61,810 nt of DNA from Terriglobia bacterium (GTDB taxonomy: Bacteria; Acidobacteriota; Terriglobia; Terriglobales; SCQP01). A program made the position numbers and the translations under genes. This document shows, one piece after another, positions 1 through 61,810 of this stretch. The number at the start of each line of letters is the position of its first letter. Positions within the stretch are counted from its first letter, which is position 1. The notes beneath the pieces are model-generated. The model was not told the DNA's origin and searched no databases. It saw only the letters and a program-made list of their open reading frames with translations. The stretch is taken from assembly GCA_021323595.1 (NCBI GenBank), contig JAJPKR010000035.1, forward strand, positions 1 through 61,810, read 5' to 3'.

Positions 1-275
1 CCTGGGTCCACCAGTACAACTGGCACCGGCCTCATGCTAGCTTGGGTCTGTCACCGCCCATCAGCCGTTCCGGCCTTGCACGGAACAACCTATTGCGCCT
101 CCACAGCAAGGGCTCGGAGCCAAGCGGCGAATGCAGGCCCGGCTGGTCAGTTTCGTCAAAGGGCGAGCCACGCCCATCGCGCGGGGAGGCACGCCATTGC
201 CCACCTAGTAAACCTTCTTGACCCTTATTTGACCCGCCCGGATTTTGGTGGCGGTCTTGAAGTTGTTGAAAAGTT
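1..275. other. No gene recognised at the left edge
   Basis: No reading frame here shows recognisable protein content, and I see no RNA gene. The stretch lies downstream of the initiator tRNA on the minus strand. The frames that stay open are short and of biased composition. Confidence 0.5.
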
Positions 276-352
<77 letters not shown>

Positions 353-357
353 GAAGG

Positions 358-386
358 ATGGTCCCATGGGGGCCAAGTTCTGTCAA
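358..386 (-). promoter_or_regulatory. Probable sigma-70 promoter of the initiator tRNA
   Basis: On the minus strand a perfect -35 TTGACA (386-381) is followed after 17 nt by a weak -10 GACCAT (363-358). Transcription would begin within a few bases of the mature tRNA 5' end at 352, leaving almost no leader for RNase P. Element spacing is seen directly; function is inferred. Confidence 0.5.
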
Positions 387-524
387 GCGTGGTCGCTATC
401 GCGGGCTGCCGGGCGCGACGGCGCGGCGCGGGCGCGGCGGAGCGGCGCAAGCGCGGAGACGCAGCGCGGGTGCGACGGCGTGGCGCGAGCTGCCGGGTGC
501 GGCGGGCGGCGAAGGGCGGCGCGC

Positions 525-3356
525 CTAGCGATCGGCGGCCGGCAAGAAGAAGGCTTCCGGGGCGGGGCGATAGACGCGCGGAAACCAGAGCGGACGGCGC
601 AGGCCGCCGGGACCGGGCGCGGGGCGCGCCAGCGCCAGCCAGCGGCGGTACTCGGCGTGCGCTTTATCGGTATCCACGAAGATGTCGCCGTAGCGATCGC
701 CGGGCGCGGGCAGCGCGACTTTGACCTTTTGATGCCAGCAATGCTGGCCGCTGACGGGATCGGGCTGCACGGGAAAGATCAGGTTTTGATGCACGCCGGC
801 GTCTTGCCAGTCAATGCGGCGCGAATCGGGGTCGCTGCTGGCGAAGGGCCGGACGCCATGGAGCTGGCGCATGCGCCATTGGCCGGGGGCGAGCTGCCGC
901 AACTCGACGAGCGCGGTGGACCAACGCTCGCCGCCCGCCGCTTCCGCCAGCCGCCAGCGGCCGAGATGATGCGAACACGCGGCGATGCCGGGGCGAATCG
1001 CCTCGGTCACCCAGACGCGATCCACGAAATAGCCGATGGCGGACTCGACCTTCACCAGCCCGCCATCGGCGACGCCGATGCGGGCGGCGTCGGAGGGATG
1101 GAGCCAGACGGGATTGCGATGCGAGATTTCGTAGAGCCATTTGGCATTGCCCGAGCGGCTGTGCACGAGCGTCGGCAAGCGGAAGGTCGGCAGGAGCAGC
1201 ATCTCGCCGGCGGCGAAGTCTATCCGGTCGCGATGCACGTGGCTGGGGATGTAGCCGGGCAGCGCGTGCTCGGGCCAATGCCAATCGCGGAGCGTGGAGG
1301 AGAAAAATTCCAGACGCCGCGACGGCGTGGGAAAGCCCGCGCGCGCGGCGCCGGCGGCCACGACGCCCACGGCGGAGCCCGCGGCATCGCGCAGCACGCC
1401 GTCAGGGTCGGGTGCGGCGGCGGCGGGCAAGTCTTGCGCAGCCAGCGGCTTGGCGTGCTGGCCATAATCCTTTTCATCAATCAAGAACGCGCCGTACTTG
1501 CGCATGTACTCGAGCGGCGCCAGGCCCTCGCGCGCAGCGGCGGCGGGCAGACCGGGAACGCTGTTTTCGAAGATCCAGCGGTAGAACTCTTCGACGCGCA
1601 GTTTCTCGCCGGGGTGGTAGGGCGACTCGAAGTAGCGGCGGACGCCGAGGGCGCCGTCGGGATCGGCGCGCCAGGAAAGCTCGATCCAAAATTCGTCTTC
1701 TTCCCAGATCTCGCCGAGGCCGGCTTCGGCGTGAGCTTGATAGGTGAAGTCGAAGCGGCGGCCGAGGCGCTCCAAGGCGACGCGCGCGACCGGCTGGCGG
1801 AAGGCGATCCAGCGCGCGGCCTGCGTCTCCTGGCTCATGAGGTCATGGCGCTCGGAGGCGTGGCCCATGGGCAGGACGTAGTCGGCGAACCAGGCGGTTT
1901 CGCTCCAGATGGGGGTGAGGCAGGCGTGGCGGGCGACCCAGGCTTCGTTGCTGAGCGCCTCGATCCAGCTCATGCCGTCGGGGTTGGTCCAGACGGGGTT
2001 GTAGGCGCGGGTGAAGTAGAGCGCGAGCTTGCCGCGGCCTTCCTTGAGGAAGTGCGGCAGCAAATAGCTCATCTCGAAGAAGGCGAGCGGGTATTCGCGC
2101 GGCCACATCAGCTCGTTCCAGACGGGCGGCGGCGGCGGTAGCAGCGGCGGGGCGGGAATGAACTTGTTCCAGGCGGCGAGGGCGGTGCCGCCGGGGGCGG
2201 CGACGGCGCCCATCAACACGACCAGGAACTCGAGCGCGCGCGCGACTTGCCAGCCGCCGAGATTGCCGGCGGCGGCATTGCGCCAGATGTGCGCGGAGAG
2301 GGCGGCGCCGGCGCGGCCGATCTCGCGGGCGAGGGCGACGATCTGGGCCGCTTCGACGCCGGTTTCGCGAGCCGCGAACTCGGGCGTGTAGGCGGCGTAG
2401 GCTTGCTTGAGCGCGAGAACGAAGTCGTCGAAGGCGGGCGGGTGGTCCGGCTGGACGGCGCGCATGTATTCGCGCCAGTTCACCCATTCGCGGACGAATT
2501 CGCGGTCGAAGAGGTTTTCTTCGAGCAGGAGGCGGCAGACGGCGAGCAGCAGCGCGGCCTCGGTGCCGGGCCAGGGCGCGAGCCAGATATCGGCCTTGGC
2601 GGCGGTGTTCGAGAGCCGGGGATCGATGACGCAGAGCTTGGCGCCGGCCGCCTGGGCCTCGAGGATGCGCTGCGCATGAGGATTGAAGTAATGGCCGGCT
2701 TCGAGATGCGCGCTCAGCAGCAGGATGAAGCGCGCGTTGGCGAAGTCGGGCGACGGGCGATCGAAACCGTGCCAGAGCGCATAGCCGGCGCGCGCGCCCG
2801 CCGAGCAGACGTTGGTGTGGCTGTTGTGGCCGTCAATGCCCCAGGCGTGGAGCACGCGCTGGTTGTAGATCAGCTCGTGGCCGGGGCGGCCGACATGATA
2901 CATGATCTCGTTGCGGCGGCCTTCGCGCAGGGCGGCGCGGAGGCGCGAGGCGAGGTCGTCGAGCACCGCGTCCCAGCTCACGCGCTCCCATTTGCCCTCG
3001 CCGCGGCGGCCGGCGCGCCGCAGCGGATAGCGGATGCGCTCGGGATCGTGAATTTGATTGAGCGTGGCCGGGCCTTTGGCGCAGTTGCGGCCGCGGCTGC
3101 CGGGATGGGCGGGATTGCCCTCGAAGCGCTGGATGCGGGCGCTTCCCTTCTCGACGTAGGCGAGCAAGCCGCAGGCGGCCTCGCAGTTGAAACAGACGGT
3201 GGGGATCAGCGCATAGCGCTTCTCGACGCGGCGCGGCCACTGCGCGGCGTCGAACTCGACCCAATCGTCCCAGCGCCCGGGCGGCGGAAACCGCGCCAGG
3301 CCGCCCGGCGGCGGGTCGAGGGCGCGGGCGGCGGGGTGGAGGGGCTGGGCGTCCAT
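525..3356 (-). CDS. Molybdopterin oxidoreductase catalytic subunit (PsrA/PhsA-like)
   Basis: This 943-residue protein belongs to the bis-MGD (DMSO reductase) superfamily. A [4Fe-4S] binding set is visible at Cys55, Cys58, Cys62 and Cys92 (C-x2-C-x3-C-x29-C). Cys184 in the segment HTNVCSAGARAG lies where polysulfide or thiosulfate reductases place the molybdenum ligand, which is an inference from position. I start it at ATG 3356, 11 nt after the upstream gene's stop, because the frame further upstream lies inside that gene and reads as arginine-rich nonsense. There is no twin-arginine signal, unlike PsrA. Together with the fused BC gene it forms a two-gene complex iron-sulfur molybdoenzyme. 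The substrate cannot be told from sequence. Confidence 0.88.
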   Translation of the reverse strand: MDAQPLHPAARALDPPPGGLARFPPPGRWDDWVEFDAAQWPRRVEKRYALIPTVCFNCEAACGLLAYVEKGSARIQRFEGNPAHPGSRGRNCAKGPATLNQIHDPERIRYPLRRAGRRGEGKWERVSWDAVLDDLASRLRAALREGRRNEIMYHVGRPGHELIYNQRVLHAWGIDGHNSHTNVCSAGARAGYALWHGFDRPSPDFANARFILLLSAHLEAGHYFNPHAQRILEAQAAGAKLCVIDPRLSNTAAKADIWLAPWPGTEAALLLAVCRLLLEENLFDREFVREWVNWREYMRAVQPDHPPAFDDFVLALKQAYAAYTPEFAARETGVEAAQIVALAREIGRAGAALSAHIWRNAAAGNLGGWQVARALEFLVVLMGAVAAPGGTALAAWNKFIPAPPLLPPPPPVWNELMWPREYPLAFFEMSYLLPHFLKEGRGKLALYFTRAYNPVWTNPDGMSWIEALSNEAWVARHACLTPIWSETAWFADYVLPMGHASERHDLMSQETQAARWIAFRQPVARVALERLGRRFDFTYQAHAEAGLGEIWEEDEFWIELSWRADPDGALGVRRYFESPYHPGEKLRVEEFYRWIFENSVPGLPAAAAREGLAPLEYMRKYGAFLIDEKDYGQHAKPLAAQDLPAAAAPDPDGVLRDAAGSAVGVVAAGAARAGFPTPSRRLEFFSSTLRDWHWPEHALPGYIPSHVHRDRIDFAAGEMLLLPTFRLPTLVHSRSGNAKWLYEISHRNPVWLHPSDAARIGVADGGLVKVESAIGYFVDRVWVTEAIRPGIAACSHHLGRWRLAEAAGGERWSTALVELRQLAPGQWRMRQLHGVRPFASSDPDSRRIDWQDAGVHQNLIFPVQPDPVSGQHCWHQKVKVALPAPGDRYGDIFVDTDKAHAEYRRWLALARPAPGPGGLRRPLWFPRVYRPAPEAFFLPAADR

Positions 3357-3367
3357 GGCGGTGTGGG

Positions 3368-4840
3368 TTAAGAGAGCGGCACCGACTGGCCGGCGGCGAT
3401 CCAGAGCGCATCGAACCACCACAGGCCGGCGAGCGCGAGCGCGGCGGCCGCGGCGGCGAGAGCGGCGGCGGGGGCGACGAGCGCCGCCGCGGCCAGCGCC
3501 AGCGGCGCCGCCGTGCCCAGAACGAAGGCGAGCAGCCAGAAGCGGCGGCCGCGGATGAGATTGCGGCGCGCCACACGCTCGGCCGCGCCGCCGCGCGGAC
3601 GCGCCTCGGCCAGCAAGAGCGCGATAGCGGCGGCCAGGGCGGCCACGAACACGACCAGGGCCGGGCGCGGCGCGGCGGGCAGGAATAAACCCGCCAGCAG
3701 CCAAACCGCCGCACCGGCGGCGAAGGCCTGGGCGAGCAGATGCCAGAAGAAGAGACGGCTCAGCCACAGATCGCGTCCCTTGGCCTGGCCGAAAAGGAAG
3801 GCGCTGTAGGCGGCGGCGAAGGCGGCGGCAACGGCCGCGAGCGCAGCGAGGCCGGCGGGGACCGCGCCGCGGGTGACGGCCGACGCGAGCCAGGCGACGG
3901 CCAGCGCGCCGTAGGCGCCGAGAATGTAAGCGCCGAGCACGAGCCAGGAGCGGCGGTTCCCTTTCGTGAGCAGGAACAGGAACCGCTCCGGACGCTTGAG
4001 GTCGGCTACCAGCAGAGCGAGGGTCGCGGCTAGAAAGAGGAGGGCGACGACCGGGGCGACGAAGAGGCGCGCCGGGCCGGCGCCGCCGAGCAAGGCGGCG
4101 ACCAGCAACGCGCCGGCCGCGACGGCTTTGGTCCAAAGATAGAGCGCGATCTTCGCGCCCCAGGGCGCGGGGTGGGCGACGTTGTAGATCTCGCGCGCCG
4201 CCGCGGGCGGAGCGGCGGGCGCGGCGGCAATCGCGCCGCGGCGCTCGGCCCAGGCAAACGCGGCAGGCCGCGCCAGCGACTCGGGCGCCAGCAGGGGCGG
4301 GGCGAGAGCCACGTAACGCAGCTTGGGCCGGGTTTGCTTTTCCGGCTTGCGCACTTCGGTCGGCCGCTCCGCGGCAACGCGGCTGACGGCGCTCGCGGGA
4401 TCGTCGAGGTCGCCGGCCAAGATCGCCTGCGTCGGGCAGACGATGACGCAGGCCGGCTCCAGGCCGCGCTCGATGCGATGAGCGCAGAAGTTGCACTTGG
4501 CGGCGGTGCGGCTGGCGGGATCGAGATAGAGGGCGTCGTAGGGGCAGGCTTGCATGCAAGCCTTGCAACCGACGCAGCGGGCAGAATCGAAATCGACGAT
4601 GCCGTCGGAACGGCGGAAGAGAGCGCGGGTGGGGCAGATGGGGAGGCAGGGAGCGTCGTCGCAGTGGTTACATCGCATCACGCCGAAGTAGCGCTGGGCG
4701 TGCGGGAAGGAGCCTTCTTCAACGACTTTGACCCAAGTGCGAAAGACGCCGACCGGCACCTGGTGCTCTTCCTTGCACGCCACCGTACAGGCGTGGCAGC
4801 CGATACATCGGTCTTGCGCGATGACGAAGCCGTAGCGCAT
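3368..4840 (-). CDS. Fused Fe-S (DmsB/PsrB-like) and NrfD/PsrC-type membrane subunit
   Basis: This 490-residue protein joins two subunits that are normally separate. Residues 1-180 carry four cysteine clusters for four [4Fe-4S] centres, beginning CIGCHACTVAC at residue 12, the electron-transfer subunit of complex iron-sulfur molybdoenzymes. From about residue 230 onward it is strongly hydrophobic, with roughly eight membrane helices of the NrfD/PsrC type that exchange electrons with quinones. It is the first gene of a two-gene operon; the molybdenum subunit follows after 11 nt. A TACTAT hexamer lies 12 nt before the ATG. Its partner lacks a Tat signal, so the Fe-S part may face the cytoplasm. 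Confidence 0.88.
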   Translation of the reverse strand: MRYGFVIAQDRCIGCHACTVACKEEHQVPVGVFRTWVKVVEEGSFPHAQRYFGVMRCNHCDDAPCLPICPTRALFRRSDGIVDFDSARCVGCKACMQACPYDALYLDPASRTAAKCNFCAHRIERGLEPACVIVCPTQAILAGDLDDPASAVSRVAAERPTEVRKPEKQTRPKLRYVALAPPLLAPESLARPAAFAWAERRGAIAAAPAAPPAAAREIYNVAHPAPWGAKIALYLWTKAVAAGALLVAALLGGAGPARLFVAPVVALLFLAATLALLVADLKRPERFLFLLTKGNRRSWLVLGAYILGAYGALAVAWLASAVTRGAVPAGLAALAAVAAAFAAAYSAFLFGQAKGRDLWLSRLFFWHLLAQAFAAGAAVWLLAGLFLPAAPRPALVVFVAALAAAIALLLAEARPRGGAAERVARRNLIRGRRFWLLAFVLGTAAPLALAAAALVAPAAALAAAAAALALAGLWWFDALWIAAGQSVPLS

Positions 4841-4852
4841 GGACGAACAAGA

Positions 4853-4858
4853 ATAGTA
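4853..4858 (-). promoter_or_regulatory. TACTAT -10-like hexamer before the Fe-S/NrfD gene
   Basis: The hexamer ends 12 nt before the ATG at 4840, so the transcript would carry a leader of only about 5 nt. No Shine-Dalgarno sequence is seen in the gap. Confidence 0.4.
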
Positions 4859-5097
4859 CCGGAAGCGCGCAGGCGGCGGGCGGCCGCGGGCCGCGCTGGC
4901 GGATGACGCAGGGCGGGACAGCCTCAGCGGCGCTGCAGCGGCTTCACTCGCCTAGATTCCGTGGAATCTGGAACCTTCGCCGCCGGCGAAAAGCACAGAT
5001 TGCCGGCCTTCGCGCCCGCGTTCCCGCCGGCGTTTCGCTCCGCCGGAGGCGGCAGCAAACCCGCCGGCCGTCTCACCGGCCGCCGCACCGGCGGCCG

Positions 5098-5292
5098 TTA
5101 ACCCGTGATGCGGCGGGAGCGGGACGAGCGGCGCCGGGATTGCAGTTCGTTGGAGACGGGGCGGCGCTTCTGCTTGCCGGTGCCGGTGGGCGCGCCGCGC
5201 CGGCCGGAGCCATTGCGCAGGACAGATTTGATGTTCGCGGGAACGACGGGGGCCGGCGCTTCGATCACCGCCGGCGCGTTGCGTTTGGCCAT
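5098..5292 (-). CDS. Small basic protein, unknown
   Basis: This 64-residue frame begins MAKRNAPAVIEAPAP and ends in an arginine/serine-rich tail (SRRRSSRSRR), with an estimated pI above 11. It is divergent from the dGTPase gene, and the 49-nt gap between the two starts is AT-richer than its surroundings, as a shared promoter region would be. The lysine/arginine-rich second half could bind nucleic acid. I recognise no family; the alternative is a chance frame in GC-rich DNA. Confidence 0.45.
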   Translation of the reverse strand: MAKRNAPAVIEAPAPVVPANIKSVLRNGSGRRGAPTGTGKQKRRPVSNELQSRRRSSRSRRITG

Positions 5293-5326
5293 AGGGAAAT
5301 TTTAGCGAAACGCCTGAGCGCGCCGA

Positions 5327-5332
5327 TATAAT
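5327..5332 (+). promoter_or_regulatory. TATAAT -10 box of the dGTPase-like gene
   Basis: A perfect TATAAT lies 9 nt before the ATG at 5342. Transcription would start 2-4 nt before the ATG, giving an essentially leaderless mRNA. A TTG in the same frame at 5333 directly after the box cannot be in the transcript, which supports ATG 5342 as start. Confidence 0.6.
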
Positions 5333-5341
5333 TTGACTGGG

Positions 5342-6508
5342 ATGAGGCGCGAAGAAGCCATCGCGGCCGCCGCGGAAAGCCGCGGCCCCGCGCCGTATGC
5401 GTTTCCCACCCAGCGATCGCGCGGGCGCCGCTATCCGGAGGCGCCGCATCCCTATCGCGGAGAATTCCAGCGCGACCGCGACCGCGTGATCCACTCGCGG
5501 GCGTTCCGCCGCCTCGAGAACAAGACGCAAGTCTTTCCGCAGCGCTATTCCGACCATTTTCGGAACCGCTTGACCCACACCCTGGAGGTCGCGCAAATTT
5601 CGCGCACGGCGGCGCGGCAGTTGGGGCTCAATGCCGAGTTGACGGAGACGCTGGCGCTGGCACACGACATCGGCCACCCGCCCTTCGGCCACTCCGGCGA
5701 GCAGGCGCTGGACCGGGCGATGCAGGACCATGGAGCCCATTTCGATCACAACTTGCACGCGCTGCGCATCGTCGAGACGTTCGAGCAACGCTATGCGGAG
5801 TTTCCCGGCCTCAACCTGACCTTCGAAGTGCGCGAGGGCATCGTCAAGCACTCTCGCGACTACACGGCCGCGGAAGCGCCGGAGCTGGCCGAATATGAAC
5901 TCGACTTGCGGCCGCCGCTCGAGGCGCAACTGATCGATTGGACCGACGAGATCAGCTACAACTCCGCCGATCTGGACGACGCCTACGAAGCGCGCTTGTT
6001 GTCGCTGCCGCAGATCCGGGCGGGGGTGGATCTTTTCGCCGGCATGCTCGATCAAGTGCACGATCTGTATCCGCACGCGCCGGAAAAGCTGCGGTTCAAC
6101 GAGGCGCTGCGTCGGGTGATCGACTATTTCGTGACCGACTTGATCGAGACCACGCGCGCAGCGGCGGCGCCGTTCGGCGACGTGGACGAGCTGCGCCGCC
6201 ATGGCGGCCGCGTGGCCGGCATGGGCGCCGAAGCGGATCGCGCGCGCCGGCAATTGAAAGCGTTCTTGCACGCCAACCTCTACAACCATCCGCAGTTGCG
6301 GCGGGAGAAGGAGCGGGCGGAGGCATTGGTCGAAGAGACATTCCGGTTTTTCATGGAGCGTCCATCGCAACTGCCGCACAGCTACCAGGAGCAGACTTCG
6401 CGCCTGCCGCTGCACCGGGTGGTCTGCGACTATTTGGCGGGCATGACGGACACCTACATCGCCGAGCTGCATCGCGACATGATTCCGGCGCGGCGCGTGG
6501 CGCGGTAG
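5342..6508 (+). CDS. dgt: dGTPase-like deoxynucleoside triphosphate triphosphohydrolase
   Basis: This 388-residue HD-domain hydrolase converts dNTPs to nucleoside plus tripolyphosphate in the cytoplasm. The N-terminal block HSRAFRRLENKTQVF is characteristic of the family. It is followed by the HD metal set: His in RLTHTLEVAQ, then the HD pair in LAHDIGHPPFGHSGE, and a later Asp in the DEISYNSADLDD block. Length fits the bacterial type-2 dGTPase-like group. A TATAAT box 9 nt upstream of the chosen ATG suggests a leaderless message. A small membrane protein gene follows after 51 nt. Confidence 0.93.
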   Translation: MRREEAIAAAAESRGPAPYAFPTQRSRGRRYPEAPHPYRGEFQRDRDRVIHSRAFRRLENKTQVFPQRYSDHFRNRLTHTLEVAQISRTAARQLGLNAELTETLALAHDIGHPPFGHSGEQALDRAMQDHGAHFDHNLHALRIVETFEQRYAEFPGLNLTFEVREGIVKHSRDYTAAEAPELAEYELDLRPPLEAQLIDWTDEISYNSADLDDAYEARLLSLPQIRAGVDLFAGMLDQVHDLYPHAPEKLRFNEALRRVIDYFVTDLIETTRAAAAPFGDVDELRRHGGRVAGMGAEADRARRQLKAFLHANLYNHPQLRREKERAEALVEETFRFFMERPSQLPHSYQEQTSRLPLHRVVCDYLAGMTDTYIAELHRDMIPARRVAR

Positions 6509-6559
6509 CGCGGCGCAGGCGCGCGAAGCGCGCCGAGGAGGAACGCGGAGGGGGAATCG

Positions 6560-6913
6560 ATGAGCGCGGTAACGTTGACGGCATCGGGAATTTTGACCGG
6601 GCTCGTGCTGATGGGCTGCTTCGAGCAGTTTGCGCACTATCGGCTGAAGGGCATACGATCGCGCAACTTGTCGTACCTGCTCGCGGCCGGGGGCCTGTTC
6701 TTTTTCTTTCTGTCGCTCTTGGGAACGGCGGCGGTGCAGCAGCTCGTCGCGGGGCTGGCAGAGCCAGGCGCCCGGTTCGGATGCTTTCTGGCGGGATGCG
6801 CGCTGCTGCTCGGCGCGGTCGTGATGTTTCTCTACTTGACGTACTTTCGACCCGGCCGGCTGCGCTTTGAAGATCAGATCGTGGGCGAGCTGCCGCAACT
6901 GCCGCCTGACTAG
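6560..6913 (+). CDS. Small integral membrane protein, unknown
   Basis: The 117-residue product has three hydrophobic segments (about residues 7-23, 38-62 and 72-94) with a basic loop (RLKGIRSR) after the first, which by the positive-inside rule would be cytoplasmic. A purine-rich GGAGGGGG stretch about 8 nt before the ATG serves as ribosome binding site, so this gene is translated from a leadered message unlike several neighbours. It follows dgt on the same strand with a short gap and may be co-transcribed. I recognise no family. Confidence 0.65.
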   Translation: MSAVTLTASGILTGLVLMGCFEQFAHYRLKGIRSRNLSYLLAAGGLFFFFLSLLGTAAVQQLVAGLAEPGARFGCFLAGCALLLGAVVMFLYLTYFRPGRLRFEDQIVGELPQLPPD

Positions 6914-6967
6914 GCGCTGGCAAGCGCAAGAGGGTTGCCGCGGCGAAGGGGCCGGCGGCCTATCTAC

Positions 6968-7195
6968 TCATTCCAAGGAACGGGGCTGGAGGGGAGCGTC
7001 ATCGGCGCGGAAGCGAGTGGCCAGATGATGCATGAGAAGCTTGACCGCGGCGCGCGCGTCTTCGCCGGGATCGTTGCGCCAATGGAAGATGGCATCGGCC
7101 AGCACCTGCTGGCCGCGCACGTAATCGTGATCCCAAGCGCGCCGCTTATCGTAGGAGCGCGAGTTGGGAACGCGCATGGAGACGACTTTTCCCAT
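6968..7195 (-). CDS. Hypothetical 75-residue protein
   Basis: The frame reads like a genuine soluble small protein: it opens MGKVVSMRVPNSRSYDKRR, and the rest holds a helix-like stretch with His and Asp residues (FHWRNDPGEDARAAV, LLMHHLATRF). ATG 7195 is chosen because the frame further upstream enters GC-rich structured sequence with arginine-rich translation. A second ATG at 7177 is possible. It is convergent with the membrane protein gene at 6560 and divergent from ruvX. No family recognised. Confidence 0.5.
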   Translation of the reverse strand: MGKVVSMRVPNSRSYDKRRAWDHDYVRGQQVLADAIFHWRNDPGEDARAAVKLLMHHLATRFRADDAPLQPRSLE

Positions 7196-7364
7196 AAAGC
7201 CCTGGTGTGATGCGAGAGGAATCTTGATGGTTGCGCACGGAGTCGAACCGGCACCGGCGCCGCTTCCCGCGAGCGCGGACTTGCGCGTCCGCTCCCGCCT
7301 CTCTTGGTCGAGAGTGCCGAATCGCGACCGGCGACTCTTGCGTCTCTCTTGAGGATAATGAGGA

Positions 7365-7814
7365 ATGACGTTTGCTGGTGCAAGAGTAATTGCGCTGGAC
7401 GTTGGGGAGCGGCGCATCGGCATCGCCGTCAGCGATGAATTAGGCCTTACGGCCCAGGGGCTCGAGACTCTGGAACGCCGGAACGTGGCGACCGATATGG
7501 CGCGCCTGGGCGCGCTGGCCGAGCAGTATCAGATCGCGAATTGGGTGGTGGGGCTGCCGCTGCGCCTAAGCGGCCGGGAAAGCGGGCAGGCAGAAAAGGT
7601 GCGCGCCTTCGGGCAGCGCTTGGAGCAGGCCTCGCGGCGGCCGGTGGAATTCCTCGATGAACGGCTGACCACCGTGGAAGCCGAGCGGGTGTTGCGCCAG
7701 GCGGAGCAGAGCCGGCAGAAGAGCCGGCGCGCGGTGGACCGCATGGCGGCGGTGATCCTGCTGCAGAGCTATCTGGACCGGCGGCACGGCGCAGGCGGTC
7801 CGGCGGAGCGCTAA
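7365..7814 (+). CDS. ruvX: Putative Holliday junction resolvase / pre-16S rRNA nuclease YqgF
   Basis: This 149-residue RNase H-fold nuclease shows the family signature [16 protein letters not shown] at residues 10-25, the [12 protein letters not shown] block and a C-terminal [14 protein letters not shown] with the last catalytic Asp. E. coli YqgF is essential and processes 16S rRNA 5' ends. The length is typical. Its stop overlaps the thiolase stop on the opposite strand by 4 nt (tail to tail). Confidence 0.93.
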
Positions 7815-8974
7815 ATCTCGACGGCCGCAGCCAGGCCCAGCCCGCCGGAGGCACAAAGCGTGGCCAACCCGAGGCGGCCGCCGCGCTGCCGCAGCGCGTG
7901 CAGCAACGTCACCAGAATGCGCGCGCCGCTGCAGCCGGTGGGATGGCCGAGGGCGATGGCTCCGCCGCGCACGTTGAGCCGCTCGAGATCGAAGGGCATT
8001 TCCCTTTGGCAGGCGAGGACCTGGGCGGCGAAGGCTTCGTTGAGCTCGATCAGGTCGAAATCCGCGAGCGCCAGGCCGAGCTGGGCGAGCAGGCGCTGGG
8101 TGGCGGGGACCGGGCCGAGGCCCATGCGACGCGGATCGACGCCGGCGGCGGCGAAGCCGCGCAGGCGCGCGATCGGGGCGAGGCCATGCGCGGCGGCGAA
8201 CTCGGCACCGGCGACGACAAGGGCGGCGGCGCCATCGGCGATAGCGGAGGCGTTTCCGGCGGTCACCGTGCCATCGGCGGTGAAGACGGGCGGCAGGCGC
8301 GCCAGCTGCGCGAGTTCGCTGGGGCGGGGCGGCTCATCGTCGGCGATGGTTTGGGTGCGGCCGTCAATCGTCATCTCCAGCGGCGCGATTTCGGCGGCGA
8401 AGTCGGCGCGCGCGGCCAAGGCACGGGTTTGCGAGCGCAGCGCGAAGGCGTCTTGCTCGGCGCGCGGGATCTGATATTCGCGCGCCAGCAGGTCGGCGGT
8501 TTCGCCCATGACCATCTCCGATAGCGGGCAGAGATAGCCGTCGCGAAGCATCGCGTCCACGAGCGGTTTATGGCCCATGCGCGCGCCCCAGCGCACGTCC
8601 TCGAGGAGATAGGGGATGCGGCTCATCGCCTCGACGCCGCCGGCGAGCACGCATTGCTGGCGGCCCAGGGCGATTTCCTGCCAAGCCAGCTCGACGGCCT
8701 TGAGGCCCGAGGCGCAGGCCTGGTTGACGGTGAAGGCGGGCACGGCGTCGGGCACGCCGGCGCGGCGGCCGACCTGGCGCGCGGGATTGGGACCGCCGCC
8801 GGCCTGGCGGGCATTGCCGAAGATCGTGGCGCCGACGGCGGCGGCGGGCACGCCTGCGCGCGCGAGCGCGGCGGCGGCGGCGTGGCCGCCCAACTGTGCG
8901 GCGGTACAGGTCCGCAAACGTCCGCCGAAGCGGCCCATCGGCGTGCGCACGGCGCTCAAGATGACAACATCCAT
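7811..8974 (-). CDS. Acetyl-CoA acetyltransferase (thiolase)
   Basis: The 387-residue product is a complete thiolase. The nucleophilic Cys lies in [12 protein letters not shown] near residue 86; the NEAFA block follows, then the catalytic His in [11 protein letters not shown], then a C-terminal LCASGGLG with the second catalytic Cys. Such enzymes either condense two acetyl-CoA or cleave 3-ketoacyl-CoA; the direction here is unknown. ATG 8974 is used because [14 protein letters not shown] is the canonical N-terminus. The gene is divergent from the 9026 gene. No beta-oxidation partners are adjacent, so a general acetoacetyl-CoA role is as likely as fatty-acid degradation. Confidence 0.92.
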
Positions 8975-9010
8975 GGCCTTGGGGACGGCGCGAAGGGGCC
9001 CGATTTCCAG

Positions 9011-9016
9011 TATATT
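9011..9016 (+). promoter_or_regulatory. TATATT -10-like hexamer before GTG 9026
   Basis: The hexamer ends 9 nt before the GTG start, the same spacing as at dgt and the GH57 gene. No Shine-Dalgarno sequence lies between, consistent with a leaderless transcript. Confidence 0.5.
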
Positions 9017-9025
9017 GGCTGGGCC

Positions 9026-9610
9026 GTGACACCCGACGAAATGCTGGACCAACTGGAGGACGCCATGCGCCAGTTGGCGGTGCAGTACGAGGCCTATTTT
9101 GCCGGCGGCCACAAGCGGCCCTCGGCCGACCTCACCTGGCGGGTGGACAACTACTTCCGGATGCTGAACGAGAGCACGACGCTGAAGTACGCGCAGCGAT
9201 TCCGGTTGAACCAACTGCAACAGCGCCATGCGGTGGTGACCCGCGTTTGGCGGCGCAAGCTGGACATCAAAGAGAGCGGGTGGCGGCGCGCCACGGACCG
9301 GCTGCTGAGCGTGAGCGGCGCGCATGAATCCACCGAGGCGGTGCCGCGGACGGCGGAGTGCCACATCGACCTGGGCCACGGCACGGAAGTGGACGACGCC
9401 AACATCGAGCGCCTCTACGCCGCTTACTTGCGCGCACGCGAACGCGCCAGCGACGCCGTGCCGGCCGGAACGCTCGAACGCTTCCGGTCGCTGATCGAGA
9501 AGAAAGCGGCGGAGATTCGCACCCAGCACAACGACGCCCACGTCGCCGCCACGGTCACGCTCGAAGACGGCCGGGTCAAATTGCGGCTGGAGGCCAAAGA
9601 GGAACGGTAG
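9026..9610 (+). CDS. Conserved hypothetical protein, possibly MXAN_5187 C-terminal-like
   Basis: The 194-residue product is soluble, helical and charged. It contains [20 protein letters not shown] followed by a segment rich in aromatic and basic residues ([23 protein letters not shown]) and ends in a lysine/glutamate-rich region. The middle part resembles, from memory, the MXAN_5187 C-terminal domain of myxobacterial proteins; this needs a profile search. GTG 9026 is preferred because TATATT lies 9 nt upstream; an in-frame ATG at 9041 is the alternative. It is followed by purH after 98 nt. Confidence 0.6.
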
Positions 9611-9708
9611 GCGCGGCAGGCAGCCGGGGCGACCGGTCTGCCCGGCCGGCGGCTCTCCTGGGGCACGAGACCGGCGAGCGGCGGGTGTGGCAAACTTTGG
9701 CTTTCCCC

Positions 9709-11295
9709 ATGAGCCAATCCTCCGTCGCTTCCCGTCCGCGTCTGGCGCTGCTTTCGGTTTCCGATAAGACCGGTCTAGCCGAATTTGCGCGCCGCTTGGC
9801 GCGGGCCGGCTTCGAACTCGTCTCCACCGGCGGCACGGCGCGCACGCTGCGGGAAGCGGGCTTGCCGGTGCGCGACGTGGCCGAGCTGACCGGTTTTCCC
9901 GAAATGCTCGACGGGCGCGTGAAGACGCTGCATCCGCGCGTGCACGGAGGGCTCCTCGCCCGACGGGATCAAGCCGAGCATATGCGGCAATTGGCGGAAC
10001 AGGAGATCGCGCCGATCGACTTGGTGGTCGTGAACCTGTATCCGTTTGCGGCAACGGCGGCGCGCGCCGGCGTATCGTTGGCGGAATTGATCGAGAACAT
10101 CGATATCGGCGGACCCTCGATGATCCGCTCGGCCGCCAAGAATTTCTCCGCCGTGACCGTGGTCACCGCGCCGGAAGACTATGAACGGGTGGCGGCGGAG
10201 ATCGAACGGCACGGCGAGACGTCGGCGGCGACGCGCTGGGAGCTGGCGCAGAAGGCCTTCGCGCGCACCGCGGACTACGACGCCACGATCGCGGCGACGC
10301 TCGCGCGCGTCGAAGGCGGCGACGGCAGCCGGACGCTGCCGGCCACGGCGGGCGGGATGCCGATGGCGCTTTCGATTCACGCGGCGAAGACGCACGACCT
10401 GCGCTACGGCGAAAACCCGCATCAACGGGCGGCGCTTTACCGCGATCCGGCCGCGCGCGGCGGCATCGCCTGGGCCGAATGCCTGCAAGGCAAGGAATTG
10501 TCATTCAACAACCTCGTTGACCTCGAGGCGGCCTGGCTGCTGGCGCAAGAGTTCGAGGAGCCGGCGGCGGCGATCATCAAGCACACCAATCCCGCCGGCT
10601 GCGCCACCGGCGTGGGCTTGGCCGAGGCGTACGAAAAGGCGCTGGCGTGCGATCCGGTTTCGGCTTTCGGCGGCGTGATCGGAGTCAACCGGGCGCTGGA
10701 CGGCGAGGCGGCCGGCAAAATGGCGGCGCTGTTCGTCGAGTGCATCGCAGCGCCGGAGTTCACCGCGGAAGCGCGGTCGGTGCTGGCCGCGAAGAAGAAT
10801 CTCCGCTTGGTGCGGGTGGCGCCGCTCGGCGGCGCTCCGGAATTGGCCTTGCGCTCGATCTCCGGCGGCTGGCTGGCGCAGGATCCCGACACGCATCGGC
10901 TGCGCGCCGAAGATCTAAAGGTCGTGACGCGGCGAGCGCCGAGCGAGGAAGAGCGGCAAGCGCTGATGTTCGCCTGGAAGGTCGTCAAGCACGTCAAGAG
11001 CAACGCCATCGTCTTCGTCAAGCCCGGGCAGACCGTTGCCGTCGGCGCGGGCCAGATGAGCCGCGTGGATTCGGTGAAGATCGCGGCGATGAAGGCGCAA
11101 CTGCCCCTGGCGGGTTCGGCGGTGGGCAGCGACGCGTTCTTCCCGTTTCCGGATGGCGTCGAGGAAGCGGCACGGCACGGCGCGACGGCGGTGATTCAGC
11201 CGGGTGGCTCCGTGCGCGACGCCGAGGTGATCGCGGCCTGCGATCGCTTGGGCTTGGCGATGGTGTTTACCGGCATCCGCCATTTTCGGCACTGA
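9709..11295 (+). CDS. purH: Bifunctional AICAR transformylase / IMP cyclohydrolase
   Basis: This 528-residue enzyme does the last two steps of purine synthesis. The N-terminal MGS-like IMP cyclohydrolase domain carries [18 protein letters not shown] and the substrate loop [17 protein letters not shown]. The C-terminal transformylase domain carries [13 protein letters not shown] and [12 protein letters not shown] with the catalytic Lys-His pair. The length is typical. The last codons and the stop lie inside a four-unit 15-bp tandem repeat. Confidence 0.97.
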
Positions 11296-11338
11296 CATTT
11301 CCGGGACTGACATTTTCGGGACTCGCATTTTTGGCACT
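11279..11338 (+). repeat. Four 15-bp tandem repeats across the purH stop codon
   Basis: Units at 11279-11293, 11294-11308, 11309-11323 and 11324-11338 share the pattern (g/c)(a/c)cattttcgg(g)act with 1-4 differences each. The first unit encodes the final residues of PurH and the second begins inside its stop codon. All units are 15 bp, so they stay in register with codons. Confidence 0.85.
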
Positions 11339-11361
11339 GGCAGGCGCGCGCTCCGTCTTGC

Positions 11362-11664
11362 CTAGACTGAACCGGCGCGGGCGGGCGCGGCGGCGACAGC
11401 CGCTTGCCGCTTGCGCGCGATGAACGCGGTCAGACGGCCCAAGCTACCGAAATTCGCGGGGGTAATTTCGAGATCGTCGATCGTCAGCGCGAAGCGCTCT
11501 TCGATGAAGCTGACGAGATCGAGGACGTTGCCCGAATCGAGCACGGATTCAAACAGCGCCTGATGAGCCGCCAGGGCGGCGGGCGCGGTTCCCGGCGCCA
11601 ACTCGGTGGCGATGAAGTTCGCCAGAATCCGCTCAGTTTGCTCAGAGCCCAACGGGGGACGCAC
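11362..11664 (-). CDS. Acyl/peptidyl carrier protein
   Basis: The 100-residue product is a stand-alone carrier protein. The phosphopantetheine site is Ser44 in VLDSGNVLDLVSFIEERF, and helix III shows the usual ITPANF segment. The residue after the serine is Gly where most carriers have Leu, Ile or Phe. GTG 11664 is my preferred start; the frame stays open to ATG 11754, but that extension is Ala/Pro-rich with codons unlike the rest. It sits divergently next to an acyl-CoA dehydrogenase-like gene and an adenylation gene, as in pyrrolyl carrier systems (PltL/RedO type). No phosphopantetheinyl transferase is in the window. Confidence 0.8.
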   Translation of the reverse strand: MRPPLGSEQTERILANFIATELAPGTAPAALAAHQALFESVLDSGNVLDLVSFIEERFALTIDDLEITPANFGSLGRLTAFIARKRQAAVAAAPARAGSV

Positions 11665-11789
11665 CTTTTCGTTGGAAGACCATAAAAGGAAAGAGGATGT
11701 ATTGCGCGACCGAAGCAAGGCAGGCGGCGGCGCCCGCGCCGGCGCGGCAACCATGATCTCCAGGTCCGGCTCTAACCGCCGAGAACAGG

Positions 11790-12968
11790 ATGGCGCACGG
11801 TTGGAGCGAAGAACAGGAGCGGGGATTCGCGGCCGCGGCGGAGTTTGCGCGCGTTGAGATCAACCCCACTTTAGGCGCACGCCTCGAGAACGGCACGCTT
11901 CCGCGTGAGCTGTGGCGGCGCTGCGGCGAGTTCGGCTGGTTCGGACAGATCCTGCCGGCTGAGGCCGGCGGCGTCGGCAATGACGTGCTGACGGCGGTGC
12001 GGGCCTGGCAAGGACTGGGCTACGGCTGCCTCGATGCCGGCATGCTCATGGCGCTGGGAACGCACGCGTGGTGCGTGACGCTACCGATCTTTCGCTTCGG
12101 CAACCCGCAGCAACGAACGCGCTTTTTGGGGCCGCTGGTGCGCGGCGAGGCGATCGGCGCCATCGCCATTTCCGAGAGCGAGCACGGATCGGATGCGCGG
12201 GAATTCACGACCCGGGCGCCGGCGCGCGGCGCCGGGTTCGTGCTGCACGGCACGAAGACGTTCGTGACCAATGCGCCCGCCGCCGATCTGTTCTTGGTCT
12301 TTGCAACCACGCGTCCGGGCGGCGGCTATTTCGGCGCCTCCGCCTTTGTCGTCGAGCGCGGCAGCGCGGGGGTGCGGGTCGGGCCGCCGCTCGCGAAAAT
12401 GGGCCTGAAGACCAGCCCGATGGCGGAGGTCGCCTTCGACGAGGTAGCACTCGGGCCGGAGCATTGTTTGGGCGAGCCGGGCGCAGGCCAGGCGCTGATG
12501 CGCGCCGCGCTGGAGTGGGAGCGCGGCTGCCTGCTAGCACCTGCCGTCGGCGTCATGGAACGACTGCTGGCGGCCACGGCCTCGCATTGCGTCGCCCGGC
12601 GGCAATTTGGGCGGCCGATCATCGAGTTCGAGGCGGTAGGCCACCAATTGGCGGAGATGAAGCTGCGCTTGGAGCGCGCACGGCTGTTTCTCGAAGACTT
12701 CGCGCGGCGCAAGGACGCCGGCGCCAAAGCCGACGTCGAGGCGGCGATGGCCAAGCTCGAGATCAGCAAGAGCTGGAATCAATGCGCGGCCACGGCGCTG
12801 CACCTCCACGGCGCTTACGGCTATTGCGCCGATTTGGAATTCGAGCGCACGTGGCGGGATGCAGTCGCCAGCCGGATTTATTCGGGCACGTCGGAAATGC
12901 AACGCAACGCGATTGCGGAAAGCCTGCTGGCCGAAGGGCGCGTGCGCGCGTCGCGGGCCCACCCATGA
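11790..12968 (+). CDS. Acyl-CoA dehydrogenase-like flavoprotein (possible prolyl-carrier oxidase)
   Basis: This 392-residue protein has the full acyl-CoA dehydrogenase fold, with FAD-contact motifs AIAISESEHGSDA (about 125-137) and FVTNAPAAD (158-166) and the C-terminal FERTWRDA. The usual catalytic Glu in the IYEGT motif is replaced by Ser365 (IYSGTSEMQR). Glu244 in EWERG matches the alternative base used in isovaleryl-CoA dehydrogenase-type enzymes. Its ATGA overlap with the adenylation gene and the nearby carrier protein suggest it oxidises a carrier-bound acyl or prolyl group and not a CoA ester. PltE and RedW are the known analogues. That role is inferred from context. Confidence 0.8.
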   Translation: MAHGWSEEQERGFAAAAEFARVEINPTLGARLENGTLPRELWRRCGEFGWFGQILPAEAGGVGNDVLTAVRAWQGLGYGCLDAGMLMALGTHAWCVTLPIFRFGNPQQRTRFLGPLVRGEAIGAIAISESEHGSDAREFTTRAPARGAGFVLHGTKTFVTNAPAADLFLVFATTRPGGGYFGASAFVVERGSAGVRVGPPLAKMGLKTSPMAEVAFDEVALGPEHCLGEPGAGQALMRAALEWERGCLLAPAVGVMERLLAATASHCVARRQFGRPIIEFEAVGHQLAEMKLRLERARLFLEDFARRKDAGAKADVEAAMAKLEISKSWNQCAATALHLHGAYGYCADLEFERTWRDAVASRIYSGTSEMQRNAIAESLLAEGRVRASRAHP

Positions 12969-14527
12969 GACCTTGGCTGCTGACCCAAGCCGTCGCCGGC
13001 ACGGTGGCGCGCCGGCCGGAGGCCCCGGCGCTGCGCGACGGCAAAGTCGAATTGAGCTACGGCGCGCTTTGGCAGGAGAGCGGGCGGCTCGCCGCCGGCT
13101 TGCAAGCGCTCGGCCTCGGCCCCGGCGAGCGCGCCGGGATCTGCTTGAAAAAGTCGGCCGCCGCCGGCATCGCCATTCTGGCCGTGCTGCGCGCGGGAGG
13201 AGCGTACGTGCCGCTCGACCCCGTCGCTCCCCCGGCGCGCTTGGCGGCGCTGATCCGGGACTGCGGCCTGCGCGTCGTGATCGCCGGCGACGATCAGCCC
13301 GGCGTCGAGGAACTGAGGCGAGCAGCCGCGGAGTCGCCGGTGCGGCATTGGGTGACGGCGACGGGCGCCGCACCCGGGTGGCGAGGAGTCGAGCTGGGGA
13401 TTGAGGAACCGGCGCCGCGCCGCCGCGTCGGCGGCGATCTCGCCTACGTGCTGTATACCTCCGGCTCGACCGGGCAGCCGAAAGGGGTGATGCACTGCCA
13501 TCGCCATGCGCTGAATTTCATCGAGTGGGCGGCCGAAGAAACGGCGCTGGGCGAGCAGGATCGCGTCGGAGGCTTCGCGCCGCTGCACTTCGATCTTTCG
13601 ATCTTCGACCTGTTCGCGAGCTGGAGCCGGGGTGCGTGCTTGTGCATGCTCGATGCCGTCACCGCGCGCTTTCCCGCCGCCATGGCGGCCTGGCTCGATC
13701 AAGAGCGCATCTCGGTGCTGTACTGCGTGCCGTCGGCGCTGGTGCGCCTGCTGCCCCGCTGCGATCCCGAGCGCGGCGGCGCGAATTTGCGCAGCCTGCG
13801 CGCGGTGATTTTTGCCGGCGAGGTCTTCCCGGTCGCCCCGCTGCGCGCATGGGTGGCGCGCTTGCCGCAAACGGCGTTTTACAACTGGTACGGGCCGACC
13901 GAGACGAATGTGTGCACGGCCTATCGCGTGCCGAGCGCGCCTGAGTTGATTCCCGATCCACTGCCGATCGGAACGGCGTGCCCCAATTTCGAGCTTCGCG
14001 CCGGCGATGAGAGCGGGCAGCCGAGTCCGGATGGCGCCGGGTATTTGTGGGCACGAGGCGAGATCTTTCTCGGCTACTGGGGTGATCGGCAGCGGACGGC
14101 GCAGGTCTGCCGGCCGTTCGCGGGCGCTGACGGCTTGGAGGCGGTTTGGTACAACACCGGCGATCTGGCGCGGCTGGACGGTGACGGCGTCTGGCACTTC
14201 GAGGGGCGGCGCGACGATCTGGTGAAAGTGCGCGGGTATCGCATCTCGCTGCTCGAGATCCAGCAGACGCTTTTGCGCGCGCCGGCGGTGGCGGCGGCGG
14301 CGGTTTTGCTCATCGGGGAGCCGGGCGGGGAGGCGCTGCACGCTTATGTCGCGCTGCAGGCGGGGCAGACGGCGAGCGCGGCGGAGGTGAGGAACTGGTG
14401 CAGCCAGACGCTGCCGCGCTACATGGTGCCGGAGGTGCACGTCGTGGCGCAGCTTCCGGAAACGGCCACGGGCAAAGTGGACCGCGTCAAGCTGGCGGAA
14501 CTGGCGCGGCAGGGGGCGGCGGCATGA
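12965..14527 (+). CDS. Stand-alone amino-acid adenylation enzyme, predicted L-proline-like specificity
   Basis: This 520-residue ANL enzyme lacks condensation and carrier domains. Core motifs are complete: A3 YTSGSTGQPKG (164-174), A5 NWYGPTETN (307-315), A7 YNTGDL, A8 RGYRI and A10 TGKVDR. Aligning to GrsA without gaps in the pocket gives Asp210, Leu211, Phe214, Tyr253, Ile282, Ala284, Trp308, Val316, Cys317 and the A10 Lys, i.e. DLFYIAWVCK. From memory the prolyl-AMP ligases of pyrrole pathways read DLLYLALVCK. I therefore infer it loads proline, or a close analogue, onto the nearby carrier protein. It is coupled by ATGA overlaps to both neighbours. Confidence 0.82.
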   Translation: MRPWLLTQAVAGTVARRPEAPALRDGKVELSYGALWQESGRLAAGLQALGLGPGERAGICLKKSAAAGIAILAVLRAGGAYVPLDPVAPPARLAALIRDCGLRVVIAGDDQPGVEELRRAAAESPVRHWVTATGAAPGWRGVELGIEEPAPRRRVGGDLAYVLYTSGSTGQPKGVMHCHRHALNFIEWAAEETALGEQDRVGGFAPLHFDLSIFDLFASWSRGACLCMLDAVTARFPAAMAAWLDQERISVLYCVPSALVRLLPRCDPERGGANLRSLRAVIFAGEVFPVAPLRAWVARLPQTAFYNWYGPTETNVCTAYRVPSAPELIPDPLPIGTACPNFELRAGDESGQPSPDGAGYLWARGEIFLGYWGDRQRTAQVCRPFAGADGLEAVWYNTGDLARLDGDGVWHFEGRRDDLVKVRGYRISLLEIQQTLLRAPAVAAAAVLLIGEPGGEALHAYVALQAGQTASAAEVRNWCSQTLPRYMVPEVHVVAQLPETATGKVDRVKLAELARQGAAA

Positions 14528-15243
14528 CCGCGGCGCGCGCGGCCATCCCGTGCGGGGCGCCCGCGCGGGCGCAGCCGGAGCCTTGGCATCCGCCGGCACT
14601 GCTCGGCAGCACGGCGTACCGGCGCATCGGCCGGGCGCTCGATCGCAGCGGTCTGAAGCGCTGGCTGGAGTTTCATGTCCACGTCTATATCGCCGCCGAG
14701 CGGGAGCGCTTGCGCGCGCCGGCGCGGCCGCCGCGCGGCCTGCGGTTGGCGCAAGAGACGGCGGCGGCGCTGCCGGCCTTGGCCGCGCTGCGTCCGGAGC
14801 CGATCGAAGCGCTCCGCGAGCGTTTCGAAGCGGGCCACTGGTGTTTCGCGGCATGGCAAGGGCAACGTTGCGTCGCCTACCTGTGGGCGGTGGCCGGGCC
14901 GGCGGATCTGCCTTCCCTGCTCGGCTGCATTTGGCGCATCCCAGCAAGCTGGGTGTGGATTTACGACCTCTACACCGTACCGGGATTGATCGGCGCTTTC
15001 GGCCACCTCAACCAAGCGCTATGGCGGGCGATGGGCGGCGAGTGGCGCTCCATCGCGGGGCAGGTGGAGTGCGACAACCGCGCTTCGCGCGCCGCCCATG
15101 CCTCGCTCGGATTCGCCGAACTGGGCGCGATCTGGAGCTGGCGCCTCGGCCCCTGGCGATGGCATTGCATCCAGGACCATCGCCGCCACCGCAGGCGCTG
15201 GCGCTGGGGAACGCCCGCGATCGCGCCGGACGAATGGACATGA
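14524..15243 (+). CDS. GNAT-like acyltransferase
   Basis: The 239-residue product ends in a GNAT-like fold: CFAAWQGQRCVAYLWAV, a hydrophobic strand VWIYDLYTVP, and a QVECDNRASRAAHASLGF segment typical of the acceptor and acyl-donor region. The ATG at 14524 overlaps the stop of the adenylation gene (ATGA), which fixes the start. In this context it could move the carrier-bound acyl group onto an amine; that is a guess from position. It could equally acylate an unrelated small molecule using CoA donors. Confidence 0.65.
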   Translation: MTAARAAIPCGAPARAQPEPWHPPALLGSTAYRRIGRALDRSGLKRWLEFHVHVYIAAERERLRAPARPPRGLRLAQETAAALPALAALRPEPIEALRERFEAGHWCFAAWQGQRCVAYLWAVAGPADLPSLLGCIWRIPASWVWIYDLYTVPGLIGAFGHLNQALWRAMGGEWRSIAGQVECDNRASRAAHASLGFAELGAIWSWRLGPWRWHCIQDHRRHRRRWRWGTPAIAPDEWT

Positions 15244-16370
15244 GCGCGACCCACGCCAATCTCTCACCGGCGGAGGCGAACGCACGCCAGCGCGCGCCGG
15301 TGGCCTTGCGCTGCGCCTGCGGACGCGCCCTGCCGCTGCGCCGCAACGAGCTGCTCTGCGTCTGCGGCCGCAATTTGGGGGCGCGGCAGGATGGGCTGTG
15401 GCGCATCGGCCAGCCCGCTCCCTATTGGGGCGAGGTGGAAGAGGAGCGGATGGCCGACCTGCTGAGCGTCTGCCGGCGGCGGAACTGGCGGTCCGCGGCA
15501 AAGAAAGTGCTGCCGGAACTGGCGGGGTATTTGCTCGACGCGCGTCGCGCCGCGTTCATCGAAGTGCTGCCCTTACCGCCGGGACGGCGGCTGCTGGAGA
15601 TCGGCGCCGGCATGGGCGCGATCTCGGCCGAGCTGGCGCGCGACTATGACGTGGTGGCAATGGAAGGGGTGCGCGAAAGGGCCGAGTTCCTGGCGCTGCG
15701 CGCCGCCCAGGATGGCCTGGAGCGGCTGCAGGTGATTTGCGCGGACTGGCACTTGATCCGCTTCGCCCCCAGTCAATTCGACGGCATCATCATGAACGGC
15801 GTGCTGGAATGGGTCGGACTCGGCGATCGCGCCGGATCGCCGCGCGCGGCGCAGCTGCGCTTCCTGCGCCGGGCGCGGGAGTGGCTGGCGCCGGACGGGG
15901 TGATCTATCTCGCCATCGAGAACCGCTTCGGCCTGCCGGTGTTGCGCGGATCGCGGGATCACAGCGGCTTGCCGTTCACGAGCCTGCTGCCGCGCTGGGC
16001 GGCGCGGCTGGCCTGCGCGTTTTGGGCGCCGTACCGATCCGGCGCCAACCGCGGCTACCGCACCTATACCTATTCCTACGGCGGCTACCGGCGATTGCTG
16101 GAGCAAGCCGAGCTCAAGATCGAGCAGAGCTACGTCTGCCCGCTCGGTTACAACCTGCCCGTCGGCCTCATGCCGCTGCATCCGGCGGCACTGCGCTTCC
16201 AAAAGGCGCGCCGGGGCATGGCAAGAGGGATTTTGTGGCGGGCGGCGCGGCGGCGGCTGAACTGGGTTTGGCTGTATCGCGCGCTGGGCGGAGACTTCGC
16301 GTTCGTGCTGAGCGCGGCATCACCCGCCAGCGTGGTGGCATTGCCCAGCGGCGAGCGCAACGATGCATGA
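15240..16370 (+). CDS. SAM-dependent methyltransferase with N-terminal cysteine motif
   Basis: The 376-residue protein has a class I methyltransferase core: motif I LLEIGAGMGAISAELA near residue 115, the acidic end of beta-2 (VVAMEG), an ICADWH segment and IIMNGVLEW. Before it lies a Cys set (CACGRALPLRRNELLCVCG) that could bind zinc. The C-terminal part is aromatic-rich (GYRTYTYSYGGYRRLL). ATG 15240 gives the ATGA overlap with the upstream stop; ATG 15234 is the alternative. It overlaps the next gene by 8 nt, so the five plus-strand genes of this cluster form one translationally coupled unit. Confidence 0.78.
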   Translation: MSATHANLSPAEANARQRAPVALRCACGRALPLRRNELLCVCGRNLGARQDGLWRIGQPAPYWGEVEEERMADLLSVCRRRNWRSAAKKVLPELAGYLLDARRAAFIEVLPLPPGRRLLEIGAGMGAISAELARDYDVVAMEGVRERAEFLALRAAQDGLERLQVICADWHLIRFAPSQFDGIIMNGVLEWVGLGDRAGSPRAAQLRFLRRAREWLAPDGVIYLAIENRFGLPVLRGSRDHSGLPFTSLLPRWAARLACAFWAPYRSGANRGYRTYTYSYGGYRRLLEQAELKIEQSYVCPLGYNLPVGLMPLHPAALRFQKARRGMARGILWRAARRRLNWVWLYRALGGDFAFVLSAASPASVVALPSGERNDA

Positions 16371-17298
16371 GCTGGTTTGGCGCCTCTGGAGCCGCGAAAC
16401 GGGCAAAAAGGCGCTGGCGCCGCTGCCCGCCGATCCCGGCCAGGTCACGCTGGCGTGCTTCGGCGCGGGCGGCCGCGATCCGGTGTGGATCGCGAAGATC
16501 GCGCGCGATGCCGCCGGGCGGCAGCGGCTGCGCCAGGAACGCGCCGCCTTGGCACAGCTCGCGCCCTGGCGGACGCAATTGCTTGCGCCCGGCGAACTGG
16601 ATTGGCAGGAGACCGAAGCCGATGCCTGCCTCATCGAATCCGGCCTCGGCGGGCGCCTGCGGTATTGGCGGACGCGGCGGGACGGCCTCCGGGGACACGG
16701 CGGCGAATTGGCCGAATCCGTGGTGGCCTGGATCATCAAGTTCCAAAGCCTAGTGGCGCCGCCGCGCGCCGTGAGCGTCCGCGAGCTCGCGGCGGAGTAC
16801 GCGGCGGCGTTGCGCTCCAGCCCAGGAAAGTGGCCGCCGCCGGATTGGGCGGATGCCTTGGAAGATGCGAGCGCCGGCAGCGAACCCCGGCCGGCGGCGC
16901 CGATTCACGGCGATCTGTGGTTCGGCAATTGCCTATGGCGCGAAGGGTTGAGCGGCATCACCGACTGGTGCGGATTCGACGCCGGTAGCCCGCTGGACGA
17001 TCTGCTCTCGTTCCTGATCAAGTGCCCCGCGCGGCCGCGCGAACGGCATTCGCTGTTTCGCGCGTACTTTTTCGAAGACTGCGCGCTGATGCGGCAGACT
17101 CGCGCCTGGGCGGCGCGGCTGGCGCCGCCGCCAGCCTGGCGGCTGTGCTTCTATTTGTTCCTGGCGCGCCGGCTGCGCTGGGAAGCCGGATTGGCGAATC
17201 AGCCGCGCAGCGAACAGGAGCGAGCCGACGCGCGCGCCGAATGGACCCCGACTCTGGCCTGGCTGCGGGAGCGCCGCTTCCCGGCTCCATGGAGTTGA
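16363..17298 (+). CDS. Aminoglycoside phosphotransferase-fold kinase
   Basis: This 311-residue protein has the APH/choline-kinase signature: IHGDLWFGNCLW holds the catalytic Asp and the metal-binding Asn, and ITDWCGFDAGSPLDDL the second metal-binding Asp. The N-terminal lobe shows a WIAKIARD strand with a likely ATP-binding Lys. It is the last gene of the coupled cluster (8-nt overlap). It may phosphorylate an intermediate or inactivate the product as self-protection; sequence does not decide between these. Confidence 0.75.
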   Translation: MHELVWRLWSRETGKKALAPLPADPGQVTLACFGAGGRDPVWIAKIARDAAGRQRLRQERAALAQLAPWRTQLLAPGELDWQETEADACLIESGLGGRLRYWRTRRDGLRGHGGELAESVVAWIIKFQSLVAPPRAVSVRELAAEYAAALRSSPGKWPPPDWADALEDASAGSEPRPAAPIHGDLWFGNCLWREGLSGITDWCGFDAGSPLDDLLSFLIKCPARPRERHSLFRAYFFEDCALMRQTRAWAARLAPPPAWRLCFYLFLARRLRWEAGLANQPRSEQERADARAEWTPTLAWLRERRFPAPWS

Positions 17299-17373
17299 AG
17301 TTGCGAGGATTGCGGCCGGCCGCCGCGGGCGGGCGCGCGAGCCTGAATTTACGGTACGCTCAAATGATCAGGA

Positions 17374-18366
17374 ATGGATCGCGCGCCTTCAGTTGCCCCT
17401 CCCGAGGCAACCCCTGGATATTTGGCCGGGTCGCAACGAGTCATCTATGCCGCCATCGCCGGCAATGCCGCGATCGCGGTGTTCAAATTTCTCGCCGCGT
17501 GGATCACTAACAGCTCGGTCATGCTCGCGGAAGCGATTCACTCGGCGGTGGATACCGGCAACGAGATGCTCTTGCTGCTGGGCACGCGGCGCAGCCGGCA
17601 TCCGGCGGACTCGGTGCATCCCTTCGGCTACGGCAAGGAGCTTTATTTTTGGTCGCTGCTGGTGGCGATGCTGGTCTTCGCCCTGGGCAGCGGGCTCTCC
17701 ATTTACGAGGGCGTCACGCGGCTGCGGGCGCCGCAGGTGGAAAGCGTTTCGACCACCTGGAACTACATCGTCTTGGGGGTCGCGGCGATTTTCGAGTTCT
17801 TGTCCTGGTCGGTGGCGCAGCACGAGCTGAATCGCCTGCGGCCCAAGGGCTTGAGCCTGATCCGGACCATACAGCGCAGCAAGGACCCGAGCGTATTCTC
17901 GGTGTTTTTGGAGGACACTTGCGCGCTGGCCGGACTGGCGGTGGCGGCGCTCGGGATTTTTTTCAGCCACCTGCTCCATCTGCCGTGGCTCGATCCGGCG
18001 GCTTCCTTGGTGGTAGGCGGCCTGCTGGCGGCAGCGGCCTGGATTTTGGCTGCGGAGAGCCGGGCGCTGCTCGTGGGCGAGAGCGCCACCGAGGAGCAGA
18101 TTCGCGCCGTGCGCGCCATGGTCTTGGCCGAACCCGCCGTCGAGCAGGTCGGCAGAATCTTCACCATGCAACTGGGGCCAGGGGCGGTGCTGATGACCGC
18201 CAATATACGGTTCCGGCGCGACCTCCGGCTGCAAGACCTCGAGGCCGTGATCGACCGCATCGAGCGCCACGCCCGCGAGATCGATCCCACGATTCGCCAC
18301 GTCTTTTTGGAGGCGGAGTCACTGCGGGCGACCACCGGCGCCGAACCCCAGCGCGACGGGAGCTGA
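17374..18366 (+). CDS. Cation diffusion facilitator (CDF) metal exporter
   Basis: The 330-residue protein has the CDF layout: about six membrane helices followed by a cytoplasmic domain. Helix 2 carries the metal-site motif AEAIHSAVDTGNEMLLLLG (H-x3-D), followed by HPFGYGKELYFW; helix 5 carries the second D in LEDTCALAGLAV. Such exporters swap cytoplasmic Zn, Mn or Fe for protons. The set HSxxD/ED does not match canonical zinc HxxxD in both helices, so the metal is uncertain. A non-hydrophobic loop (about 150-175) is unusually long. Confidence 0.88.
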   Translation: MDRAPSVAPPEATPGYLAGSQRVIYAAIAGNAAIAVFKFLAAWITNSSVMLAEAIHSAVDTGNEMLLLLGTRRSRHPADSVHPFGYGKELYFWSLLVAMLVFALGSGLSIYEGVTRLRAPQVESVSTTWNYIVLGVAAIFEFLSWSVAQHELNRLRPKGLSLIRTIQRSKDPSVFSVFLEDTCALAGLAVAALGIFFSHLLHLPWLDPAASLVVGGLLAAAAWILAAESRALLVGESATEEQIRAVRAMVLAEPAVEQVGRIFTMQLGPGAVLMTANIRFRRDLRLQDLEAVIDRIERHAREIDPTIRHVFLEAESLRATTGAEPQRDGS

Positions 18367-18672
18367 TCACTTCCGCGACGGGGACACGAATCGGCAGGCT
18401 TCGCGCGCGAGACCGAGCCACTGCTCGCCGGAGCCGGAGAGCGCAACCCATTCCTTCATGCGCCCGGGACGCGGCTCGAAGGGCCGGCCCAAGCCGGCGG
18501 CCACGAGCTTCTCCCCTCGCGCATTCGGAAGCTTGCAAACGAAGTCTCCGCGGACACACATGGCGAAGATCTTGCCGTTGACCTTCAGGCCGAAGGAAGA
18601 CATGAGTTTGCCGGCGGTAACTCGGCGATCGGCCGCGAAGGCCGCCACCAGCGGCGCCCATCGCGGACCCAC
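18367..18672 (-). CDS. TfoX N-terminal domain protein
   Basis: The 101-residue product matches the TfoX/Sxy N-terminal domain: GKLMSSFGLKVNGKIFAMC, a variant of the G-x-MFG...NGKxFA pattern, then DFVCKLPNARGEKLVAAGLG and KEWVALSG, with a C-terminal AREACRFV. Stand-alone TfoX-N proteins have no settled function. GTG 18672 is chosen because upstream residues are out of character for the fold; AAGGAG lies about 11 nt before it. The stop is adjacent to the CDF stop on the other strand. Confidence 0.72.
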   Translation of the reverse strand: MGPRWAPLVAAFAADRRVTAGKLMSSFGLKVNGKIFAMCVRGDFVCKLPNARGEKLVAAGLGRPFEPRPGRMKEWVALSGSGEQWLGLAREACRFVSPSRK

Positions 18673-18789
18673 CGCCGGGGCCGCTCCTTGGCCGGCCGGC
18701 GCGAGCGCTGCGAGGCCATGGACCCAATGTGCCGGAGCCTCGCGGGCGGTGAGAGCCAAGCGAACGGGGCGGCGCAAACAGCGCGGAGG

Positions 18790-18813
18790 TACAATGGCGG
18801 AGCAGCAAAGGAG
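18790..18813 (+). promoter_or_regulatory. -10 box and Shine-Dalgarno of the DinB gene
   Basis: TACAAT (18790-18795) is followed by a good AAGGAG (18808-18813) 8 nt before ATG 18822. This is a conventional leadered start and contrasts with the leaderless layout of several neighbours. No clear -35 is seen. Confidence 0.5.
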
Positions 18814-18821
18814 CGATCCAG

Positions 18822-19355
18822 ATGAAACGCATTGCCGCTTTCGCCAGCCTGTCGTGTTTGCTCTTCGTGCTCGTCCCTGCCGCCTGCGCCCAGGGCAATC
18901 CGGTTTCCGACACCGTGCGCCAGATCGTCGCCCGGCAAGGCCGCAACTTGGTCGCGGCGGCGGAGGCGATGCCGGCCGAGAAATATAGCTACCACCCCAC
19001 GCCACAGCAGATGACGTTCGGCCACCTGATGCTGCACGTCGCCAATTCGAATCTGTTTCTTTGCGCGAAGATCAGCGGCAAACAGGCGCCCGCGAGCGAC
19101 TTGAAGGACACCGCGCCCAAAGCGCAATTGGTAGCCCATTTGCGCGAGTCGTTCGATTTTTGCCGCAGCGCGCTGGCCGGGGTCACCGACGCGGACCTGG
19201 GACAACAGGTAAGCTGGTTCGGCGGCCGGCAAGTGCCCAAGGCCGAGGCGATGATCGGCATCACCGACGATCTCTACGATCACTACGCCACGGCGGCGAA
19301 TTATCTGCGCCTGAATGGCATTCTGCCGCCAACGGCGCGCCGCGGCCGGATGTGA
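18822..19355 (+). CDS. Exported DinB-like protein
   Basis: The 177-residue product has an N-terminal signal peptide (MKRIAAFASLSCLLFVLVPAACAQ) and a four-helix DinB/YfiT-type domain. Histidines suited to metal binding appear in TFGHLMLHVAN and in DLYDHYATAANYLR near the C-terminus. The family includes metal-dependent thiol transferases and many proteins of unknown role. Export to the periplasm is typical of the expanded family in Acidobacteriota. It stands alone, convergent with gpsA. Confidence 0.82.
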   Translation: MKRIAAFASLSCLLFVLVPAACAQGNPVSDTVRQIVARQGRNLVAAAEAMPAEKYSYHPTPQQMTFGHLMLHVANSNLFLCAKISGKQAPASDLKDTAPKAQLVAHLRESFDFCRSALAGVTDADLGQQVSWFGGRQVPKAEAMIGITDDLYDHYATAANYLRLNGILPPTARRGRM

Positions 19356-19430
19356 GCCACCAGGCGCCTTCTCCCCCGCAGACGAACCGGCCGTCCGGGG
19401 CCAGTCGCGCTCGGGAACAGGCAGGCTCGG

Positions 19431-20438
19431 TCACTCGGGCTTGAGGCTGCGCTCCATGAGGGCGCGGACGGCTTCGCGGGGCGGAAGATCCTCGAAGAGC
19501 ACGCGCCGCATCTGCTCGGTAATGGGCATCTCGATCCCGTGGCGCTCGGCGAGGCGGCAGGCGGCGGTGGTGGTGTACACGCCCTCGGCCACCATGGTCA
19601 TTTCCGCGAGAATTTCCTTGAGCTTGCGCCCCTTGCCGAGCTCGACGCCGACGCTGCGGTTGCGGCTGAGCTGGCCATTGCAGGTCAGCACCAGATCGCC
19701 GAGCCCGGCCAAGCCCGCGACCGTCTCCGCCTTGCCGCCGCACGCGCGCACCAAGCGGCTGATCTCGGCCAGGCCACGGGCGATGAGGGCGGCGAGACTG
19801 TTGGAGCCCAAGCCCAGACCGACGCAGATACCGGCGGCGATGGCGATAACGTTCTTGATGGCGGCGGCCAGCTCGACGCCGACGACGTCGTCGCTGCGGT
19901 AGAGGCGCAGGCTGGGGCCGGAGAACTCGCGTTGCAGCCGCCGCGCCAGAGCGTCATCGGCGGACGCGATCACGACCGCCGTGGGATCGCCGCGGGCCAC
20001 CTCGCGCGCGAAGGTGGGTCCGCTGAGAACGGCGAAGGGGATGGCGCGGCCGCCGAACTGCGGGCGCAGCACCTCGGCCGCAACCTCGCTCATGCGCATG
20101 AGGGAGACTTCCTCGAGGCCCTTGGCGGCACTGATCAGCGGTGTCTCGGCCGCGAGAGAGGAGGCGAGATTGCCGAGCACGGCGCGGAAATAGGGCGAAG
20201 GCGTGGCCATGATCACGGCCTGGGCGCCTCGCAACGCCCATTCCAGGCTGCCGGTCGGCTCCACGCCGGGCGGCAGACGCAGCCCGGGCAAGAAGACCGG
20301 ATTCTCGCGGCGCTCGAGGAGCGCAGCGCGGATTTCCTCTTCCCGCACCCACAGGCGGACGGGACGGCCGCCCTGGCCTAATACCACCGCCAGCGCCGTA
20401 CCCCAACTGCCGCCGCCTACGATGGCGAGCGGCGTCAT
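19431..20438 (-). CDS. gpsA: NAD(P)-dependent glycerol-3-phosphate dehydrogenase
   Basis: This 335-residue cytoplasmic enzyme reduces dihydroxyacetone phosphate to sn-glycerol-3-phosphate for phospholipid synthesis. Visible motifs are the Rossmann GGGSWGTALA at residues 8-17, SAAKGLE, SGPTFAREVA, catalytic Lys in ELAAAIKNVIAIAAG and GLAGLGDLVLTC. ATG 20438 overlaps the stop of plsY by 4 nt (ATGA), so substrate production and use are translationally coupled. Confidence 0.96.
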   Translation of the reverse strand: MTPLAIVGGGSWGTALAVVLGQGGRPVRLWVREEEIRAALLERRENPVFLPGLRLPPGVEPTGSLEWALRGAQAVIMATPSPYFRAVLGNLASSLAAETPLISAAKGLEEVSLMRMSEVAAEVLRPQFGGRAIPFAVLSGPTFAREVARGDPTAVVIASADDALARRLQREFSGPSLRLYRSDDVVGVELAAAIKNVIAIAAGICVGLGLGSNSLAALIARGLAEISRLVRACGGKAETVAGLAGLGDLVLTCNGQLSRNRSVGVELGKGRKLKEILAEMTMVAEGVYTTTAACRLAERHGIEMPITEQMRRVLFEDLPPREAVRALMERSLKPE

Positions 20439-21121
20439 TGCGCGACGGCTCCGCCGGGCGCCGCGGCCGCGTGCTGGCCGAAGCGCCGCTCGGTGCCGTG
20501 CCGCAGGCGTTGGATGTTGCCGGCGTGGCGGCAATAAATCAGAATCACGGCGGCGGCCACGCCCAGATAGATGACGACGGGATAGCCGATGCCGACTTCA
20601 TGCCACAGCAGAAAGGGAAAGGCCAAAGTCGCCACCAGCGAGGCCAGCGAGACATAGCGGCTCACGGCCAAGACGACCACGAACAGCAGGACCGCCCACG
20701 CGGTGGCCGAGGGCGACAGCGCCAAGAATGCGCCGGCCGCAGTCGCCACGCCCTTGCCGCCGCGAAAGCGGAGCCACGGCGTGAACATGTGCCCGGCGAG
20801 CACCAGCACCAGGGCCACGGCGATCCAAACAAAGTGATAGCTCAGCAAGTTGCTGCCTGTCTGAGTGAAGACGTAGGGCTGGGGAATGACGCGCCGGGCG
20901 AGATCGAGAGCCACGACGATCGCGGCATAACCCTTGGCGGCATCCAGAACGAGCGTGAGCAGCCCGAGCCCGCGCCCGGCCACGCGCATGACATTGGTGG
21001 CGCCGATGTTGCCGCTGCCGTGCGCACGAACGTCGCCGCCGGTTTTCGAGCGCACCAAAAGATAGCCGAACGGAATCGAGCCGAAGAAGAAAGCTATGAG
21101 CGGAATGAGCCCAAGGCGCAT
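20435..21121 (-). CDS. plsY: Glycerol-3-phosphate acyltransferase PlsY
   Basis: The 228-residue membrane enzyme acylates glycerol-3-phosphate at position 1 using acyl-phosphate. It shows the three PlsY motifs: SIPFGYLL, GSGNIGATNVMR with the catalytic Ser-Gly-Asn, and RFRGGKGVATAAG, with about five to seven membrane helices. gpsA overlaps its 3' end. It follows atpC after 37 nt on the same strand and may be read from the ATP synthase transcript. Confidence 0.96.
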   Translation of the reverse strand: MRLGLIPLIAFFFGSIPFGYLLVRSKTGGDVRAHGSGNIGATNVMRVAGRGLGLLTLVLDAAKGYAAIVVALDLARRVIPQPYVFTQTGSNLLSYHFVWIAVALVLVLAGHMFTPWLRFRGGKGVATAAGAFLALSPSATAWAVLLFVVVLAVSRYVSLASLVATLAFPFLLWHEVGIGYPVVIYLGVAAAVILIYCRHAGNIQRLRHGTERRFGQHAAAAPGGAVAQ

Positions 21122-21135
21122 AGCACGCCGGAACG

Positions 21136-21158
21136 CCGGCTGGCTTTAGTTTAGCCGG
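21136..21158 (-). terminator. Weak hairpin directly after atpC
   Basis: CCGGCT (21136-21141) and AGCCGG (21153-21158) form a 6-bp stem immediately after the atpC stop codon, without a following T-run. It might attenuate read-through into plsY; evidence is only the inverted repeat. Confidence 0.25.
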
Positions 21159-21584
21159 TTAGTGAGCCACGGCCTCCTCGGTGTGGCGTTGGCGCGCGGT
21201 CAGGCGCGCCCGGGCCAAGAGCACGGCGCGGCCGGCGGCGGCATGATCGGCGTTGGGATCGGTGCTGCGCTGGAGCGCCTCGGCGCGCTCGAGCGCCGCC
21301 TGGGCGCGCGCGGGATCGATGTCGCCCGGCCATTCGGCCACGTCGGCCAAGATGCTGACTTTCTCCGGGCGCACTTCGAGGAAGCCGCCGCCGACCACCA
21401 GCCGCCGCTCCTTGCCCGCTTCGTCGCGCCAGCTCAACTCGCCGATGCCCAACTCGCCGATCAAGGGCGAGTGGCCGGGCAGGATGCCCATGTAGCCGCT
21501 GTAGCCGGGAATCTGCGCTTCGACTACGGTCGCGCGCGCCAGCAGGCGCTCGGGCGTGGCGATTTCGAGTTCGAAGGTGTCCAT
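21159..21584 (-). CDS. atpC: ATP synthase F1 subunit epsilon
   Basis: The 141-residue product has the epsilon beta-sandwich (MDTFELEIATPERLL, GYMGILPGHSPLIGEL, VVGGGFLEVRPEKVSILAD) followed by the helical hairpin. It couples rotor and F1 and can inhibit ATP hydrolysis. ATG 21584 matches family length; the open frame continues upstream with nonsense. It is the last gene of the ATP synthase group, 10 nt after atpD. Confidence 0.94.
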   Translation of the reverse strand: MDTFELEIATPERLLARATVVEAQIPGYSGYMGILPGHSPLIGELGIGELSWRDEAGKERRLVVGGGFLEVRPEKVSILADVAEWPGDIDPARAQAALERAEALQRSTDPNADHAAAGRAVLLARARLTARQRHTEEAVAH

Positions 21585-21594
21585 GTCCGCCTCG

Positions 21595-23076
<1,482 letters not shown>

Positions 23077-23976
23077 TCAACCGCTCTGGGCGGCGGCGCC
23101 GCTCACGACCTCGATGATTTCCTTGGTAATCGCCGCCTGGCGCACGCGGTTCAGATTGAGCGTCAGCGAATCGATCAGATCGCCCGCGTTCTTGGTGGCC
23201 GTGTCCATGGCGTTCATGCGCGCCGCGTGTTCGGCGGCAAAACTCTCCAGCAAGGCGCGGTACACCTGCACCTCGACGTAGCGCGGCAGCAGGGTGGCGA
23301 GCAGTTGCGCCGGCGGCGGCTCGAAGATGGCGTCGCCGGCGGCGCGGTCCGCGGCCGCCGCGGGCGGCGCCACGGGCAAGAGCCGGCGCACCGCGATCCG
23401 CTGCTGGAGCACGGACTTGAATTCGTTGCCGATTGTATAGACGGCATCCACTTCGGCGGCGGCATAGCGGCGCACTTGTTCGGCGGCGATGCCGCGCGCA
23501 ATCTCGTAATGGATCGTGCGGCGCGCGAACAAGCCGACGTGTTCGCCGCTCAGCGCCAGGCCGCGGCGGCGGTAATAATCGCGCGCTTTGCGGCCGATCG
23601 CCTCCCACGTGAACTCGCGGCCGGGGCGCTCGAGCGCGAACTGCACGGCAGCCTTCACGACGTTGGCATTGAAGGCGCCGGCGAGGCCGCTGTCGGCGCT
23701 GACGACCAAGACGGCGATGCGCCGCTCTTCGCGTGCCGCCAACAGACGGGCGGCAAGATCGGCGCCGCCGTCCGCGCCGGCGACCTCGGCGGCATCGAGA
23801 CGAGCGGCGACATCGGCCAGCAGCGCCGCCAGGCGCTCGGCGTACGGCCGCGCCGCCAGCGCCTGCTCCTGAGCACGGCGCAACTTCGCCGCCGAGACCA
23901 TCTGCATCGCCTTGGTGATCTGGCGCATGTTGCGCACCGAGCGCAGGCGGCGGCGGATGTCGAGGAGATTCGGCAT
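23077..23976 (-). CDS. atpG: ATP synthase F1 subunit gamma
   Basis: The 299-residue central-stalk subunit shows the conserved N-terminal helix (LLDIRRRLRSVRNMRQITKAMQMVSAAKLRRAQ), DSGLAGAFNANV and the C-terminal AARMNAMDTATKNAGDLI with LNLNRVRQAAITKEI. It links catalytic sites to the c-ring. An alanine-rich insertion around residues 205-215 (PPAAAADRAAGDA) lies in the usual variable loop. Confidence 0.95.
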   Translation of the reverse strand: MPNLLDIRRRLRSVRNMRQITKAMQMVSAAKLRRAQEQALAARPYAERLAALLADVAARLDAAEVAGADGGADLAARLLAAREERRIAVLVVSADSGLAGAFNANVVKAAVQFALERPGREFTWEAIGRKARDYYRRRGLALSGEHVGLFARRTIHYEIARGIAAEQVRRYAAAEVDAVYTIGNEFKSVLQQRIAVRRLLPVAPPAAAADRAAGDAIFEPPPAQLLATLLPRYVEVQVYRALLESFAAEHAARMNAMDTATKNAGDLIDSLTLNLNRVRQAAITKEIIEVVSGAAAQSG

Positions 23977-23997
23977 GGCGCGAGTGGAAACCGGCGG

Positions 23998-26101
<2,104 letters not shown>

Positions 26102-26119
26102 GCGTGCACAGGCTCCATA

Positions 26120-26878
26120 TCAGCTCGCGCGCCGGCCGTCGGCCGCCATGTCGGCCAGCGACAGGCGGATCAAGCGCTGGTCCAAGTCGGCGGTCATTTG
26201 CCGGCGCAGCTCCCGTTCCGCCAACGTGACCGCCAATTCGCCGGCGAACCGGCGCAGCTCCTGGCGGGCCGCCTTCGCCGCCGCATCAATGTGCTGGGCC
26301 GCAAACCGGGCAATCTTCTCCGCCTCGGCGGCGGATTCGGCGTTGAGCCGGACATATTCGGCTTCCGCTTCGCGCGTGGCCTGCTCGCGCAATTGCGCGA
26401 TCTCGGACTGCAGACCCTCCAGCCGCCGCTCGATGGAGCGCAGGCGCTCCTCCGCCTCGCGGCGCGCCTCGTCGGCCTCGGCCAGCCGCCGTTGGATGGT
26501 CTGGCGGCGGCCCCGCATCGTGCCCGCCAGCGTCCAGCCCTGCAATCGGCACAGCATGTAATAGAGGAAGTAGATCAGCAGCGCGAAGTTGATCCAAATC
26601 ACCACCGTCCAAAGCGAGTCGGTGGAAACGTGCAGCAAGCGAGCCAGCGGCCGGAGCCAGAGGCTGATCTCCGCTTGATCGAAGCGCTGCTCCTTTTGGG
26701 CCTCCGTCGGCTGCGCCTGGCCGTTGGCGGAGGAGGGAGCGGCAGCTTGGGTGGTCTGTGCTGCGGCGGGTGGCGCCGCCGCGCCGCGCGTCTGCGCGGC
26801 CGGCAAGACGCTGCCGAGCCAAGCGACGCCCACAAAGCCGAGAATGACGGATCGGAAGAAGCGCCCGCGGCGGTTCAT
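26120..26878 (-). CDS. atpF: ATP synthase peripheral stalk subunit b with N-terminal extension
   Basis: The 252-residue product is longer than usual b (about 160). Residues 1-28 look like a signal peptide (RSVILGFVGVAWLGSVLPAA), then a Pro/Ala/Gln-rich linker to about 65, a second hydrophobic segment (about 90-110, WTVVIWINFALLIYFLYYML) and a long coiled coil (RRLAEADEARREAEERLRSIE). The second segment and coiled coil are the b core. If the first segment is cleaved, the linker would face the periplasm. ATGA overlap with the b' gene. Confidence 0.88.
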   Translation of the reverse strand: MNRRGRFFRSVILGFVGVAWLGSVLPAAQTRGAAAPPAAAQTTQAAAPSSANGQAQPTEAQKEQRFDQAEISLWLRPLARLLHVSTDSLWTVVIWINFALLIYFLYYMLCRLQGWTLAGTMRGRRQTIQRRLAEADEARREAEERLRSIERRLEGLQSEIAQLREQATREAEAEYVRLNAESAAEAEKIARFAAQHIDAAAKAARQELRRFAGELAVTLAERELRRQMTADLDQRLIRLSLADMAADGRRAS

Positions 26879-27345
26879 GCGCCAACCCCCGGCTGGCTCA
26901 CGCCGGCTTCGCGCAACACGGCGCCGGTGATCACGCGCGCCATCTCCTGCGCCGACTGCTCGAGCTGCCGCTTGGCCGTGGCCATCTCCGCCGCAAGGCG
27001 CGCCTCGCCATCCTGGCGGGCCTGGTCGGCGCTCGCCCGCGCCGCCGCGAGCAGGCGGTTGCGCTCCTCGAGCGCGGCTTTGCGGCGGCTTTCGATGATG
27101 CGATACATCTCGCCGCGGGCCTGGCGCAATTGGTGTTCGTACTCGCTCAACCGCTCTTCAGCGCGCGCAATCGTGCGGCGGGCGATCTCGAACTGCCCCT
27201 CGGTCCGTTCGCGCCGCGCCGCCAGCGTGCGCTTCAGCGGATGGTAGAGGGTATGGCGCAGGTAAAGATGAAGCAAAACGAAAATGATGACGGTCGGAAC
27301 CGCGTCGAGGAACAGTTGACCCAGTTGTCGCAGCAGCGTGTCCAT
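26875..27345 (-). CDS. ATP synthase peripheral stalk subunit b'
   Basis: The 156-residue product has one N-terminal membrane helix (VPTVIIFVLLHLYLRHTLYHPL) and a long charged coiled coil with many Ala, Arg and Glu. It is clearly a second b-type stalk protein, so the enzyme would have a b/b' heterodimer as in photosynthetic bacteria and many Acidobacteriota. It is the first gene of the operon, with a 240-nt leader upstream. Confidence 0.88.
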   Translation of the reverse strand: MDTLLRQLGQLFLDAVPTVIIFVLLHLYLRHTLYHPLKRTLAARRERTEGQFEIARRTIARAEERLSEYEHQLRQARGEMYRIIESRRKAALEERNRLLAAARASADQARQDGEARLAAEMATAKRQLEQSAQEMARVITGAVLREAGVSQPGVGA

Positions 27346-27590
27346 GCGCTCTGTTTTTCAGCCAGGGCTCTTCGCGAGCCACTCCTCCTTCAGCAGGCTC
27401 ACTATGCCCGCATGCCGCGGAGGGCGGTCCTCCAACCCAGCACTTCAGCAACAGCCAAATGCAATATTGTGGGGGAACGCCGGCTGAAAATCCGCGGTCA
27501 TTGACGCTGGATTCGCCTGGGCGCTTGGCAAAAGTTCCCGCGGTCCCCTCTCGAAGCTGCGCCGACGCAGCGCGCCGGCTTAACCAAACC

Positions 27591-27618
27591 ATTCTAGCAG
27601 ATGACCTTCCGTAAACAA
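27591..27618 (-). promoter_or_regulatory. Probable promoter of the ATP synthase operon
   Basis: On the minus strand TTGTTT (27618-27613) and TAGAAT (27596-27591) are separated by 16 nt. Transcription would start near 27585 and leave a 240-nt leader before b'. I found no riboswitch fold in the leader. Confidence 0.45.
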
Positions 27619-27768
27619 GCCCAGCCTAAACAGCGGCGCGAGCGGGGGCGGGCTAACTGCGGCGTGGCGAGCTCCCAAACGGCCGTCCGGATGCTCCCGG
27701 CAGCGGGGCCTGCCGCGGCGAAATCAATTTTGCCTATCCAGGGGGAGCCGGACTCGCGCAAAGCGGCA

Positions 27769-27774
27769 TATAGT
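27769..27774 (+). promoter_or_regulatory. TATAGT -10-like hexamer before GTG 27783
   Basis: The hexamer ends 8 nt before GTG 27783, matching the leaderless spacing seen elsewhere in the window. Confidence 0.45.
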
Positions 27775-27782
27775 CGCCCGGC

Positions 27783-29162
27783 GTGGGCTGGCGGGCCGGC
27801 GTGGAGTTCGCGCACGGCACGCGCGCTCCGCCTGCCATGGTTCTTGTCTGCCTCTTCCTGATGACGCTGCCGCTCGCCGACGAACGCTTGCTCGCGTTTT
27901 CACTCGGCGGATTGACGATCGAAAAGTGGCTGGGCCTGCTCTGCTTCGCGTATGCCTTGGGGTATGCCGCGCGGCGCCGTCCCGTGGCCACGTGGAGCGC
28001 GCCCCTGCTGGCCTTCGGCGGCCTCTATATCGTGGCACTGGTGTCGTGGCTCGCGTGGGGCTCGTCGGCGCCGGACAGCCTGTTCTGGTCGTTCGGCTCG
28101 GAGGCCTTGTTGCTGCTGACGATGCTCTGGCTCGTGGACAATCGCGAAAAGCTGCGCTGGGCGCTGCTGGCGTCGTTCGCGTCCGTCGCGTTGATCTCGG
28201 CGTACACGATCCGGGAATGGCTGGCAGGCGCGGCGACGGCAGGAGCGGGGTTCCGGCCCGGAGCGATGGCGGGCGACGCCAACTACTTCGCCGCCGACGT
28301 GGTCATTGCGCTGCCGCTCCTGTTCGGATTCCTCGAGCATGGCGCGCGATGGGAACGGTGGTTCTGCTGGGGCACGATGCTCATGGCGGTGTTCGCCAGC
28401 ACGCTCGCGGCCTCGCGCGGGGGTTCGCTCGGCTTGACGGCGGCGGTGCTGGCCTATGTGCTCGCATCGCGCGCGCCGCGAAGCGGCAAGGCCTTGCTCG
28501 TCGCCGTGATCTTGCTGGTAAGCCTTCTCGCTCCGGGCCGGCTGCTGACGCGCTGGCTGCGGCCCACCGCCGGAGATACCGCCTCGGCGCTCGATCGAAC
28601 GGAGCTATGGACGGCGGCGTGGGCGATGTTGGAAGCGCACCCTTGGCGCGGCATCGGCATTGGCCAATTCAAGTCTCAACTGCCGAACTACACGCCGCCC
28701 GGCTCGGATCTCGATTTCATCGCCCATAACACCTATCTCGAGATCGCAGCGGAGATGGGGCTGCCGGGACTCGGCGCGTTCTTGGCGCTGATCGGGGGCG
28801 CCCTCTTGTCGCTCGGCGAGGTACGGCGCGCCGCTCGTGAGCACGGCGATTGGCTCCTGGACTCGACCGCGACGGGCCTCAGCGCCGGATGGCTGGGGTT
28901 CATGGTCGCGGGCTTCTTCATTTCCGCCGCATTTTTGCGGCTCTTTTGGCTGGCTGTCAGCCTGGCCGCCGTCTTGCCCGGTCTCGCCCAACACACTCGC
29001 CAGACGGCAGGTCCGGGCACGCAGCAGGCCAGCGCTCGCCGCTGGCCCACCGCTGATTCCGCCAGGGTCTCTGCATATTCGGGTCGCGACCTTGGCCCAC
29101 CCCGCTCCATTTTGCCGCAGCGCCCGAGAATCGGGCGATGGGGCGCCTTGGCTAAGCCCTAG
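27783..29162 (+). CDS. O-antigen ligase/polymerase-like membrane protein
   Basis: The 459-residue product has about 10-12 membrane helices and the Wzy_C/WaaL-type signature: LAASRGGSLGLTAAVLA, a long periplasmic loop with HPWRGIGIGQFKSQLPNY and DFIAHNTYLEIAAEMGLPG (Arg and His typical of this superfamily). Such enzymes ligate or polymerise O-antigen at the outer face of the inner membrane. GTG 27783 fits the upstream TATAGT; ATG 27837 is an alternative start right before the first helix. The last 50 residues are Pro/Arg-rich and probably cytoplasmic. No other glycan genes adjoin except the GH57 gene 48 nt downstream. Confidence 0.78.
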   Translation: MGWRAGVEFAHGTRAPPAMVLVCLFLMTLPLADERLLAFSLGGLTIEKWLGLLCFAYALGYAARRRPVATWSAPLLAFGGLYIVALVSWLAWGSSAPDSLFWSFGSEALLLLTMLWLVDNREKLRWALLASFASVALISAYTIREWLAGAATAGAGFRPGAMAGDANYFAADVVIALPLLFGFLEHGARWERWFCWGTMLMAVFASTLAASRGGSLGLTAAVLAYVLASRAPRSGKALLVAVILLVSLLAPGRLLTRWLRPTAGDTASALDRTELWTAAWAMLEAHPWRGIGIGQFKSQLPNYTPPGSDLDFIAHNTYLEIAAEMGLPGLGAFLALIGGALLSLGEVRRAAREHGDWLLDSTATGLSAGWLGFMVAGFFISAAFLRLFWLAVSLAAVLPGLAQHTRQTAGPGTQQASARRWPTADSARVSAYSGRDLGPPRSILPQRPRIGRWGALAKP

Positions 29163-29195
29163 GCCAAGGTGCTCATGCCCCGCCAGCGGGTCTCT

Positions 29196-29201
29196 TAGAC
29201 T
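29196..29201 (+). promoter_or_regulatory. TAGACT -10-like hexamer before the GH57 gene
   Basis: Ends 9 nt before ATG 29211; no Shine-Dalgarno sequence between. Confidence 0.4.
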
Positions 29202-29210
29202 GGGAACAAG

Positions 29211-31349
29211 ATGATCCGCGTCGCGATCCTCTGGCACATGCACCAGCCCCTGTACCGCAACCCAATCAGCGGCGTCTATGCGCTGCCGTGGACCCGGCTG
29301 CATGCGCTCAAGGACTACTACGGGATGGTCAGGCTGACGGAAGAGTTTCCCGCTCTGCGGTTGACCTTCAACTTGGTTCCATCGCTCATCGTGCAAATCC
29401 GCGACTATGCCGAAGGCCGCGCACGCGATCCCTTCTTCGACGCCGCCGCCGCGGAAGCCGAGAGCCTGGATCCGAGCGGGCGGGAGTTCTTGTTGCGTTA
29501 TTTTTTCCAAGCGCATCCCGACACCATGATCGGCCGCTATCCGCGCTACGCCGAGTTGTACGCCAAGTTTCGACAAGACAACCGCGACCCGCGCCACGGC
29601 GCGCGCCACTTCAGCGCGGCGGAGCTGCGCGACCTGCAAGTGCTCAATCAACTGGCCTGGGTGGATGAATTCTGGCTGGCGGAAGAGCCGGCGCGGACGC
29701 TGGCGCAGAAGGGCCGCGAATTCACGCGCGAGGATCAACTGGCGCTATGCGCCGCGCAACGCGGGTGGCTGGCGGCCGTGCTGCCCGAATACCAGAAGGC
29801 GCGCGAGCGGGGCCAGATCGAGATTTCGACGACGCCCTTTTATCACCCCATCCTGCCGCTGCTGTGCGATACGAACGTCGCGCTGGAGGCGCAACCCGGC
29901 TTGCCCTTGCCGCGCGAGCCCTTTCGTTTTCCCCAGGACGCGCGCGAACAACTGCTGCGCGCGCGCCGTCTCCACGCCGAGGTCTTCGGCGCCGAGCCCA
30001 AGGGGCTCTGGCCCTCGGAGGGCGCGGTGTCGGCCGCCGTCGCCGAGCTGGCGGCGGAGGCCGGCTTTCAGTGGATGGCCAGCGACGAAGGCGTGCTGGC
30101 CAAATCCCTGGGCGCGCCCTTGAGCCGCGACGGCCGGGGCGCGGCGGGCAGCGAGCTCCTCTATGCGGGCTACCGGCTCGAAACCCAGCATGGTCCCCTC
30201 GCCTGCTTCTTCCGCGATCATCGTCTTTCCGACCTGATCGGCTTCGTCTATTCACGCTTGGAGCCGGAGCAGGCGGCGGACGATTTCGTGCGCCGCATCC
30301 TGGCGAACACGGCGCCCCTCGCCCACGCGGGCAAGGACGCCTTGGTGGCCGTGATCTTGGACGGAGAGAACGCCTGGGAGTACTTCACGCTGTCGGGCCG
30401 GGCATTCTTGCGCGCGCTGTACCGGCGGCTGACCACGACGCCCGGCCTCGCCACCTGCACGTTCGCGGAGGCCGCGGCACTGCCGCTGCGTCCGTTGCCG
30501 CGGCTGGCGGCGGGTTCGTGGATCGACGCCAATTTCAATATTTGGATCGGCGCCGAGGAGGACAATCGCTCCTGGGATCTGCTGCGCGCGGCACGACAAA
30601 CCTTGGCGGAACACCAAGCCGCGAACAAGAATGGCGGGTATCGCGACGCCTACGACGACCTGCTGGCGGCCGAGGGCAGCGACTGGAACTGGTGGTACGG
30701 CCCGCAACACCATTCCGAGAACGCTGCCGAATTCGACGCCTTGTACCGATCGCTGCTGAGCGACGTGTACGCGCATCTGGGCCGCACGCCGCCGGCCAGC
30801 CTGGCGCAGCCGGTGGCGCGGGAGTTGGCGTCGGGCGCCGAATTCCAGGCCGCCAGCGACTGGATCGAGCCGGTGATCGACGGCCGCGACACCAGCTATT
30901 TCGAATGGATGGGAGCCGCCGTCTACCGCGCCGACCCGCGCACCGGCTCCATGCACGGCAAACAGTTCCGGTTTTCGGAGCTGCGCGCCGGGTTCAACGG
31001 CGAGGCGGTGTTTCTGCGGCTCGATTTCACTTCCCTGCCGCAAGATCTCGAAGGCGAGCTGCATTGCGAGTTTTCCAGCGTGAGCGACCATGGCTTGGTG
31101 CTCGGCATCGAGGGCGGGCGCATCACGCGCTGCCAGCTCGACGGCGGCGACGCTCCCGATATCCAAGCGGTTCTGCACAACCTGCTGGAGGTGCGCATTC
31201 CTCGCGCGCGCCTCGACCTCGCCGCCACGCCGAGCCATCTGCGCCTGCGCGTCGGCTACTGGGCGGGCGGCTTGCCCACCGAAATGCTGCCCGCCGAGGG
31301 AAGCTTGGAGGTGATCCTGCAGGAGCGCGAGGCGATGCAAAGCTACTGA
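29211..31349 (+). CDS. Glycoside hydrolase family 57 (alpha-amylase/glucanotransferase-like)
   Basis: This 712-residue protein starts with the GH57 barrel: the N-terminal LWHMHQPLYRNP holds the family's His-x-His-Gln-Pro. The Glu in GLWPSEGAVSAAV lies where the catalytic nucleophile is expected and Asp in VAVILDGENAWEYF where the acid/base lies. After about residue 520 comes a beta-rich C-terminal part starting WIEPVIDGRDTSYFEWMGAAVY that is common in these cytoplasmic enzymes. There is no signal peptide, so it likely works on internal alpha-glucan. Confidence 0.9.
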   Translation: MIRVAILWHMHQPLYRNPISGVYALPWTRLHALKDYYGMVRLTEEFPALRLTFNLVPSLIVQIRDYAEGRARDPFFDAAAAEAESLDPSGREFLLRYFFQAHPDTMIGRYPRYAELYAKFRQDNRDPRHGARHFSAAELRDLQVLNQLAWVDEFWLAEEPARTLAQKGREFTREDQLALCAAQRGWLAAVLPEYQKARERGQIEISTTPFYHPILPLLCDTNVALEAQPGLPLPREPFRFPQDAREQLLRARRLHAEVFGAEPKGLWPSEGAVSAAVAELAAEAGFQWMASDEGVLAKSLGAPLSRDGRGAAGSELLYAGYRLETQHGPLACFFRDHRLSDLIGFVYSRLEPEQAADDFVRRILANTAPLAHAGKDALVAVILDGENAWEYFTLSGRAFLRALYRRLTTTPGLATCTFAEAAALPLRPLPRLAAGSWIDANFNIWIGAEEDNRSWDLLRAARQTLAEHQAANKNGGYRDAYDDLLAAEGSDWNWWYGPQHHSENAAEFDALYRSLLSDVYAHLGRTPPASLAQPVARELASGAEFQAASDWIEPVIDGRDTSYFEWMGAAVYRADPRTGSMHGKQFRFSELRAGFNGEAVFLRLDFTSLPQDLEGELHCEFSSVSDHGLVLGIEGGRITRCQLDGGDAPDIQAVLHNLLEVRIPRARLDLAATPSHLRLRVGYWAGGLPTEMLPAEGSLEVILQEREAMQSY

Positions 31350-31436
31350 ATCGCCGCCGTCACGGCCCGCCCGGCGGGGCGGCGAAAACCTGCCGCGATA
31401 AGATGAGAACAGGCGCGCGCGGCGCGGCAGCCACTT

Positions 31437-33701
31437 GTGCGGACCACATCCCGGTATTTGATTCGCGAAGTTTTGGCAGACGCCGGCCTGGGACTGCTGG
31501 TATTCACCTTCGTCATCTTCATGCGCGAGGCGGGACGGCTGCTCGAAATGGCCGTCCGCGACAGCTCGTTTTCCATTTTGCGGGCGTTTCTCTACGCGCT
31601 GCCGAGCACGCTGGTCTTTACGCTGCCGATGGCGTGTCTGGTGGGCTTGTTGATCGCGCTGGGGCGCTTCGGCGGCGACAACGAACTGGTCGCATGGCGG
31701 GCGGCGGGCGTCAGCGGCTGGCAGTTGGCCCGCCCGTTGGCGGCTTTCGCCATCGCCAGCGCCGTCCTCTGCGGCATGTTCTCGCTCTGGATCGCGCCCG
31801 CGGGCGCGCGCGCGCTGCTGCGGCTGGAGGGCGGACTCGCCAATTCCGAAGCCGCCTTCGCGGTGCAGCCGCGCGTATTTTTGGAGAACATTCCTCACGC
31901 CGTCGTTTACGTGTCCGACGTCACGGATGGGGGCCGGCGCTGGCGCAACGTCTTCGTCGCCGACACCAGCGTTCCCGCCTCGCCGCGCATCACCGTGGCT
32001 CGGGAAGGAACACTGCTCGCCACCGGTCCGAACCGGCTGCAACTTCATCTGGAGCGCGGCGAAACCTACGAAGTGCCGGCGGGCAAGCCGCAGAGCCTGC
32101 TGGCGAGCACGTTTGCCACGACGGATATCCCGTTTACCCTGCCGGCGCCGCGCAGCGGGCGGGCGGTGCTGGAAGCGCTGACGACGCGCCAGCTCTGGCA
32201 TCCGGCGCACTACGCGGCGGATTGGCGGGCGGCGCGCATCGAGCTGCACCGCCGCTTCGCGCTCGCCTTCGCCTGCTTGGCGCTGGCGCTGCTCGGAATT
32301 CCGCTCGGCTTGCGCACCGGACGGGGCAAAGCGGGAGGCTTCGTTCTCACGCTGGCGCTGGTATTCGGCTATTACGTTCTGTTCATCTTCGGCATCGCCA
32401 TGGCGCGCCAGGGCCGCCTTGCGCCAGGGCTGGGGGTCTGGGCGGCGGACTTGGTCTGCGCGGGGTTCGGAGTGTGGCTGTTGTTCGGCACCGAGCGCAT
32501 TCCCGCGCGCTCCAACCGCAACCGCGACTGGGTGGCCTGGCTGCGCGAGCGGGCCGGCCGCTGGGTGCGCCCCAACCGGCTCGCCGTACCGCGGGCGCAG
32601 CGCAGCGGCATGCCGCGGCTGCTGGACGGGTATGTCGCGCGCGAATTCGTCGGGTATGTGGGCTTGCTGCTCGCGGCCTTCCTGATTCTGATCTTGGCAT
32701 TCACATTCTTCGAGCTCTTGGGCGACATGCTGCGAACCCACGCCGGCCTGCCCATGATGCTGCGGTATTTGTTCTTTTTGACGCCGCAAATGCTGTACAC
32801 GCTGGCGCCGTTGGCGATCTTGGTGGGCGTGCTGGTGACGTTCGGGCTGATGTCAAAGGCCAACGAGATCACCGCCATGAAGGCCTGCGGCATCAGCATT
32901 TATCGCCTGCTGATTCCCGTCGTCGCCGTGGCGCTGCTTTTCGCGGCCGCGCAGTTCGGGCTGGATCAGTCGTTTCTGCCCGCGTTCAATCGCCGGCAAG
33001 ACGCTTTGCGAGCCGCGATCAAGGGCCGGCCGGCGCAGACCTTCGAACGGCCCGAGCGCAAGTGGGTTTACGGGCAAGAACACGACATCTTCTATTTCCA
33101 ATACTTCGATCCCGTTCGCGACGAGTTCAGCAACGTCTCCATCTGGAGCTTCGATCCGGCCACATTCCGGCTGCGGCGGCACATTTACGCCCGCGACGCA
33201 CATTGGGATCGCCGGCTGCAGGCATGGGTCTTCGAGTCGGGGTGGGAGCGCGAGCTGAGCGGCATCGGGGTCAGCCGCTTCCAGACGTTCAACATCGCCA
33301 GCTTTTCCGGCATCGCCGAGCGCCCGGACTATTTCAAGACGGAAGCGCGCGAGAGCGCGCAAATGAACTACGAGGAGCTTGCCGAATATGTCCAGGACCT
33401 GAAGCGCGGCGGCTACGACGTAAGCCGGCTGGCAGTGCAGTTGAACAAAAAGATCTCGTATCCCCTCATTACGCTCATCATGGCTTTGCTAGCCTTTCCC
33501 TTTGCGCTGTCCGTGGGCCGGCGGGGGACGGTCACGGGCATCGCCGTGGCCATCGGCGTCGCCATTCTGTATTGGCTTAGCTCCGGATTTTTGGAGGCGC
33601 TCGGCAACTTGGACCAAATTCCCGCGGCCATGGCCGCGTGGACTCCGGATTTGATGTTCCTCATCGCGGGTCTATATTTCCTCTTGCGCGTTCCCACGTA
33701 A
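31437..33701 (+). CDS. LptF-LptG fusion, lipopolysaccharide transport permease
   Basis: The 754-residue protein contains two YjgP/YjgQ-type permease units in tandem. Residues 1-365 match LptF (SRYLIREVLADAGLGLLVFTF, AFLYALPSTLVFTLPMACLVG) and residues 395-754 match LptG (LLDGYVAREFVGYVGLLLAAF, ITAMKACGISIYRLLIP). Each half has six membrane helices around a periplasmic jellyroll. The pair extracts LPS from the inner membrane with the LptB ATPase, which is not in this window. A basic linker (about 360-395) joins the halves. GTG 31437 opens with MRTTSRYLIRE. Confidence 0.9.
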   Translation: MRTTSRYLIREVLADAGLGLLVFTFVIFMREAGRLLEMAVRDSSFSILRAFLYALPSTLVFTLPMACLVGLLIALGRFGGDNELVAWRAAGVSGWQLARPLAAFAIASAVLCGMFSLWIAPAGARALLRLEGGLANSEAAFAVQPRVFLENIPHAVVYVSDVTDGGRRWRNVFVADTSVPASPRITVAREGTLLATGPNRLQLHLERGETYEVPAGKPQSLLASTFATTDIPFTLPAPRSGRAVLEALTTRQLWHPAHYAADWRAARIELHRRFALAFACLALALLGIPLGLRTGRGKAGGFVLTLALVFGYYVLFIFGIAMARQGRLAPGLGVWAADLVCAGFGVWLLFGTERIPARSNRNRDWVAWLRERAGRWVRPNRLAVPRAQRSGMPRLLDGYVAREFVGYVGLLLAAFLILILAFTFFELLGDMLRTHAGLPMMLRYLFFLTPQMLYTLAPLAILVGVLVTFGLMSKANEITAMKACGISIYRLLIPVVAVALLFAAAQFGLDQSFLPAFNRRQDALRAAIKGRPAQTFERPERKWVYGQEHDIFYFQYFDPVRDEFSNVSIWSFDPATFRLRRHIYARDAHWDRRLQAWVFESGWERELSGIGVSRFQTFNIASFSGIAERPDYFKTEARESAQMNYEELAEYVQDLKRGGYDVSRLAVQLNKKISYPLITLIMALLAFPFALSVGRRGTVTGIAVAIGVAILYWLSSGFLEALGNLDQIPAAMAAWTPDLMFLIAGLYFLLRVPT

Positions 33702-33713
33702 CGGCGGCGGCTC

Positions 33714-34973
33714 ATGTCCGACTTGATTCCTTCGCTGCGGCCCGGCCTCGACGTCTTCGCGTCGCCCGACCCGGAGCGCCCTGGCGTGGTGCTGCGCGAT
33801 CCGATGGGCTACTCCGACGCCATCGCCATCGTGCCTCCGCCTTGGCTGCCGGTGCTGCGCTGCTGCAACGGCCATACGACGCTGCTCGACTGCCAGGCGC
33901 AGTTGACCCGCCTCAGCGGCGAAATCGTGTCCGCGGAGGCGATTCGCAGCTTCTTGGACGTGCTGGCGAAGCACGGATTCATGGCCACGCCCGACTTCGC
34001 CGAACGGAAGCGGCGCGTGGAGCAGGCGTTCGCCGCCGCGCCCGTGCGCGCCCCGCGCCATGCCGCCTCCGCCTATCCCGCCGAGGCGGCGGAGCTGCGC
34101 GCCACGCTGCAAGGCTATTTCGCCGGAGCGCCCGGTGCGCGCGAGGCAAGCGCGCCGGCCTTGGCCCTGGCGGCGCCGCACGTCAGCCCTGCCGGGGGCG
34201 CGGCAAGTTACGTGCACGCGTATCGGCAATGGCCGGCCGCGCTCGCCGGCCGCGAGTTGATCATTCTCGGCACCTCCCATTACGGCCTGCCCAATCGCTT
34301 CGGGCTCACGCGCAAAACCTTCTTGACGCCCCTCGGTTCGCTGGAGGTGGCGGGCGACGCCGTCGACTTTCTGCTGCAGCGCGCGCCTGAAGCCTGCATT
34401 CTCGAGGACTACTGTCACGCGGTCGAGCATTCGATCGAGTTCCAATGCGTATTCGCCCGCTACGCACTCGAGGCGGCGGGCCACGGTTTACCGCCGCCGC
34501 GGATCGTGCCGATCCTCTGCGGTCCGATTCTCGGCGACGACCCGGCCGTGGAGCGGTTCATCGCGGCGCTTTCGGAATTGGCCGCCGTCCGGCCGGGGCA
34601 GTGGCTCTGGGTGCTGGGAATCGACCTGGCGCATATCGGGCGCCGGTACGGCGATCGTCTGGCCGCGCGCGCCGATAGCGGGCTGATGGTCGACGTGCGG
34701 CGGCGAGACGAGGAACGGCTGGCGGCGGCGCTCGCCGGGGATGCCGCCGGTTTGCGCGCCCTGGTGCGGCCCGACGACGACGATTTGCGCTGGTGCGGCT
34801 TCGCGCCTCTCTATACGTTCCTGCGGGCGCAGCCGCAAGCGCGCGGCTCGCTGCTCCATTACCAGCAATGGAACATCGATGAGGAGTCGGTCGTCAGCTT
34901 TGCCGCGCTTCGCTTCGATTCGCCGATCTCCCGCGCGGCGGACGCTGACCGGGAGGCGATGGCCGGATCGTGA
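33714..34973 (+). CDS. MEMO-like protein (AmmeMemoRadiSam system protein B)
   Basis: The 419-residue protein has a MEMO domain from about residue 120, with its metal-type residues: His in APHVSPAGG, His in LGTSHYGLP, His in HAVEHSIEFQ, and Cys in VPILCGPI. MEMO is related to non-heme-iron dioxygenases and is usually found with an AMMECR1 protein and a radical SAM enzyme; neither is here. The first 115 residues form a separate region with a small helix-turn-helix-like part (RLSGEIVSAEAIRSFLDVLAKHGF). It starts 12 nt after lptFG. Confidence 0.85.
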   Translation: MSDLIPSLRPGLDVFASPDPERPGVVLRDPMGYSDAIAIVPPPWLPVLRCCNGHTTLLDCQAQLTRLSGEIVSAEAIRSFLDVLAKHGFMATPDFAERKRRVEQAFAAAPVRAPRHAASAYPAEAAELRATLQGYFAGAPGAREASAPALALAAPHVSPAGGAASYVHAYRQWPAALAGRELIILGTSHYGLPNRFGLTRKTFLTPLGSLEVAGDAVDFLLQRAPEACILEDYCHAVEHSIEFQCVFARYALEAAGHGLPPPRIVPILCGPILGDDPAVERFIAALSELAAVRPGQWLWVLGIDLAHIGRRYGDRLAARADSGLMVDVRRRDEERLAAALAGDAAGLRALVRPDDDDLRWCGFAPLYTFLRAQPQARGSLLHYQQWNIDEESVVSFAALRFDSPISRAADADREAMAGS

Positions 34974-34991
34974 TTCGCGCAGCCGCGCGGC

Positions 34992-34997
34992 TATGAT
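34992..34997 (+). promoter_or_regulatory. TATGAT -10-like hexamer before GTG 35004
   Basis: Ends 6 nt before the GTG. RNA polymerase would initiate at or one base before the start codon. Confidence 0.5.
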
Positions 34998-35003
34998 GGA
35001 CCC

Positions 35004-36020
35004 GTGATTCGCTTCGGCATTCTAGGCTTCGGCCTGCACGGCGACAAACGGCTGATGCCCGGCTTCGCACGCGCCCGGCGCGCGCGGGTGACGGCGCTGT
35101 CGCGGCGCTCGCTCGACCGCGCGCGGGAAAGCGCCGCCCGCTATGGCATCCCCCGCTATTTCGACTCCAAGGAAGCGCTCTGCCGCCATCCCGACGTAGA
35201 CGCGGTCTTCGTCGCTACCCCCAACGCCGAGCATCGCGACGACGTCTTGCTGGCGCTGCGGTGCGGCAAGCCCGTGTTGTGCGAGAAGCCCATGGCGATG
35301 GACGCCGGGCAGGCGGAAGAAATGGTGACCGCGGCGCGGCGCGCGGGCCTGCCGCTGGGCATCGCCCACGTTTTTCGCTTCGAAGAGAGCACCCGCCGCT
35401 TGCGGGAACGGGTGGCGGCGCGCGAGGTCGGGCCGCCCGTCTTCGCGCGTTCGGAATTTTCCTATTACGGCCGCGGCCACGCACGCAATTGGCTCTTGAA
35501 CCGCAAGATCTCGGGCGGGGGGCCGATCGCCGACGTCGGCGTGCATTGCTTCGACGCCCTGTCCTATATCCTCGAAGACGAGATCGTGCGGGTGGCGGCG
35601 CTAGGCCGCCAGGATGCCGACTCCGGCGACGTCGAAGCCGCCGCGATCGTCAGCTTGGAGTTTGCGCGCGGCACGCTGGGCGTGCTGCTCAATTCGATTC
35701 GGGCGGAATACCGCACGCCCTTCGAGTTGGTGGGCGAAGGCGGGGTCTTGCGCGCCGAGGATGCGTTCAGCGTCGAGGCGCCGATCACCATCGAGCGGCT
35801 CCGCCCCGGCCATCCGGTGGAACGCGAGGTCGTGAACAACTTCGATGCCTATGCGCGGCAGGTTGACGCCTTCGCCGCCACCCTCGAAGACGGCGCTCCC
35901 TTTGCCGCGCCGGGGGAACTCGGCTGGCGCAATCAGATCGTGCTCGACGCCATCTACCGCTCCTTGCGCACCGGCGCGGTGCAGGAGATCGCCTCCACGG
36001 CGATGCCGCACTCCGGCTAA
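35004..36020 (+). CDS. Gfo/Idh/MocA family oxidoreductase
   Basis: The 338-residue protein has an N-terminal Rossmann fold (FGILGFGLHGDKRLMPGF), the VFVATPNAEH segment and the catalytic-region CEKPMAMDAG with the conserved Lys. The C-terminal alpha/beta domain has GGGPIADVGVHCFDAL, where Asp and His form the substrate site. Members use NAD(P) to oxidise sugars, inositols or amino-sugars, or reduce biliverdin; the substrate is unknown. It follows the MEMO gene by 30 nt but has its own TATGAT. Confidence 0.92.
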   Translation: MIRFGILGFGLHGDKRLMPGFARARRARVTALSRRSLDRARESAARYGIPRYFDSKEALCRHPDVDAVFVATPNAEHRDDVLLALRCGKPVLCEKPMAMDAGQAEEMVTAARRAGLPLGIAHVFRFEESTRRLRERVAAREVGPPVFARSEFSYYGRGHARNWLLNRKISGGGPIADVGVHCFDALSYILEDEIVRVAALGRQDADSGDVEAAAIVSLEFARGTLGVLLNSIRAEYRTPFELVGEGGVLRAEDAFSVEAPITIERLRPGHPVEREVVNNFDAYARQVDAFAATLEDGAPFAAPGELGWRNQIVLDAIYRSLRTGAVQEIASTAMPHSG

Positions 36021-36035
36021 GCCGGCCAGCGCCTT

Positions 36036-38054
36036 TCAGCGCACGGATGCCTGAACCGGCTCGCCCTTCACATAGTGGTCGTACCAGGCCAAGTAGCGGC
36101 GGTAGCGGTCGACGATGAAGCTCGGCCGCGTGAAGCCATGGAACTGGCCGGGATAAATGACCAGCTCCGTCGGCACGCGCAGCGTGCGCAGCGCCTGATA
36201 CATCTGCTCGCCCCCGATCAGCGGCACGTTGAAGTCCTTGTCCCCGCCCATGAAGAGAGTGGGCGTATGAATACGGTCGGCGTGGTAGAAGGGATAGGAA
36301 ATCTTGATCCACAGCGCCTCGCTCTTCCAGGGCGGGCCGATCTCCAGGTCGTATTGCGACACGTATTCATCCACCCCGTACATCGCCGCTTGATTGGCGC
36401 TGCCGGCGCCGGCGATGGCGGCGCGGAAGCGGCCGTCGCTCGCGATCGTATAGTCGGTGAGGATGGCGCCGTAGCTCCAGCCGCCGATCCCCAGCCGGTT
36501 GGGATCCGCGATGCCCAGCGCTTCCACATGGCTCACGCCGGCCAGCAGATCCTTGACTTCCTTATCCCCCCAATCGGCAAAGATGCTGCGCTGGTAATCC
36601 CATCCGCGCCCCGAGCTGCCGCGATAATTGATTGCGATCACGGCATAGCCGTGCGCCGCCAGCCATTGATGCTCGAAGCTGAACGAATGATCGTCCTGGC
36701 CATCGGGCCCGCCGTGGATCCGCAGCAGCGTGGGCACGCGCTCCCCGGCGGTGTAACCGGGCGGCAGGGTCAGCAGGCCGTGAACATCGGTATTGTCGGT
36801 GCTGGTGAACTGAATCTCACGCACCTCGCCGAGATGCAACTGGGCGAAGAGCGCGTCGTTATGATGCGTCAAGGCGCGCAGGCCGCCATTCTCGACGGCA
36901 TAGACTTCGGGCGGAGCGTCGTCGGTGGCGACAAGAGCCGCGAGATGCCCCTCGCGGCTGCTGGGCGAGCTCACGACCAGCTTGCCCGGCGCGAGCCGCC
37001 GCACCGCTCCGGTGGCCACGGAAACGAGAGCCGGATACTGGGAGCGGTCGTCCTCGACGGTGACGACGATCGCGCGCCCGTCGGCGGTGAACTCGGGCGA
37101 AGCCACGGAGCGATCCAAGGCATCGGTCAGCACGCGCGCCGGAGCGCTGCCGTCGGCGGCAACGACGGCGAGATGCTGCTCGTTGTAGGCGTAGTATTTC
37201 GCCGGATCGCCCCGCAGGAAGGCGATCAGCCGTCCGTCGGGACTCCAGCTCAGAGGACCGCCGTCGGGCCCGTCAAAACTTGTCAGTGCGCGCGGCGCCG
37301 ATCCCGGCCGCGACGGCACGACGTAGATTTGCGTCGCGTCGGTGCGATCCGGCGAAGGGCCGAGATTGCTCACGAAGGCGATCGCCGAGCCGTCCGGCGA
37401 CCAGGCGCCATTCGATTCATCCACGTTCTGGCTGTTCGTCAGCCGCGCCAATTGGCGCGTGGCAATGTCGTAGAGATAGAGATGGCGGCGCTCGCCGGTG
37501 AGATAGCCGATGCGATCTTCCTTGAAGTGGTAGCGGTCGATGACGATGGGCAGCGGCGGGGCGGGCGTTTGCGGCGTGGTCTCGGGCTTTTGCTTCTTGA
37601 TTTGCAGCGTCAGCAGCAGCCGGCGGGAATCGGGCGACCAACTATAGGCAGAGATCTCTCCTTGCACGTCGGTCAATTGCCGCGCCTCGCCGCCGCGCCG
37701 GTCGAAGACCCAGACCTGGGTGCCGGGAGCGGGGCCCGGGCGGGAAGACAGGAATGAAAGGTAGCGCCCGTCAGGGCTCCAGCGGGGCGCGCCCGCCGAT
37801 TGCTCCCCGTAGGTTAGCTCCAAGTCCGGCGCGCCGCTCCAGTTGACCATCCACAGATGCGTCACGGACTTGTCGGCCTTCTTGTCGATGGTCGAAACGG
37901 TGTAGGCCACCCAGCGGCCATGCGGTGAAACTTCCGGATCGCGCACGGTTTGGAACTGGTAGAGATCGTCGAGGCGAAGCCGGCGGCGCGGCGCCGTTTG
38001 CGCCGCGGCGGCAGCGAGCAGGCCCAGGGCGAGAAGCAACGCAGAGAAGCGCAT
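36036..38054 (-). CDS. Secreted S9-family peptidase (acylaminoacyl/dipeptidyl peptidase-like)
   Basis: This 672-residue protein has a signal peptide (RFSALLLALGLLAAAAAQT), a seven-bladed beta-propeller with repeated WSPDG motifs up to about residue 410, and an alpha/beta hydrolase domain. The nucleophile is Ser527 in GIGGWSYGA; Asp607 (DKDFNVP) and His639 (PGQFHGF) complete the triad. It probably degrades peptides in the periplasm. TACACT lies 7 nt upstream of the ATG. Confidence 0.92.
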   Translation of the reverse strand: MRFSALLLALGLLAAAAAQTAPRRRLRLDDLYQFQTVRDPEVSPHGRWVAYTVSTIDKKADKSVTHLWMVNWSGAPDLELTYGEQSAGAPRWSPDGRYLSFLSSRPGPAPGTQVWVFDRRGGEARQLTDVQGEISAYSWSPDSRRLLLTLQIKKQKPETTPQTPAPPLPIVIDRYHFKEDRIGYLTGERRHLYLYDIATRQLARLTNSQNVDESNGAWSPDGSAIAFVSNLGPSPDRTDATQIYVVPSRPGSAPRALTSFDGPDGGPLSWSPDGRLIAFLRGDPAKYYAYNEQHLAVVAADGSAPARVLTDALDRSVASPEFTADGRAIVVTVEDDRSQYPALVSVATGAVRRLAPGKLVVSSPSSREGHLAALVATDDAPPEVYAVENGGLRALTHHNDALFAQLHLGEVREIQFTSTDNTDVHGLLTLPPGYTAGERVPTLLRIHGGPDGQDDHSFSFEHQWLAAHGYAVIAINYRGSSGRGWDYQRSIFADWGDKEVKDLLAGVSHVEALGIADPNRLGIGGWSYGAILTDYTIASDGRFRAAIAGAGSANQAAMYGVDEYVSQYDLEIGPPWKSEALWIKISYPFYHADRIHTPTLFMGGDKDFNVPLIGGEQMYQALRTLRVPTELVIYPGQFHGFTRPSFIVDRYRRYLAWYDHYVKGEPVQASVR

Positions 38055-38061
38055 GCGCGGC

Positions 38062-38067
38062 AGTGTA
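38062..38067 (-). promoter_or_regulatory. TACACT -10-like hexamer before the S9 peptidase gene
   Basis: Ends 7 nt before ATG 38054, implying a leaderless message. Confidence 0.4.
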
Positions 38068-38117
38068 CCATTCGACCCCGGCGCGGCGCAGCCTGGCGGC
38101 GCGGCGGCCTGGGCGGG

Positions 38118-40100
38118 CTAGCGCGCGGACGGCGCCGCAAATTGCTCGGGCTGGAACGCGACGATGCGGCCGGCGACGGCGCTGGCAGCGACGGTGAGGG
38201 GACTCGCCAGATAGAGCTGGCCGGGCCCGCTGCGGCCGGGAAAATTGCGATTTTGCGCGCTGATGGCGACTTGATCGCCGCGGGTCGTGGCCCCGGGACC
38301 GGCGTTGATGCAAGCTCCGCAACTGGGTTCGATAATTTCGGCGCCCGCTTGCCGAAAGATTTCGAGATAGCCCTGGCTCCGGCAGTAGTCGCGCGTGGCC
38401 TGAGAGCCGAACTGCAGATAGAAGCGAACGCCCGCGGCGACGCGGCGGCCGGAGGCGAGCGCAGCGCGCAGCACGCGCGCATACATATCCATATCCGCAT
38501 TCTTCCCCGCCGTGCACGTGCCGCCGTAGGCCAACTCGATCTTGACCGGCTCAGCCAGCTCGTCCACGAAGACGCCCCGCCCCGGGTCGCCCGGCAAGGC
38601 CACCATCGGCCGCAGCGCCCCGGCATCGAGTTCGATGATGCCGGCGTATTCGGCATCGGGATCGCCGGCCAGGCCGTCGCAAAGCGCCTGCGCCTGGGCA
38701 CGGGGCATGCCGCGGCGCACGACGAGAAATTCCGCCGCCTTGGCGTCGGGGGCGACGATGCCGGTGAAGCCGCCGATCTCGGCCGCCATGTTGGTCAGGG
38801 TCGCGCGTTCATCCACGTCCAGCGCCGCGATCGCCTCGCCGGCGTACTCGATCACCTTGCCGATCGCCCGGCCGCTCCGGATGTAATCCATCCGCAGCAA
38901 CGCCAGGATCAGATCCTTGGCGGTGACGTTGCCGGCCAGGCGGCCGCGCACGCGGATCAGCAGCGTTTCGGGCACGCGCACGCGCACATCGCGCGTCAGC
39001 CAGGCATTGAATACGTCGGTGGTGCCGATGCCGAACGCCAGCGCGCCGATCGCGCCGCTATGCGGCGTGTGCGAATCGGAGCCGACGACGACCTGTCCCG
39101 GCAAGGCATAGCTCTCAAGCACGACGCTGTGGCAGATGCCTTCCGAACCCTTGCGGTCCTTGAGCTCACCGTGCAGCCGAATGCCGCGCCGACGCGCGAA
39201 TTCCTCTTGCTTGAGCTTGAGCTGCGTCGCCAGGTCGAGCAAGCCCATGGCGCGCTTCTGCGGCGAAATCACCTCATCCAAAAAAGTCAGGTGATCGCGG
39301 AAGAAGATGACCGATTGCGGATCGTTCACCGGCTGGTCCGGCCCCACGAGACGATCGAAGAAGATCGCCGCCATGGGCGTGACGTATTCGTGACTGAAGC
39401 GCAGGTCGGTGCGGGCGAAACCGGCGTCGCCGGGGCGCACGGCCGGGACGCCCATGTGCCGCGCCAGAATCTTTTCCGCCAAGGTCATCGGGCGCGATTC
39501 GGTCGCCACCGCGGGCACCTGCACTTCGCCGCGTAAGCGCGCCTGGTTGAAGGCGAAGAGCCCGCCGCGCAGGATGATCTGGCGCGTGATCTCGTCTTCC
39601 CCGGCAGTCAGCTCTTCAAGCGGAATCGGCTCGCCGGCGCGAATGCGGGGAATCAAATCGAAGTTGGTGCTGGTCAGCAAGCCCAGGTTTTGGCAGTTTT
39701 GCCGGTAGATGCGTTCGTGATTTTCCGCGATGACCAGGCGCAGGCCGGCGCAGAGCTCGGCATACGGCGACTGCTCACGGCTCGAGCCTTTGCCCCGCCG
39801 CTTGCCGGAAACGCACACCGAGAATCCGCCCCGGCGCACGTCATTGCGGCCGATGGGCAACTGGTCGCCGCATTTGAGGCCCGTGTACGGCCATTCGCCC
39901 AGGGTTTCGTCGAAATAGAAGCAAACGTGCGCGGGAGTGATCTCGTCGGTGGAAATGTCATCGCGCAGTTTGACGCCGGGCGGCAGGGGCCAGGGCAAAT
40001 CCTCGCCCGCGAGCTGACGGCGAATCAGTTCGGGATCTTCCGTCAGGAAGAGGATGCGGTTGGGAAAACGAATGGCCGAGCGCTCGTCCACGCTTTTCAT
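38118..40100 (-). CDS. Aconitase-family hydro-lyase with swivel domain first
   Basis: The 660-residue protein joins both parts of an aconitase/isopropylmalate isomerase but in reversed order. The LeuD-like swivel domain is at the N-terminus (LRDDISTDEITPAH, then the GKRRGKGSSREQSP loop, residues 45-135), and the LeuC-like Fe-S part follows (VVVGSDSHTPHSGAIGALAFGIGTTDV). Cluster ligands are Cys in GGTCTAGKNADMD and the two Cys of PSCGACINAGPG. Canonical aconitase has the swivel domain last. The substrate (citrate, isopropylmalate, homocitrate or other) is open. A GATAAT lies before an in-frame GTG at codon 4, so that GTG is an alternative start. Confidence 0.87.
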   Translation of the reverse strand: MKSVDERSAIRFPNRILFLTEDPELIRRQLAGEDLPWPLPPGVKLRDDISTDEITPAHVCFYFDETLGEWPYTGLKCGDQLPIGRNDVRRGGFSVCVSGKRRGKGSSREQSPYAELCAGLRLVIAENHERIYRQNCQNLGLLTSTNFDLIPRIRAGEPIPLEELTAGEDEITRQIILRGGLFAFNQARLRGEVQVPAVATESRPMTLAEKILARHMGVPAVRPGDAGFARTDLRFSHEYVTPMAAIFFDRLVGPDQPVNDPQSVIFFRDHLTFLDEVISPQKRAMGLLDLATQLKLKQEEFARRRGIRLHGELKDRKGSEGICHSVVLESYALPGQVVVGSDSHTPHSGAIGALAFGIGTTDVFNAWLTRDVRVRVPETLLIRVRGRLAGNVTAKDLILALLRMDYIRSGRAIGKVIEYAGEAIAALDVDERATLTNMAAEIGGFTGIVAPDAKAAEFLVVRRGMPRAQAQALCDGLAGDPDAEYAGIIELDAGALRPMVALPGDPGRGVFVDELAEPVKIELAYGGTCTAGKNADMDMYARVLRAALASGRRVAAGVRFYLQFGSQATRDYCRSQGYLEIFRQAGAEIIEPSCGACINAGPGATTRGDQVAISAQNRNFPGRSGPGQLYLASPLTVAASAVAGRIVAFQPEQFAAPSAR

Positions 40101-40186
40101 TATCGGCCCGCGGCCCCGGCTGCCGCTGACCGAACGGAAAGTTGGCGGTCGGCGGCGCGCCGCCGCCGCCGAACGGCGGACGGCGA

Positions 40187-41752
40187 TCAGTGGCCGGCGA
40201 TGGGACCGCGTCCGGCCCGCGGCTTGCGCATGAGCAACACCAGCGGCGCCATGGCCAGGAACACGACTGCGAGCAGCCAGAAGTTATCCACGAAGCTGAG
40301 CAAATAGGCCTGCTGTTGCAGCAGGGCGTACAAGGCCGCCAGCGCGCGCTGGCCGGCGGTGACCAGGTCGGCGCCATGCGCCATGAACCGCTGCTGCATG
40401 GCGAGCAGCATCTGGTGGACGTTGGGCGCCGACATCGTCAGATCCGCACCCAGCCGCACCTGATGGAACTGCTGGCGCCGCGCCAGCAGCGTCGTCACGA
40501 AGGCGATGCCCACGCTGCCGCCGATATTGCGCATCAAATTGAAGAGCGCGGTCGCGTTGCCCATCTCGGCATTGGGAATGGGATCCATGGTGACCGTGGT
40601 CAGCGGCACGAAGACAAAGGCCATGCCCGCGCCTTGCAGAAATTGCGGCCAGAAGAAGTCCCACGGCCCCGAGACGAGCGTGAAGCGCGAGAAGGCGAAA
40701 AGCGCCAGGCTGCCCAGAATCAGGCCGAAGATCAGCAAGCCCCGCGAGTCCCAGCGCTTGCCGAGCAAAATGCCGCAGACGGGCATGAAGATCAGCGAGC
40801 CGATGCCGCGCGGTGCGGTCCAGATGCCGGCGGCGACGGCGGTGTAGTTCAGCAGCGTCTGCAAAAAGATCGGCAGCAGCACCAGGCTGCCGTACAAGAC
40901 GAACCCCAGCAGGGTCATCAAGAACACGCCCGTGGCATAGGTGCGGTTGGTGAAGACGCGGAGATGCACGATGGGATGGCGCGCCGTCAACTCGCGAATC
41001 ACGAAGGCGATCAGCGCGATCATGGCGACGGCGAAGAGCAGCACAATGTAGTGGGCGCCGAACCAATCCGCCTCCTGGCCCTTGTCGAGCATGATCTGCA
41101 GGGCCGCGATGCCGACCGCAAGCATGCCGAGGCCCCAAAAATCCACGCCGCCTTCTTGGCGCTTGATGTACGGCGGATCGAAGAGGAACAGCGTGGTCAT
41201 GATCACGCTGGCGATCCCGATCGGCAGATTGATGTAGAAGACCCAGCGCCACGAGTAGGCGTAGGTCAGCCAGCCGCCCAGCGTGGGGCCGAGGATCGGA
41301 GCCACCACGATGCCGATGCCCCAAAAGCCCATCGCCTTGCCGCGCTCCTCGGGCGGAAAGGTCTCGAGCAGAACCGCCTGCGAGATCGGCTGGAGCGAGC
41401 CGCCGAAGGCGCCTTGCAAGACGCGGAACAACACCAGCGCCGGCAGGGTCGGCGCCAAACCGCACAGCAGGCTGGCGATGGTGAAGCCGCTGACGGCGGT
41501 GATCAGCAGCCGCTTGCGGCCGAAATGATTGCCCAGCCAGCCGGTGATCGGCAAGACGATGGCGTTGGCGACCAAATAGGACGTGAGTACCCACGTCGCC
41601 TCGGTCACCGTCGCCGAAAGGCTGCCGGCGATGTGCGGCAAGCTCACGTTCACGATCGAAGTGTCGAGCACCTCCATGAAGGTGCTCAGCATGACCGTGA
41701 TGGCGATGATCCACGGATTGATCGCCGGCCGTATTGTCTCCCGATCGGACAC
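40187..41752 (-). CDS. EmrB/QacA-type drug:H+ antiporter (MFS, 14 helices)
   Basis: The 521-residue protein belongs to the DHA2 branch of the major facilitator superfamily. It has motif D1-like MEVLDTSIVNVSLPHIAG at residues 21-38, WVLTSYLVANAIVLPITGWLG, GRKRLLI, and RVLQGAFGGSLQPISQA with GPTLGGWL motif C. With the membrane-fusion protein and TolC genes upstream it forms a tripartite pump across both membranes. It is the last gene of the operon, 41 nt after the HlyD gene, and starts with GTG. Confidence 0.94.
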   Translation of the reverse strand: MSDRETIRPAINPWIIAITVMLSTFMEVLDTSIVNVSLPHIAGSLSATVTEATWVLTSYLVANAIVLPITGWLGNHFGRKRLLITAVSGFTIASLLCGLAPTLPALVLFRVLQGAFGGSLQPISQAVLLETFPPEERGKAMGFWGIGIVVAPILGPTLGGWLTYAYSWRWVFYINLPIGIASVIMTTLFLFDPPYIKRQEGGVDFWGLGMLAVGIAALQIMLDKGQEADWFGAHYIVLLFAVAMIALIAFVIRELTARHPIVHLRVFTNRTYATGVFLMTLLGFVLYGSLVLLPIFLQTLLNYTAVAAGIWTAPRGIGSLIFMPVCGILLGKRWDSRGLLIFGLILGSLALFAFSRFTLVSGPWDFFWPQFLQGAGMAFVFVPLTTVTMDPIPNAEMGNATALFNLMRNIGGSVGIAFVTTLLARRQQFHQVRLGADLTMSAPNVHQMLLAMQQRFMAHGADLVTAGQRALAALYALLQQQAYLLSFVDNFWLLAVVFLAMAPLVLLMRKPRAGRGPIAGH

Positions 41753-41793
41753 GAATCCCCTCGACGCTCCTGGCCCCTGCGGCTCCCGCCCAA

Positions 41794-43071
41794 CTACTTG
41801 GTAAAGACGGTGACCTCGACCGACATCCCGGGACGGAGCGGGGCGATGCGGCGATCCTGGCCCGGCTGAAAATAGAGCTTTACGGGAACGCGCTGCACCA
41901 CCTTGACGTAGTTGCCGGTGGCGTTTTCCGGCGGCAACAGGCTGAAGCGGGAGCCGGTGGCGGCGCCGATCGAATCCACGTGCGCGGCCAGGTCTTCGCC
42001 AAAAGCGTCCACGTGAACTTGGGCGCGCTGGCCGGGGTGCATGCCCTCCAGTTGCGTTTCCTTAAAGTTGGCGATCACCCAGCGATCGAGCAGCGGCTTG
42101 CCGCTCTCGACGATGACCAGCGCCGCCTGACCGGGCACGAAGTTCTGGCCGACTTCGACGTGCTTGTCGCCGACGATGCCGGCGACGGGGGCGCGCACGG
42201 TGGTCCAATCCAAGTTCAATTGCGCCTGCGCCACGGCGGCTTCCGCCAGCGCGACGCGCGACTCGGCTTGGGCGGCGTTGGCGCGGCTCACCCGCACCTG
42301 TTCGGGCGCGGAGGCGGCGGCGCGCACCCCGGCCAGCGCTTGCTCGACGCGGCCCTGCTGCGCGGCTACGCCGGCAGCCGCCGCGGCGACGGCATTGCGG
42401 GCGGCATTCAGGTCGGCGGCGGCGGCGCGCGCCTGCGCGGCGGCGGCGGTGGCGGCGGTGCGGATGGCATCGTACTGCTCCTCGCTGACCTCATCCTTGG
42501 CGATCAGCTGAGCGTAGCGCTTCTCGTCGCTCGCGGCGCGCTGCGCGTTCGCCTGCGCCTGGATCAAATTGGCTTGCGCCGCCGCCTGCCGCGCTTCGGC
42601 GAGCGCCTGCTGCTGCTCGGCGGCGCTGTAGTCGGCGCGCGCCTGCGCGAGCGCCGCTTCGGCGCTGCTGACCTGGCTCGACGTGGACGTGCGGGTGATC
42701 GGCACGCCGCTGGTCGCCGCCTGCGCGGCGGCCCGCGCGGCCGCCAGATCCGCCTCGGCATGCCGCAAGGCGAGCTGGTAGTCGCTAGGGTCGAGACGGA
42801 ACAGCACCTGCCCGGCGGCGACGGTCTGGTTTTCGAGCACGTCCACTTCCTGGACCGTGCCCGCCACCCGCGGCGCGATGGGATCCAAGTGCGCTTCAAC
42901 TTGTGCGTCGTCGGTGCTCACACGATGGCGGTAGTAGAAATAGAGGCCGACCGCGATGACCACGATGGCCGCCGCCGCGGCCGCCAGCAGGGCGCGGGGT
43001 TGGCTGCGCGGCGGGGGCTCGAGGGGCGCGGGGGGATGTTGAGCGGGGGTTTCGATCTCGCGGGTGGCCAT
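41794..43071 (-). CDS. HlyD/EmrA-type membrane fusion protein
   Basis: The 425-residue protein has one N-terminal membrane anchor (about 28-46), a lipoyl-like half domain (ISTDDAQVEAHLDPIAPRVAGTV in the mature start, with a TVRAPVAGIVGDKHVEVGQ partner near 290) and a very long Ala/Gln/Glu-rich coiled coil of about 180 residues between them. It bridges the EmrB pump and the outer membrane channel. The ATG overlaps the stop of the tolC-like gene by 1 nt (TAATG). Confidence 0.93.
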   Translation of the reverse strand: MATREIETPAQHPPAPLEPPPRSQPRALLAAAAAAIVVIAVGLYFYYRHRVSTDDAQVEAHLDPIAPRVAGTVQEVDVLENQTVAAGQVLFRLDPSDYQLALRHAEADLAAARAAAQAATSGVPITRTSTSSQVSSAEAALAQARADYSAAEQQQALAEARQAAAQANLIQAQANAQRAASDEKRYAQLIAKDEVSEEQYDAIRTAATAAAAQARAAAADLNAARNAVAAAAAGVAAQQGRVEQALAGVRAAASAPEQVRVSRANAAQAESRVALAEAAVAQAQLNLDWTTVRAPVAGIVGDKHVEVGQNFVPGQAALVIVESGKPLLDRWVIANFKETQLEGMHPGQRAQVHVDAFGEDLAAHVDSIGAATGSRFSLLPPENATGNYVKVVQRVPVKLYFQPGQDRRIAPLRPGMSVEVTVFTK

Positions 43072-44624
43072 TACTGCACTCCTTGCAAATAACGCCGATA
43101 GGAAGAAGCGGCGACGCCCAAGGCCGCAGCCAAGCTCGCCTTGGCGGCATCGTAGGCGTAGAGGCTGGCGATGTAGTTCTCTTCCGCCACGGCCACTTCT
43201 TGTTCCGCCTGCACTTCTTCGAGATTGCTGGCGACGCCGGCGCGGAAGCGATCCCGCGCCAGGGTCAGCTCTTGCCGGGCGAGTCCGCGGGCGTGCTCCG
43301 CCACTTGGACCTGGGCATTGGCCGCATTGATATTGAGCAGGGCGGTGCGAACCTGCTGGCCGATTCGCGCGCGCAGGTCGGCCGCCTGGTCCTCGGCCTC
43401 GCGCAAGCGCGCGGCGGCCGCGAGCGCCTCACCATGGATGCGTCCGCCGGCAAAGACCGGCACCTCGATGGAGCCGGCCAGGGTGAAGGTGGGATGGTTT
43501 TCGGTGATCGCTTGCCCGATGGTGCCGTAGTCGGCGTTGAAATTCACCGCCGGCCAGCGCTGGCCGCGGGCGGCGGCGAGAGCCAGTTGCGCCGCCCGCA
43601 CCAGCTCCTGCGCGGCGCGAAAATCCGGGCGGCTGGCCATGGCTTCGGCCAGCGCCCCGGCTTCGGTCATCGCGGGCGGGGGCGCGTAGGCGATGTGCGC
43701 GGCCACGACAAAGCGCTGCCCGAGCGGCAGACCGATCGCCCGCGCCAGCGTCAATTGCTGCTGGGCCAAGTTGTTCTGCTGGACGATGAGGTTCTGGCGC
43801 TGGCGGTCCTCTTCCACTTGCGCGCGCACGACGTCGAGCCCGGAAACGGTGCCGGCGCGATGCATGTCTTCGGCTTGCTGCCGCGCCTGAGCCGCGGTCG
43901 CCAGTTGCGCTTGCGCGGCCGCGACGCGCGCGCCATCGGACACCGTCAGGAGGTATTGATTGGCCACCGCCAGCACCACCAAGTTGCGCGTCTGCTGGTA
44001 GGTATGACGCGCGGCGTTTTCTTTCGCGCGCGCCGAGCGCCAGGCGTCGAGGCCGGCGATGTTCAAGACCGGCTGTTGCAGATAGCCGCGCGCGTCGAAG
44101 ACGCGGAAGGGACCGACGATCTGTGGGAAGCCGGGAAAGTTGAAGCCGAAGGCGGCCAAGTTGATCTTGGTCTCTTCATCGCTGGTCCGCGCCGTCACCT
44201 CCGGCAAAAGCGCCGCCAGGGATTGCCAGCGCGCCGCCCGCGCCTCCTCCGATTGCGAAGCGGAGAGCAACACGGCGAGGTTGTTGCGCAGACCGCGCTC
44301 GATCGCGTCTTGCAGCGTGAGCTGCAGCGGCACCGCCGAGACCTGCCCCTGCGGCACGCCGCCGGCGAGCGGGCTCTCGGAGGCCTGGCTCGCCTGGCCG
44401 AGCTCGGTCGTCATCGGCATTGCCGGCGCCGGCACATAGGCCGGAGTCGCCGGCGCCTGCGCTCCAGCGGCGGCGCCGGCCGCGAGCAGGCAGGCGACGA
44501 CGCCCCGTATCCACGCGCGCCCGGCGCCGGAGAGGCCGGCATCGCCGAGTCTCGCTCGGCCCAGCGCGCGAACGCACTGGGCGGTGTCGCGCGCTTCCCC
44601 ATCGGTCTCCGCGGGCTGTCTCAT
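43071..44624 (-). CDS. TolC-family outer membrane efflux protein
   Basis: The 517-residue product has an N-terminal hydrophobic segment (GVVACLLAAGAAAGAQA) as signal peptide and two OEP repeats with long Ala/Gln-rich helices (NNLAQQQLTLARAIGLPLGQ, VQAEQEVAVAEENYIASLYAYDAAKASLAAALG). It is the channel of the pump. ATG 44624 overlaps the tetR stop (TGATG); GTG 44627 is an alternative one codon earlier. Confidence 0.92.
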   Translation of the reverse strand: MRQPAETDGEARDTAQCVRALGRARLGDAGLSGAGRAWIRGVVACLLAAGAAAGAQAPATPAYVPAPAMPMTTELGQASQASESPLAGGVPQGQVSAVPLQLTLQDAIERGLRNNLAVLLSASQSEEARAARWQSLAALLPEVTARTSDEETKINLAAFGFNFPGFPQIVGPFRVFDARGYLQQPVLNIAGLDAWRSARAKENAARHTYQQTRNLVVLAVANQYLLTVSDGARVAAAQAQLATAAQARQQAEDMHRAGTVSGLDVVRAQVEEDRQRQNLIVQQNNLAQQQLTLARAIGLPLGQRFVVAAHIAYAPPPAMTEAGALAEAMASRPDFRAAQELVRAAQLALAAARGQRWPAVNFNADYGTIGQAITENHPTFTLAGSIEVPVFAGGRIHGEALAAAARLREAEDQAADLRARIGQQVRTALLNINAANAQVQVAEHARGLARQELTLARDRFRAGVASNLEEVQAEQEVAVAEENYIASLYAYDAAKASLAAALGVAASSYRRYLQGVQ

Positions 44625-45271
44625 CACTTGGAATCTCCCTTGCGCACTCCCTTGGAATCTCCCTTGCGCACTCCCTGCCAGAACAAATCGAAGATGAATT
44701 GCTCGAGGTCGACATGGTTCTCGTGCAATCCCAGAAACGACAGCGCCGCCGTGCCGCGCACGAGGTCGGTCAGGGCCATCGCCGCCTCGAGCGGCGGCAC
44801 CGGCCGCAGCTCGCCATCCTTGATGCCCTGCGAGATCACGGGCGCGACCAGGCGCGCCGCCTCCACTTGCAGTTGCCGGAACTCCTCGGCATGAGGGCCG
44901 CCATATCCGCAGAGCTGGCCAAATTCGGCGAAATAGACGCGCTTGAATTGCTCGTCGCGGCGCATCATCTCGAAGCGCACGCGCAAGATCTCGCGCAGCC
45001 GCTCGCGCGCGGTCCCCGGCCGCGCCACCACCTCTTTCAACCGCGCGTGCAACTCGAGCAAGCGCTCCCGCACCGCCGCCCAGAAGATTTCTTCTTTGTT
45101 TTCGAAATATAGGTAGAGCGTTCCCTTGGCGATGCCGGCCGCAGCGGCGATCTCCTCGAGCGTGGCGTCGCGGAAGCCCTTCTCGGAAAAGACCTTACGA
45201 GCCGCGGCCAGGATTTCGGCATGGCGGAATTCGGTTAAGACTTCGCGTCGCGTCTTGCCTTCGATGGGCAC
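44624..45271 (-). CDS. TetR-family repressor of the efflux operon
   Basis: The 215-residue protein has an N-terminal TetR helix-turn-helix (ILAAARKVFSEKGFRDATLEEIAAAAGIAKGTLYLYFENKEEI, residues 20-62) and a variable ligand-binding domain. It is the first gene of the tetR-tolC-emrA-emrB operon, and a palindrome lies at its promoter, so autoregulation with induction by a pump substrate is likely. The last 16 residues are a perfect duplication of GVRKGDSK caused by a 24-bp tandem repeat. GTG 45271 has CAGGAG 8 nt upstream. Confidence 0.92.
   Translation of the reverse strand: MPIEGKTRREVLTEFRHAEILAAARKVFSEKGFRDATLEEIAAAAGIAKGTLYLYFENKEEIFWAAVRERLLELHARLKEVVARPGTARERLREILRVRFEMMRRDEQFKRVYFAEFGQLCGYGGPHAEEFRQLQVEAARLVAPVISQGIKDGELRPVPPLEAAMALTDLVRGTAALSFLGLHENHVDLEQFIFDLFWQGVRKGDSKGVRKGDSK
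44627..44674 (-). repeat. Exact 24-bp tandem duplication at the 3' end of tetR
   Basis: Copies at 44627-44650 and 44651-44674 are identical and in frame, encoding GVRKGDSK twice. Each copy carries a GGGAG (44638-44634 and 44662-44658 on the minus strand), so the duplication also doubles a possible ribosome binding site for the tolC-like gene. Confidence 0.95.
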
Positions 45272-45302
45272 AACGGGTGCTCCTGGCGAACGTGTCAGAA
45301 AA

Positions 45303-45318
45303 ATGACCGAACAGTCAT
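45303..45318 (-). promoter_or_regulatory. Candidate TetR operator
   Basis: The plus strand reads ATGACCGAACAGTCAT, a palindrome with arms ATGAC/GTCAT and a 6-nt centre. Lengths and TGACC/GTCA half-sites are typical of TetR-family operators. It lies directly downstream of the predicted -10, where a bound repressor would block initiation. Confidence 0.7.
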
Positions 45319-45319
45319 A

Positions 45320-45349
45320 AATTTACAAGCAGAGTATATTCCTCGTCAA
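45320..45349 (-). promoter_or_regulatory. Promoter of the tetR-tolC-emrA-emrB operon
   Basis: On the minus strand TTGACG (45349-45344) and TAAATT (45325-45320) are separated by 18 nt. The region is AT-rich compared with its surroundings. The transcript would carry the operator at its 5' end and about 40 nt of leader with a Shine-Dalgarno. Confidence 0.6.
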
Positions 45350-45384
45350 GAAAATTTTCGGGGGACGAGGGTGAATTCGCGGGA

Positions 45385-46650
45385 TCAGATCAAGCGTGCA
45401 CGAAGCGGTTCCGCGTCCGCGGCGGCGATTTGAACCTGGATGCAGCGATTCGGCGGCAGTTCGGCTGCGACGAGCACGTCCAGGTAGTTGCCGGTCAGGG
45501 CGCGAGTCCAGCCGGCATGCGCGTCGCCCAGCGTCACGGCCGCGAGCGGCTGGCCGGCGCAAGCGCGAGCGAAGGCGGCGCGTTTGCTCGCGGCGAGCGC
45601 GTGCAGGCGGCGGCTGCGTTCGGCGGCGACGCTCGCGGCCACGGGCTGCCAGCGCGGATCGGCGGCGCGGCGCGCGGCTTCGGTGCCGGGACGCGAAGAA
45701 TAGGTGAAGACGTGCAAGTAGGTGAGCGGCAGCGCGGCGAGGGAGCGCTCGGTTTCGGCGAATTCCGCCGCGGTCTCGCCGGGAAAGCCGACCATCACGT
45801 CGGCGCCGATGGCGGCCTGGGGCAGGCGCTCGCGAATGCGCCAAACCTTTTCGGCGTAATGCCAGGGCCGGTAGCGGCGGTGCATGCGGCGCAGCACGGC
45901 GTCGCTGCCCGACTGCAGCGGCACATGCGCATGCGGCGCGATGCGGGGCGCGCTCGCCAGCAGCTCGAGGAGCTCGTCGCTCCAGTCCATGGGCTCGATG
46001 GAGCTGAGGCGCAGGCGGGGAAGCGCGGTGCGGTCGAGGATGGCGCGCACGAGATCGGCGAAGCGCTGCCGCGGGACGAGGTCGCGGCCCCACTGGCCGA
46101 GGTTGATGCCGGTGAGCACGACTTCGGCGACGCCCGCCTGGGCGTGACGCTCGATTGCCGCCAGCACGTCCGGCAGGGGCAGGGAGCGGCTGGCGCCGCG
46201 CACGCTGGGGATCACGCAAAACGCGCAGCGATTATTGCAGCCGTCTTGCACTTTGACGTTGGGGCGAGTGCGCCCGCCCAACTCCGTGTGCGCCAGCGGC
46301 GGCGCGCCGAGCGCTTCGGCGGGCAGCAGGAGCTGGGCGATCGCGGGTTTCTCGGCATGGCCGACCACCCATTCCACGCCGGGCAGGGCGCGCAACTCGG
46401 CGGGCGCGCGCTGGGCATAACAGCCGGTGACGAGAACGCGCGCGGCGGGATTCTCGCGCTGGATGCGGCGGAGGGCGGCGCGGGCGTCGGCGTCGGCTTC
46501 GGCGGTGACGGTGCAGGTATTGAGGACGATGAAATCGGCGGTGGGCGCATCGGCGCGCAGCAAGCCGGCGGCGCGCAACTGGGCCTCGATCTCGGCGCCC
46601 TCGGCCTGATTGGTGCGGCAACCGAAGTTGCGCAGGTAATAACTCGCCAC
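45385..46650 (-). CDS. mtaB: tRNA t6A37 methylthiotransferase
   Basis: This 421-residue radical SAM enzyme adds the 2-methylthio group to N6-threonylcarbamoyladenosine-37 of tRNA. The UPF0004 domain begins ASYYLRNFGCRTNQAEG with the first cluster Cys, followed by DFIVLNTCTVTAEAD and VLVTGCYAQR. The radical SAM triad is VQDGCNNRCAFCVIPSVRG (C-x3-C-x2-C). The FGCRTN and GINLGQWG patterns favour MtaB over MiaB or RimO. GTG 46650 is preceded by TACAAT at 6 nt, which decides the start. Confidence 0.93.
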   Translation of the reverse strand: MASYYLRNFGCRTNQAEGAEIEAQLRAAGLLRADAPTADFIVLNTCTVTAEADADARAALRRIQRENPAARVLVTGCYAQRAPAELRALPGVEWVVGHAEKPAIAQLLLPAEALGAPPLAHTELGGRTRPNVKVQDGCNNRCAFCVIPSVRGASRSLPLPDVLAAIERHAQAGVAEVVLTGINLGQWGRDLVPRQRFADLVRAILDRTALPRLRLSSIEPMDWSDELLELLASAPRIAPHAHVPLQSGSDAVLRRMHRRYRPWHYAEKVWRIRERLPQAAIGADVMVGFPGETAAEFAETERSLAALPLTYLHVFTYSSRPGTEAARRAADPRWQPVAASVAAERSRRLHALAASKRAAFARACAGQPLAAVTLGDAHAGWTRALTGNYLDVLVAAELPPNRCIQVQIAAADAEPLRARLI

Positions 46651-46656
46651 GCCTCG

Positions 46657-46662
46657 ATTGTA
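46657..46662 (-). promoter_or_regulatory. TACAAT -10-like hexamer before mtaB
   Basis: Ends 6 nt before GTG 46650, leaving no room for a ribosome binding site. Confidence 0.55.
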
Positions 46663-46770
46663 GCGTTCGCGGCGGGCAAGCCCGGCCGCGGCGGCGGCCG
46701 GGTGCGAGACACGCCGGGCCGGCGGCGCATTGGGGAGCGCGACCGTGAGTGGAGCGGCGGCCAGCGGTGC

Positions 46771-46776
46771 TAACAT
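46771..46776 (+). promoter_or_regulatory. TAACAT -10-like hexamer before the TIM-barrel gene
   Basis: Ends 9 nt before ATG 46786. Weaker match than the neighbours. Confidence 0.35.
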
Positions 46777-46785
46777 GGCGGGTTC

Positions 46786-47790
46786 ATGAGCGACTTCGCA
46801 CGGCGCCAATTTCTCAAGATCGGCGGCGCTTCGGCAGCGGCGTTGGGCGCCGCCGGGGCCCTGCCCGCGGCCGCTCCCCGGCCCACGGAAGCGGCGGCGA
46901 TGCCCGCCGCAACCCCTTATCCCAAGCTTTCGATCGTCACGCGCTACGCGCCGGCCAAACTGCAATTCGCCGCGCGCGTCGGATACGAAGGCGTGGTGAT
47001 CGCCTCGGACGATTTTTTCGATCCCGACAAGCTGAGCGACTCGCAGATCGAGGGCATGCTGGCGACGGCGCGCGAGGCCGGCATCCGGATCATCAGCATC
47101 GAGTGCATGTGGGGCTACAACCACATCGATCCCGACCCGGGGCGGCGCGCGGCGGCGCAGGCGAAGTTTATCCGCGCGCTGGAGCTCGGCCATCGCCTCG
47201 GCTGCAAGTTCGTCGGCACGTTCAGCGGCGGCATGCCGGGCGCCACGATCGAGCGGCAAGCCGCGGAACTGGCGGCGGCGTTCAACGAAAAATATCTCCC
47301 GGTTTGTGAACGCCTGGATATGACGATGGGCTGGGAGAATTATCCGACTGCGACCAATTTCGCCACGTCGCCGGGGGCCATGAAGGTGGTGTTCGCGCAA
47401 ACGCCGAGTCCACGGCTGGGGCTGGAGTTCGATCCCTCGCATCTGGTGCGCCTCTATGTGGATCCGGTGCGCGCGGCCTGGGAGCTGCGCGATCACATCC
47501 TGGCCGTACACGCCAAAGACACGGAAATCACCAAGCCGGTGCTGCAAGAAGTCGGGATCCATGGACAGGGCTGGTGGCGCTATCGGATCCCCGGACAAGG
47601 GCTGGTGGACTGGCCGGCATTGCTCACCGTGCTGCTGCAGGTCAAGTTCGCGGGCGGCATCGCCGTCGAGCACGAAGACGCGTTTTGGGGCGGCGAGGAC
47701 ACCGGCGAGGCCTTCAGCGCCGAGCGGCAGGACGGCTTTCTGCTCGCGCACCGGTTCTTGAGCATGTACTTGCCGGGACGGCTGGCCTGA
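46786..47790 (+). CDS. Tat-exported sugar phosphate isomerase/epimerase-like TIM barrel
   Basis: The 334-residue protein starts with a twin-arginine signal (ARRQFLKIGGASAAALGAAGALPAAA), so it is exported folded. The mature part is an AP endonuclease family 2-like TIM barrel with the metal residues expected from this family: Glu in MGWENYPT, Asp-His in LEFDPSHLVRLY, His in ILAVHAKDTE, and a terminal Glu in IAVEHEDAFW. Related proteins are xylose-isomerase-like epimerases or 3-keto-glycoside-acting enzymes in the periplasm. Substrate unknown. Confidence 0.87.
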   Translation: MSDFARRQFLKIGGASAAALGAAGALPAAAPRPTEAAAMPAATPYPKLSIVTRYAPAKLQFAARVGYEGVVIASDDFFDPDKLSDSQIEGMLATAREAGIRIISIECMWGYNHIDPDPGRRAAAQAKFIRALELGHRLGCKFVGTFSGGMPGATIERQAAELAAAFNEKYLPVCERLDMTMGWENYPTATNFATSPGAMKVVFAQTPSPRLGLEFDPSHLVRLYVDPVRAAWELRDHILAVHAKDTEITKPVLQEVGIHGQGWWRYRIPGQGLVDWPALLTVLLQVKFAGGIAVEHEDAFWGGEDTGEAFSAERQDGFLLAHRFLSMYLPGRLA

Positions 47791-48022
47791 ATTCGGAAAC
47801 ATCTCCTGGCCGGAAGACCAGGTCAACACCCAGGTTTCAGAGTCACTTGACATATTGGATGTAGATGACTGCAGCTCCATGTCTTAGGCGACACGTTCGA
47901 GAGAACACCGGCGCTTTGCAGTGTTGAGCTTCCCGACGGGGGGAGCCCAAGTGCGGGCCCCCGAAAGGAGGGAATCGGCGGGCGCGATTCCCTCCTCGCC
48001 TGCCGCCGCAGCGGAGCGCAAC
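47791..48022. other. Intergenic region with strong inverted repeats
   Basis: No gene is seen. Two hairpin-forming sequences sit side by side: a G/C stem with one bulge (GGGGGAGCCC with GGGCCCCC, about 47939-47962) and a perfect 11-bp stem at 47967-47995. Confidence 0.5.
47967..47995. terminator. Perfect 11-bp stem-loop (possible bidirectional terminator)
   Basis: GGAGGGAATCG (47967-47977) and CGATTCCCTCC (47985-47995) enclose a 7-nt loop. It lies between the convergent TIM-barrel gene and the small lipoprotein gene, the usual place for a shared terminator. No T-run follows on either strand. Confidence 0.5.
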
Positions 48023-48526
48023 CTAATTTAAGTTGTCAAACAGCGGCGGGCGGCGCCTCGGCGCGACCCGCGAGAGGCTACCCCTGGGGGGCCACGTAAG
48101 TAGGATTCGGAACGGACCAGCGTGGTTGGCCTGTGTCGCGAGAATGCGGGATTCCAAGTAGCAGTCTTCGGGCGCCCCCGGTGCCTGGCCGCAGACAAGC
48201 TTCTTGGATCGCGCCCAGATGATTAGGCCCGTGACCGCGGATGCCGTACTCGCCAGGATGATTGTCTTTGCGAGCGAGACGCGGTGCGCGGGCGGATGCC
48301 TCTCGGGCCGCGCACATGAGGCGCGCTCCGATTGCACGGTGACGGGCGCGCAGGGCGCCGCAGGGGGTGGCGCGCCAGGGACGAGAAGCGGGCCCAGGCA
48401 ACGGGGCGGACTCGAGGCAGCCGCGAGCGCCGCCTTTGGCGCTGGCGGCGACGTGCCGGGCCGCGTGGCCCCGGATGCGCAGGCCACCAGCAGCATCGCG
48501 ATAAGCAAGGTGAGCGTGGCCCTTAT
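48023..48526 (-). CDS. Small lipoprotein, apparent AUA start
   Basis: From the ATA at 48526 the frame encodes 167 residues opening RATLTLLIAMLLVACASG, a good lipoprotein signal with lipobox LVAC. A perfect GGAGGT lies 5 nt before this ATA, and the ATA overlaps the upstream stop codon as ATAA, analogous to the ATGA overlap. TTG 48508 is the nearest standard start but would drop the positive N-region. A later hydrophobic stretch (IILASTASAVTGLIIW) follows a Pro/Ala-rich linker. The C-terminal 40 residues are encoded by an interspersed 48-bp repeat and its flank, so the true end may have been replaced. No family recognised. Confidence 0.55.
   Translation of the reverse strand: MRATLTLLIAMLLVACASGATRPGTSPPAPKAALAAASSPPRCLGPLLVPGAPPPAAPCAPVTVQSERASCARPERHPPAHRVSLAKTIILASTASAVTGLIIWARSKKLVCGQAPGAPEDCYLESRILATQANHAGPFRILLTWPPRGSLSRVAPRRRPPLFDNLN
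48101..48148 (+). repeat. 48-bp interspersed repeat, copy 1
   Basis: This copy matches 49018-49065 at 44 of 48 positions in the same orientation. It contains a short dyad ACCA-GCG-TGGT. It lies within the 3' part of the small lipoprotein frame. Confidence 0.85.
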
Positions 48527-48720
48527 CTGTCACCTCCGCTTCTCAACGCCAGTGCACCTCCGGGAGGGAGGCCGGCGGCGAAGATCGGCGCCGATCGCGC
48601 CGCGCTCAGGGAGCTGGCGTTGAACAGCGCGCTCACGCCGCTGCAGCAGTCGCCCAGCATCAGGGTTCCGTTTCGCCCAGGCATCGAGAGAGAGAGGGAG
48701 AGCAAACACCGGCGTTCCAT
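48523..48720 (-). CDS. Small 65-residue protein upstream of the lipoprotein
   Basis: The frame begins MERRCLLSLSLSMPGRNG, contains a CC pair, and ends ALALRSGGDR. GGAGGA lies 5 nt before the ATG, and the stop overlaps the next gene's start. These signals support translation although the sequence matches nothing I know. It may be a leader peptide that couples translation to the lipoprotein gene or a small secreted peptide. Confidence 0.45.
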   Translation of the reverse strand: MERRCLLSLSLSMPGRNGTLMLGDCCSGVSALFNASSLSAARSAPIFAAGLPPGGALALRSGGDR

Positions 48721-48864
48721 CTTGTCCTCCGACCCACTGGCAAGCACACTACAGTGCACGGATCGGCGCAAGTGCCAAGAAAGCCACTGTCTGATTAGAG
48801 GCAGTTTGAGGGGCAATGTAAGATGGCGGCGGGGCGATAAGCTTCGCAGGGCTTCGTTCTCCCA

Positions 48865-48892
48865 CCCCAAGGCGCGCCGCTGCGCCTTGGGG
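48865..48892. other. Perfect 11-bp stem-loop
   Basis: CCCCAAGGCGC (48865-48875) and GCGCCTTGGGG (48882-48892) enclose a 6-nt loop. No T-run follows, so it is not a classical terminator; it could be a REP-like unit or part of a structured RNA. Confidence 0.6.
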
Positions 48893-49017
48893 TCCGCGGG
48901 TTCGCCCCGCTCCGGCGTGGTTAGCTGGCAGGGACCCGGCCTGCGGAGTTTCGTGGGCCTCCCCATCGATCTCGGCTGGCTGGATTTTCAGTGGTGGACT
49001 CGGGGGCTGCCGCCATA

Positions 49018-49065
49018 GGATTCGGATTGGACCAGCGTGGTTGGCCGGTGTCGCGGGAATGCGGG
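49018..49065 (+). repeat. 48-bp interspersed repeat, copy 2
   Basis: Same orientation as the copy at 48101-48148, about 0.9 kb away, with 4 mismatches. The flanks do not align beyond a few bases, so the unit is short. Confidence 0.85.
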
Positions 49066-49364
49066 GCCGAGGCGGAAGCGCCCTTTGGATGGGCGTAGCG
49101 TCTCGCGGCCGGAAGGATTGCAGGGCGGGGGCGGCTCGGGGATCGGGTCGGGCTCGCGGATCGGGGCGGCGATCCGATGGGGGCGCCGAGCGCTGGCAGG
49201 AGCCGACGGCGGCCGGGGGCGGAGGCCGAGGGACGGGGGGCGGACGCCGGAGGACGGACCCCGGACGGCACTCGGATGAGGCCGGACAACGCAAGGCCGG
49301 AAGGCGATGCTGGATCCGGCGGCTTTCTGGTATGCTGGCGGCCTGAATCGCGGAGCTGCCCCCG

Positions 49365-50696
49365 ATGGCCAATTCCCTGCCCGGCTACCTGCAAGCCTCA
49401 GTTCCTAACCCGGCCGCCAATCGCCGCCCTTGGTACAAGAACACGGCGCCGGCTTACGCCGGCATTTTTCTTTGGGTGGTGTTCTACATCAACATCGCCG
49501 TGGGCACGCTGAGCCAGGCGAGTCTCGGCATCTGCTTCCTGGGCCTGCTGGTCGCGGGTCTTTTGTGTTTCGCGCTCTACTACTATGCGCCGGCGATGCT
49601 GGGGATGAAGACGGGCCAGCCGCTGTACGTCGTGGGCGCCTCGACGTTCGGGGCGCGCGGCGGCTATCTCATGCCCGGCTTGCTGATGGGGGTGCTGCAG
49701 ATCGGCTGGTTCGCGGTGGCGACGTATTTCGCGGCGCAGTACATCGGCGAAGGGCTGCACAGCTCGTCGCGGCTGCTATTCACGATCGTGGCCATCGTTT
49801 GGGGCTACGTGCTGGCTTGGGTCGCGATCAAGGGCATCGGCCATGTGGCCAAGGTGGCGCAGGTGCTGAACTGGGTGCCGCTGGCGATGATCTTGATCGT
49901 GTTTTTCGCGACGCGGAAAGGCATTGCCCACTACCATCCGCCGACGCAGCACTCAGGCGAGGCCTTCGCGCTGATGCTGGAGATCGTGATCGGCTTTTTC
50001 GCCACCGCCGGGGCGGCGGGGGCGGACTTCGGCATCAACAGCCGGGACCGGCGCGACGTGGCGTGGGGCGGGCTGATCGGCATCGTGCTGGCGATCGTGG
50101 TGGCCGGCGGCTTGCCGCTGCTGAGCATCGCGGGCGCGTATGGCAGCGGCGCGGTGACGACGTTCGATTACACGGCGACGATCCAGAGCGTGGGCGCGCT
50201 TTCGGGAGTGATTTTCTTCTTGTTCGCGGCCGCCTCGCTGGTGCCGACGAGCTTTTGCGCCTTTATCGCCGCCAACAGCTTCGGCACGATGCTGCCCAAG
50301 GTGCCGAAGGCGCTGTCGACTTTGATCGGCGTAACGGTGGGCGTGCTGCTGGCGATCACGGGGGTGGTGGCGAACTTGATCGCGTTTTTCGTGATCATCG
50401 GCGCTTCGTTCGGCCCGATTTGCGGGGCGATGGCGGCGGATTATCTGCTGGCGGGGAGAACCTGGTCGGGGCCGCGCGCGGGCATCAACTGGGCGGGCTA
50501 CGCCGCCTGGGCGCTCGGCTTTCTCGTCGGCATCGCCCAGCACCTGCCCGGGGTTCCGGCGGCGTGGAAGCAAGCCGACCATCCGGCGGTGCTTTTTTCC
50601 TTTATCGTCGGCTTCGTGGTTTATTGGATTCTGGCCAAGGCGGGCGCGCGGCCGGCGGTGCTGCCGCAAGAGTCGCTGCGCTCGGTTCCGGCGTAA
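49365..50696 (+). CDS. NCS1-type (purine-cytosine) permease-like transporter
   Basis: The 443-residue protein has about 12 membrane helices with the CodB/NCS1 layout (SQASLGICFLGLLVAGLLCF, QPLYVVGASTFGARGGYLMPG, TAGAAGADFGINSRDRRDVAWGG). The last segment is the most diagnostic, resembling the substrate- and sodium-site region of NCS1 carriers. It starts with a short leader including GGAG (49351-49354). The neighbours (ThDP enzyme, LarA-like) do not reveal the substrate, which could be a nucleobase or a related ring compound. Confidence 0.78.
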   Translation: MANSLPGYLQASVPNPAANRRPWYKNTAPAYAGIFLWVVFYINIAVGTLSQASLGICFLGLLVAGLLCFALYYYAPAMLGMKTGQPLYVVGASTFGARGGYLMPGLLMGVLQIGWFAVATYFAAQYIGEGLHSSSRLLFTIVAIVWGYVLAWVAIKGIGHVAKVAQVLNWVPLAMILIVFFATRKGIAHYHPPTQHSGEAFALMLEIVIGFFATAGAAGADFGINSRDRRDVAWGGLIGIVLAIVVAGGLPLLSIAGAYGSGAVTTFDYTATIQSVGALSGVIFFLFAAASLVPTSFCAFIAANSFGTMLPKVPKALSTLIGVTVGVLLAITGVVANLIAFFVIIGASFGPICGAMAADYLLAGRTWSGPRAGINWAGYAAWALGFLVGIAQHLPGVPAAWKQADHPAVLFSFIVGFVVYWILAKAGARPAVLPQESLRSVPA

Positions 50697-50789
50697 CCCC
50701 ACAGGCGCGATCGGCCCGGCCCGCCGCGCAGCCGGCATCGCCGCGGACCGGCGGGCAACCCGCATGCCCGGCGGATCCTCCGTTGGCAT

Positions 50790-52583
50790 ATGGCTGCCCT
50801 TCCCGCCTTCTTTCGCGGCCGCCCCGCGCGCACCATCTCCGACGTGATCGTAGACACGCTGCTCGATTGGGGCGTGGACACGATCTTCGGGCTGCCCGGC
50901 GACGGCATCAACGGCGTCTTCGAGGCGCTGCGCAAGCGGCAGAATGAAATCCGCTTCATTCAGACGCGGCACGAGGAAGCGGCCGCGTTCATGGCCACGG
51001 CGCACGCGAAATACACGGGCCGTTTGGGCGTGTGCATCGCGACGTCGGGTCCCGGCGCCATTCATCTGCTCAACGGGCTCTACGACGCCAAGCTCGACCA
51101 GGCGCCGGTGCTGGCGATCACCGGCCAGACCTACAGCGATCTGAAGGGCTCGTCCTACCAGCAAGAGGTGAACCTGCTGCAGCTCTTCAGCGACGTGGCG
51201 GGCTACAACGAAGGGATTTGGAACGCCGGGCAGGCGGAGATGGTGACGGACCTCGCCTGCCGCCACGCGGTGTCGCGCTCGAACGTCTCGCACATCAGCA
51301 TTCCCGTGGACGTGCAGGACTTCCCGCCGACGGAGAAGCCCTCGCACATGAAGCCGGCGCGGACGCACACCTCGGCGGCGCGCGCGCACTGGGTGAGCGT
51401 GCCCTGCGAGGCCGATCTGCGGCGGGCGGCGGAGGCGCTCGACCGCGGCAAGCGGCCGGTGATTTTGGCCGGCGCCGGCGCGCTGCACGCGCGGCAAGAG
51501 CTGATCGAGCTGGGCGAGCGGCTGGGCGCCCCGATCGTGAAGGCGCTGCTGGGCAAGGCGGCGATTCCCGACGATCATCCGCTGAACGCCGGCGGGCTGG
51601 GGCTGATCGGCACCGCCGCCGCCGAGGAGGCGATGGAGGAGTGCGACACGCTGCTGATGATCGGGACGTCGTTTCCGTACATGAACTGGCTGCCGGAGAA
51701 GAAGAAAGACGTGGTGGGGATTCAGATCGAGTTGCGGCCGGAGCGGCTGGGCATGCGCTATCCCATCGACGTGGCGCTGGCGGGCGACTCGGCGGCCACG
51801 CTGCGGCTGCTGCTGCCGATGATCAAGCGCCATTCCGATCGCGGCTTTCTCAAGAAGACGCAAAAGCGGATGCGGGAGTGGAACGAACTGATGCGGGTGC
51901 GGGGCACCGACGCCCGGCGCCCGATGCGGCCGGAGGTGGTCGCCCGCACGCTGAGCGAGCTGGCGCCGCGCGACGCCGTCGTGGCGTGCGATTGCGGCAC
52001 GGTGACCACCTGGCTGGCGCGGCAGTTCATGATTCGCGGCGAACAGAAATGGGGCATGTGCGGCACGCTGGCGACGATGGCGCCGGGGTTGCCCTACGGG
52101 ATCTCCGCGGCGGTGGCGTTTCCCAAGCGGCGCGCGATCGCCTTCGTCGGCGACGGCGCCTTCACCATGCTGATGGGCGAGTTCGCCACGGCGGTGAAAT
52201 ACGAGCTGCCGCTCACGGTGGTGCTGATCAAGAACAACACGCTGGGCCAGATCAAATGGGAGCAGATGGTGTTTCTCGGCAATCCGGAATACCAATGCGA
52301 ACTGCACCCCATCGATTTCGCCGCGTATGCGCGCGCCTGCGGCGGCGCGGGCTATACGGTGGAAGATCCGGGGCAGATTCGCGCGGTGCTGCAACAGGCG
52401 CTGCGCAGCCCCAAGCCGGCGCTGGTCGAGTGCATCACCGATCCTTACGAGCCGCCGATGCCGGCGCGGGCGACGCCGCGGCAGATGCTGCACCTGGCGG
52501 AGTCGCTGGCGCGCGGCGAACCCAACCGCGGGCGGATTGCGCTCACCATCTTCCGCGACAAGGTCAAGGACCTGGAGGCCTGA
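50790..52583 (+). CDS. Thiamine diphosphate-dependent enzyme (pyruvate oxidase/acetolactate synthase family)
   Basis: The 597-residue protein has the three-domain layout of PoxB and IlvB. The pyrimidine-binding domain holds the activating Glu in IQTRHEEAAAFMATAHA; the middle FAD/NAD-like domain spans about 200-340; the PP domain has GDGAFTMLMGEFATAVKY with KNNTLGQIKWEQ. The sequence near the N-terminus (IFGLPGDGINGVFEALRK) is closest to pyruvate oxidase-like proteins. The product cannot be fixed as acetate, acetyl phosphate or acetolactate. It starts 93 nt after the permease gene. Confidence 0.9.
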   Translation: MAALPAFFRGRPARTISDVIVDTLLDWGVDTIFGLPGDGINGVFEALRKRQNEIRFIQTRHEEAAAFMATAHAKYTGRLGVCIATSGPGAIHLLNGLYDAKLDQAPVLAITGQTYSDLKGSSYQQEVNLLQLFSDVAGYNEGIWNAGQAEMVTDLACRHAVSRSNVSHISIPVDVQDFPPTEKPSHMKPARTHTSAARAHWVSVPCEADLRRAAEALDRGKRPVILAGAGALHARQELIELGERLGAPIVKALLGKAAIPDDHPLNAGGLGLIGTAAAEEAMEECDTLLMIGTSFPYMNWLPEKKKDVVGIQIELRPERLGMRYPIDVALAGDSAATLRLLLPMIKRHSDRGFLKKTQKRMREWNELMRVRGTDARRPMRPEVVARTLSELAPRDAVVACDCGTVTTWLARQFMIRGEQKWGMCGTLATMAPGLPYGISAAVAFPKRRAIAFVGDGAFTMLMGEFATAVKYELPLTVVLIKNNTLGQIKWEQMVFLGNPEYQCELHPIDFAAYARACGGAGYTVEDPGQIRAVLQQALRSPKPALVECITDPYEPPMPARATPRQMLHLAESLARGEPNRGRIALTIFRDKVKDLEA

Positions 52584-52584
52584 T

Positions 52585-53889
52585 CTGAACGTCACGTTTC
52601 CCTACCCCGGAATCGGGCCCGTCGAGATTCCCGACGGCAACCTGATGGGCGTATTCGCGCCCCGCACGCCCGAGATCCGCGACGAAGCGGGATTGCTGCG
52701 GGAGGCCTTCGCCCAACCGATCGCGGCGGCGCGGCTGCGCGAAGCGGCGGCGGGCCGGCGGCGGGTCCTCCTGCTGGTGGATGACGCCACGCGGCACACG
52801 CCGACGGCGCGCTTGCTGCCCTACGTGGCGGAGGAATTGGCGGCGGCGGGCGTGGCGGACGCGCATATTGAGGTGCTGGTGGCGAAGGGCTCGCACCGGC
52901 CGATGACGGATGCCGAGCTCGAGCTGAAGCTGGGGGGATTCCGGAACCGCTGGCGCGTGCACCAGCACGACTATGAAGACGGCGAACAACTGCATGAATG
53001 GGGCCGCCTCGCCGACGGCTTCCCGGTGATCGCCAACCGCCTGCTGCTCGACGCGGATTTCGTCGTGGGCATCGGCCACATCGGCATTCATCGCATCAAG
53101 GGGTTTTCCGGCGGCGCCAAGATCATCTTTCCCGGCTGCGCCGGGCAGGCGGCGGCAGCGGAGAACCATTGGGCGGGGGCGCTGCGCTGGTCGGAGCAAT
53201 TGATGGGGGTCCGCGACAATCCTCTGCGCGCGCGCATCGACGAGGCGGCCGGGGTCGCCGGCCTGCGCTTTCTGGTCAACGTGGTCATGGCGGGCGACGC
53301 CATCGCCGGCTGCTTCACCGGCGATTTCGTCGCGGCGCACCGCGCCGGCTGCGAGCTGGCGCGGCGGATCTACGGCGTGCGGCTGCCGCGGCGCGCCGAC
53401 GTCGTCATCGTCGAGTCGCGGCCGGCGGACCGCGATTTTTGGCAGTCAGCGAAGGGCATCTATTCCGGCACCATGGCGGTGCGGCGCAGCGGCTCGCTGA
53501 TTCTCGTCACCTCGTCGCCGGAGGGGGTGGCGCGCAATCATCCGGTCCTGCTCGAGCTCGGCTACATGCCCTACGCGCAGATCAAGCGCCTGGTGGATGG
53601 GCGGCAGATTCGCGACGTGATGGGAGCGGCGGTGATGGCGTACACGGCGCAGGTCATCGACCACGCCGACTGCATTCTCGTCTCGAGCGGGATCAGCGCC
53701 GCGGAGGCGCGGCAACTCGGCTTTCGCCCCGCGCAAACGGTGCAGGACGCGCTGGAGATGGCGCTGTTGCGCCAAGGCCCCGACGCGGCGATCGCGGTGC
53801 TGCGCGAGGGGGGCGCGATCTTGCCGATCGTGGGCGAGGAAGCGGCGGGCGAGCCGCGCGCCGAGGAGGCCGAACCGCGCGCGGCCTGA
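52585..53889 (+). CDS. LarA-like nickel-pincer racemase/epimerase, apparent CUG start
   Basis: The 434-residue protein is a LarA (DUF2088) homologue: VLLLVDDATRHTPTARLLP is the cofactor-binding loop, and HIGIHRIKGFSGGAKIIFPGC holds the catalytic His and Lys pattern. LarA enzymes racemise or epimerise 2-hydroxyacids using a nickel pincer made by LarB, LarC and LarE, none of which is in the window. No ATG, GTG or TTG exists between the family's N-terminal region and the overlapping ThDP gene. CTG 52585 sits 6 nt after a GGAGG and I take it as start; ATG 52645 would cut off 20 conserved residues. Confidence 0.82.
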   Translation: MNVTFPYPGIGPVEIPDGNLMGVFAPRTPEIRDEAGLLREAFAQPIAAARLREAAAGRRRVLLLVDDATRHTPTARLLPYVAEELAAAGVADAHIEVLVAKGSHRPMTDAELELKLGGFRNRWRVHQHDYEDGEQLHEWGRLADGFPVIANRLLLDADFVVGIGHIGIHRIKGFSGGAKIIFPGCAGQAAAAENHWAGALRWSEQLMGVRDNPLRARIDEAAGVAGLRFLVNVVMAGDAIAGCFTGDFVAAHRAGCELARRIYGVRLPRRADVVIVESRPADRDFWQSAKGIYSGTMAVRRSGSLILVTSSPEGVARNHPVLLELGYMPYAQIKRLVDGRQIRDVMGAAVMAYTAQVIDHADCILVSSGISAAEARQLGFRPAQTVQDALEMALLRQGPDAAIAVLREGGAILPIVGEEAAGEPRAEEAEPRAA

Positions 53890-54087
53890 GGGCGGGCGCG
53901 CGGTTCTCGACCCCACCGGGCAGGCGAAGTCGATCGCCGGGGCGGCGCCGGCGGGCAAGGCAGGGATCAGGACGTCCCGGGGATCGCCGCGCGAGAAAGC
54001 AATGATACAAAGCCGGGCGGCGGTTGCGCCGGCGGGACGGACGAGCCGACGCGCGGGCTCGGGCTTGTGGAAGCCGCGGCGAGCTTG

Positions 54088-54093
54088 TAGGCT
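54088..54093 (+). promoter_or_regulatory. TAGGCT -10-like hexamer before the blaI-like gene
   Basis: Ends 7 nt before ATG 54101. The gap is GTGAGGG, so a Shine-Dalgarno reading is also possible. Confidence 0.3.
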
Positions 54094-54100
54094 GTGAGGG

Positions 54101-54370
54101 ATGTTCGGCCTCGGTGGATCCAAGCGGCCGCGGGCACTCGGCGCACTCGAAGCGCAGGTGATGGAGGTGCTGTGGGCGCAAGGCGAGGCGAACGTGCGCG
54201 AAGTCGCGCAGCGGCTAGCGCGGCCGCTGGCGTACACGACGGTCATGACCACGCTCGACCGGCTGTACAAGAAGGGCTTGCTCGAGCGGCACAAGCGGGA
54301 TCGCGCCTTCCAGTACTTGCCGCGGATGAGCCGGGAGGCGTGGGAGCGCGCGCAGAGGCGAGCGAGCTGA
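54101..54370 (+). CDS. BlaI/MecI/CopY repressor, N-terminal DNA-binding half
   Basis: The 89-residue product is the winged helix of BlaI: LGALEAQVMEVLWAQGEANVREVAQRL, then AYTTVMTTLDRLYKKGLLERHKRDRAFQYLP. It stops at 54370 where BlaI proteins normally continue with a 40-50 residue dimerisation domain. That domain is encoded directly afterwards in another frame, starting with an ATG that overlaps this stop (TGATG). Either the gene is split in two coupled parts or a one-base indel broke it. Confidence 0.82.
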   Translation: MFGLGGSKRPRALGALEAQVMEVLWAQGEANVREVAQRLARPLAYTTVMTTLDRLYKKGLLERHKRDRAFQYLPRMSREAWERAQRRAS

Positions 54371-54528
54371 TGAGGGCGCTGCTGTCGCGGGGCGGATCGG
54401 GGCGGGCGTTGTTGTTCTCGAGTTTTCTCGAAGCGGCCGAGCCGCTTGACGAGCGGCAATTGGCGGCGCTGGAGCGGGAGATCCGGCGGCGGCGGCAGCA
54501 GTTGAGCCAAGGAGACGGCCGGCGATGA
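54370..54528 (+). CDS. BlaI C-terminal dimerisation half, separate frame
   Basis: The 52-residue frame reads MRALLSRGGSGRALLFSSFL then EAAEPLDERQLAALEREIRRRRQQL, matching the BlaI helix pair that forms the dimer. It starts inside the stop of the N-terminal half and ends in an ATGA overlap with the M56 peptidase gene, so the whole blaI-blaR unit stays translationally coupled despite the break. Confidence 0.65.
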   Translation: MRALLSRGGSGRALLFSSFLEAAEPLDERQLAALEREIRRRRQQLSQGDGRR

Positions 54529-55514
54529 CGCTCCCGTATGCGGCGCGGCTGGTGGGGCTGGCGCTGGCGAGCTTCTTCATGCTGCACGCGGCCCTGGGCC
54601 TGGCGGCGCGGGCGCTCGGCCGGCGCTGGGCCGATCCGCGCAGTTCGCGGCGGCCGGCGCAGGCGGCGGCGCGTTTGCTATGGCTGCGAGTGGCGGCGGC
54701 GGCGGGCGCGGGCTTCGTGGTGGCGGCGGTTTGCCTGCCCAGCTACTGGCGCTGGGAGCCGGCGGCCCGCAGCGAAGAGGTCGGCGCCTGGTTTGTCGCG
54801 GCCGCGCTGCTGGGGGGCGCGGGATGCGCGCTGGCGGCGGCGCGGATGGCCGCGGCGCTGCTCGAACTGCGGCGGCTCGGACGCGCCTGCCGCGGCTGCG
54901 GCCGTCGGGCGCAGCTTTGGCCCGGGCGGCGGCCGGTGCTGGTGATCGCATCGGAGGAGCGGGTGCTCGCGCTCGTCGGCTTGATGCGACCGCAGCTGGT
55001 GGCCAGCACCGCCCTGCTCGCCGCGCTGACTCCGGAGCAGTTGGCCGCCGCCGCGGCGCACGAGATGGCGCACCGGAAGGCGTGGGACAACTGGAAGCGC
55101 GCGCTATGGCTGGCGCTGCCCGACCTGCTGCCGGGGTGGAGCGGCTTCCAAGAGCTCGAGCGGCACTGGAAGCGGCTGCGGGAATGGGCCGCCGACGACG
55201 ACGCCGCCGGCGGCAATCCGCAGCGCGCGCTGGCGCTGGCGGAAGCCTTGCTGGCGGCGGGACGCCGCACCGGGGCGGCGCCGGCGCGGCTGGCCTCCAC
55301 GCTCGCAGGCGAGGGCGACGAGATCGCCGAACGAGTGCGGCGCCTGTTGGCGAGCCCGGCGCCGGCGGCGCGCGTGCCGGCCGCGGCGGGTGCCTTGCTG
55401 CCGGTTTGGGCGGCGGGCAGCGCGAGCCTGATGGCCATGGCGATTGCCGCTTGGGCGTCGGCGCCGACCACGCTGCATTTCACGTTTTATCTCCTTGAAC
55501 ACTTCGTGCACTAG
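54525..55514 (+). CDS. M56 (BlaR1-like) membrane metallopeptidase
   Basis: The 329-residue protein has four membrane segments (about 5-27, 47-70, 82-104 and 295-318) and the zinc motif AAAAHEMAHRKAWDNW (HExxH) with a downstream acidic REWAADDDA. BlaR1-like sensors cleave their BlaI partner on signalling. There is no extracellular penicillin-binding domain, so the signal is not evident. Such blaI-M56 pairs are abundant in Acidobacteriota. Confidence 0.87.
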   Translation: MTLPYAARLVGLALASFFMLHAALGLAARALGRRWADPRSSRRPAQAAARLLWLRVAAAAGAGFVVAAVCLPSYWRWEPAARSEEVGAWFVAAALLGGAGCALAAARMAAALLELRRLGRACRGCGRRAQLWPGRRPVLVIASEERVLALVGLMRPQLVASTALLAALTPEQLAAAAAHEMAHRKAWDNWKRALWLALPDLLPGWSGFQELERHWKRLREWAADDDAAGGNPQRALALAEALLAAGRRTGAAPARLASTLAGEGDEIAERVRRLLASPAPAARVPAAAGALLPVWAAGSASLMAMAIAAWASAPTTLHFTFYLLEHFVH

Positions 55515-55545
55515 CGCCTAGGGGGAGCAGATCAGCGTGTTGTCG

Positions 55546-56381
55546 CTAGTTGTTCGATTCACTCGCATTCTTGGAGTTCATCAAGTGTCCGGATTCGTGA
55601 AGCGCCGTGTTTGCGGTAGTTGGTTTCACCTCGTCAACGACCAAGACTTGTTGCACATCCACCCTATAGCGGCAGCAGCTTTGGTTACCGACGCCACGAC
55701 CCGGATCATCGAACCTTCCAATCACTGTGACTTGCGCCTGCTGCCTCTTCTTGAGCAGCTTTGAGAGTCTTTTGGCAAGCGGAGATTTGGAGTCGTACTC
55801 TTCGCCAACGTGGCAAGCACCAGCTTTCCGCTTCCCGGTGCGGGTTGGCACGTATCATCACGGACGATCGCACACTCACTCCCACTCGCCAGCACCGCAC
55901 GTACTGCGACCGGCTTGCCAGCGTGCTTCTCTGCATCCGCCACTAACTCGCATACGCTCGGGCTGAAGTAACCCAGCTCTGCGGGCGAATCGAAGATTGG
56001 CGGTCGTCGCGAGGCGTCGATCTCGATTTCACTCGGCAACTGGAGAAGAACCCGTGGGTTGTTTTCGTGAGCGTCCAGATCGGTTCCGAGTTTATAGCGA
56101 TAGGTCACGGTGAACGTCGTCGGTTCATGCGATGCGAACTGCCACGTTAGAGCATTCGCCTCGGCAGCATTCGCTAGGATTTTTTGTCCGTCTTCAACAT
56201 GAGCCTCCGCCACACGATGCCCGTCTGTCGTGACTCTTACGTGCACCGCCCCTTCAACGTTTGCAGCACGTGCGATGGAAGGATACAGCGGAACTACCGC
56301 TGAGGTTATGCTAGGCAGCGCAGGCTTTGTCTGCTGTGCGGCTGCTGACGCACACAACAGCGCCACCATAACGCCGATCAC
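55546..56381 (-). pseudogene. TonB_C-OB-like exported protein, frameshifted (putative immunity 3)
   Basis: The first frame (56381-55722) has a signal peptide (VMVALLCASAAAQQ), a TonB C-terminal domain (VVPLYPSIARAANVEGAVHVRVTTDG) and the start of a small OB-like domain (ELVADAEKHAGKPVAVRAVLAS). Around 55815 the meaningful sequence moves to a second frame ending at 55546 (SPLAKRLSKLLKKRQQAQ, VTVIGRFDDPG), which completes the OB-like domain. A one-base-class indel explains this. GTG 56381 follows the upstream stop without a gap. The OB-like part resembles the immunity-like protein at 59248-59790 in layout. Confidence 0.7.
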
Positions 56382-56700
56382 TCACATCTGCTTGTTCGTC
56401 TTCGTGTCGCCGCACTTCTCCGGCCATGGATCATGTGGTGTGGTCTCTTGATAGGTCTGCCCATTTGAGTATTTGTAGTCGTGAGTGATGTAGTTCGTCA
56501 GCGTTTTGTCATCGACGGCCTTCCAACTGCTGTTCCAGATTTCGTACTTGCCATGATCGAAGGAGAGCGACGAGGCAGCCAGTGCCGATGCGGGCCAAGC
56601 TGATGTCTGGTAAGCACGGTACTCACCTGATAAGTCGCTTAGCTGGCCGGCTGCGAACCTCGGGGTCTTCCATCTCACTGATATGCGTGCCCTCGTGTGT
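56382..56700 (-). pseudogene. HExxH metallopeptidase toxin fragment 3, frameshifted
   Basis: One frame contains THEGTHISEMEDPEV (HExxH), and another continues with SGEYRAYQTSAW and ALTNYITHDY-like residues to the stop at 56382. Both parts align in order with the intact fragment at 59787-60258 (HEATHAADQR, then ATEHRAFTTQ, then a W-containing segment). The 5' part is missing. It is followed directly by an exported OB-domain gene, as the other HExxH toxin is. Confidence 0.55.
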
Positions 56701-57313
56701 GCGGCGTCGATAGCCTGGTCGTTGCCGCTACTGATACCACATCTCGGTGCTCCGCCGCGCGCATCAGCGGCGTGACCATCGTTGAAGATGTGCGTGAGGG
56801 ATTCGGTTTTTTGGATCGCCGTGCCTCCAACGATGCGTGTTCGCCACTTCGTCAACTGCGTCCTCAAGGTCTGCAACCCATGCCGGCGCTGAGTCGGCGT
56901 AATTCGACACGGTTTCGCTCTGGCCCGCGATTTCGACGTGAGTCTCGATGGTGCTGCTGTCGCTAATCCCGCGTGTGTAAGAAGCACACAGAGACCAGAA
57001 CTGCGGCGTGCGAAACCGCTCAAGAAGAACGCGGGCTTCCTCCGCCTTGATTGGGGCGCGGCGTTCGCCGCGCGCATTCACGAACATTCGGCCATTCCAC
57101 AACACACGGCCGTCCGCGGAGATTCGCACCATATAGATTGGTGCATGTGCCATAGCAGCCCCAACGAGACAACTCAACAAAGTCCTGCGCGCCAGTTGCA
57201 ACAGGGACCCGCGTGTCCGGCGTAGGGCAGGCCTCCGCCTGTACATCCAAGCGGGCGCCGAGACGATCGGTCGCTCCGGCCGAAAGACCGTTTTGGTGTA
57301 GGGGGCTATTCAT
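56701..57313 (-). pseudogene. DUF6438-ankyrin protein, broken by several single-base shifts
   Basis: Frame one (57313 onward) reads FVELSRWGCYGTC; an extra base near 57142 moves the continuation to PIYMVRISADGRVLWNGRMF and on to WVADLEDAVDEVANTHRWRHGDP. A second shift in an A6 run near 56807-56812 moves it to KTESLTHIFNDG, and a third to VTPLMRAAEHRDVV, which looks like an ankyrin repeat. DUF6438 proteins have C-x-G-x-C-P-x-Y at the start, exactly restored by removing the extra base. The start overlaps the previous stop (ATGA). Confidence 0.65.
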
Positions 57314-57960
57314 TCATCTCGGTACAACGATATCCATGCAACCCGGCCGTGCGCAACTCCGATTTCCGCTTCGCTCAGGTCCGCCGGTCCCGGCTGTGGC
57401 TGGTAGATGTAGATCCGCCTGTCGGCCATGATTTTTCGGGTTGATTTAGCACGGCGCCCACCCGGAAAATAAACAGTCCAGTCGCGCGGGTCGGTGTCCA
57501 CCGAAGAGGGATGCCCGTAAGCCCTGAGGAGCTCCGGCAGGGTGCTCCCAATGCCGATTCCCTTTTCCGTTTTCCAATTCTCAAAGCCGCTGGCTTGATT
57601 TATCTTCTTGCCGAAACAATTAGGCGCGGCGCTGATGGAAACCCCCCGTGAGAAGCTAGGATCATCCGTCGCGCGCTCGATAACGAGATAAGCTGGCTTT
57701 GCGTCATCACGGTAACACAGAAAGTGGCCGCGCGGGAGAGCCGGTTTTCCAGTCGCGGCCCAGAGCAAGCGCATCGGGACACCGCCTGCTTTGCCGCGCA
57801 TTTTGAAGGGTCCTAGCGCCGCGGGTCCGGAGTAACCGTCGCCTCTATGGCTCGCGCTCGCCATAGCAGGGATTCGCGCAAAGGCGCCTTGCCGGACGGG
57901 AGGCCTATAACCAAATAGAAGCGCGACCGCAGCCGCGAGGCATGTCCATGGGCCCCTCAC
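57310..57960 (-). CDS. Putative exported immunity protein for the RHS toxin (immunity 2)
   Basis: The 216-residue product starts with GTG 57960, which overlaps the RHS stop codon as GTGA. It has a signal-like N-terminus (RGPWTCLAAAVALLFGY) and a mature part with RLLWAATGKPALPRGHFLCY, GIGIGSTLPELLRAYGHP and YIYQPQPGPADLSEAEIG. No family is recognised. The overlap, export signal and position directly after a toxin tip are what one expects of an immunity protein acting outside the cytoplasm. It is lower in GC than the core genes of the window. Confidence 0.6.
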   Translation of the reverse strand: MRGPWTCLAAAVALLFGYRPPVRQGAFARIPAMASASHRGDGYSGPAALGPFKMRGKAGGVPMRLLWAATGKPALPRGHFLCYRDDAKPAYLVIERATDDPSFSRGVSISAAPNCFGKKINQASGFENWKTEKGIGIGSTLPELLRAYGHPSSVDTDPRDWTVYFPGGRRAKSTRKIMADRRIYIYQPQPGPADLSEAEIGVAHGRVAWISLYRDE

Positions 57961-59204
57961 TTCCAAATCCTCAAATAAGGGATTTGCACCTGTGGGTGCT
58001 CGTGTTGGAACTGCTCTATGGCGCTGCCGAGCCGGATAACGTCTGCATTGCACGCTCGGGTGCAGCCCATTGTCGGCCTGAGCTGCTGATAAGGGTCAAA
58101 CGCGTGTGGGCCAAGCGAATGACCACCACCGTGGATGTCGCGTCCGCGCGGATCTCCCACATCGATAAAAGCACCAGCCGGTCCGTATGACGGATCGCCG
58201 GCATGGCGATTGCTTACCCCGACAACGGTGCTCTCGAACGGACCGCCCGCACCAGGTTTGGCGTGACTGTCGACCTTGACCAGGCTTGGGATTTGAACTT
58301 CCTTGTCGCCGCCGTTCGAGCTATAGGACTGGAAGGTGGTTGTGTTTCCGTGGATACTGGTCGTCAGCTCCGCGATTGGCGGCGCAGGCGGGGCTGCCAC
58401 GGGCGGCGGAGCCGGGGTTGCGCAGGTGGTGCCGAGCTTGCCGAACACGCACCAATGCCCATCCGGGTCGGTTGCTGTCACATGGTTGTTGAGGACGTAG
58501 GTGTAGAGGTTCAGGGACTGGGGGTTCTCGACGTTGGCGTAGGGCATTGCCTTGGGGCGAGCTGCCCAGTCCGGGGTCATGAAGCGGCCGGAGTAGCCGG
58601 ATTGGAAGCGGGCGGAAAAGTAGGTGAGCGAGGTTTCGCCGTCGAATTGCTTGCCGGTGAAGTGCAAGGCGCTGACGGTGCCGACCTGGTTCAGCCAGCC
58701 GCCGTAGGGCAGTGACGTGTAGGCCTCGACCACTCCGCCGCTCAAATTGCTGCGCCCCCGCACCGTGCCCAGCCCGTCGGCGTGGTCGAAGTAGGTCGTG
58801 CCGCCCGCGTAGGTGGCCAGGTCGCGGCCGCCCGCGTAGACGTTGCCCTCGATCAACTGGCTTGGGCCGGCGAAGACGGTGCGCGCCTCCCCCGCGCGCC
58901 CGCTCACGTACTCGCGCGTCACCCCGTTGACCACCGTGTGTTCGCGCTGCCCCTGGGCGTTGTAGGCGTAGCTGGCCGTGGCGCCGCCATCCACGCCGGT
59001 CAGCCTGCCCACGGCGTCGTATTGATAGGTGTGCGTGCCGTCGCTCGTCAGTTCGCCCGCGGCGTCGTAGCCGACGCCGGCGGCGATGCGGTTGTTGGCG
59101 TCGAAGCTCAGCGCCGGCGGCGCGGGATGGGGCGCCACGAGCCACTGGGCGGTTGAGCTTTGCCGGGGATTGAGCACATGCCCGCCGGGTGGGTCGGGGT
59201 TCAT
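57957..59204 (-). CDS. RHS repeat C-terminal fragment with L,D-transpeptidase-like toxin tip
   Basis: The 415-residue product holds RHS/YD repeats (GVGYDAAGELTSDGTHTYQYD, ASYAYNAQGQREHTV) and the RHS core end (GRFMTPDWAARPK, then TATDPDGHW). After a Pro/Ala-rich linker comes a tip domain ending with DIHGGGHSLG (His358) and PTMGCTRACNADVIRL (Cys381, Arg383). The HG...GCxR pattern with a following D-x2-x-L is that of YkuD/Tlde1-type L,D-transpeptidase folds. The large N-terminal part of an RHS protein is missing. ATG 59204 is a guess; the frame is open to 59354. Confidence 0.75.
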   Translation of the reverse strand: MNPDPPGGHVLNPRQSSTAQWLVAPHPAPPALSFDANNRIAAGVGYDAAGELTSDGTHTYQYDAVGRLTGVDGGATASYAYNAQGQREHTVVNGVTREYVSGRAGEARTVFAGPSQLIEGNVYAGGRDLATYAGGTTYFDHADGLGTVRGRSNLSGGVVEAYTSLPYGGWLNQVGTVSALHFTGKQFDGETSLTYFSARFQSGYSGRFMTPDWAARPKAMPYANVENPQSLNLYTYVLNNHVTATDPDGHWCVFGKLGTTCATPAPPPVAAPPAPPIAELTTSIHGNTTTFQSYSSNGGDKEVQIPSLVKVDSHAKPGAGGPFESTVVGVSNRHAGDPSYGPAGAFIDVGDPRGRDIHGGGHSLGPHAFDPYQQLRPTMGCTRACNADVIRLGSAIEQFQHEHPQVQIPYLRIWK

Positions 59205-59247
59205 GACGCGAGGCGTTCTGGAAATGCAGTTGGCCTCGAATAACGCC

Positions 59248-59790
59248 CTAGCTGAGGGTGGCTGGATCGTAGACGTACCTCGGCGCCGCCTTCCGCAGTG
59301 ACCGTTTTCTCGAGCGATTCGATCCGTTGACTGGTCCCGTCCTCCGCTGATCAATTTTCAAGAAGTTGATGGTGATAGATCCCAATCGCGTCACCTCAAA
59401 CTCATATCGGCCATTACCCGTTGGCCGGAGCTTTCCGGCTATGGTCACCATCACCGAGGTAGAACGATCTGCTCCGGTGAACGCTTTAAAGAGTTCCTGT
59501 TGCGCGACATCCAATGCCCTCCTCCCGGTGGATTTTTGAAAAGGGGATGTTTCGCTCCAGGTGAGGGGCACCGCTCTGTCGCATCCCTGAAGTGTGAGGC
59601 CAAAATCCGGCGGCGCGAATTCCATCCGCCCTCGCACCCATGCTTCGCTCCCCAAATATTTTGAAGGCTGGCTCAAAAGCGCACAGACTGAAATGGGCGC
59701 GCTGGCCGTTGAACCCGCCGAAAAGGCAGGCATCGCCGTGGACAAGATGCCGAAAACCGCCAAGAGCACACCCCAAAGCTGTCCTCTCAT
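59248..59790 (-). CDS. Exported OB-like protein, putative immunity 1
   Basis: The 180-residue product has a signal peptide (MRGQLWGVLLAVFGILSTAM, cleavage after SAG) and an OB-like core: VCALLSQPSKYLGSEAWVRG, GLTLQGCDRAVPLTW, VMVTIAGKLRPTGNGRYEFEV. ATG 59790 overlaps the stop of the upstream HExxH toxin (ATGA). Similar exported OB-like proteins are frequent orphans in Acidobacteriota. The coupling suggests an immunity role; that is inferred from arrangement only. Confidence 0.65.
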   Translation of the reverse strand: MRGQLWGVLLAVFGILSTAMPAFSAGSTASAPISVCALLSQPSKYLGSEAWVRGRMEFAPPDFGLTLQGCDRAVPLTWSETSPFQKSTGRRALDVAQQELFKAFTGADRSTSVMVTIAGKLRPTGNGRYEFEVTRLGSITINFLKIDQRRTGPVNGSNRSRKRSLRKAAPRYVYDPATLS

Positions 59791-60258
59791 TGACAGTTGC
59801 CCCCTTCCTGACACCAGATGGAGAGAGACCGCTTCGCGTAGTTATCAATGGCACTCTCCGAGAGCCCGGTTGAGGGCGACCAAAGCCCGAAAACACTCTT
59901 GTATTGCAGAGCCTCGTCGACTTCGCCCTGAGTGGTGAACGCCCTGTGTTCGGTCGCCAGCTCTTCACGCCCGTTCATAGGCAATCCGCCTGTGCGCTGA
60001 TCCGCGGCGTGAGTTGCCTCGTGCCCAAGGAGACCTGCTTCCTCCTTGGCGATGCTGGTCGCTCCTGCGGACACGAGCCCACGCTCGACACCCCTGATTG
60101 CCACAGTTATCGTTGTTTGCCCATTGCGAGTCCCGGTGTCGATGCGCCATTGGCTCCCCTTTACGATGGAAACCGTGACGCCGTTCTTCTGGTCTGGCTT
60201 TCCGAGAGCTTTCAGCGCCCGGTCTATATCCCTGGACTCTTGCGAGCCGGCCTTGGCG
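59787..60258 (-). pseudogene. HExxH metallopeptidase toxin tip, cut off by an insertion sequence (toxin 1)
   Basis: The open frame from the IS boundary to the stop at 59787 gives 156 residues: SRDIDRALKALGKPDQKNG, VTVSIVKGSQWRIDTGTRNG, then GLLGHEATHAADQRTG with a zinc HExxH, then ELATEHRAFTTQGEVDEAL. It looks like the C-terminal tip of a larger polymorphic toxin whose N-terminal carrier was lost when the IS3 element inserted at 60259. GTG 60104 is the only native-side start and would keep the HExxH. Confidence 0.7.
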
Positions 60259-60292
60259 TGAGCGGTCCCCTTTTTCTGATACAGCTCTCCGG

Positions 60293-61159
60293 TTAGTTTC
60301 CGGCAGGTACTGCAGCCGTGAGATCGCGGCTAGCCGCGATCTCACGGATAAATTCGTCGGGCGATCGCTCGCCGAGCGCCCGGTGAGGACGACTCCCATT
60401 GTATTCCCGCCGCCAGTCCTCGATGAGGCGCATCGCGTCGGTCGGCCCTGAGAACCAGTGGGCATCAAGACACTCCGATCGCAACGTGCCGTTGAAGCTC
60501 TCGACGAACGCGTTGTCCGTCGGCTTCCCCGGCCGGGAAAAATCGATCGTGACCTGACAGTGATAGGCCCACAGGTCGAGGGCCTGACTGGTGAACTCGC
60601 TGCCGTTGTCACAGAACAGCGCTTGCGGCGCTCCTCGCTGCCGCCGAAGCCTTTGCAGGACCCGCACAACGTCGTCTCCCTTCAAACTCTGGCCAACTTC
60701 AATCGCCAGGCATCCCCGCGTGAAAATATCGACCACCGTGAAGGCCCGAAACCGGCCTCCGGTACTGTACTGATCGGAAACAAAATCCAGGCTCCATATC
60801 TGGTTGGGGCGCTCCGCCCGGGGCCGCTGCCGGCGCTGCGCGGCCACGCGCCGTTTCTTCGGCCGCGACCGCAGCGCCAGCCCCTCCTCTCGGTAGAGCC
60901 GGTACACCAGCTTCTTGCCTACGTGCCAGCCCTCGCGGATCAGAAGAATGCGGATCTTGCGATACCCGTACCGGACCCGGGTTCTGGCCAGCTCCCGGAT
61001 CCGCAGCCGCAGTTCTGTCCTTGGAGCCTTGCGGCTCTGGTATCGGTTTGTGCCGACCGGCATCGCCACCACTCGGCAGGCCCGCCGTTCGCTCACCCCG
61101 TACCCGCCGCGCAGGTAGCTCACGACCGGGCGGCGCCGCGAGGGCTTTACCAGTTTTTT
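60293..61159 (-). CDS. IS3-family transposase OrfB (DDE catalytic part)
   Basis: This frame encodes an rve integrase core: LRGGYGVSERRACRVV at its start (IS407-like), then the DDE residues in IWSLDFVSDQYSTGG, FCDNGSEF and NAFVESFNGTLRSECL. It is expressed by -1 slippage from orfA at the AAAAAAC heptamer (61159-61153). The frame continues upstream in parallel with orfA but that part is not the transposase. Confidence 0.92.
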   Translation of the reverse strand, partial: KKLVKPSRRRPVVSYLRGGYGVSERRACRVVAMPVGTNRYQSRKAPRTELRLRIRELARTRVRYGYRKIRILLIREGWHVGKKLVYRLYREEGLALRSRPKKRRVAAQRRQRPRAERPNQIWSLDFVSDQYSTGGRFRAFTVVDIFTRGCLAIEVGQSLKGDDVVRVLQRLRRQRGAPQALFCDNGSEFTSQALDLWAYHCQVTIDFSRPGKPTDNAFVESFNGTLRSECLDAHWFSGPTDAMRLIEDWRREYNGSRPHRALGERSPDEFIREIAASRDLTAAVPAGN

Positions 61160-61413
61160 CTTAGCACGTCCTGCAGCATCGCACGGTCCAGCGTCAGCTC
61201 CGCCACCACCTTCTTCAGCCGGCCGTTCTCTTCCTGGAGCTGCCGCAACTGCCGCACCTGGTCGACCTCCAGGCCCGCGTAGAGCTTCTTCCAGCGGTAG
61301 AACGTCTGTTCCGAGACGCCCATCCGCCGAATCAGTTCCGCCACCGGCATGCCCATCTCGACCTGCTTCACCGCGGCCGTGATCTGCTCCACCGAGTACC
61401 GTTTTCGCTTCAT
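61147..61413 (-). CDS. IS3-family transposase OrfA (DNA-binding part)
   Basis: The 88-residue protein has a helix-turn-helix (KRKRYSVEQITAAVKQVEMG, RRMGVSEQTFYRWKKLYAG) and a leucine-zipper-like end (LRQLQEENGRLKKVVAELTLD). GGAGG lies upstream of ATG 61413. A_AAA_AAC at 61159-61153 near its end is a standard -1 frameshift heptamer that fuses it to OrfB. Confidence 0.9.
   Translation of the reverse strand: MKRKRYSVEQITAAVKQVEMGMPVAELIRRMGVSEQTFYRWKKLYAGLEVDQVRQLRQLQEENGRLKKVVAELTLDRAMLQDVLRKNW
61153..61159 (-). promoter_or_regulatory. A_AAA_AAC programmed -1 frameshift heptamer
   Basis: The heptamer is in register with the orfA frame (X_XXY_YYZ), and slipping one base back leads directly into orfB. 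IS3 elements use such sites to make the OrfAB transposase. Confidence 0.8.
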
Positions 61414-61486
61414 CTGGCACAATCCTCCCTGTCGGATGATTCTGCCGAAACTCACCTTCGCTCTGTATCAGTTTTCCGGGGGCCGC

Positions 61487-61700
61487 TCACCCCGAATCCG
61501 CCCCGGTTCGAGCGGGGATGGGGGTGTGGGGCCAGGGGCCGGCGTCTGAGGCCCCTGGCCCCGCAAACCGCGTGGATAATGCCTGCCGCGCGGCGAAGGC
61601 CGCCGGCGTGAGGTAACCCAAGCTGCTGTGCGGCCGCTGCTCGTTGTAATCGTCGCGCCAGGCGGCGATCTTCTGCCGCGCGTCCAAGAGGTTGAGGAAC
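61487..61700 (-). pseudogene. C-terminal remnant of a second IS3-family transposase
   Basis: The frame reads LLDARQKIAAWRDDYNEQRP then HSSLGYLTPAAFAARQ, the conserved C-terminal end of IS3-family OrfB. Homology stops near 61700 where a stop codon intervenes. The 3' tail runs to the very edge of the complete IS. It is a different lineage from the complete element (YNEQRPHSSLGY against YNGSRPHRALGE). Confidence 0.8.
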
Positions 61701-61751
61701 TAACTGTGAAGTTTCAATAGGTTGTCCACTCGACCCGGATCGGAGAAGCTG

Positions 61752-61810
61752 ATGGTGACCAAACCGAAGGCTTCAAGGAAGAGGATCGAATGGACTGTCA
61801 CCAGAATGCA
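61752..61810 (+). CDS. Start of an unknown gene running off the window
   Basis: ATG 61752 follows GGAGAAG at 3 nt and opens a basic frame (MVTKPKASRKRIEW) that has no stop before the window ends. Too short to identify. Confidence 0.35.
   Translation, partial: MVTKPKASRKRIEWTVTRM

Follow-up and report, generated by a model that had tools for sequence, protein, structure and literature searches.

What might a bacterium make from carrier-bound proline when the genes for this chemistry are joined to an acyltransferase, a methyltransferase and a kinase, rather than to a polyketide synthase? Carrier-bound conversion of proline to pyrrole is known mainly as a supply of starter or side units for polyketides, peptides, prodiginines and aminocoumarins. 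The window analysed here, a stretch of 61,810 nucleotides from Terriglobia bacterium (contig JAJPKR010000035.1), harbors a compact operon by which proline is very probably converted to an activated acid of pyrrole type. Unusually, this step is coupled to three enzymes with relatives that act mostly on surface sugars, and the operon may link the pyrrole to a sugar or some other amine by a hitherto undescribed route.

All six genes listed in a preliminary description of the locus were recovered between positions 11362 and 17298, as a five-gene operon on the plus strand and a divergent carrier-protein gene on the minus strand, an orientation that description did not mention. The proposed coupling by ATGA overlaps holds for the first three plus-strand junctions (dehydrogenase/adenylation, adenylation/GNAT and GNAT/methyltransferase), but not for the methyltransferase/kinase junction, which is an overlap of 8 nt. 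No polyketide synthase is adjacent to the operon, as claimed. Synteny in relatives, together with a gene-like GC content by codon position, indicates that the set is not a product of chance. Whole or partial, it recurs in 6 of 14 genomes of the family: it is complete with conserved order in G000, G003, G005 and G011, spread over two contigs in G009, and incomplete in G012 as well as in a second set of G011. Thus the co-occurrence in relatives on which the preliminary description had staked its reading is indeed found. The window and family copies adjoin purH or RsbW/STAS genes, not polysaccharide loci. Rhodobacterial plasmid sets holding a carrier, a dehydrogenase, a methyltransferase and an adenylation gene were considered as kin and rejected, with a methyltransferase that does not match that of the window and an adenylation code that is not proline-like.

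The stand-alone adenylation enzyme (12965..14527, plus strand) exceeds the cut-off of TIGR01733, and, over the pocket region, the PDB entries it matches best are the L-proline ligases 6o6e and 7thn. Its pocket code, DLFYIAWVCK, is identical to that of 7thn at each of the nine positions that the alignment covers, and the orthologs carry DLFYLALVCK, DLFYLAWVCK or DLFYIAWVCK. The code thus supports the earlier proposal of L-proline activation, and is not of the type predicted for a non-cyclic amino acid or a fatty acid. The carrier protein (11362..11664, minus strand; GTG start, with an alternative ATG extending it up to 11754) matches Pfam PP-binding weakly (E 0.006, 17.2 bits against a cut-off of 20.8) and NCBIfam carrier models with E-values from 1e-8 to 1e-3. 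Its phosphopantetheine serine lies at about 11533-11535, within LDSGNV, and every one of the five family copies retains the LDS motif, with the orthologs in the same divergent position. Judged by these motifs, the stand-alone carrier expected of a thiotemplated prolyl/pyrrolyl-carrier trio is present. Two proteins of the phosphopantetheinyl-transferase family are also encoded in the genome.

The flavoprotein (11790..12968, plus strand) has the acyl-CoA dehydrogenase fold, and its closest structure is AnaB (4irn, 2.3e-88). In our tree it groups with AnaB, Bmp3 and PigA, with prolyl and generic dehydrogenases split at 95/52. The catalytic base E244 aligns with the PigA residue that is alanine in 6af6, a YSGT signature at 364-367 is common to AnaB, Bmp3 and PigA, and a serine replaces the C-terminal glutamate of acyl-CoA enzymes. 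Clade and catalytic residues support the claimed role as a prolyl-carrier dehydrogenase. A scan of the contigs of this genome with the dehydrogenase returned only one weak, irrelevant locus.

How far the oxidation proceeds, and whether proline is the substrate at all, are the points at which other readings of the core must be weighed. A common pathway of fatty-acid or acyl-CoA metabolism is very improbable, and so is a ligase with its carrier of the exosortase-A-associated kind: TIGR03098, the exosortase-A associated acyl-CoA ligase model, is the second NCBIfam match of the ligase, but reaches 253 bits against a cut-off of 592, whereas TIGR01733 is over its cut-off, and both the proline code and the missing C-terminal glutamate of the dehydrogenase speak against such a pathway. 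Assignments to an exosortase-A ligase, a D-alanine ligase or an ornithine-lipid carrier were dropped, with scores far below the cut-offs. It is less remote, yet unlikely, that the flavoprotein halts at a two-electron oxidation, after which the GNAT would move a 1-pyrroline-5-carboxyl group. Such behavior is established for AnaB, which yields pyrroline-5-carboxyl-AnaD (PMC3252866) and is the best solved match at 300 bits, versus 253 for 6cxt, 232 for PigA and 224 for the best generic enzyme among the matches listed. On the other hand, the top NCBIfam matches are the RedW (1.4e-100) and PigA (2.9e-95) models, although at 336.7 of 650 and 319.6 of 500 bits neither equivalog cut-off is reached, and most characterised members of the group form pyrrole (PMC10849742). 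The window enzyme and its orthologs constitute a 99/99 clade outside both AnaB and PigA/6cxt, so the position in the tree favours neither outcome, and the E244- and YSGT-type signatures are common to pyrrole- and pyrroline-forming enzymes alike. The nearest solved relative halts at pyrroline, so either pyrrole or 1-pyrroline-5-carboxyl may be the outcome.

Downstream of this core lies the putative GNAT-superfamily N-acyltransferase (14524..15243, plus strand). No Pfam model matches the window protein itself; the assignment is derived from one ortholog that matches Acetyltransf_1 (5.8e-7) and from a profile built on four members, which retrieves phosphinothricin N-acetyltransferase (PAT, 1yr0) at 7e-4. 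A single-sequence structure model has a pLDDT of 38.6. In every relative the protein is fused to the methyltransferase, the two being split in the window only. Beyond the family, the GNAT has remote relatives with E-values of 1e-7 to 1e-20, mostly in polysaccharide loci or near a ligase and carrier. The relative of L089 is fused to a polysaccharide deacetylase and surrounded by WecG, Wzy_C, MurJ and GT genes, those of L095-L097 lie in polysaccharide loci as judged by eye, those of two genomes of another family (L087, L088) lie near a ligase and carrier, and those of L090 and L086 are in no clear polysaccharide locus.

The SAM methyltransferase (15240..16370, plus strand; Pfam Methyltransf_11, 1.4e-9) bears the Cys motif noted previously, which we recognise as an N-terminal CxCG-x(n)-CxCG zinc ribbon conserved in all four aligned copies, as is the SAM motif. 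A defence role was considered and discarded, with PADLOC returning only mad2 (2e-20) over 129 residues of the methyltransferase domain, a match attributed to the generic fold. The final gene (16363..17298, plus strand) encodes an APH-fold small-molecule or sugar kinase (Pfam APH, 1.8e-6) with intact HGDxWxGN (HGDLWFGN) and DW motifs, the latter the Asp metal motif, invariant in four orthologs; its profile leads to fructosamine-3-kinase (3f7w, 2.2e-6). Outside the family, methyltransferase and kinase form one protein of ~720 residues or are encoded side by side, in most cases adjoining polysaccharide flippases and related genes. Six further genomes of the class carry the fusion, with an adjoining flippase in L050, L051 and L054, and in L049 the two are separate, yet beside a flippase. 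Since this pair is a recurrent fusion found mostly in polysaccharide neighbourhoods, and the GNAT family mostly behaves likewise, the tailoring genes, which had been described as new, are not new families but encode enzymes of glycan type joined to prolyl/pyrrolyl-carrier chemistry.

From these features we propose a route in which the adenylation enzyme activates L-proline and loads the carrier, as its pocket code strongly suggests, and the flavoprotein oxidises the prolyl-S-carrier, again a strongly indicated step, most likely to pyrrole-2-carboxyl-S-carrier and less likely only to 1-pyrroline-5-carboxyl. The GNAT may then unload the carrier by passing the oxidised acyl group on to an amine, possibly that of an amino sugar, while the zinc-ribbon methyltransferase and the kinase, of evident enzyme class and encoded by fused or overlapping genes, would methylate and phosphorylate the acceptor or the product. 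In place of a polyketide or peptide chain, core metabolism would supply the acceptor, in the form of an amino sugar or a different building block of glycoconjugates. A glycan-type acceptor appears likeliest because the closest outside-family relatives of the GNAT and of the methyltransferase-kinase pair are mostly in polysaccharide loci; since none of the cluster copies seen holds a glycosyltransferase, flippase or sugar-nucleotide gene, this preference rests on family associations. It is thus somewhat probable that the operon uses L-proline to make a product that is N-acylated, methylated and phosphorylated, with such a building block as the likeliest acceptor. The narrower version, where the GNAT fused to the zinc-ribbon methyltransferase transfers carrier-bound pyrrole-2-carboxyl (or pyrroline) onto an amino sugar within a surface glycan or glycolipid and the kinase adds phosphate, all without a polyketide or peptide assembly line, is offered tentatively.

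The preliminary description instead favoured a small pyrrole-amide or related metabolite released by the GNAT. On this reading the product would be a free, diffusible pyrrole-2-carboxamide of a simple amine bearing methyl and phosphate groups, for which the kinase may provide self-protection. The compact six-gene set with no glycan genes adjoining any family copy agrees with this, as does the reach of the kinase profile to aminoglycoside, viomycin and capreomycin phosphotransferases, but the mostly polysaccharide-associated relatives of all three tailoring enzymes, and the lack of any transporter or regulator conserved with the set, make it somewhat doubtful. As product, an N-acyl amino sugar or a glycoconjugate accounts for the added evidence no less well than a free small pyrrole-amide. 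Alternatively, carrier-bound proline would not be the transferred group, the GNAT would use an acyl-CoA, and the methyltransferase and kinase would serve a separate, merely co-located pathway. GNATs commonly use acyl-CoA, and the methyltransferase-kinase pair occurs without proline genes in other families. Overlapping genes, the GNAT-methyltransferase fusion, joint retention in G003, G005, G009 and G011, and the GNAT relatives near a ligase and carrier however render this quite improbable.

Several known systems resemble parts of the glycoconjugate route. The thiotemplated proline-to-pyrrole trios (PltL/PltE/PltF, PigG/PigA/PigI, RedO/RedW/RedM, ChmI/ChmH/ChmJ and Bmp) share the stand-alone carrier, the L-proline pocket type and a dehydrogenase with catalytic glutamate, whereas the operon has no adjacent polyketide synthase, NRPS or halogenase, falls short of the RedW and PigA equivalogs, and couples the core to a GNAT, a methyltransferase and a kinase. 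AnaB/AnaC/AnaD, compared for prolyl-carrier oxidation only, have the three-protein logic in common and include the closest solved dehydrogenase, but the operon is only distantly related in sequence and lacks adjacent polyketide synthases, giving no reason to expect anatoxin. WbdD is a bifunctional methyltransferase-kinase that caps the O9a O-antigen. Similarly, the window relatives outside the family join a methyltransferase to a protein-kinase-fold kinase in polysaccharide settings; the window proteins nevertheless differ in having a zinc ribbon and an APH-type kinase, and their operon lies outside any O-antigen locus. WbdD was absent from the PDB matches of the methyltransferase profile, the kinase profile and the fused protein, and homology to it was not found. 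Precedent for joining carrier-bound proline to an amino sugar is provided by lincosamide synthetase (PMC4351081). There CcbC/LmbC and a carrier follow the plan proposed here, with proline on a carrier, an amide to an amino sugar and methylation, but without ring oxidation, and condensation is achieved by LmbD, E, F and V instead of a GNAT; none of the six genes of the set was assigned to these condensation proteins.

A six-gene version of this chemistry without an assembly line, ending in a GNAT-methyltransferase fusion and a kinase, would represent a short route, simple to reconstitute, by which a new class of amides with pyrrolyl or pyrrolinyl groups could be made. The GNAT-methyltransferase fusion in all relatives and the methyltransferase-kinase fusion elsewhere hint, in a way open to testing, at a single substrate shared by all three tailoring activities, and if the acceptor is an amino sugar, the operon would link secondary-metabolite chemistry to glycan decoration.

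All six genes of the set were confirmed at 11362-17298 of the window, and the clustering proposed in the preliminary description is real. The carrier gene (minus strand, 11362 to 11664 or 11754) is divergent from a plus-strand operon starting at 11790, in the order dehydrogenase, adenylation enzyme, putative N-acyltransferase (GNAT), zinc-ribbon methyltransferase (MT) and APH-fold kinase, with ATGA stop/start overlaps at 12965, 14524 and 15240 and an 8-nt overlap at 16363. Upstream lies purH (an ORF read by eye, syntenic with relatives), and downstream a CDF-type cation transporter. The profile match of the carrier is weak; its LDS motif is retained in five orthologs, in every one of which the gene is divergent from that of the dehydrogenase.

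The adenylation enzyme was compared with solved structures over its pocket region (13424-14059), and the L-proline ligases 6o6e and 7thn were the best matches, above other adenylation domains. Its ten code residues (D210, L211, F214, Y253, I282, A284, W308, V316, C317 and K504) agree with the 7thn pocket at 9/9 of the positions readable in the alignment, Lys517 being outside it, while family orthologs either share this code or depart from it by L/I and W/L exchanges that also occur in other proline enzymes. Pocket code and closest solved relatives hence both favor the previously suggested L-proline activation, as a sequence-based prediction. The dehydrogenase scored 300, 253 and 232 bits against the prolyl-carrier dehydrogenases AnaB, 6cxt and PigA, respectively, versus 224 bits for the best generic acyl-CoA dehydrogenase among the matches listed. 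In a tree of 23 rows, it groups with its four orthologs on the prolyl side (99/99), the generic enzymes being split off by one branch (support 95/52). Glu244 occupies the position of the PigA base (Ala in 6af6), and YSGT is present where generic enzymes show E-G-T. We take 6cxt, named only 'Butyryl-CoA dehydrogenase' in the PDB, to be Bmp3, following how the Bmp complex is described among the references of PMC10849742.

Among 14 genomes of the family, six carry the GNAT. Surveying co-occurrence, as previously advised, recovered the complete set in G000, G003, G005 and G011; that of G009 is spread across two contigs (L032, L085), and contig ends cut those of G012 (L084) and a second one in G011 (L082). 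Because purH adjoins the set in three family genomes and RsbW/STAS genes in most, we consider it old in the family yet not universal. GNAT and MT form a single reading frame in every relative, the window with its separate, overlapping genes being the exception. The L082 copy (G011:C56) is diverged and shares its assembly with L031, representing either a paralog or a contaminant. L031 itself contains a dispersed repeat of ~112 nt (3658-3769, 7331-7442 and 8512-8623; copies 72-96% alike), located between cluster genes or at their ends, that seems to lengthen reading frames while keeping them in frame.

The core trio also occurs without tailoring genes in another family (L033, L034 and L035). In L033 and L035 the trio has a proline code and is about 40% alike, and larger adenylation-domain genes common to both genomes adjoin it; both loci are likely NRPS-type clusters that draw on the same starter. 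Rhodobacterial plasmids (L062/L063, NZ_CP049039.1; L064, NZ_CP106737.1) hold an independent set of a carrier, a dehydrogenase, an unrelated methyltransferase and an adenylation gene, adjoining polysaccharide export and neuraminate-type sugar genes; the code DIFFIGSMCK is not proline-like.

The MT profile matched 12 of 299 genomes of the class, in six of which a single protein of ~710-760 aa combines the zinc-ribbon MT with a kinase domain, the latter assigned by Pfam APH in L050 and L054 and otherwise by HG[DS]...N and DW motifs. L053 (8407-11595) encodes a 1063-aa form with an additional N-terminal RimK-like ATP-grasp domain. A Polysacc_synt-type flippase adjoins the MT-kinase protein in L050, L051 and L054, a polysaccharide deacetylase is close to it in L052, and in L049 MT and APH are encoded separately, a flippase gene comes after them and an asparagine synthase is near. 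The PADLOC mad2 model also matched the window MT (15240-16367; 2e-20, over 129 methyltransferase-domain residues), which we read as a generic methyltransferase fold, rejecting a defence gene. The GNAT profile recovered remote relatives (1e-7 to 1e-20). In L089 the relative forms one protein with a polysaccharide deacetylase, amid WecG, sugar-transferase, Wzy_C, two GT and MurJ genes, and in L095-L097 the surroundings, as read by eye, comprise asparagine synthase, nucleotide-sugar dehydrogenase and chain-length genes; for L090 and L086 no clear link was apparent. L087 (7383-9980) combines a GNAT relative with a carrier and an adenylation enzyme (code DLYFMCLIAK), without dehydrogenase, possibly the same logic with a different amino acid, and L088 has carrier and ligase on the same contig. 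The link of the tailoring genes to glycan loci is an association, not proof.

Gene content, order, motifs, conservation and fusion are direct observations, and a proline-on-carrier operon is well supported. Proline would very likely be loaded on the carrier and the bound prolyl group then oxidized by the flavoprotein; the genome encodes two phosphopantetheinyl-transferase-family proteins. As the set lacks a thioesterase or condensation domain, and as two GNAT relatives have ligase-carrier neighbours, the GNAT probably transfers the acyl group from carrier to an amine. The acceptor might be an amino sugar, and when and where the methyl and phosphate groups are added is equally speculative. In lincosamide synthetase, carrier-bound proline can be coupled to an amino sugar and then methylated (PMC4351081), and in WbdD an MT-kinase pair can act jointly on a glycan end (PMC3482155). 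No sequence relation to WbdD was found, however, for the MT profile, the APH profile or the fused MT-kinase protein. The tailoring set is unusual and glycan-type, and its joining to the known proline-on-carrier logic is the new element.

Follow-up and report, generated by a model that had tools for sequence, protein, structure and literature searches.

RHS toxins that carry an L,D-peptidase tip and have a linked immunity gene are already known. By the description of Zhang et al. (2012), L,D-peptidase toxin domains occur in polymorphic toxins of the RHS type, where they are linked to immunity proteins and are proposed to attack the cross-links of peptidoglycan (PMC3482391). Tlde1a has been studied biochemically and is described as having both L,D-carboxypeptidase and exchange activity (PMC9638812). 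A cargo effector candidate of Salmonella with a predicted L,D-transpeptidase domain is described as having a partner with a signal peptide (PMC10469887).

The locus described here lies near one end of the window (the whole stretch of 61,810 nucleotides that was analysed). It has the parts that Zhang et al. ascribe to their RHS toxins: RHS repeats, a C-terminal domain of the thiol L,D-peptidase type and an adjacent immunity gene, here a candidate one, with a proposed attack on stem peptides (PMC3482391). It differs from them in three respects: 1) it is an orphan fragment; 2) its tip is divergent and, taken alone, invisible to Pfam; 3) a Met replaces the His of the SHGC motif. The sequence-only reading had suggested a new effector-immunity pair. 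The pair adds one more member, itself new, to a kind that has already been published (PMC3482391). The best explanation of the locus, which we consider likely, is an orphan RHS C-terminal cassette consisting of a core remnant, a YkuD-like toxin tip of the L,D-transpeptidase type and an overlapping gene for an exported immunity protein.

Organization of the locus

The cassette and its upstream neighbours are all encoded on the minus strand.

58380..59204, minus strand: RHS core remnant of the orphan cassette (RHS_repeat PF05593, Pfam E 1.5e-5; Rhs_assc_core TIGR03696, NCBIfam E 1.2e-13; GC3 0.887)
57957..58379, minus strand: YkuD-like C-terminal tip with His358 and Cys381 of the 415-aa ORF (relatives L013, L015 and L016; GC3 0.638)
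57310..57960, minus strand: candidate immunity gene, 216 aa (GTG start in the tip stop, GTGA; N-terminal hydrophobic segment)
59248..59790, minus strand: exported ORF of the upstream neighbour cassette, a candidate orphan immunity gene (hydrophobic N-terminal segment 2.36; PA14 at E 0.29 only)
59787..60290, minus strand: remnant of a further candidate tip with the sequence HEATH (from the translation, its role suggested by position; adjoins an IS3-family element at its 5' side)
60293..61455, minus strand: IS3-family transposase genes beside the cassettes (NF033516 E 9.9e-71 for 60293-61420; ORF 61147-61455)

Read directly, the RHS fragment opens with the ATG at 59204, ends with the stop at 57957 and has 415 codons, or 465 when it is counted from the TTG at 59354. 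The RHS core closes with DPDG and is followed by a short linker and then by the tip, which contains HGGGH from His358 onward and TMGC with Cys381. The partner gene starts at the GTG at 57960, overlapping the TGA of the tip, and extends over 216 codons to 57310. An RHS fragment ending in a domain with HGGGH and Cys381, and a next gene that starts inside its stop codon, had both been claimed from the sequence, and both are confirmed, including the residue numbering.

The HEATH fragment has no Pfam match; we take its resemblance to be zinc-peptidase-like. Directly downstream of the partner gene, at 56764-57246 on the minus strand, lies a gene for a DUF6438 protein (Pfam E 2.6e-19). Another gene on the same strand, at 55722-56381, encodes an exported-looking protein with a weak match to the TonB C-terminal domain (E 1.2e-4, under the Pfam cut-off).

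Relatives of the tip

Some RHS proteins of other bacteria end in relatives of the tip. One is found in E. coli (L013; 38.7% identity with 87% query coverage, E 6e-12), another in Lysobacter psychrotolerans (35%), and a third in a metagenome-assembled genome of the Pyrinomonadaceae, a family within the Acidobacteriota (L016; 52% over 52 residues). The protein sequence of L016 recurs in a genome that is listed under the phylum of the window. A search with the single tip sequence through 396 genomes of the phylum gave 12 places in 11 genomes, of which only the window and one in genome G197 were judged real. Ten of the candidates (L002 and L004-L012) were rejected, as they do not contain the motif. 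The profile of the tip family was positive in 3 of the 396 genomes: the organism's own, G197 and G249. A second place in G197 (L032) was excluded, having TCGSLR instead of the Cys motif. G249 belongs to the same order as the organism, and the profile reaches in it a long RHS protein (L031, E 1.9e-4). The tip of this protein is clearly a YkuD domain by Pfam (E 1.3e-12), and a membrane-protein-like ORF comes after it. In the class of Lysobacter one of 369 genomes matched, and in its family one of 198, both matches being the Lysobacter already known.

No relative was found in viral contigs and no match in phage records. A plasmid copy from E. coli (L017), whose reading frame is disrupted by shifts and stop codons, was dropped from all alignments, and matches of the tip to heme-binding proteins (best E 0.03), which lie outside the catalytic stretch, were taken as chance.

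The E. coli relative (L013:5851-6688) is widespread: blastn with the tip found it in 949 of 5426 complete E. coli genomes, at 99% identity or more in 945 of the 949 and with pieces covering at least 80% in 923. One annotated record names an RHS core protein and a hypothetical protein, and no activity. The E. coli pair (for example WP_126123763.1 and WP_001101835.1) resembles that of the window in having a homologous tip and an overlapping, exported-looking partner. It differs in that the tip belongs to a full-length RHS protein of 1411 aa with a DUF6531 domain, and in that the two partners have no detectable similarity.

Catalytic-type residues and relationship to YkuD

A pattern of the form His...GC.R...D, which was composed after the tip had been inspected, matches the six frames of the window at a single place, the tip itself, and none of 100000 shuffled tips. 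Alignment of the relatives shows no variation among the four sequences at H83, GGG, T103, GC, R108, N111 and D113 (alignment numbering), nor in the (S/T)xGC context of the catalytic-type His and Cys. It is this conservation across the relatives that exceeds chance. The usual reading of the motif in YkuD enzymes is SHGC. Its second His is replaced by Met in the window tip (TMGC) and by Gln in the Pyrinomonadaceae relative (TQGC). By a simple pattern count, 12 of 29 sampled YkuD domains have a residue other than His at this position, so the Met falls inside the natural range.

The window tip alone gives no match in Pfam (at E up to 10), NCBIfam, PADLOC or PHROGs, and its hhalign probability against YkuD is 5.4%. 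The other three of the four tip-family members match YkuD (PF03734), the best at E 3e-6; the profile search against L,D-transpeptidases proposed earlier is thus negative for the tip and positive for its family. The whole RHS proteins of E. coli and Lysobacter reach YkuD scores of 21 and 19 bits, below the Pfam cut-off of 23.4. When the four-member profile is compared with 29 acidobacterial YkuD domains, hhalign gives a probability of 89.6% and a score of 42.6, which none of 200 column shuffles reaches (maximum 16.95), and the HG and GC.R..N.D stretches are aligned with each other. A profile built without the Pyrinomonadaceae member still scores 37.3 (maximum 28.95 in 200 shuffles).

A profile search of the PDB gave eight matches with E no higher than 10. 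Four of them bear the name of an L,D-transpeptidase, each being weak (E at least 0.048), and the top match is a tape-measure protein (E 0.0066) and no L,D-transpeptidase. The match to 1y7m (hypothetical protein BSU14040, E 0.047), which we take to be B. subtilis YkuD, is aligned on the GC.R..N.D stretch. An AlphaFold model of the tip, made from three aligned sequences, had a mean pLDDT of 39.2 and was judged unusable.

The tip thus resembles the YkuD L,D-transpeptidases (PF03734) in the order of its catalytic-type His and Cys, in the GC.R..N.D stretch and in its family profile, and differs from them in being placed as a putative toxin at the end of an RHS protein and in falling below detection when searched alone. 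Because the case is made through its relatives and the tip itself has no family match, it is called here YkuD-like and not a member of Pfam YkuD. No YkuD domain was found in this genome at E 1e-8.

Proposed action of the tip and its partner

If the tip were joined to a complete RHS delivery protein, it could reach the envelope of a target cell. The proposed reaction there is an attack by Cys381, with the help of His358, on the bond that follows residue three of the peptidoglycan stem peptides. The fourth residue would be trimmed or exchanged, and cross-linking would be spoiled. The small exported-looking partner probably neutralises the tip: it would be exported, bind to the tip and block it.

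Orphan character of the cassette

The following observations show that the locus is a cassette and not an intact effector gene. The ORF starts just upstream of the core remnant, and a delivery N-terminus (PAAR, signal peptide or similar) is absent, which makes the locus an orphan cassette rather than a complete effector. At the border of core and tip the GC3 falls sharply, and that of the partner (0.627) is close to that of the tip; from these values tip and partner appear to be a single acquired module placed behind a resident core. A further cassette remnant is found upstream; it consists of the HEATH fragment (60290-59787) and the exported ORF (59790-59248) and adjoins the IS3-family element. 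The genome contains 12 RHS-core matches in open frames of 306-609 codons, several of them in tandem near the starts of contigs. None of the other cores is close to that of the window, the best being 54% identical over 95 residues, at a contig end. This organization is that of the orphan arrays known from CDI and RHS systems (PMC3150448).

The toxin side of such a cassette might be decayed or silent. The RHS fragment would then be untranslated, and only the partner would be made, as a shield against neighbouring cells. No ribosome-binding-site-like sequence precedes the ATG at 59204, and a GAGG is found about 8 nt upstream of the partner start. Orphan CdiA-CT genes are described as having no initiation signals, yet the orphan immunity protein is produced (PMC3150448), and the neighbouring cassette is adjoined by an IS3 element. 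Neither frame of the pair, however, is interrupted, and the tip keeps its catalytic-type residues. This explanation is quite plausible, although we lean slightly against it. It concerns the present use of the cassette and is compatible with the same chemistry of the tip.

The partner and its counterparts at other RHS ends

The sequence-only reading had given the partner a signal peptide, had regarded an exported partner as fitting a toxin that acts on the cell wall, and had not recognised the immunity family. The N-terminus of the partner has a 13-residue hydrophobic stretch with a Kyte-Doolittle mean of 2.01, so that the signal peptide stands as far as hydropathy only can tell. The lack of a known family is borne out, as no match was found in Pfam, NCBIfam, PADLOC or PHROGs. 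The partner also has no match in the PDB or in plasmid records, and an AlphaFold model from the single sequence, with no alignment, had a mean pLDDT of 34.8 and was judged unusable.

The fit of an exported partner to a wall target holds insofar as the N-terminus looks exported, but it is not distinctive. At 7 of the 9 other testable RHS ends of the genome, the next ORF begins with a hydrophobic segment at a cut-off of at least 1.8, compared with 5 of 37 control ORF ends (Fisher p 4e-4). The next ORF was chosen by a blind rule, which differs from the choice made by eye at L036 and L040; the controls are ORF ends in the window, and two RHS ends that run off their locus (L042 and L044) stand outside the count. 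Because exported or membrane partners prevail among the RHS tips of this genome, the exported partner becomes a weaker pointer to a cell-wall target.

It is possible, then, that the partner is exported because the RHS proteins of this organism pass through the envelope or act at it, and not on account of a wall-attacking tip. The T6SS sheath (PF05591), the only T6SS component sought, had no match in this 97.6% complete genome, while a control genome of E. coli was positive; this and the 7 of 9 RHS ends favour such a reading. At a stricter cut-off of 2.0, however, the difference shrinks to 4 of 9 RHS ends against 5 of 37 controls (p 0.058). The partners of the E. coli and Lysobacter members of the tip family, which lie in other genomes, have hydrophobic N-termini too. 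We consider this explanation doubtful, though not remote.

A scan of nine RHS tips of the genome gave one weak NlpC/P60-like match (E 0.052) and one chance-level match to a viral family; most of these tips have no recognised activity. Behind the NlpC/P60-like tip (L033:1756-2469) lies an ORF whose start resembles a signal sequence, and this tip may be a second one that acts on peptidoglycan. Another RHS tip (L034:916-1500, minus strand) has no Pfam match, contains a His...SEGCS stretch and has a lipoprotein-like partner. Going by this stretch, it could be a further L,D-peptidase-like tip. One may speculate that this acidobacterium, in which no T6SS sheath gene is detectable, has an envelope-directed RHS arsenal that is delivered by a non-T6SS route, with the YkuD-like tip and its partner as one module. 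In this extended form the idea is rather unlikely.

Partners of the tip family were compared in the same way. An N-terminal stretch above 1.8 is found in four of the five: those of the window, E. coli, Lysobacter and L031 (whose start was chosen by eye). The partner of the Pyrinomonadaceae tip gives -0.47 from its first start and has a hydrophobic start from a later ATG. The E. coli partner, whose gene overlaps the tip gene, resembles DUF4367 (E 2.9e-4, just under the family cut-off). The window partner has no detectable relation to that of Lysobacter, whose score was reached by 22 of 500 shuffles, or to that of E. coli (126 of 500). Homologous tips thus apparently adjoin unrelated partners. 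Since the partner is not detectably related to those of E. coli and Lysobacter, its immunity role is argued from its position only.

The downstream ORF could instead be an unrelated exported gene that encodes no immunity protein. No homology connects it with the partners found beside related tips. A search with the partner gave nine places beyond its own, and two exported-looking acidobacterial proteins among them (L021 and L023), which have no known linkage to RHS, share with it a segment around KGI-GST-LL-AYG-P, at a score that none of 500 shuffles reaches; L024-L027 were left out. Three candidate relatives (L019, L020 and L022) were rejected, as the searched pattern is absent from them. Against an unrelated gene stand the overlap of the partner start with the tip stop and the low GC3 that tip and partner have in common, compared with that of the core, as if they had arrived together. 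We consider an unrelated gene improbable.

Comparison with Tlde1

The sequence-only reading had named both YkuD and Tlde1-type enzymes as models for the tip. The first relationship holds through the family profile, and the second does not. Against five Tlde1 (PF10908) domains, the tip family has an hhalign score of 16.4, inside the range of 200 shuffles (maximum 19.7). The Tlde1 motif HXX14-17-(S/T)HGCh does not describe the tip, which has TMGC and a gap of 19 residues between His358 and the Thr; a His that lies 15 residues before the motif Thr is not conserved. The pair is like the Tlde1/Tldi1 pairs of T6SS in its proposed chemistry and in a putative exported immunity protein. It is unlike them in that the tip is RHS-borne, has no profile relation to PF10908 and occurs in a genome that gave no match to the T6SS sheath. 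It is highly improbable that the tip belongs to the Tlde1 family, an antibacterial effector (PMC9638812), and is carried on an RHS protein: the catalytic order H...(S/T)xGC is common to both, but the Tlde1 score is at the level of shuffles, compared with 42.6 for YkuD, and the GC.R..N.D stretch of the tip follows YkuD. Because the family profile and the relatives match YkuD, and Tlde1 does not exceed its shuffles, we regard the tip, on these comparisons, as a divergent domain of YkuD-like type that stands outside the Tlde1 family.

Significance

A search of the literature on RHS with YkuD or D-transpeptidase, with preprints and most subscription journals outside its scope, found no publication that describes this tip subfamily. 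With the window tip, the L,D-peptidase toxins carried on RHS proteins gain a divergent branch. Because this branch is linked to the tip present in 949 of the 5426 complete genomes of E. coli, a well-placed relative is available for testing the chemistry. The partner, which belongs to no known family, could represent a new mode of inhibiting enzymes of the L,D-transpeptidase type.
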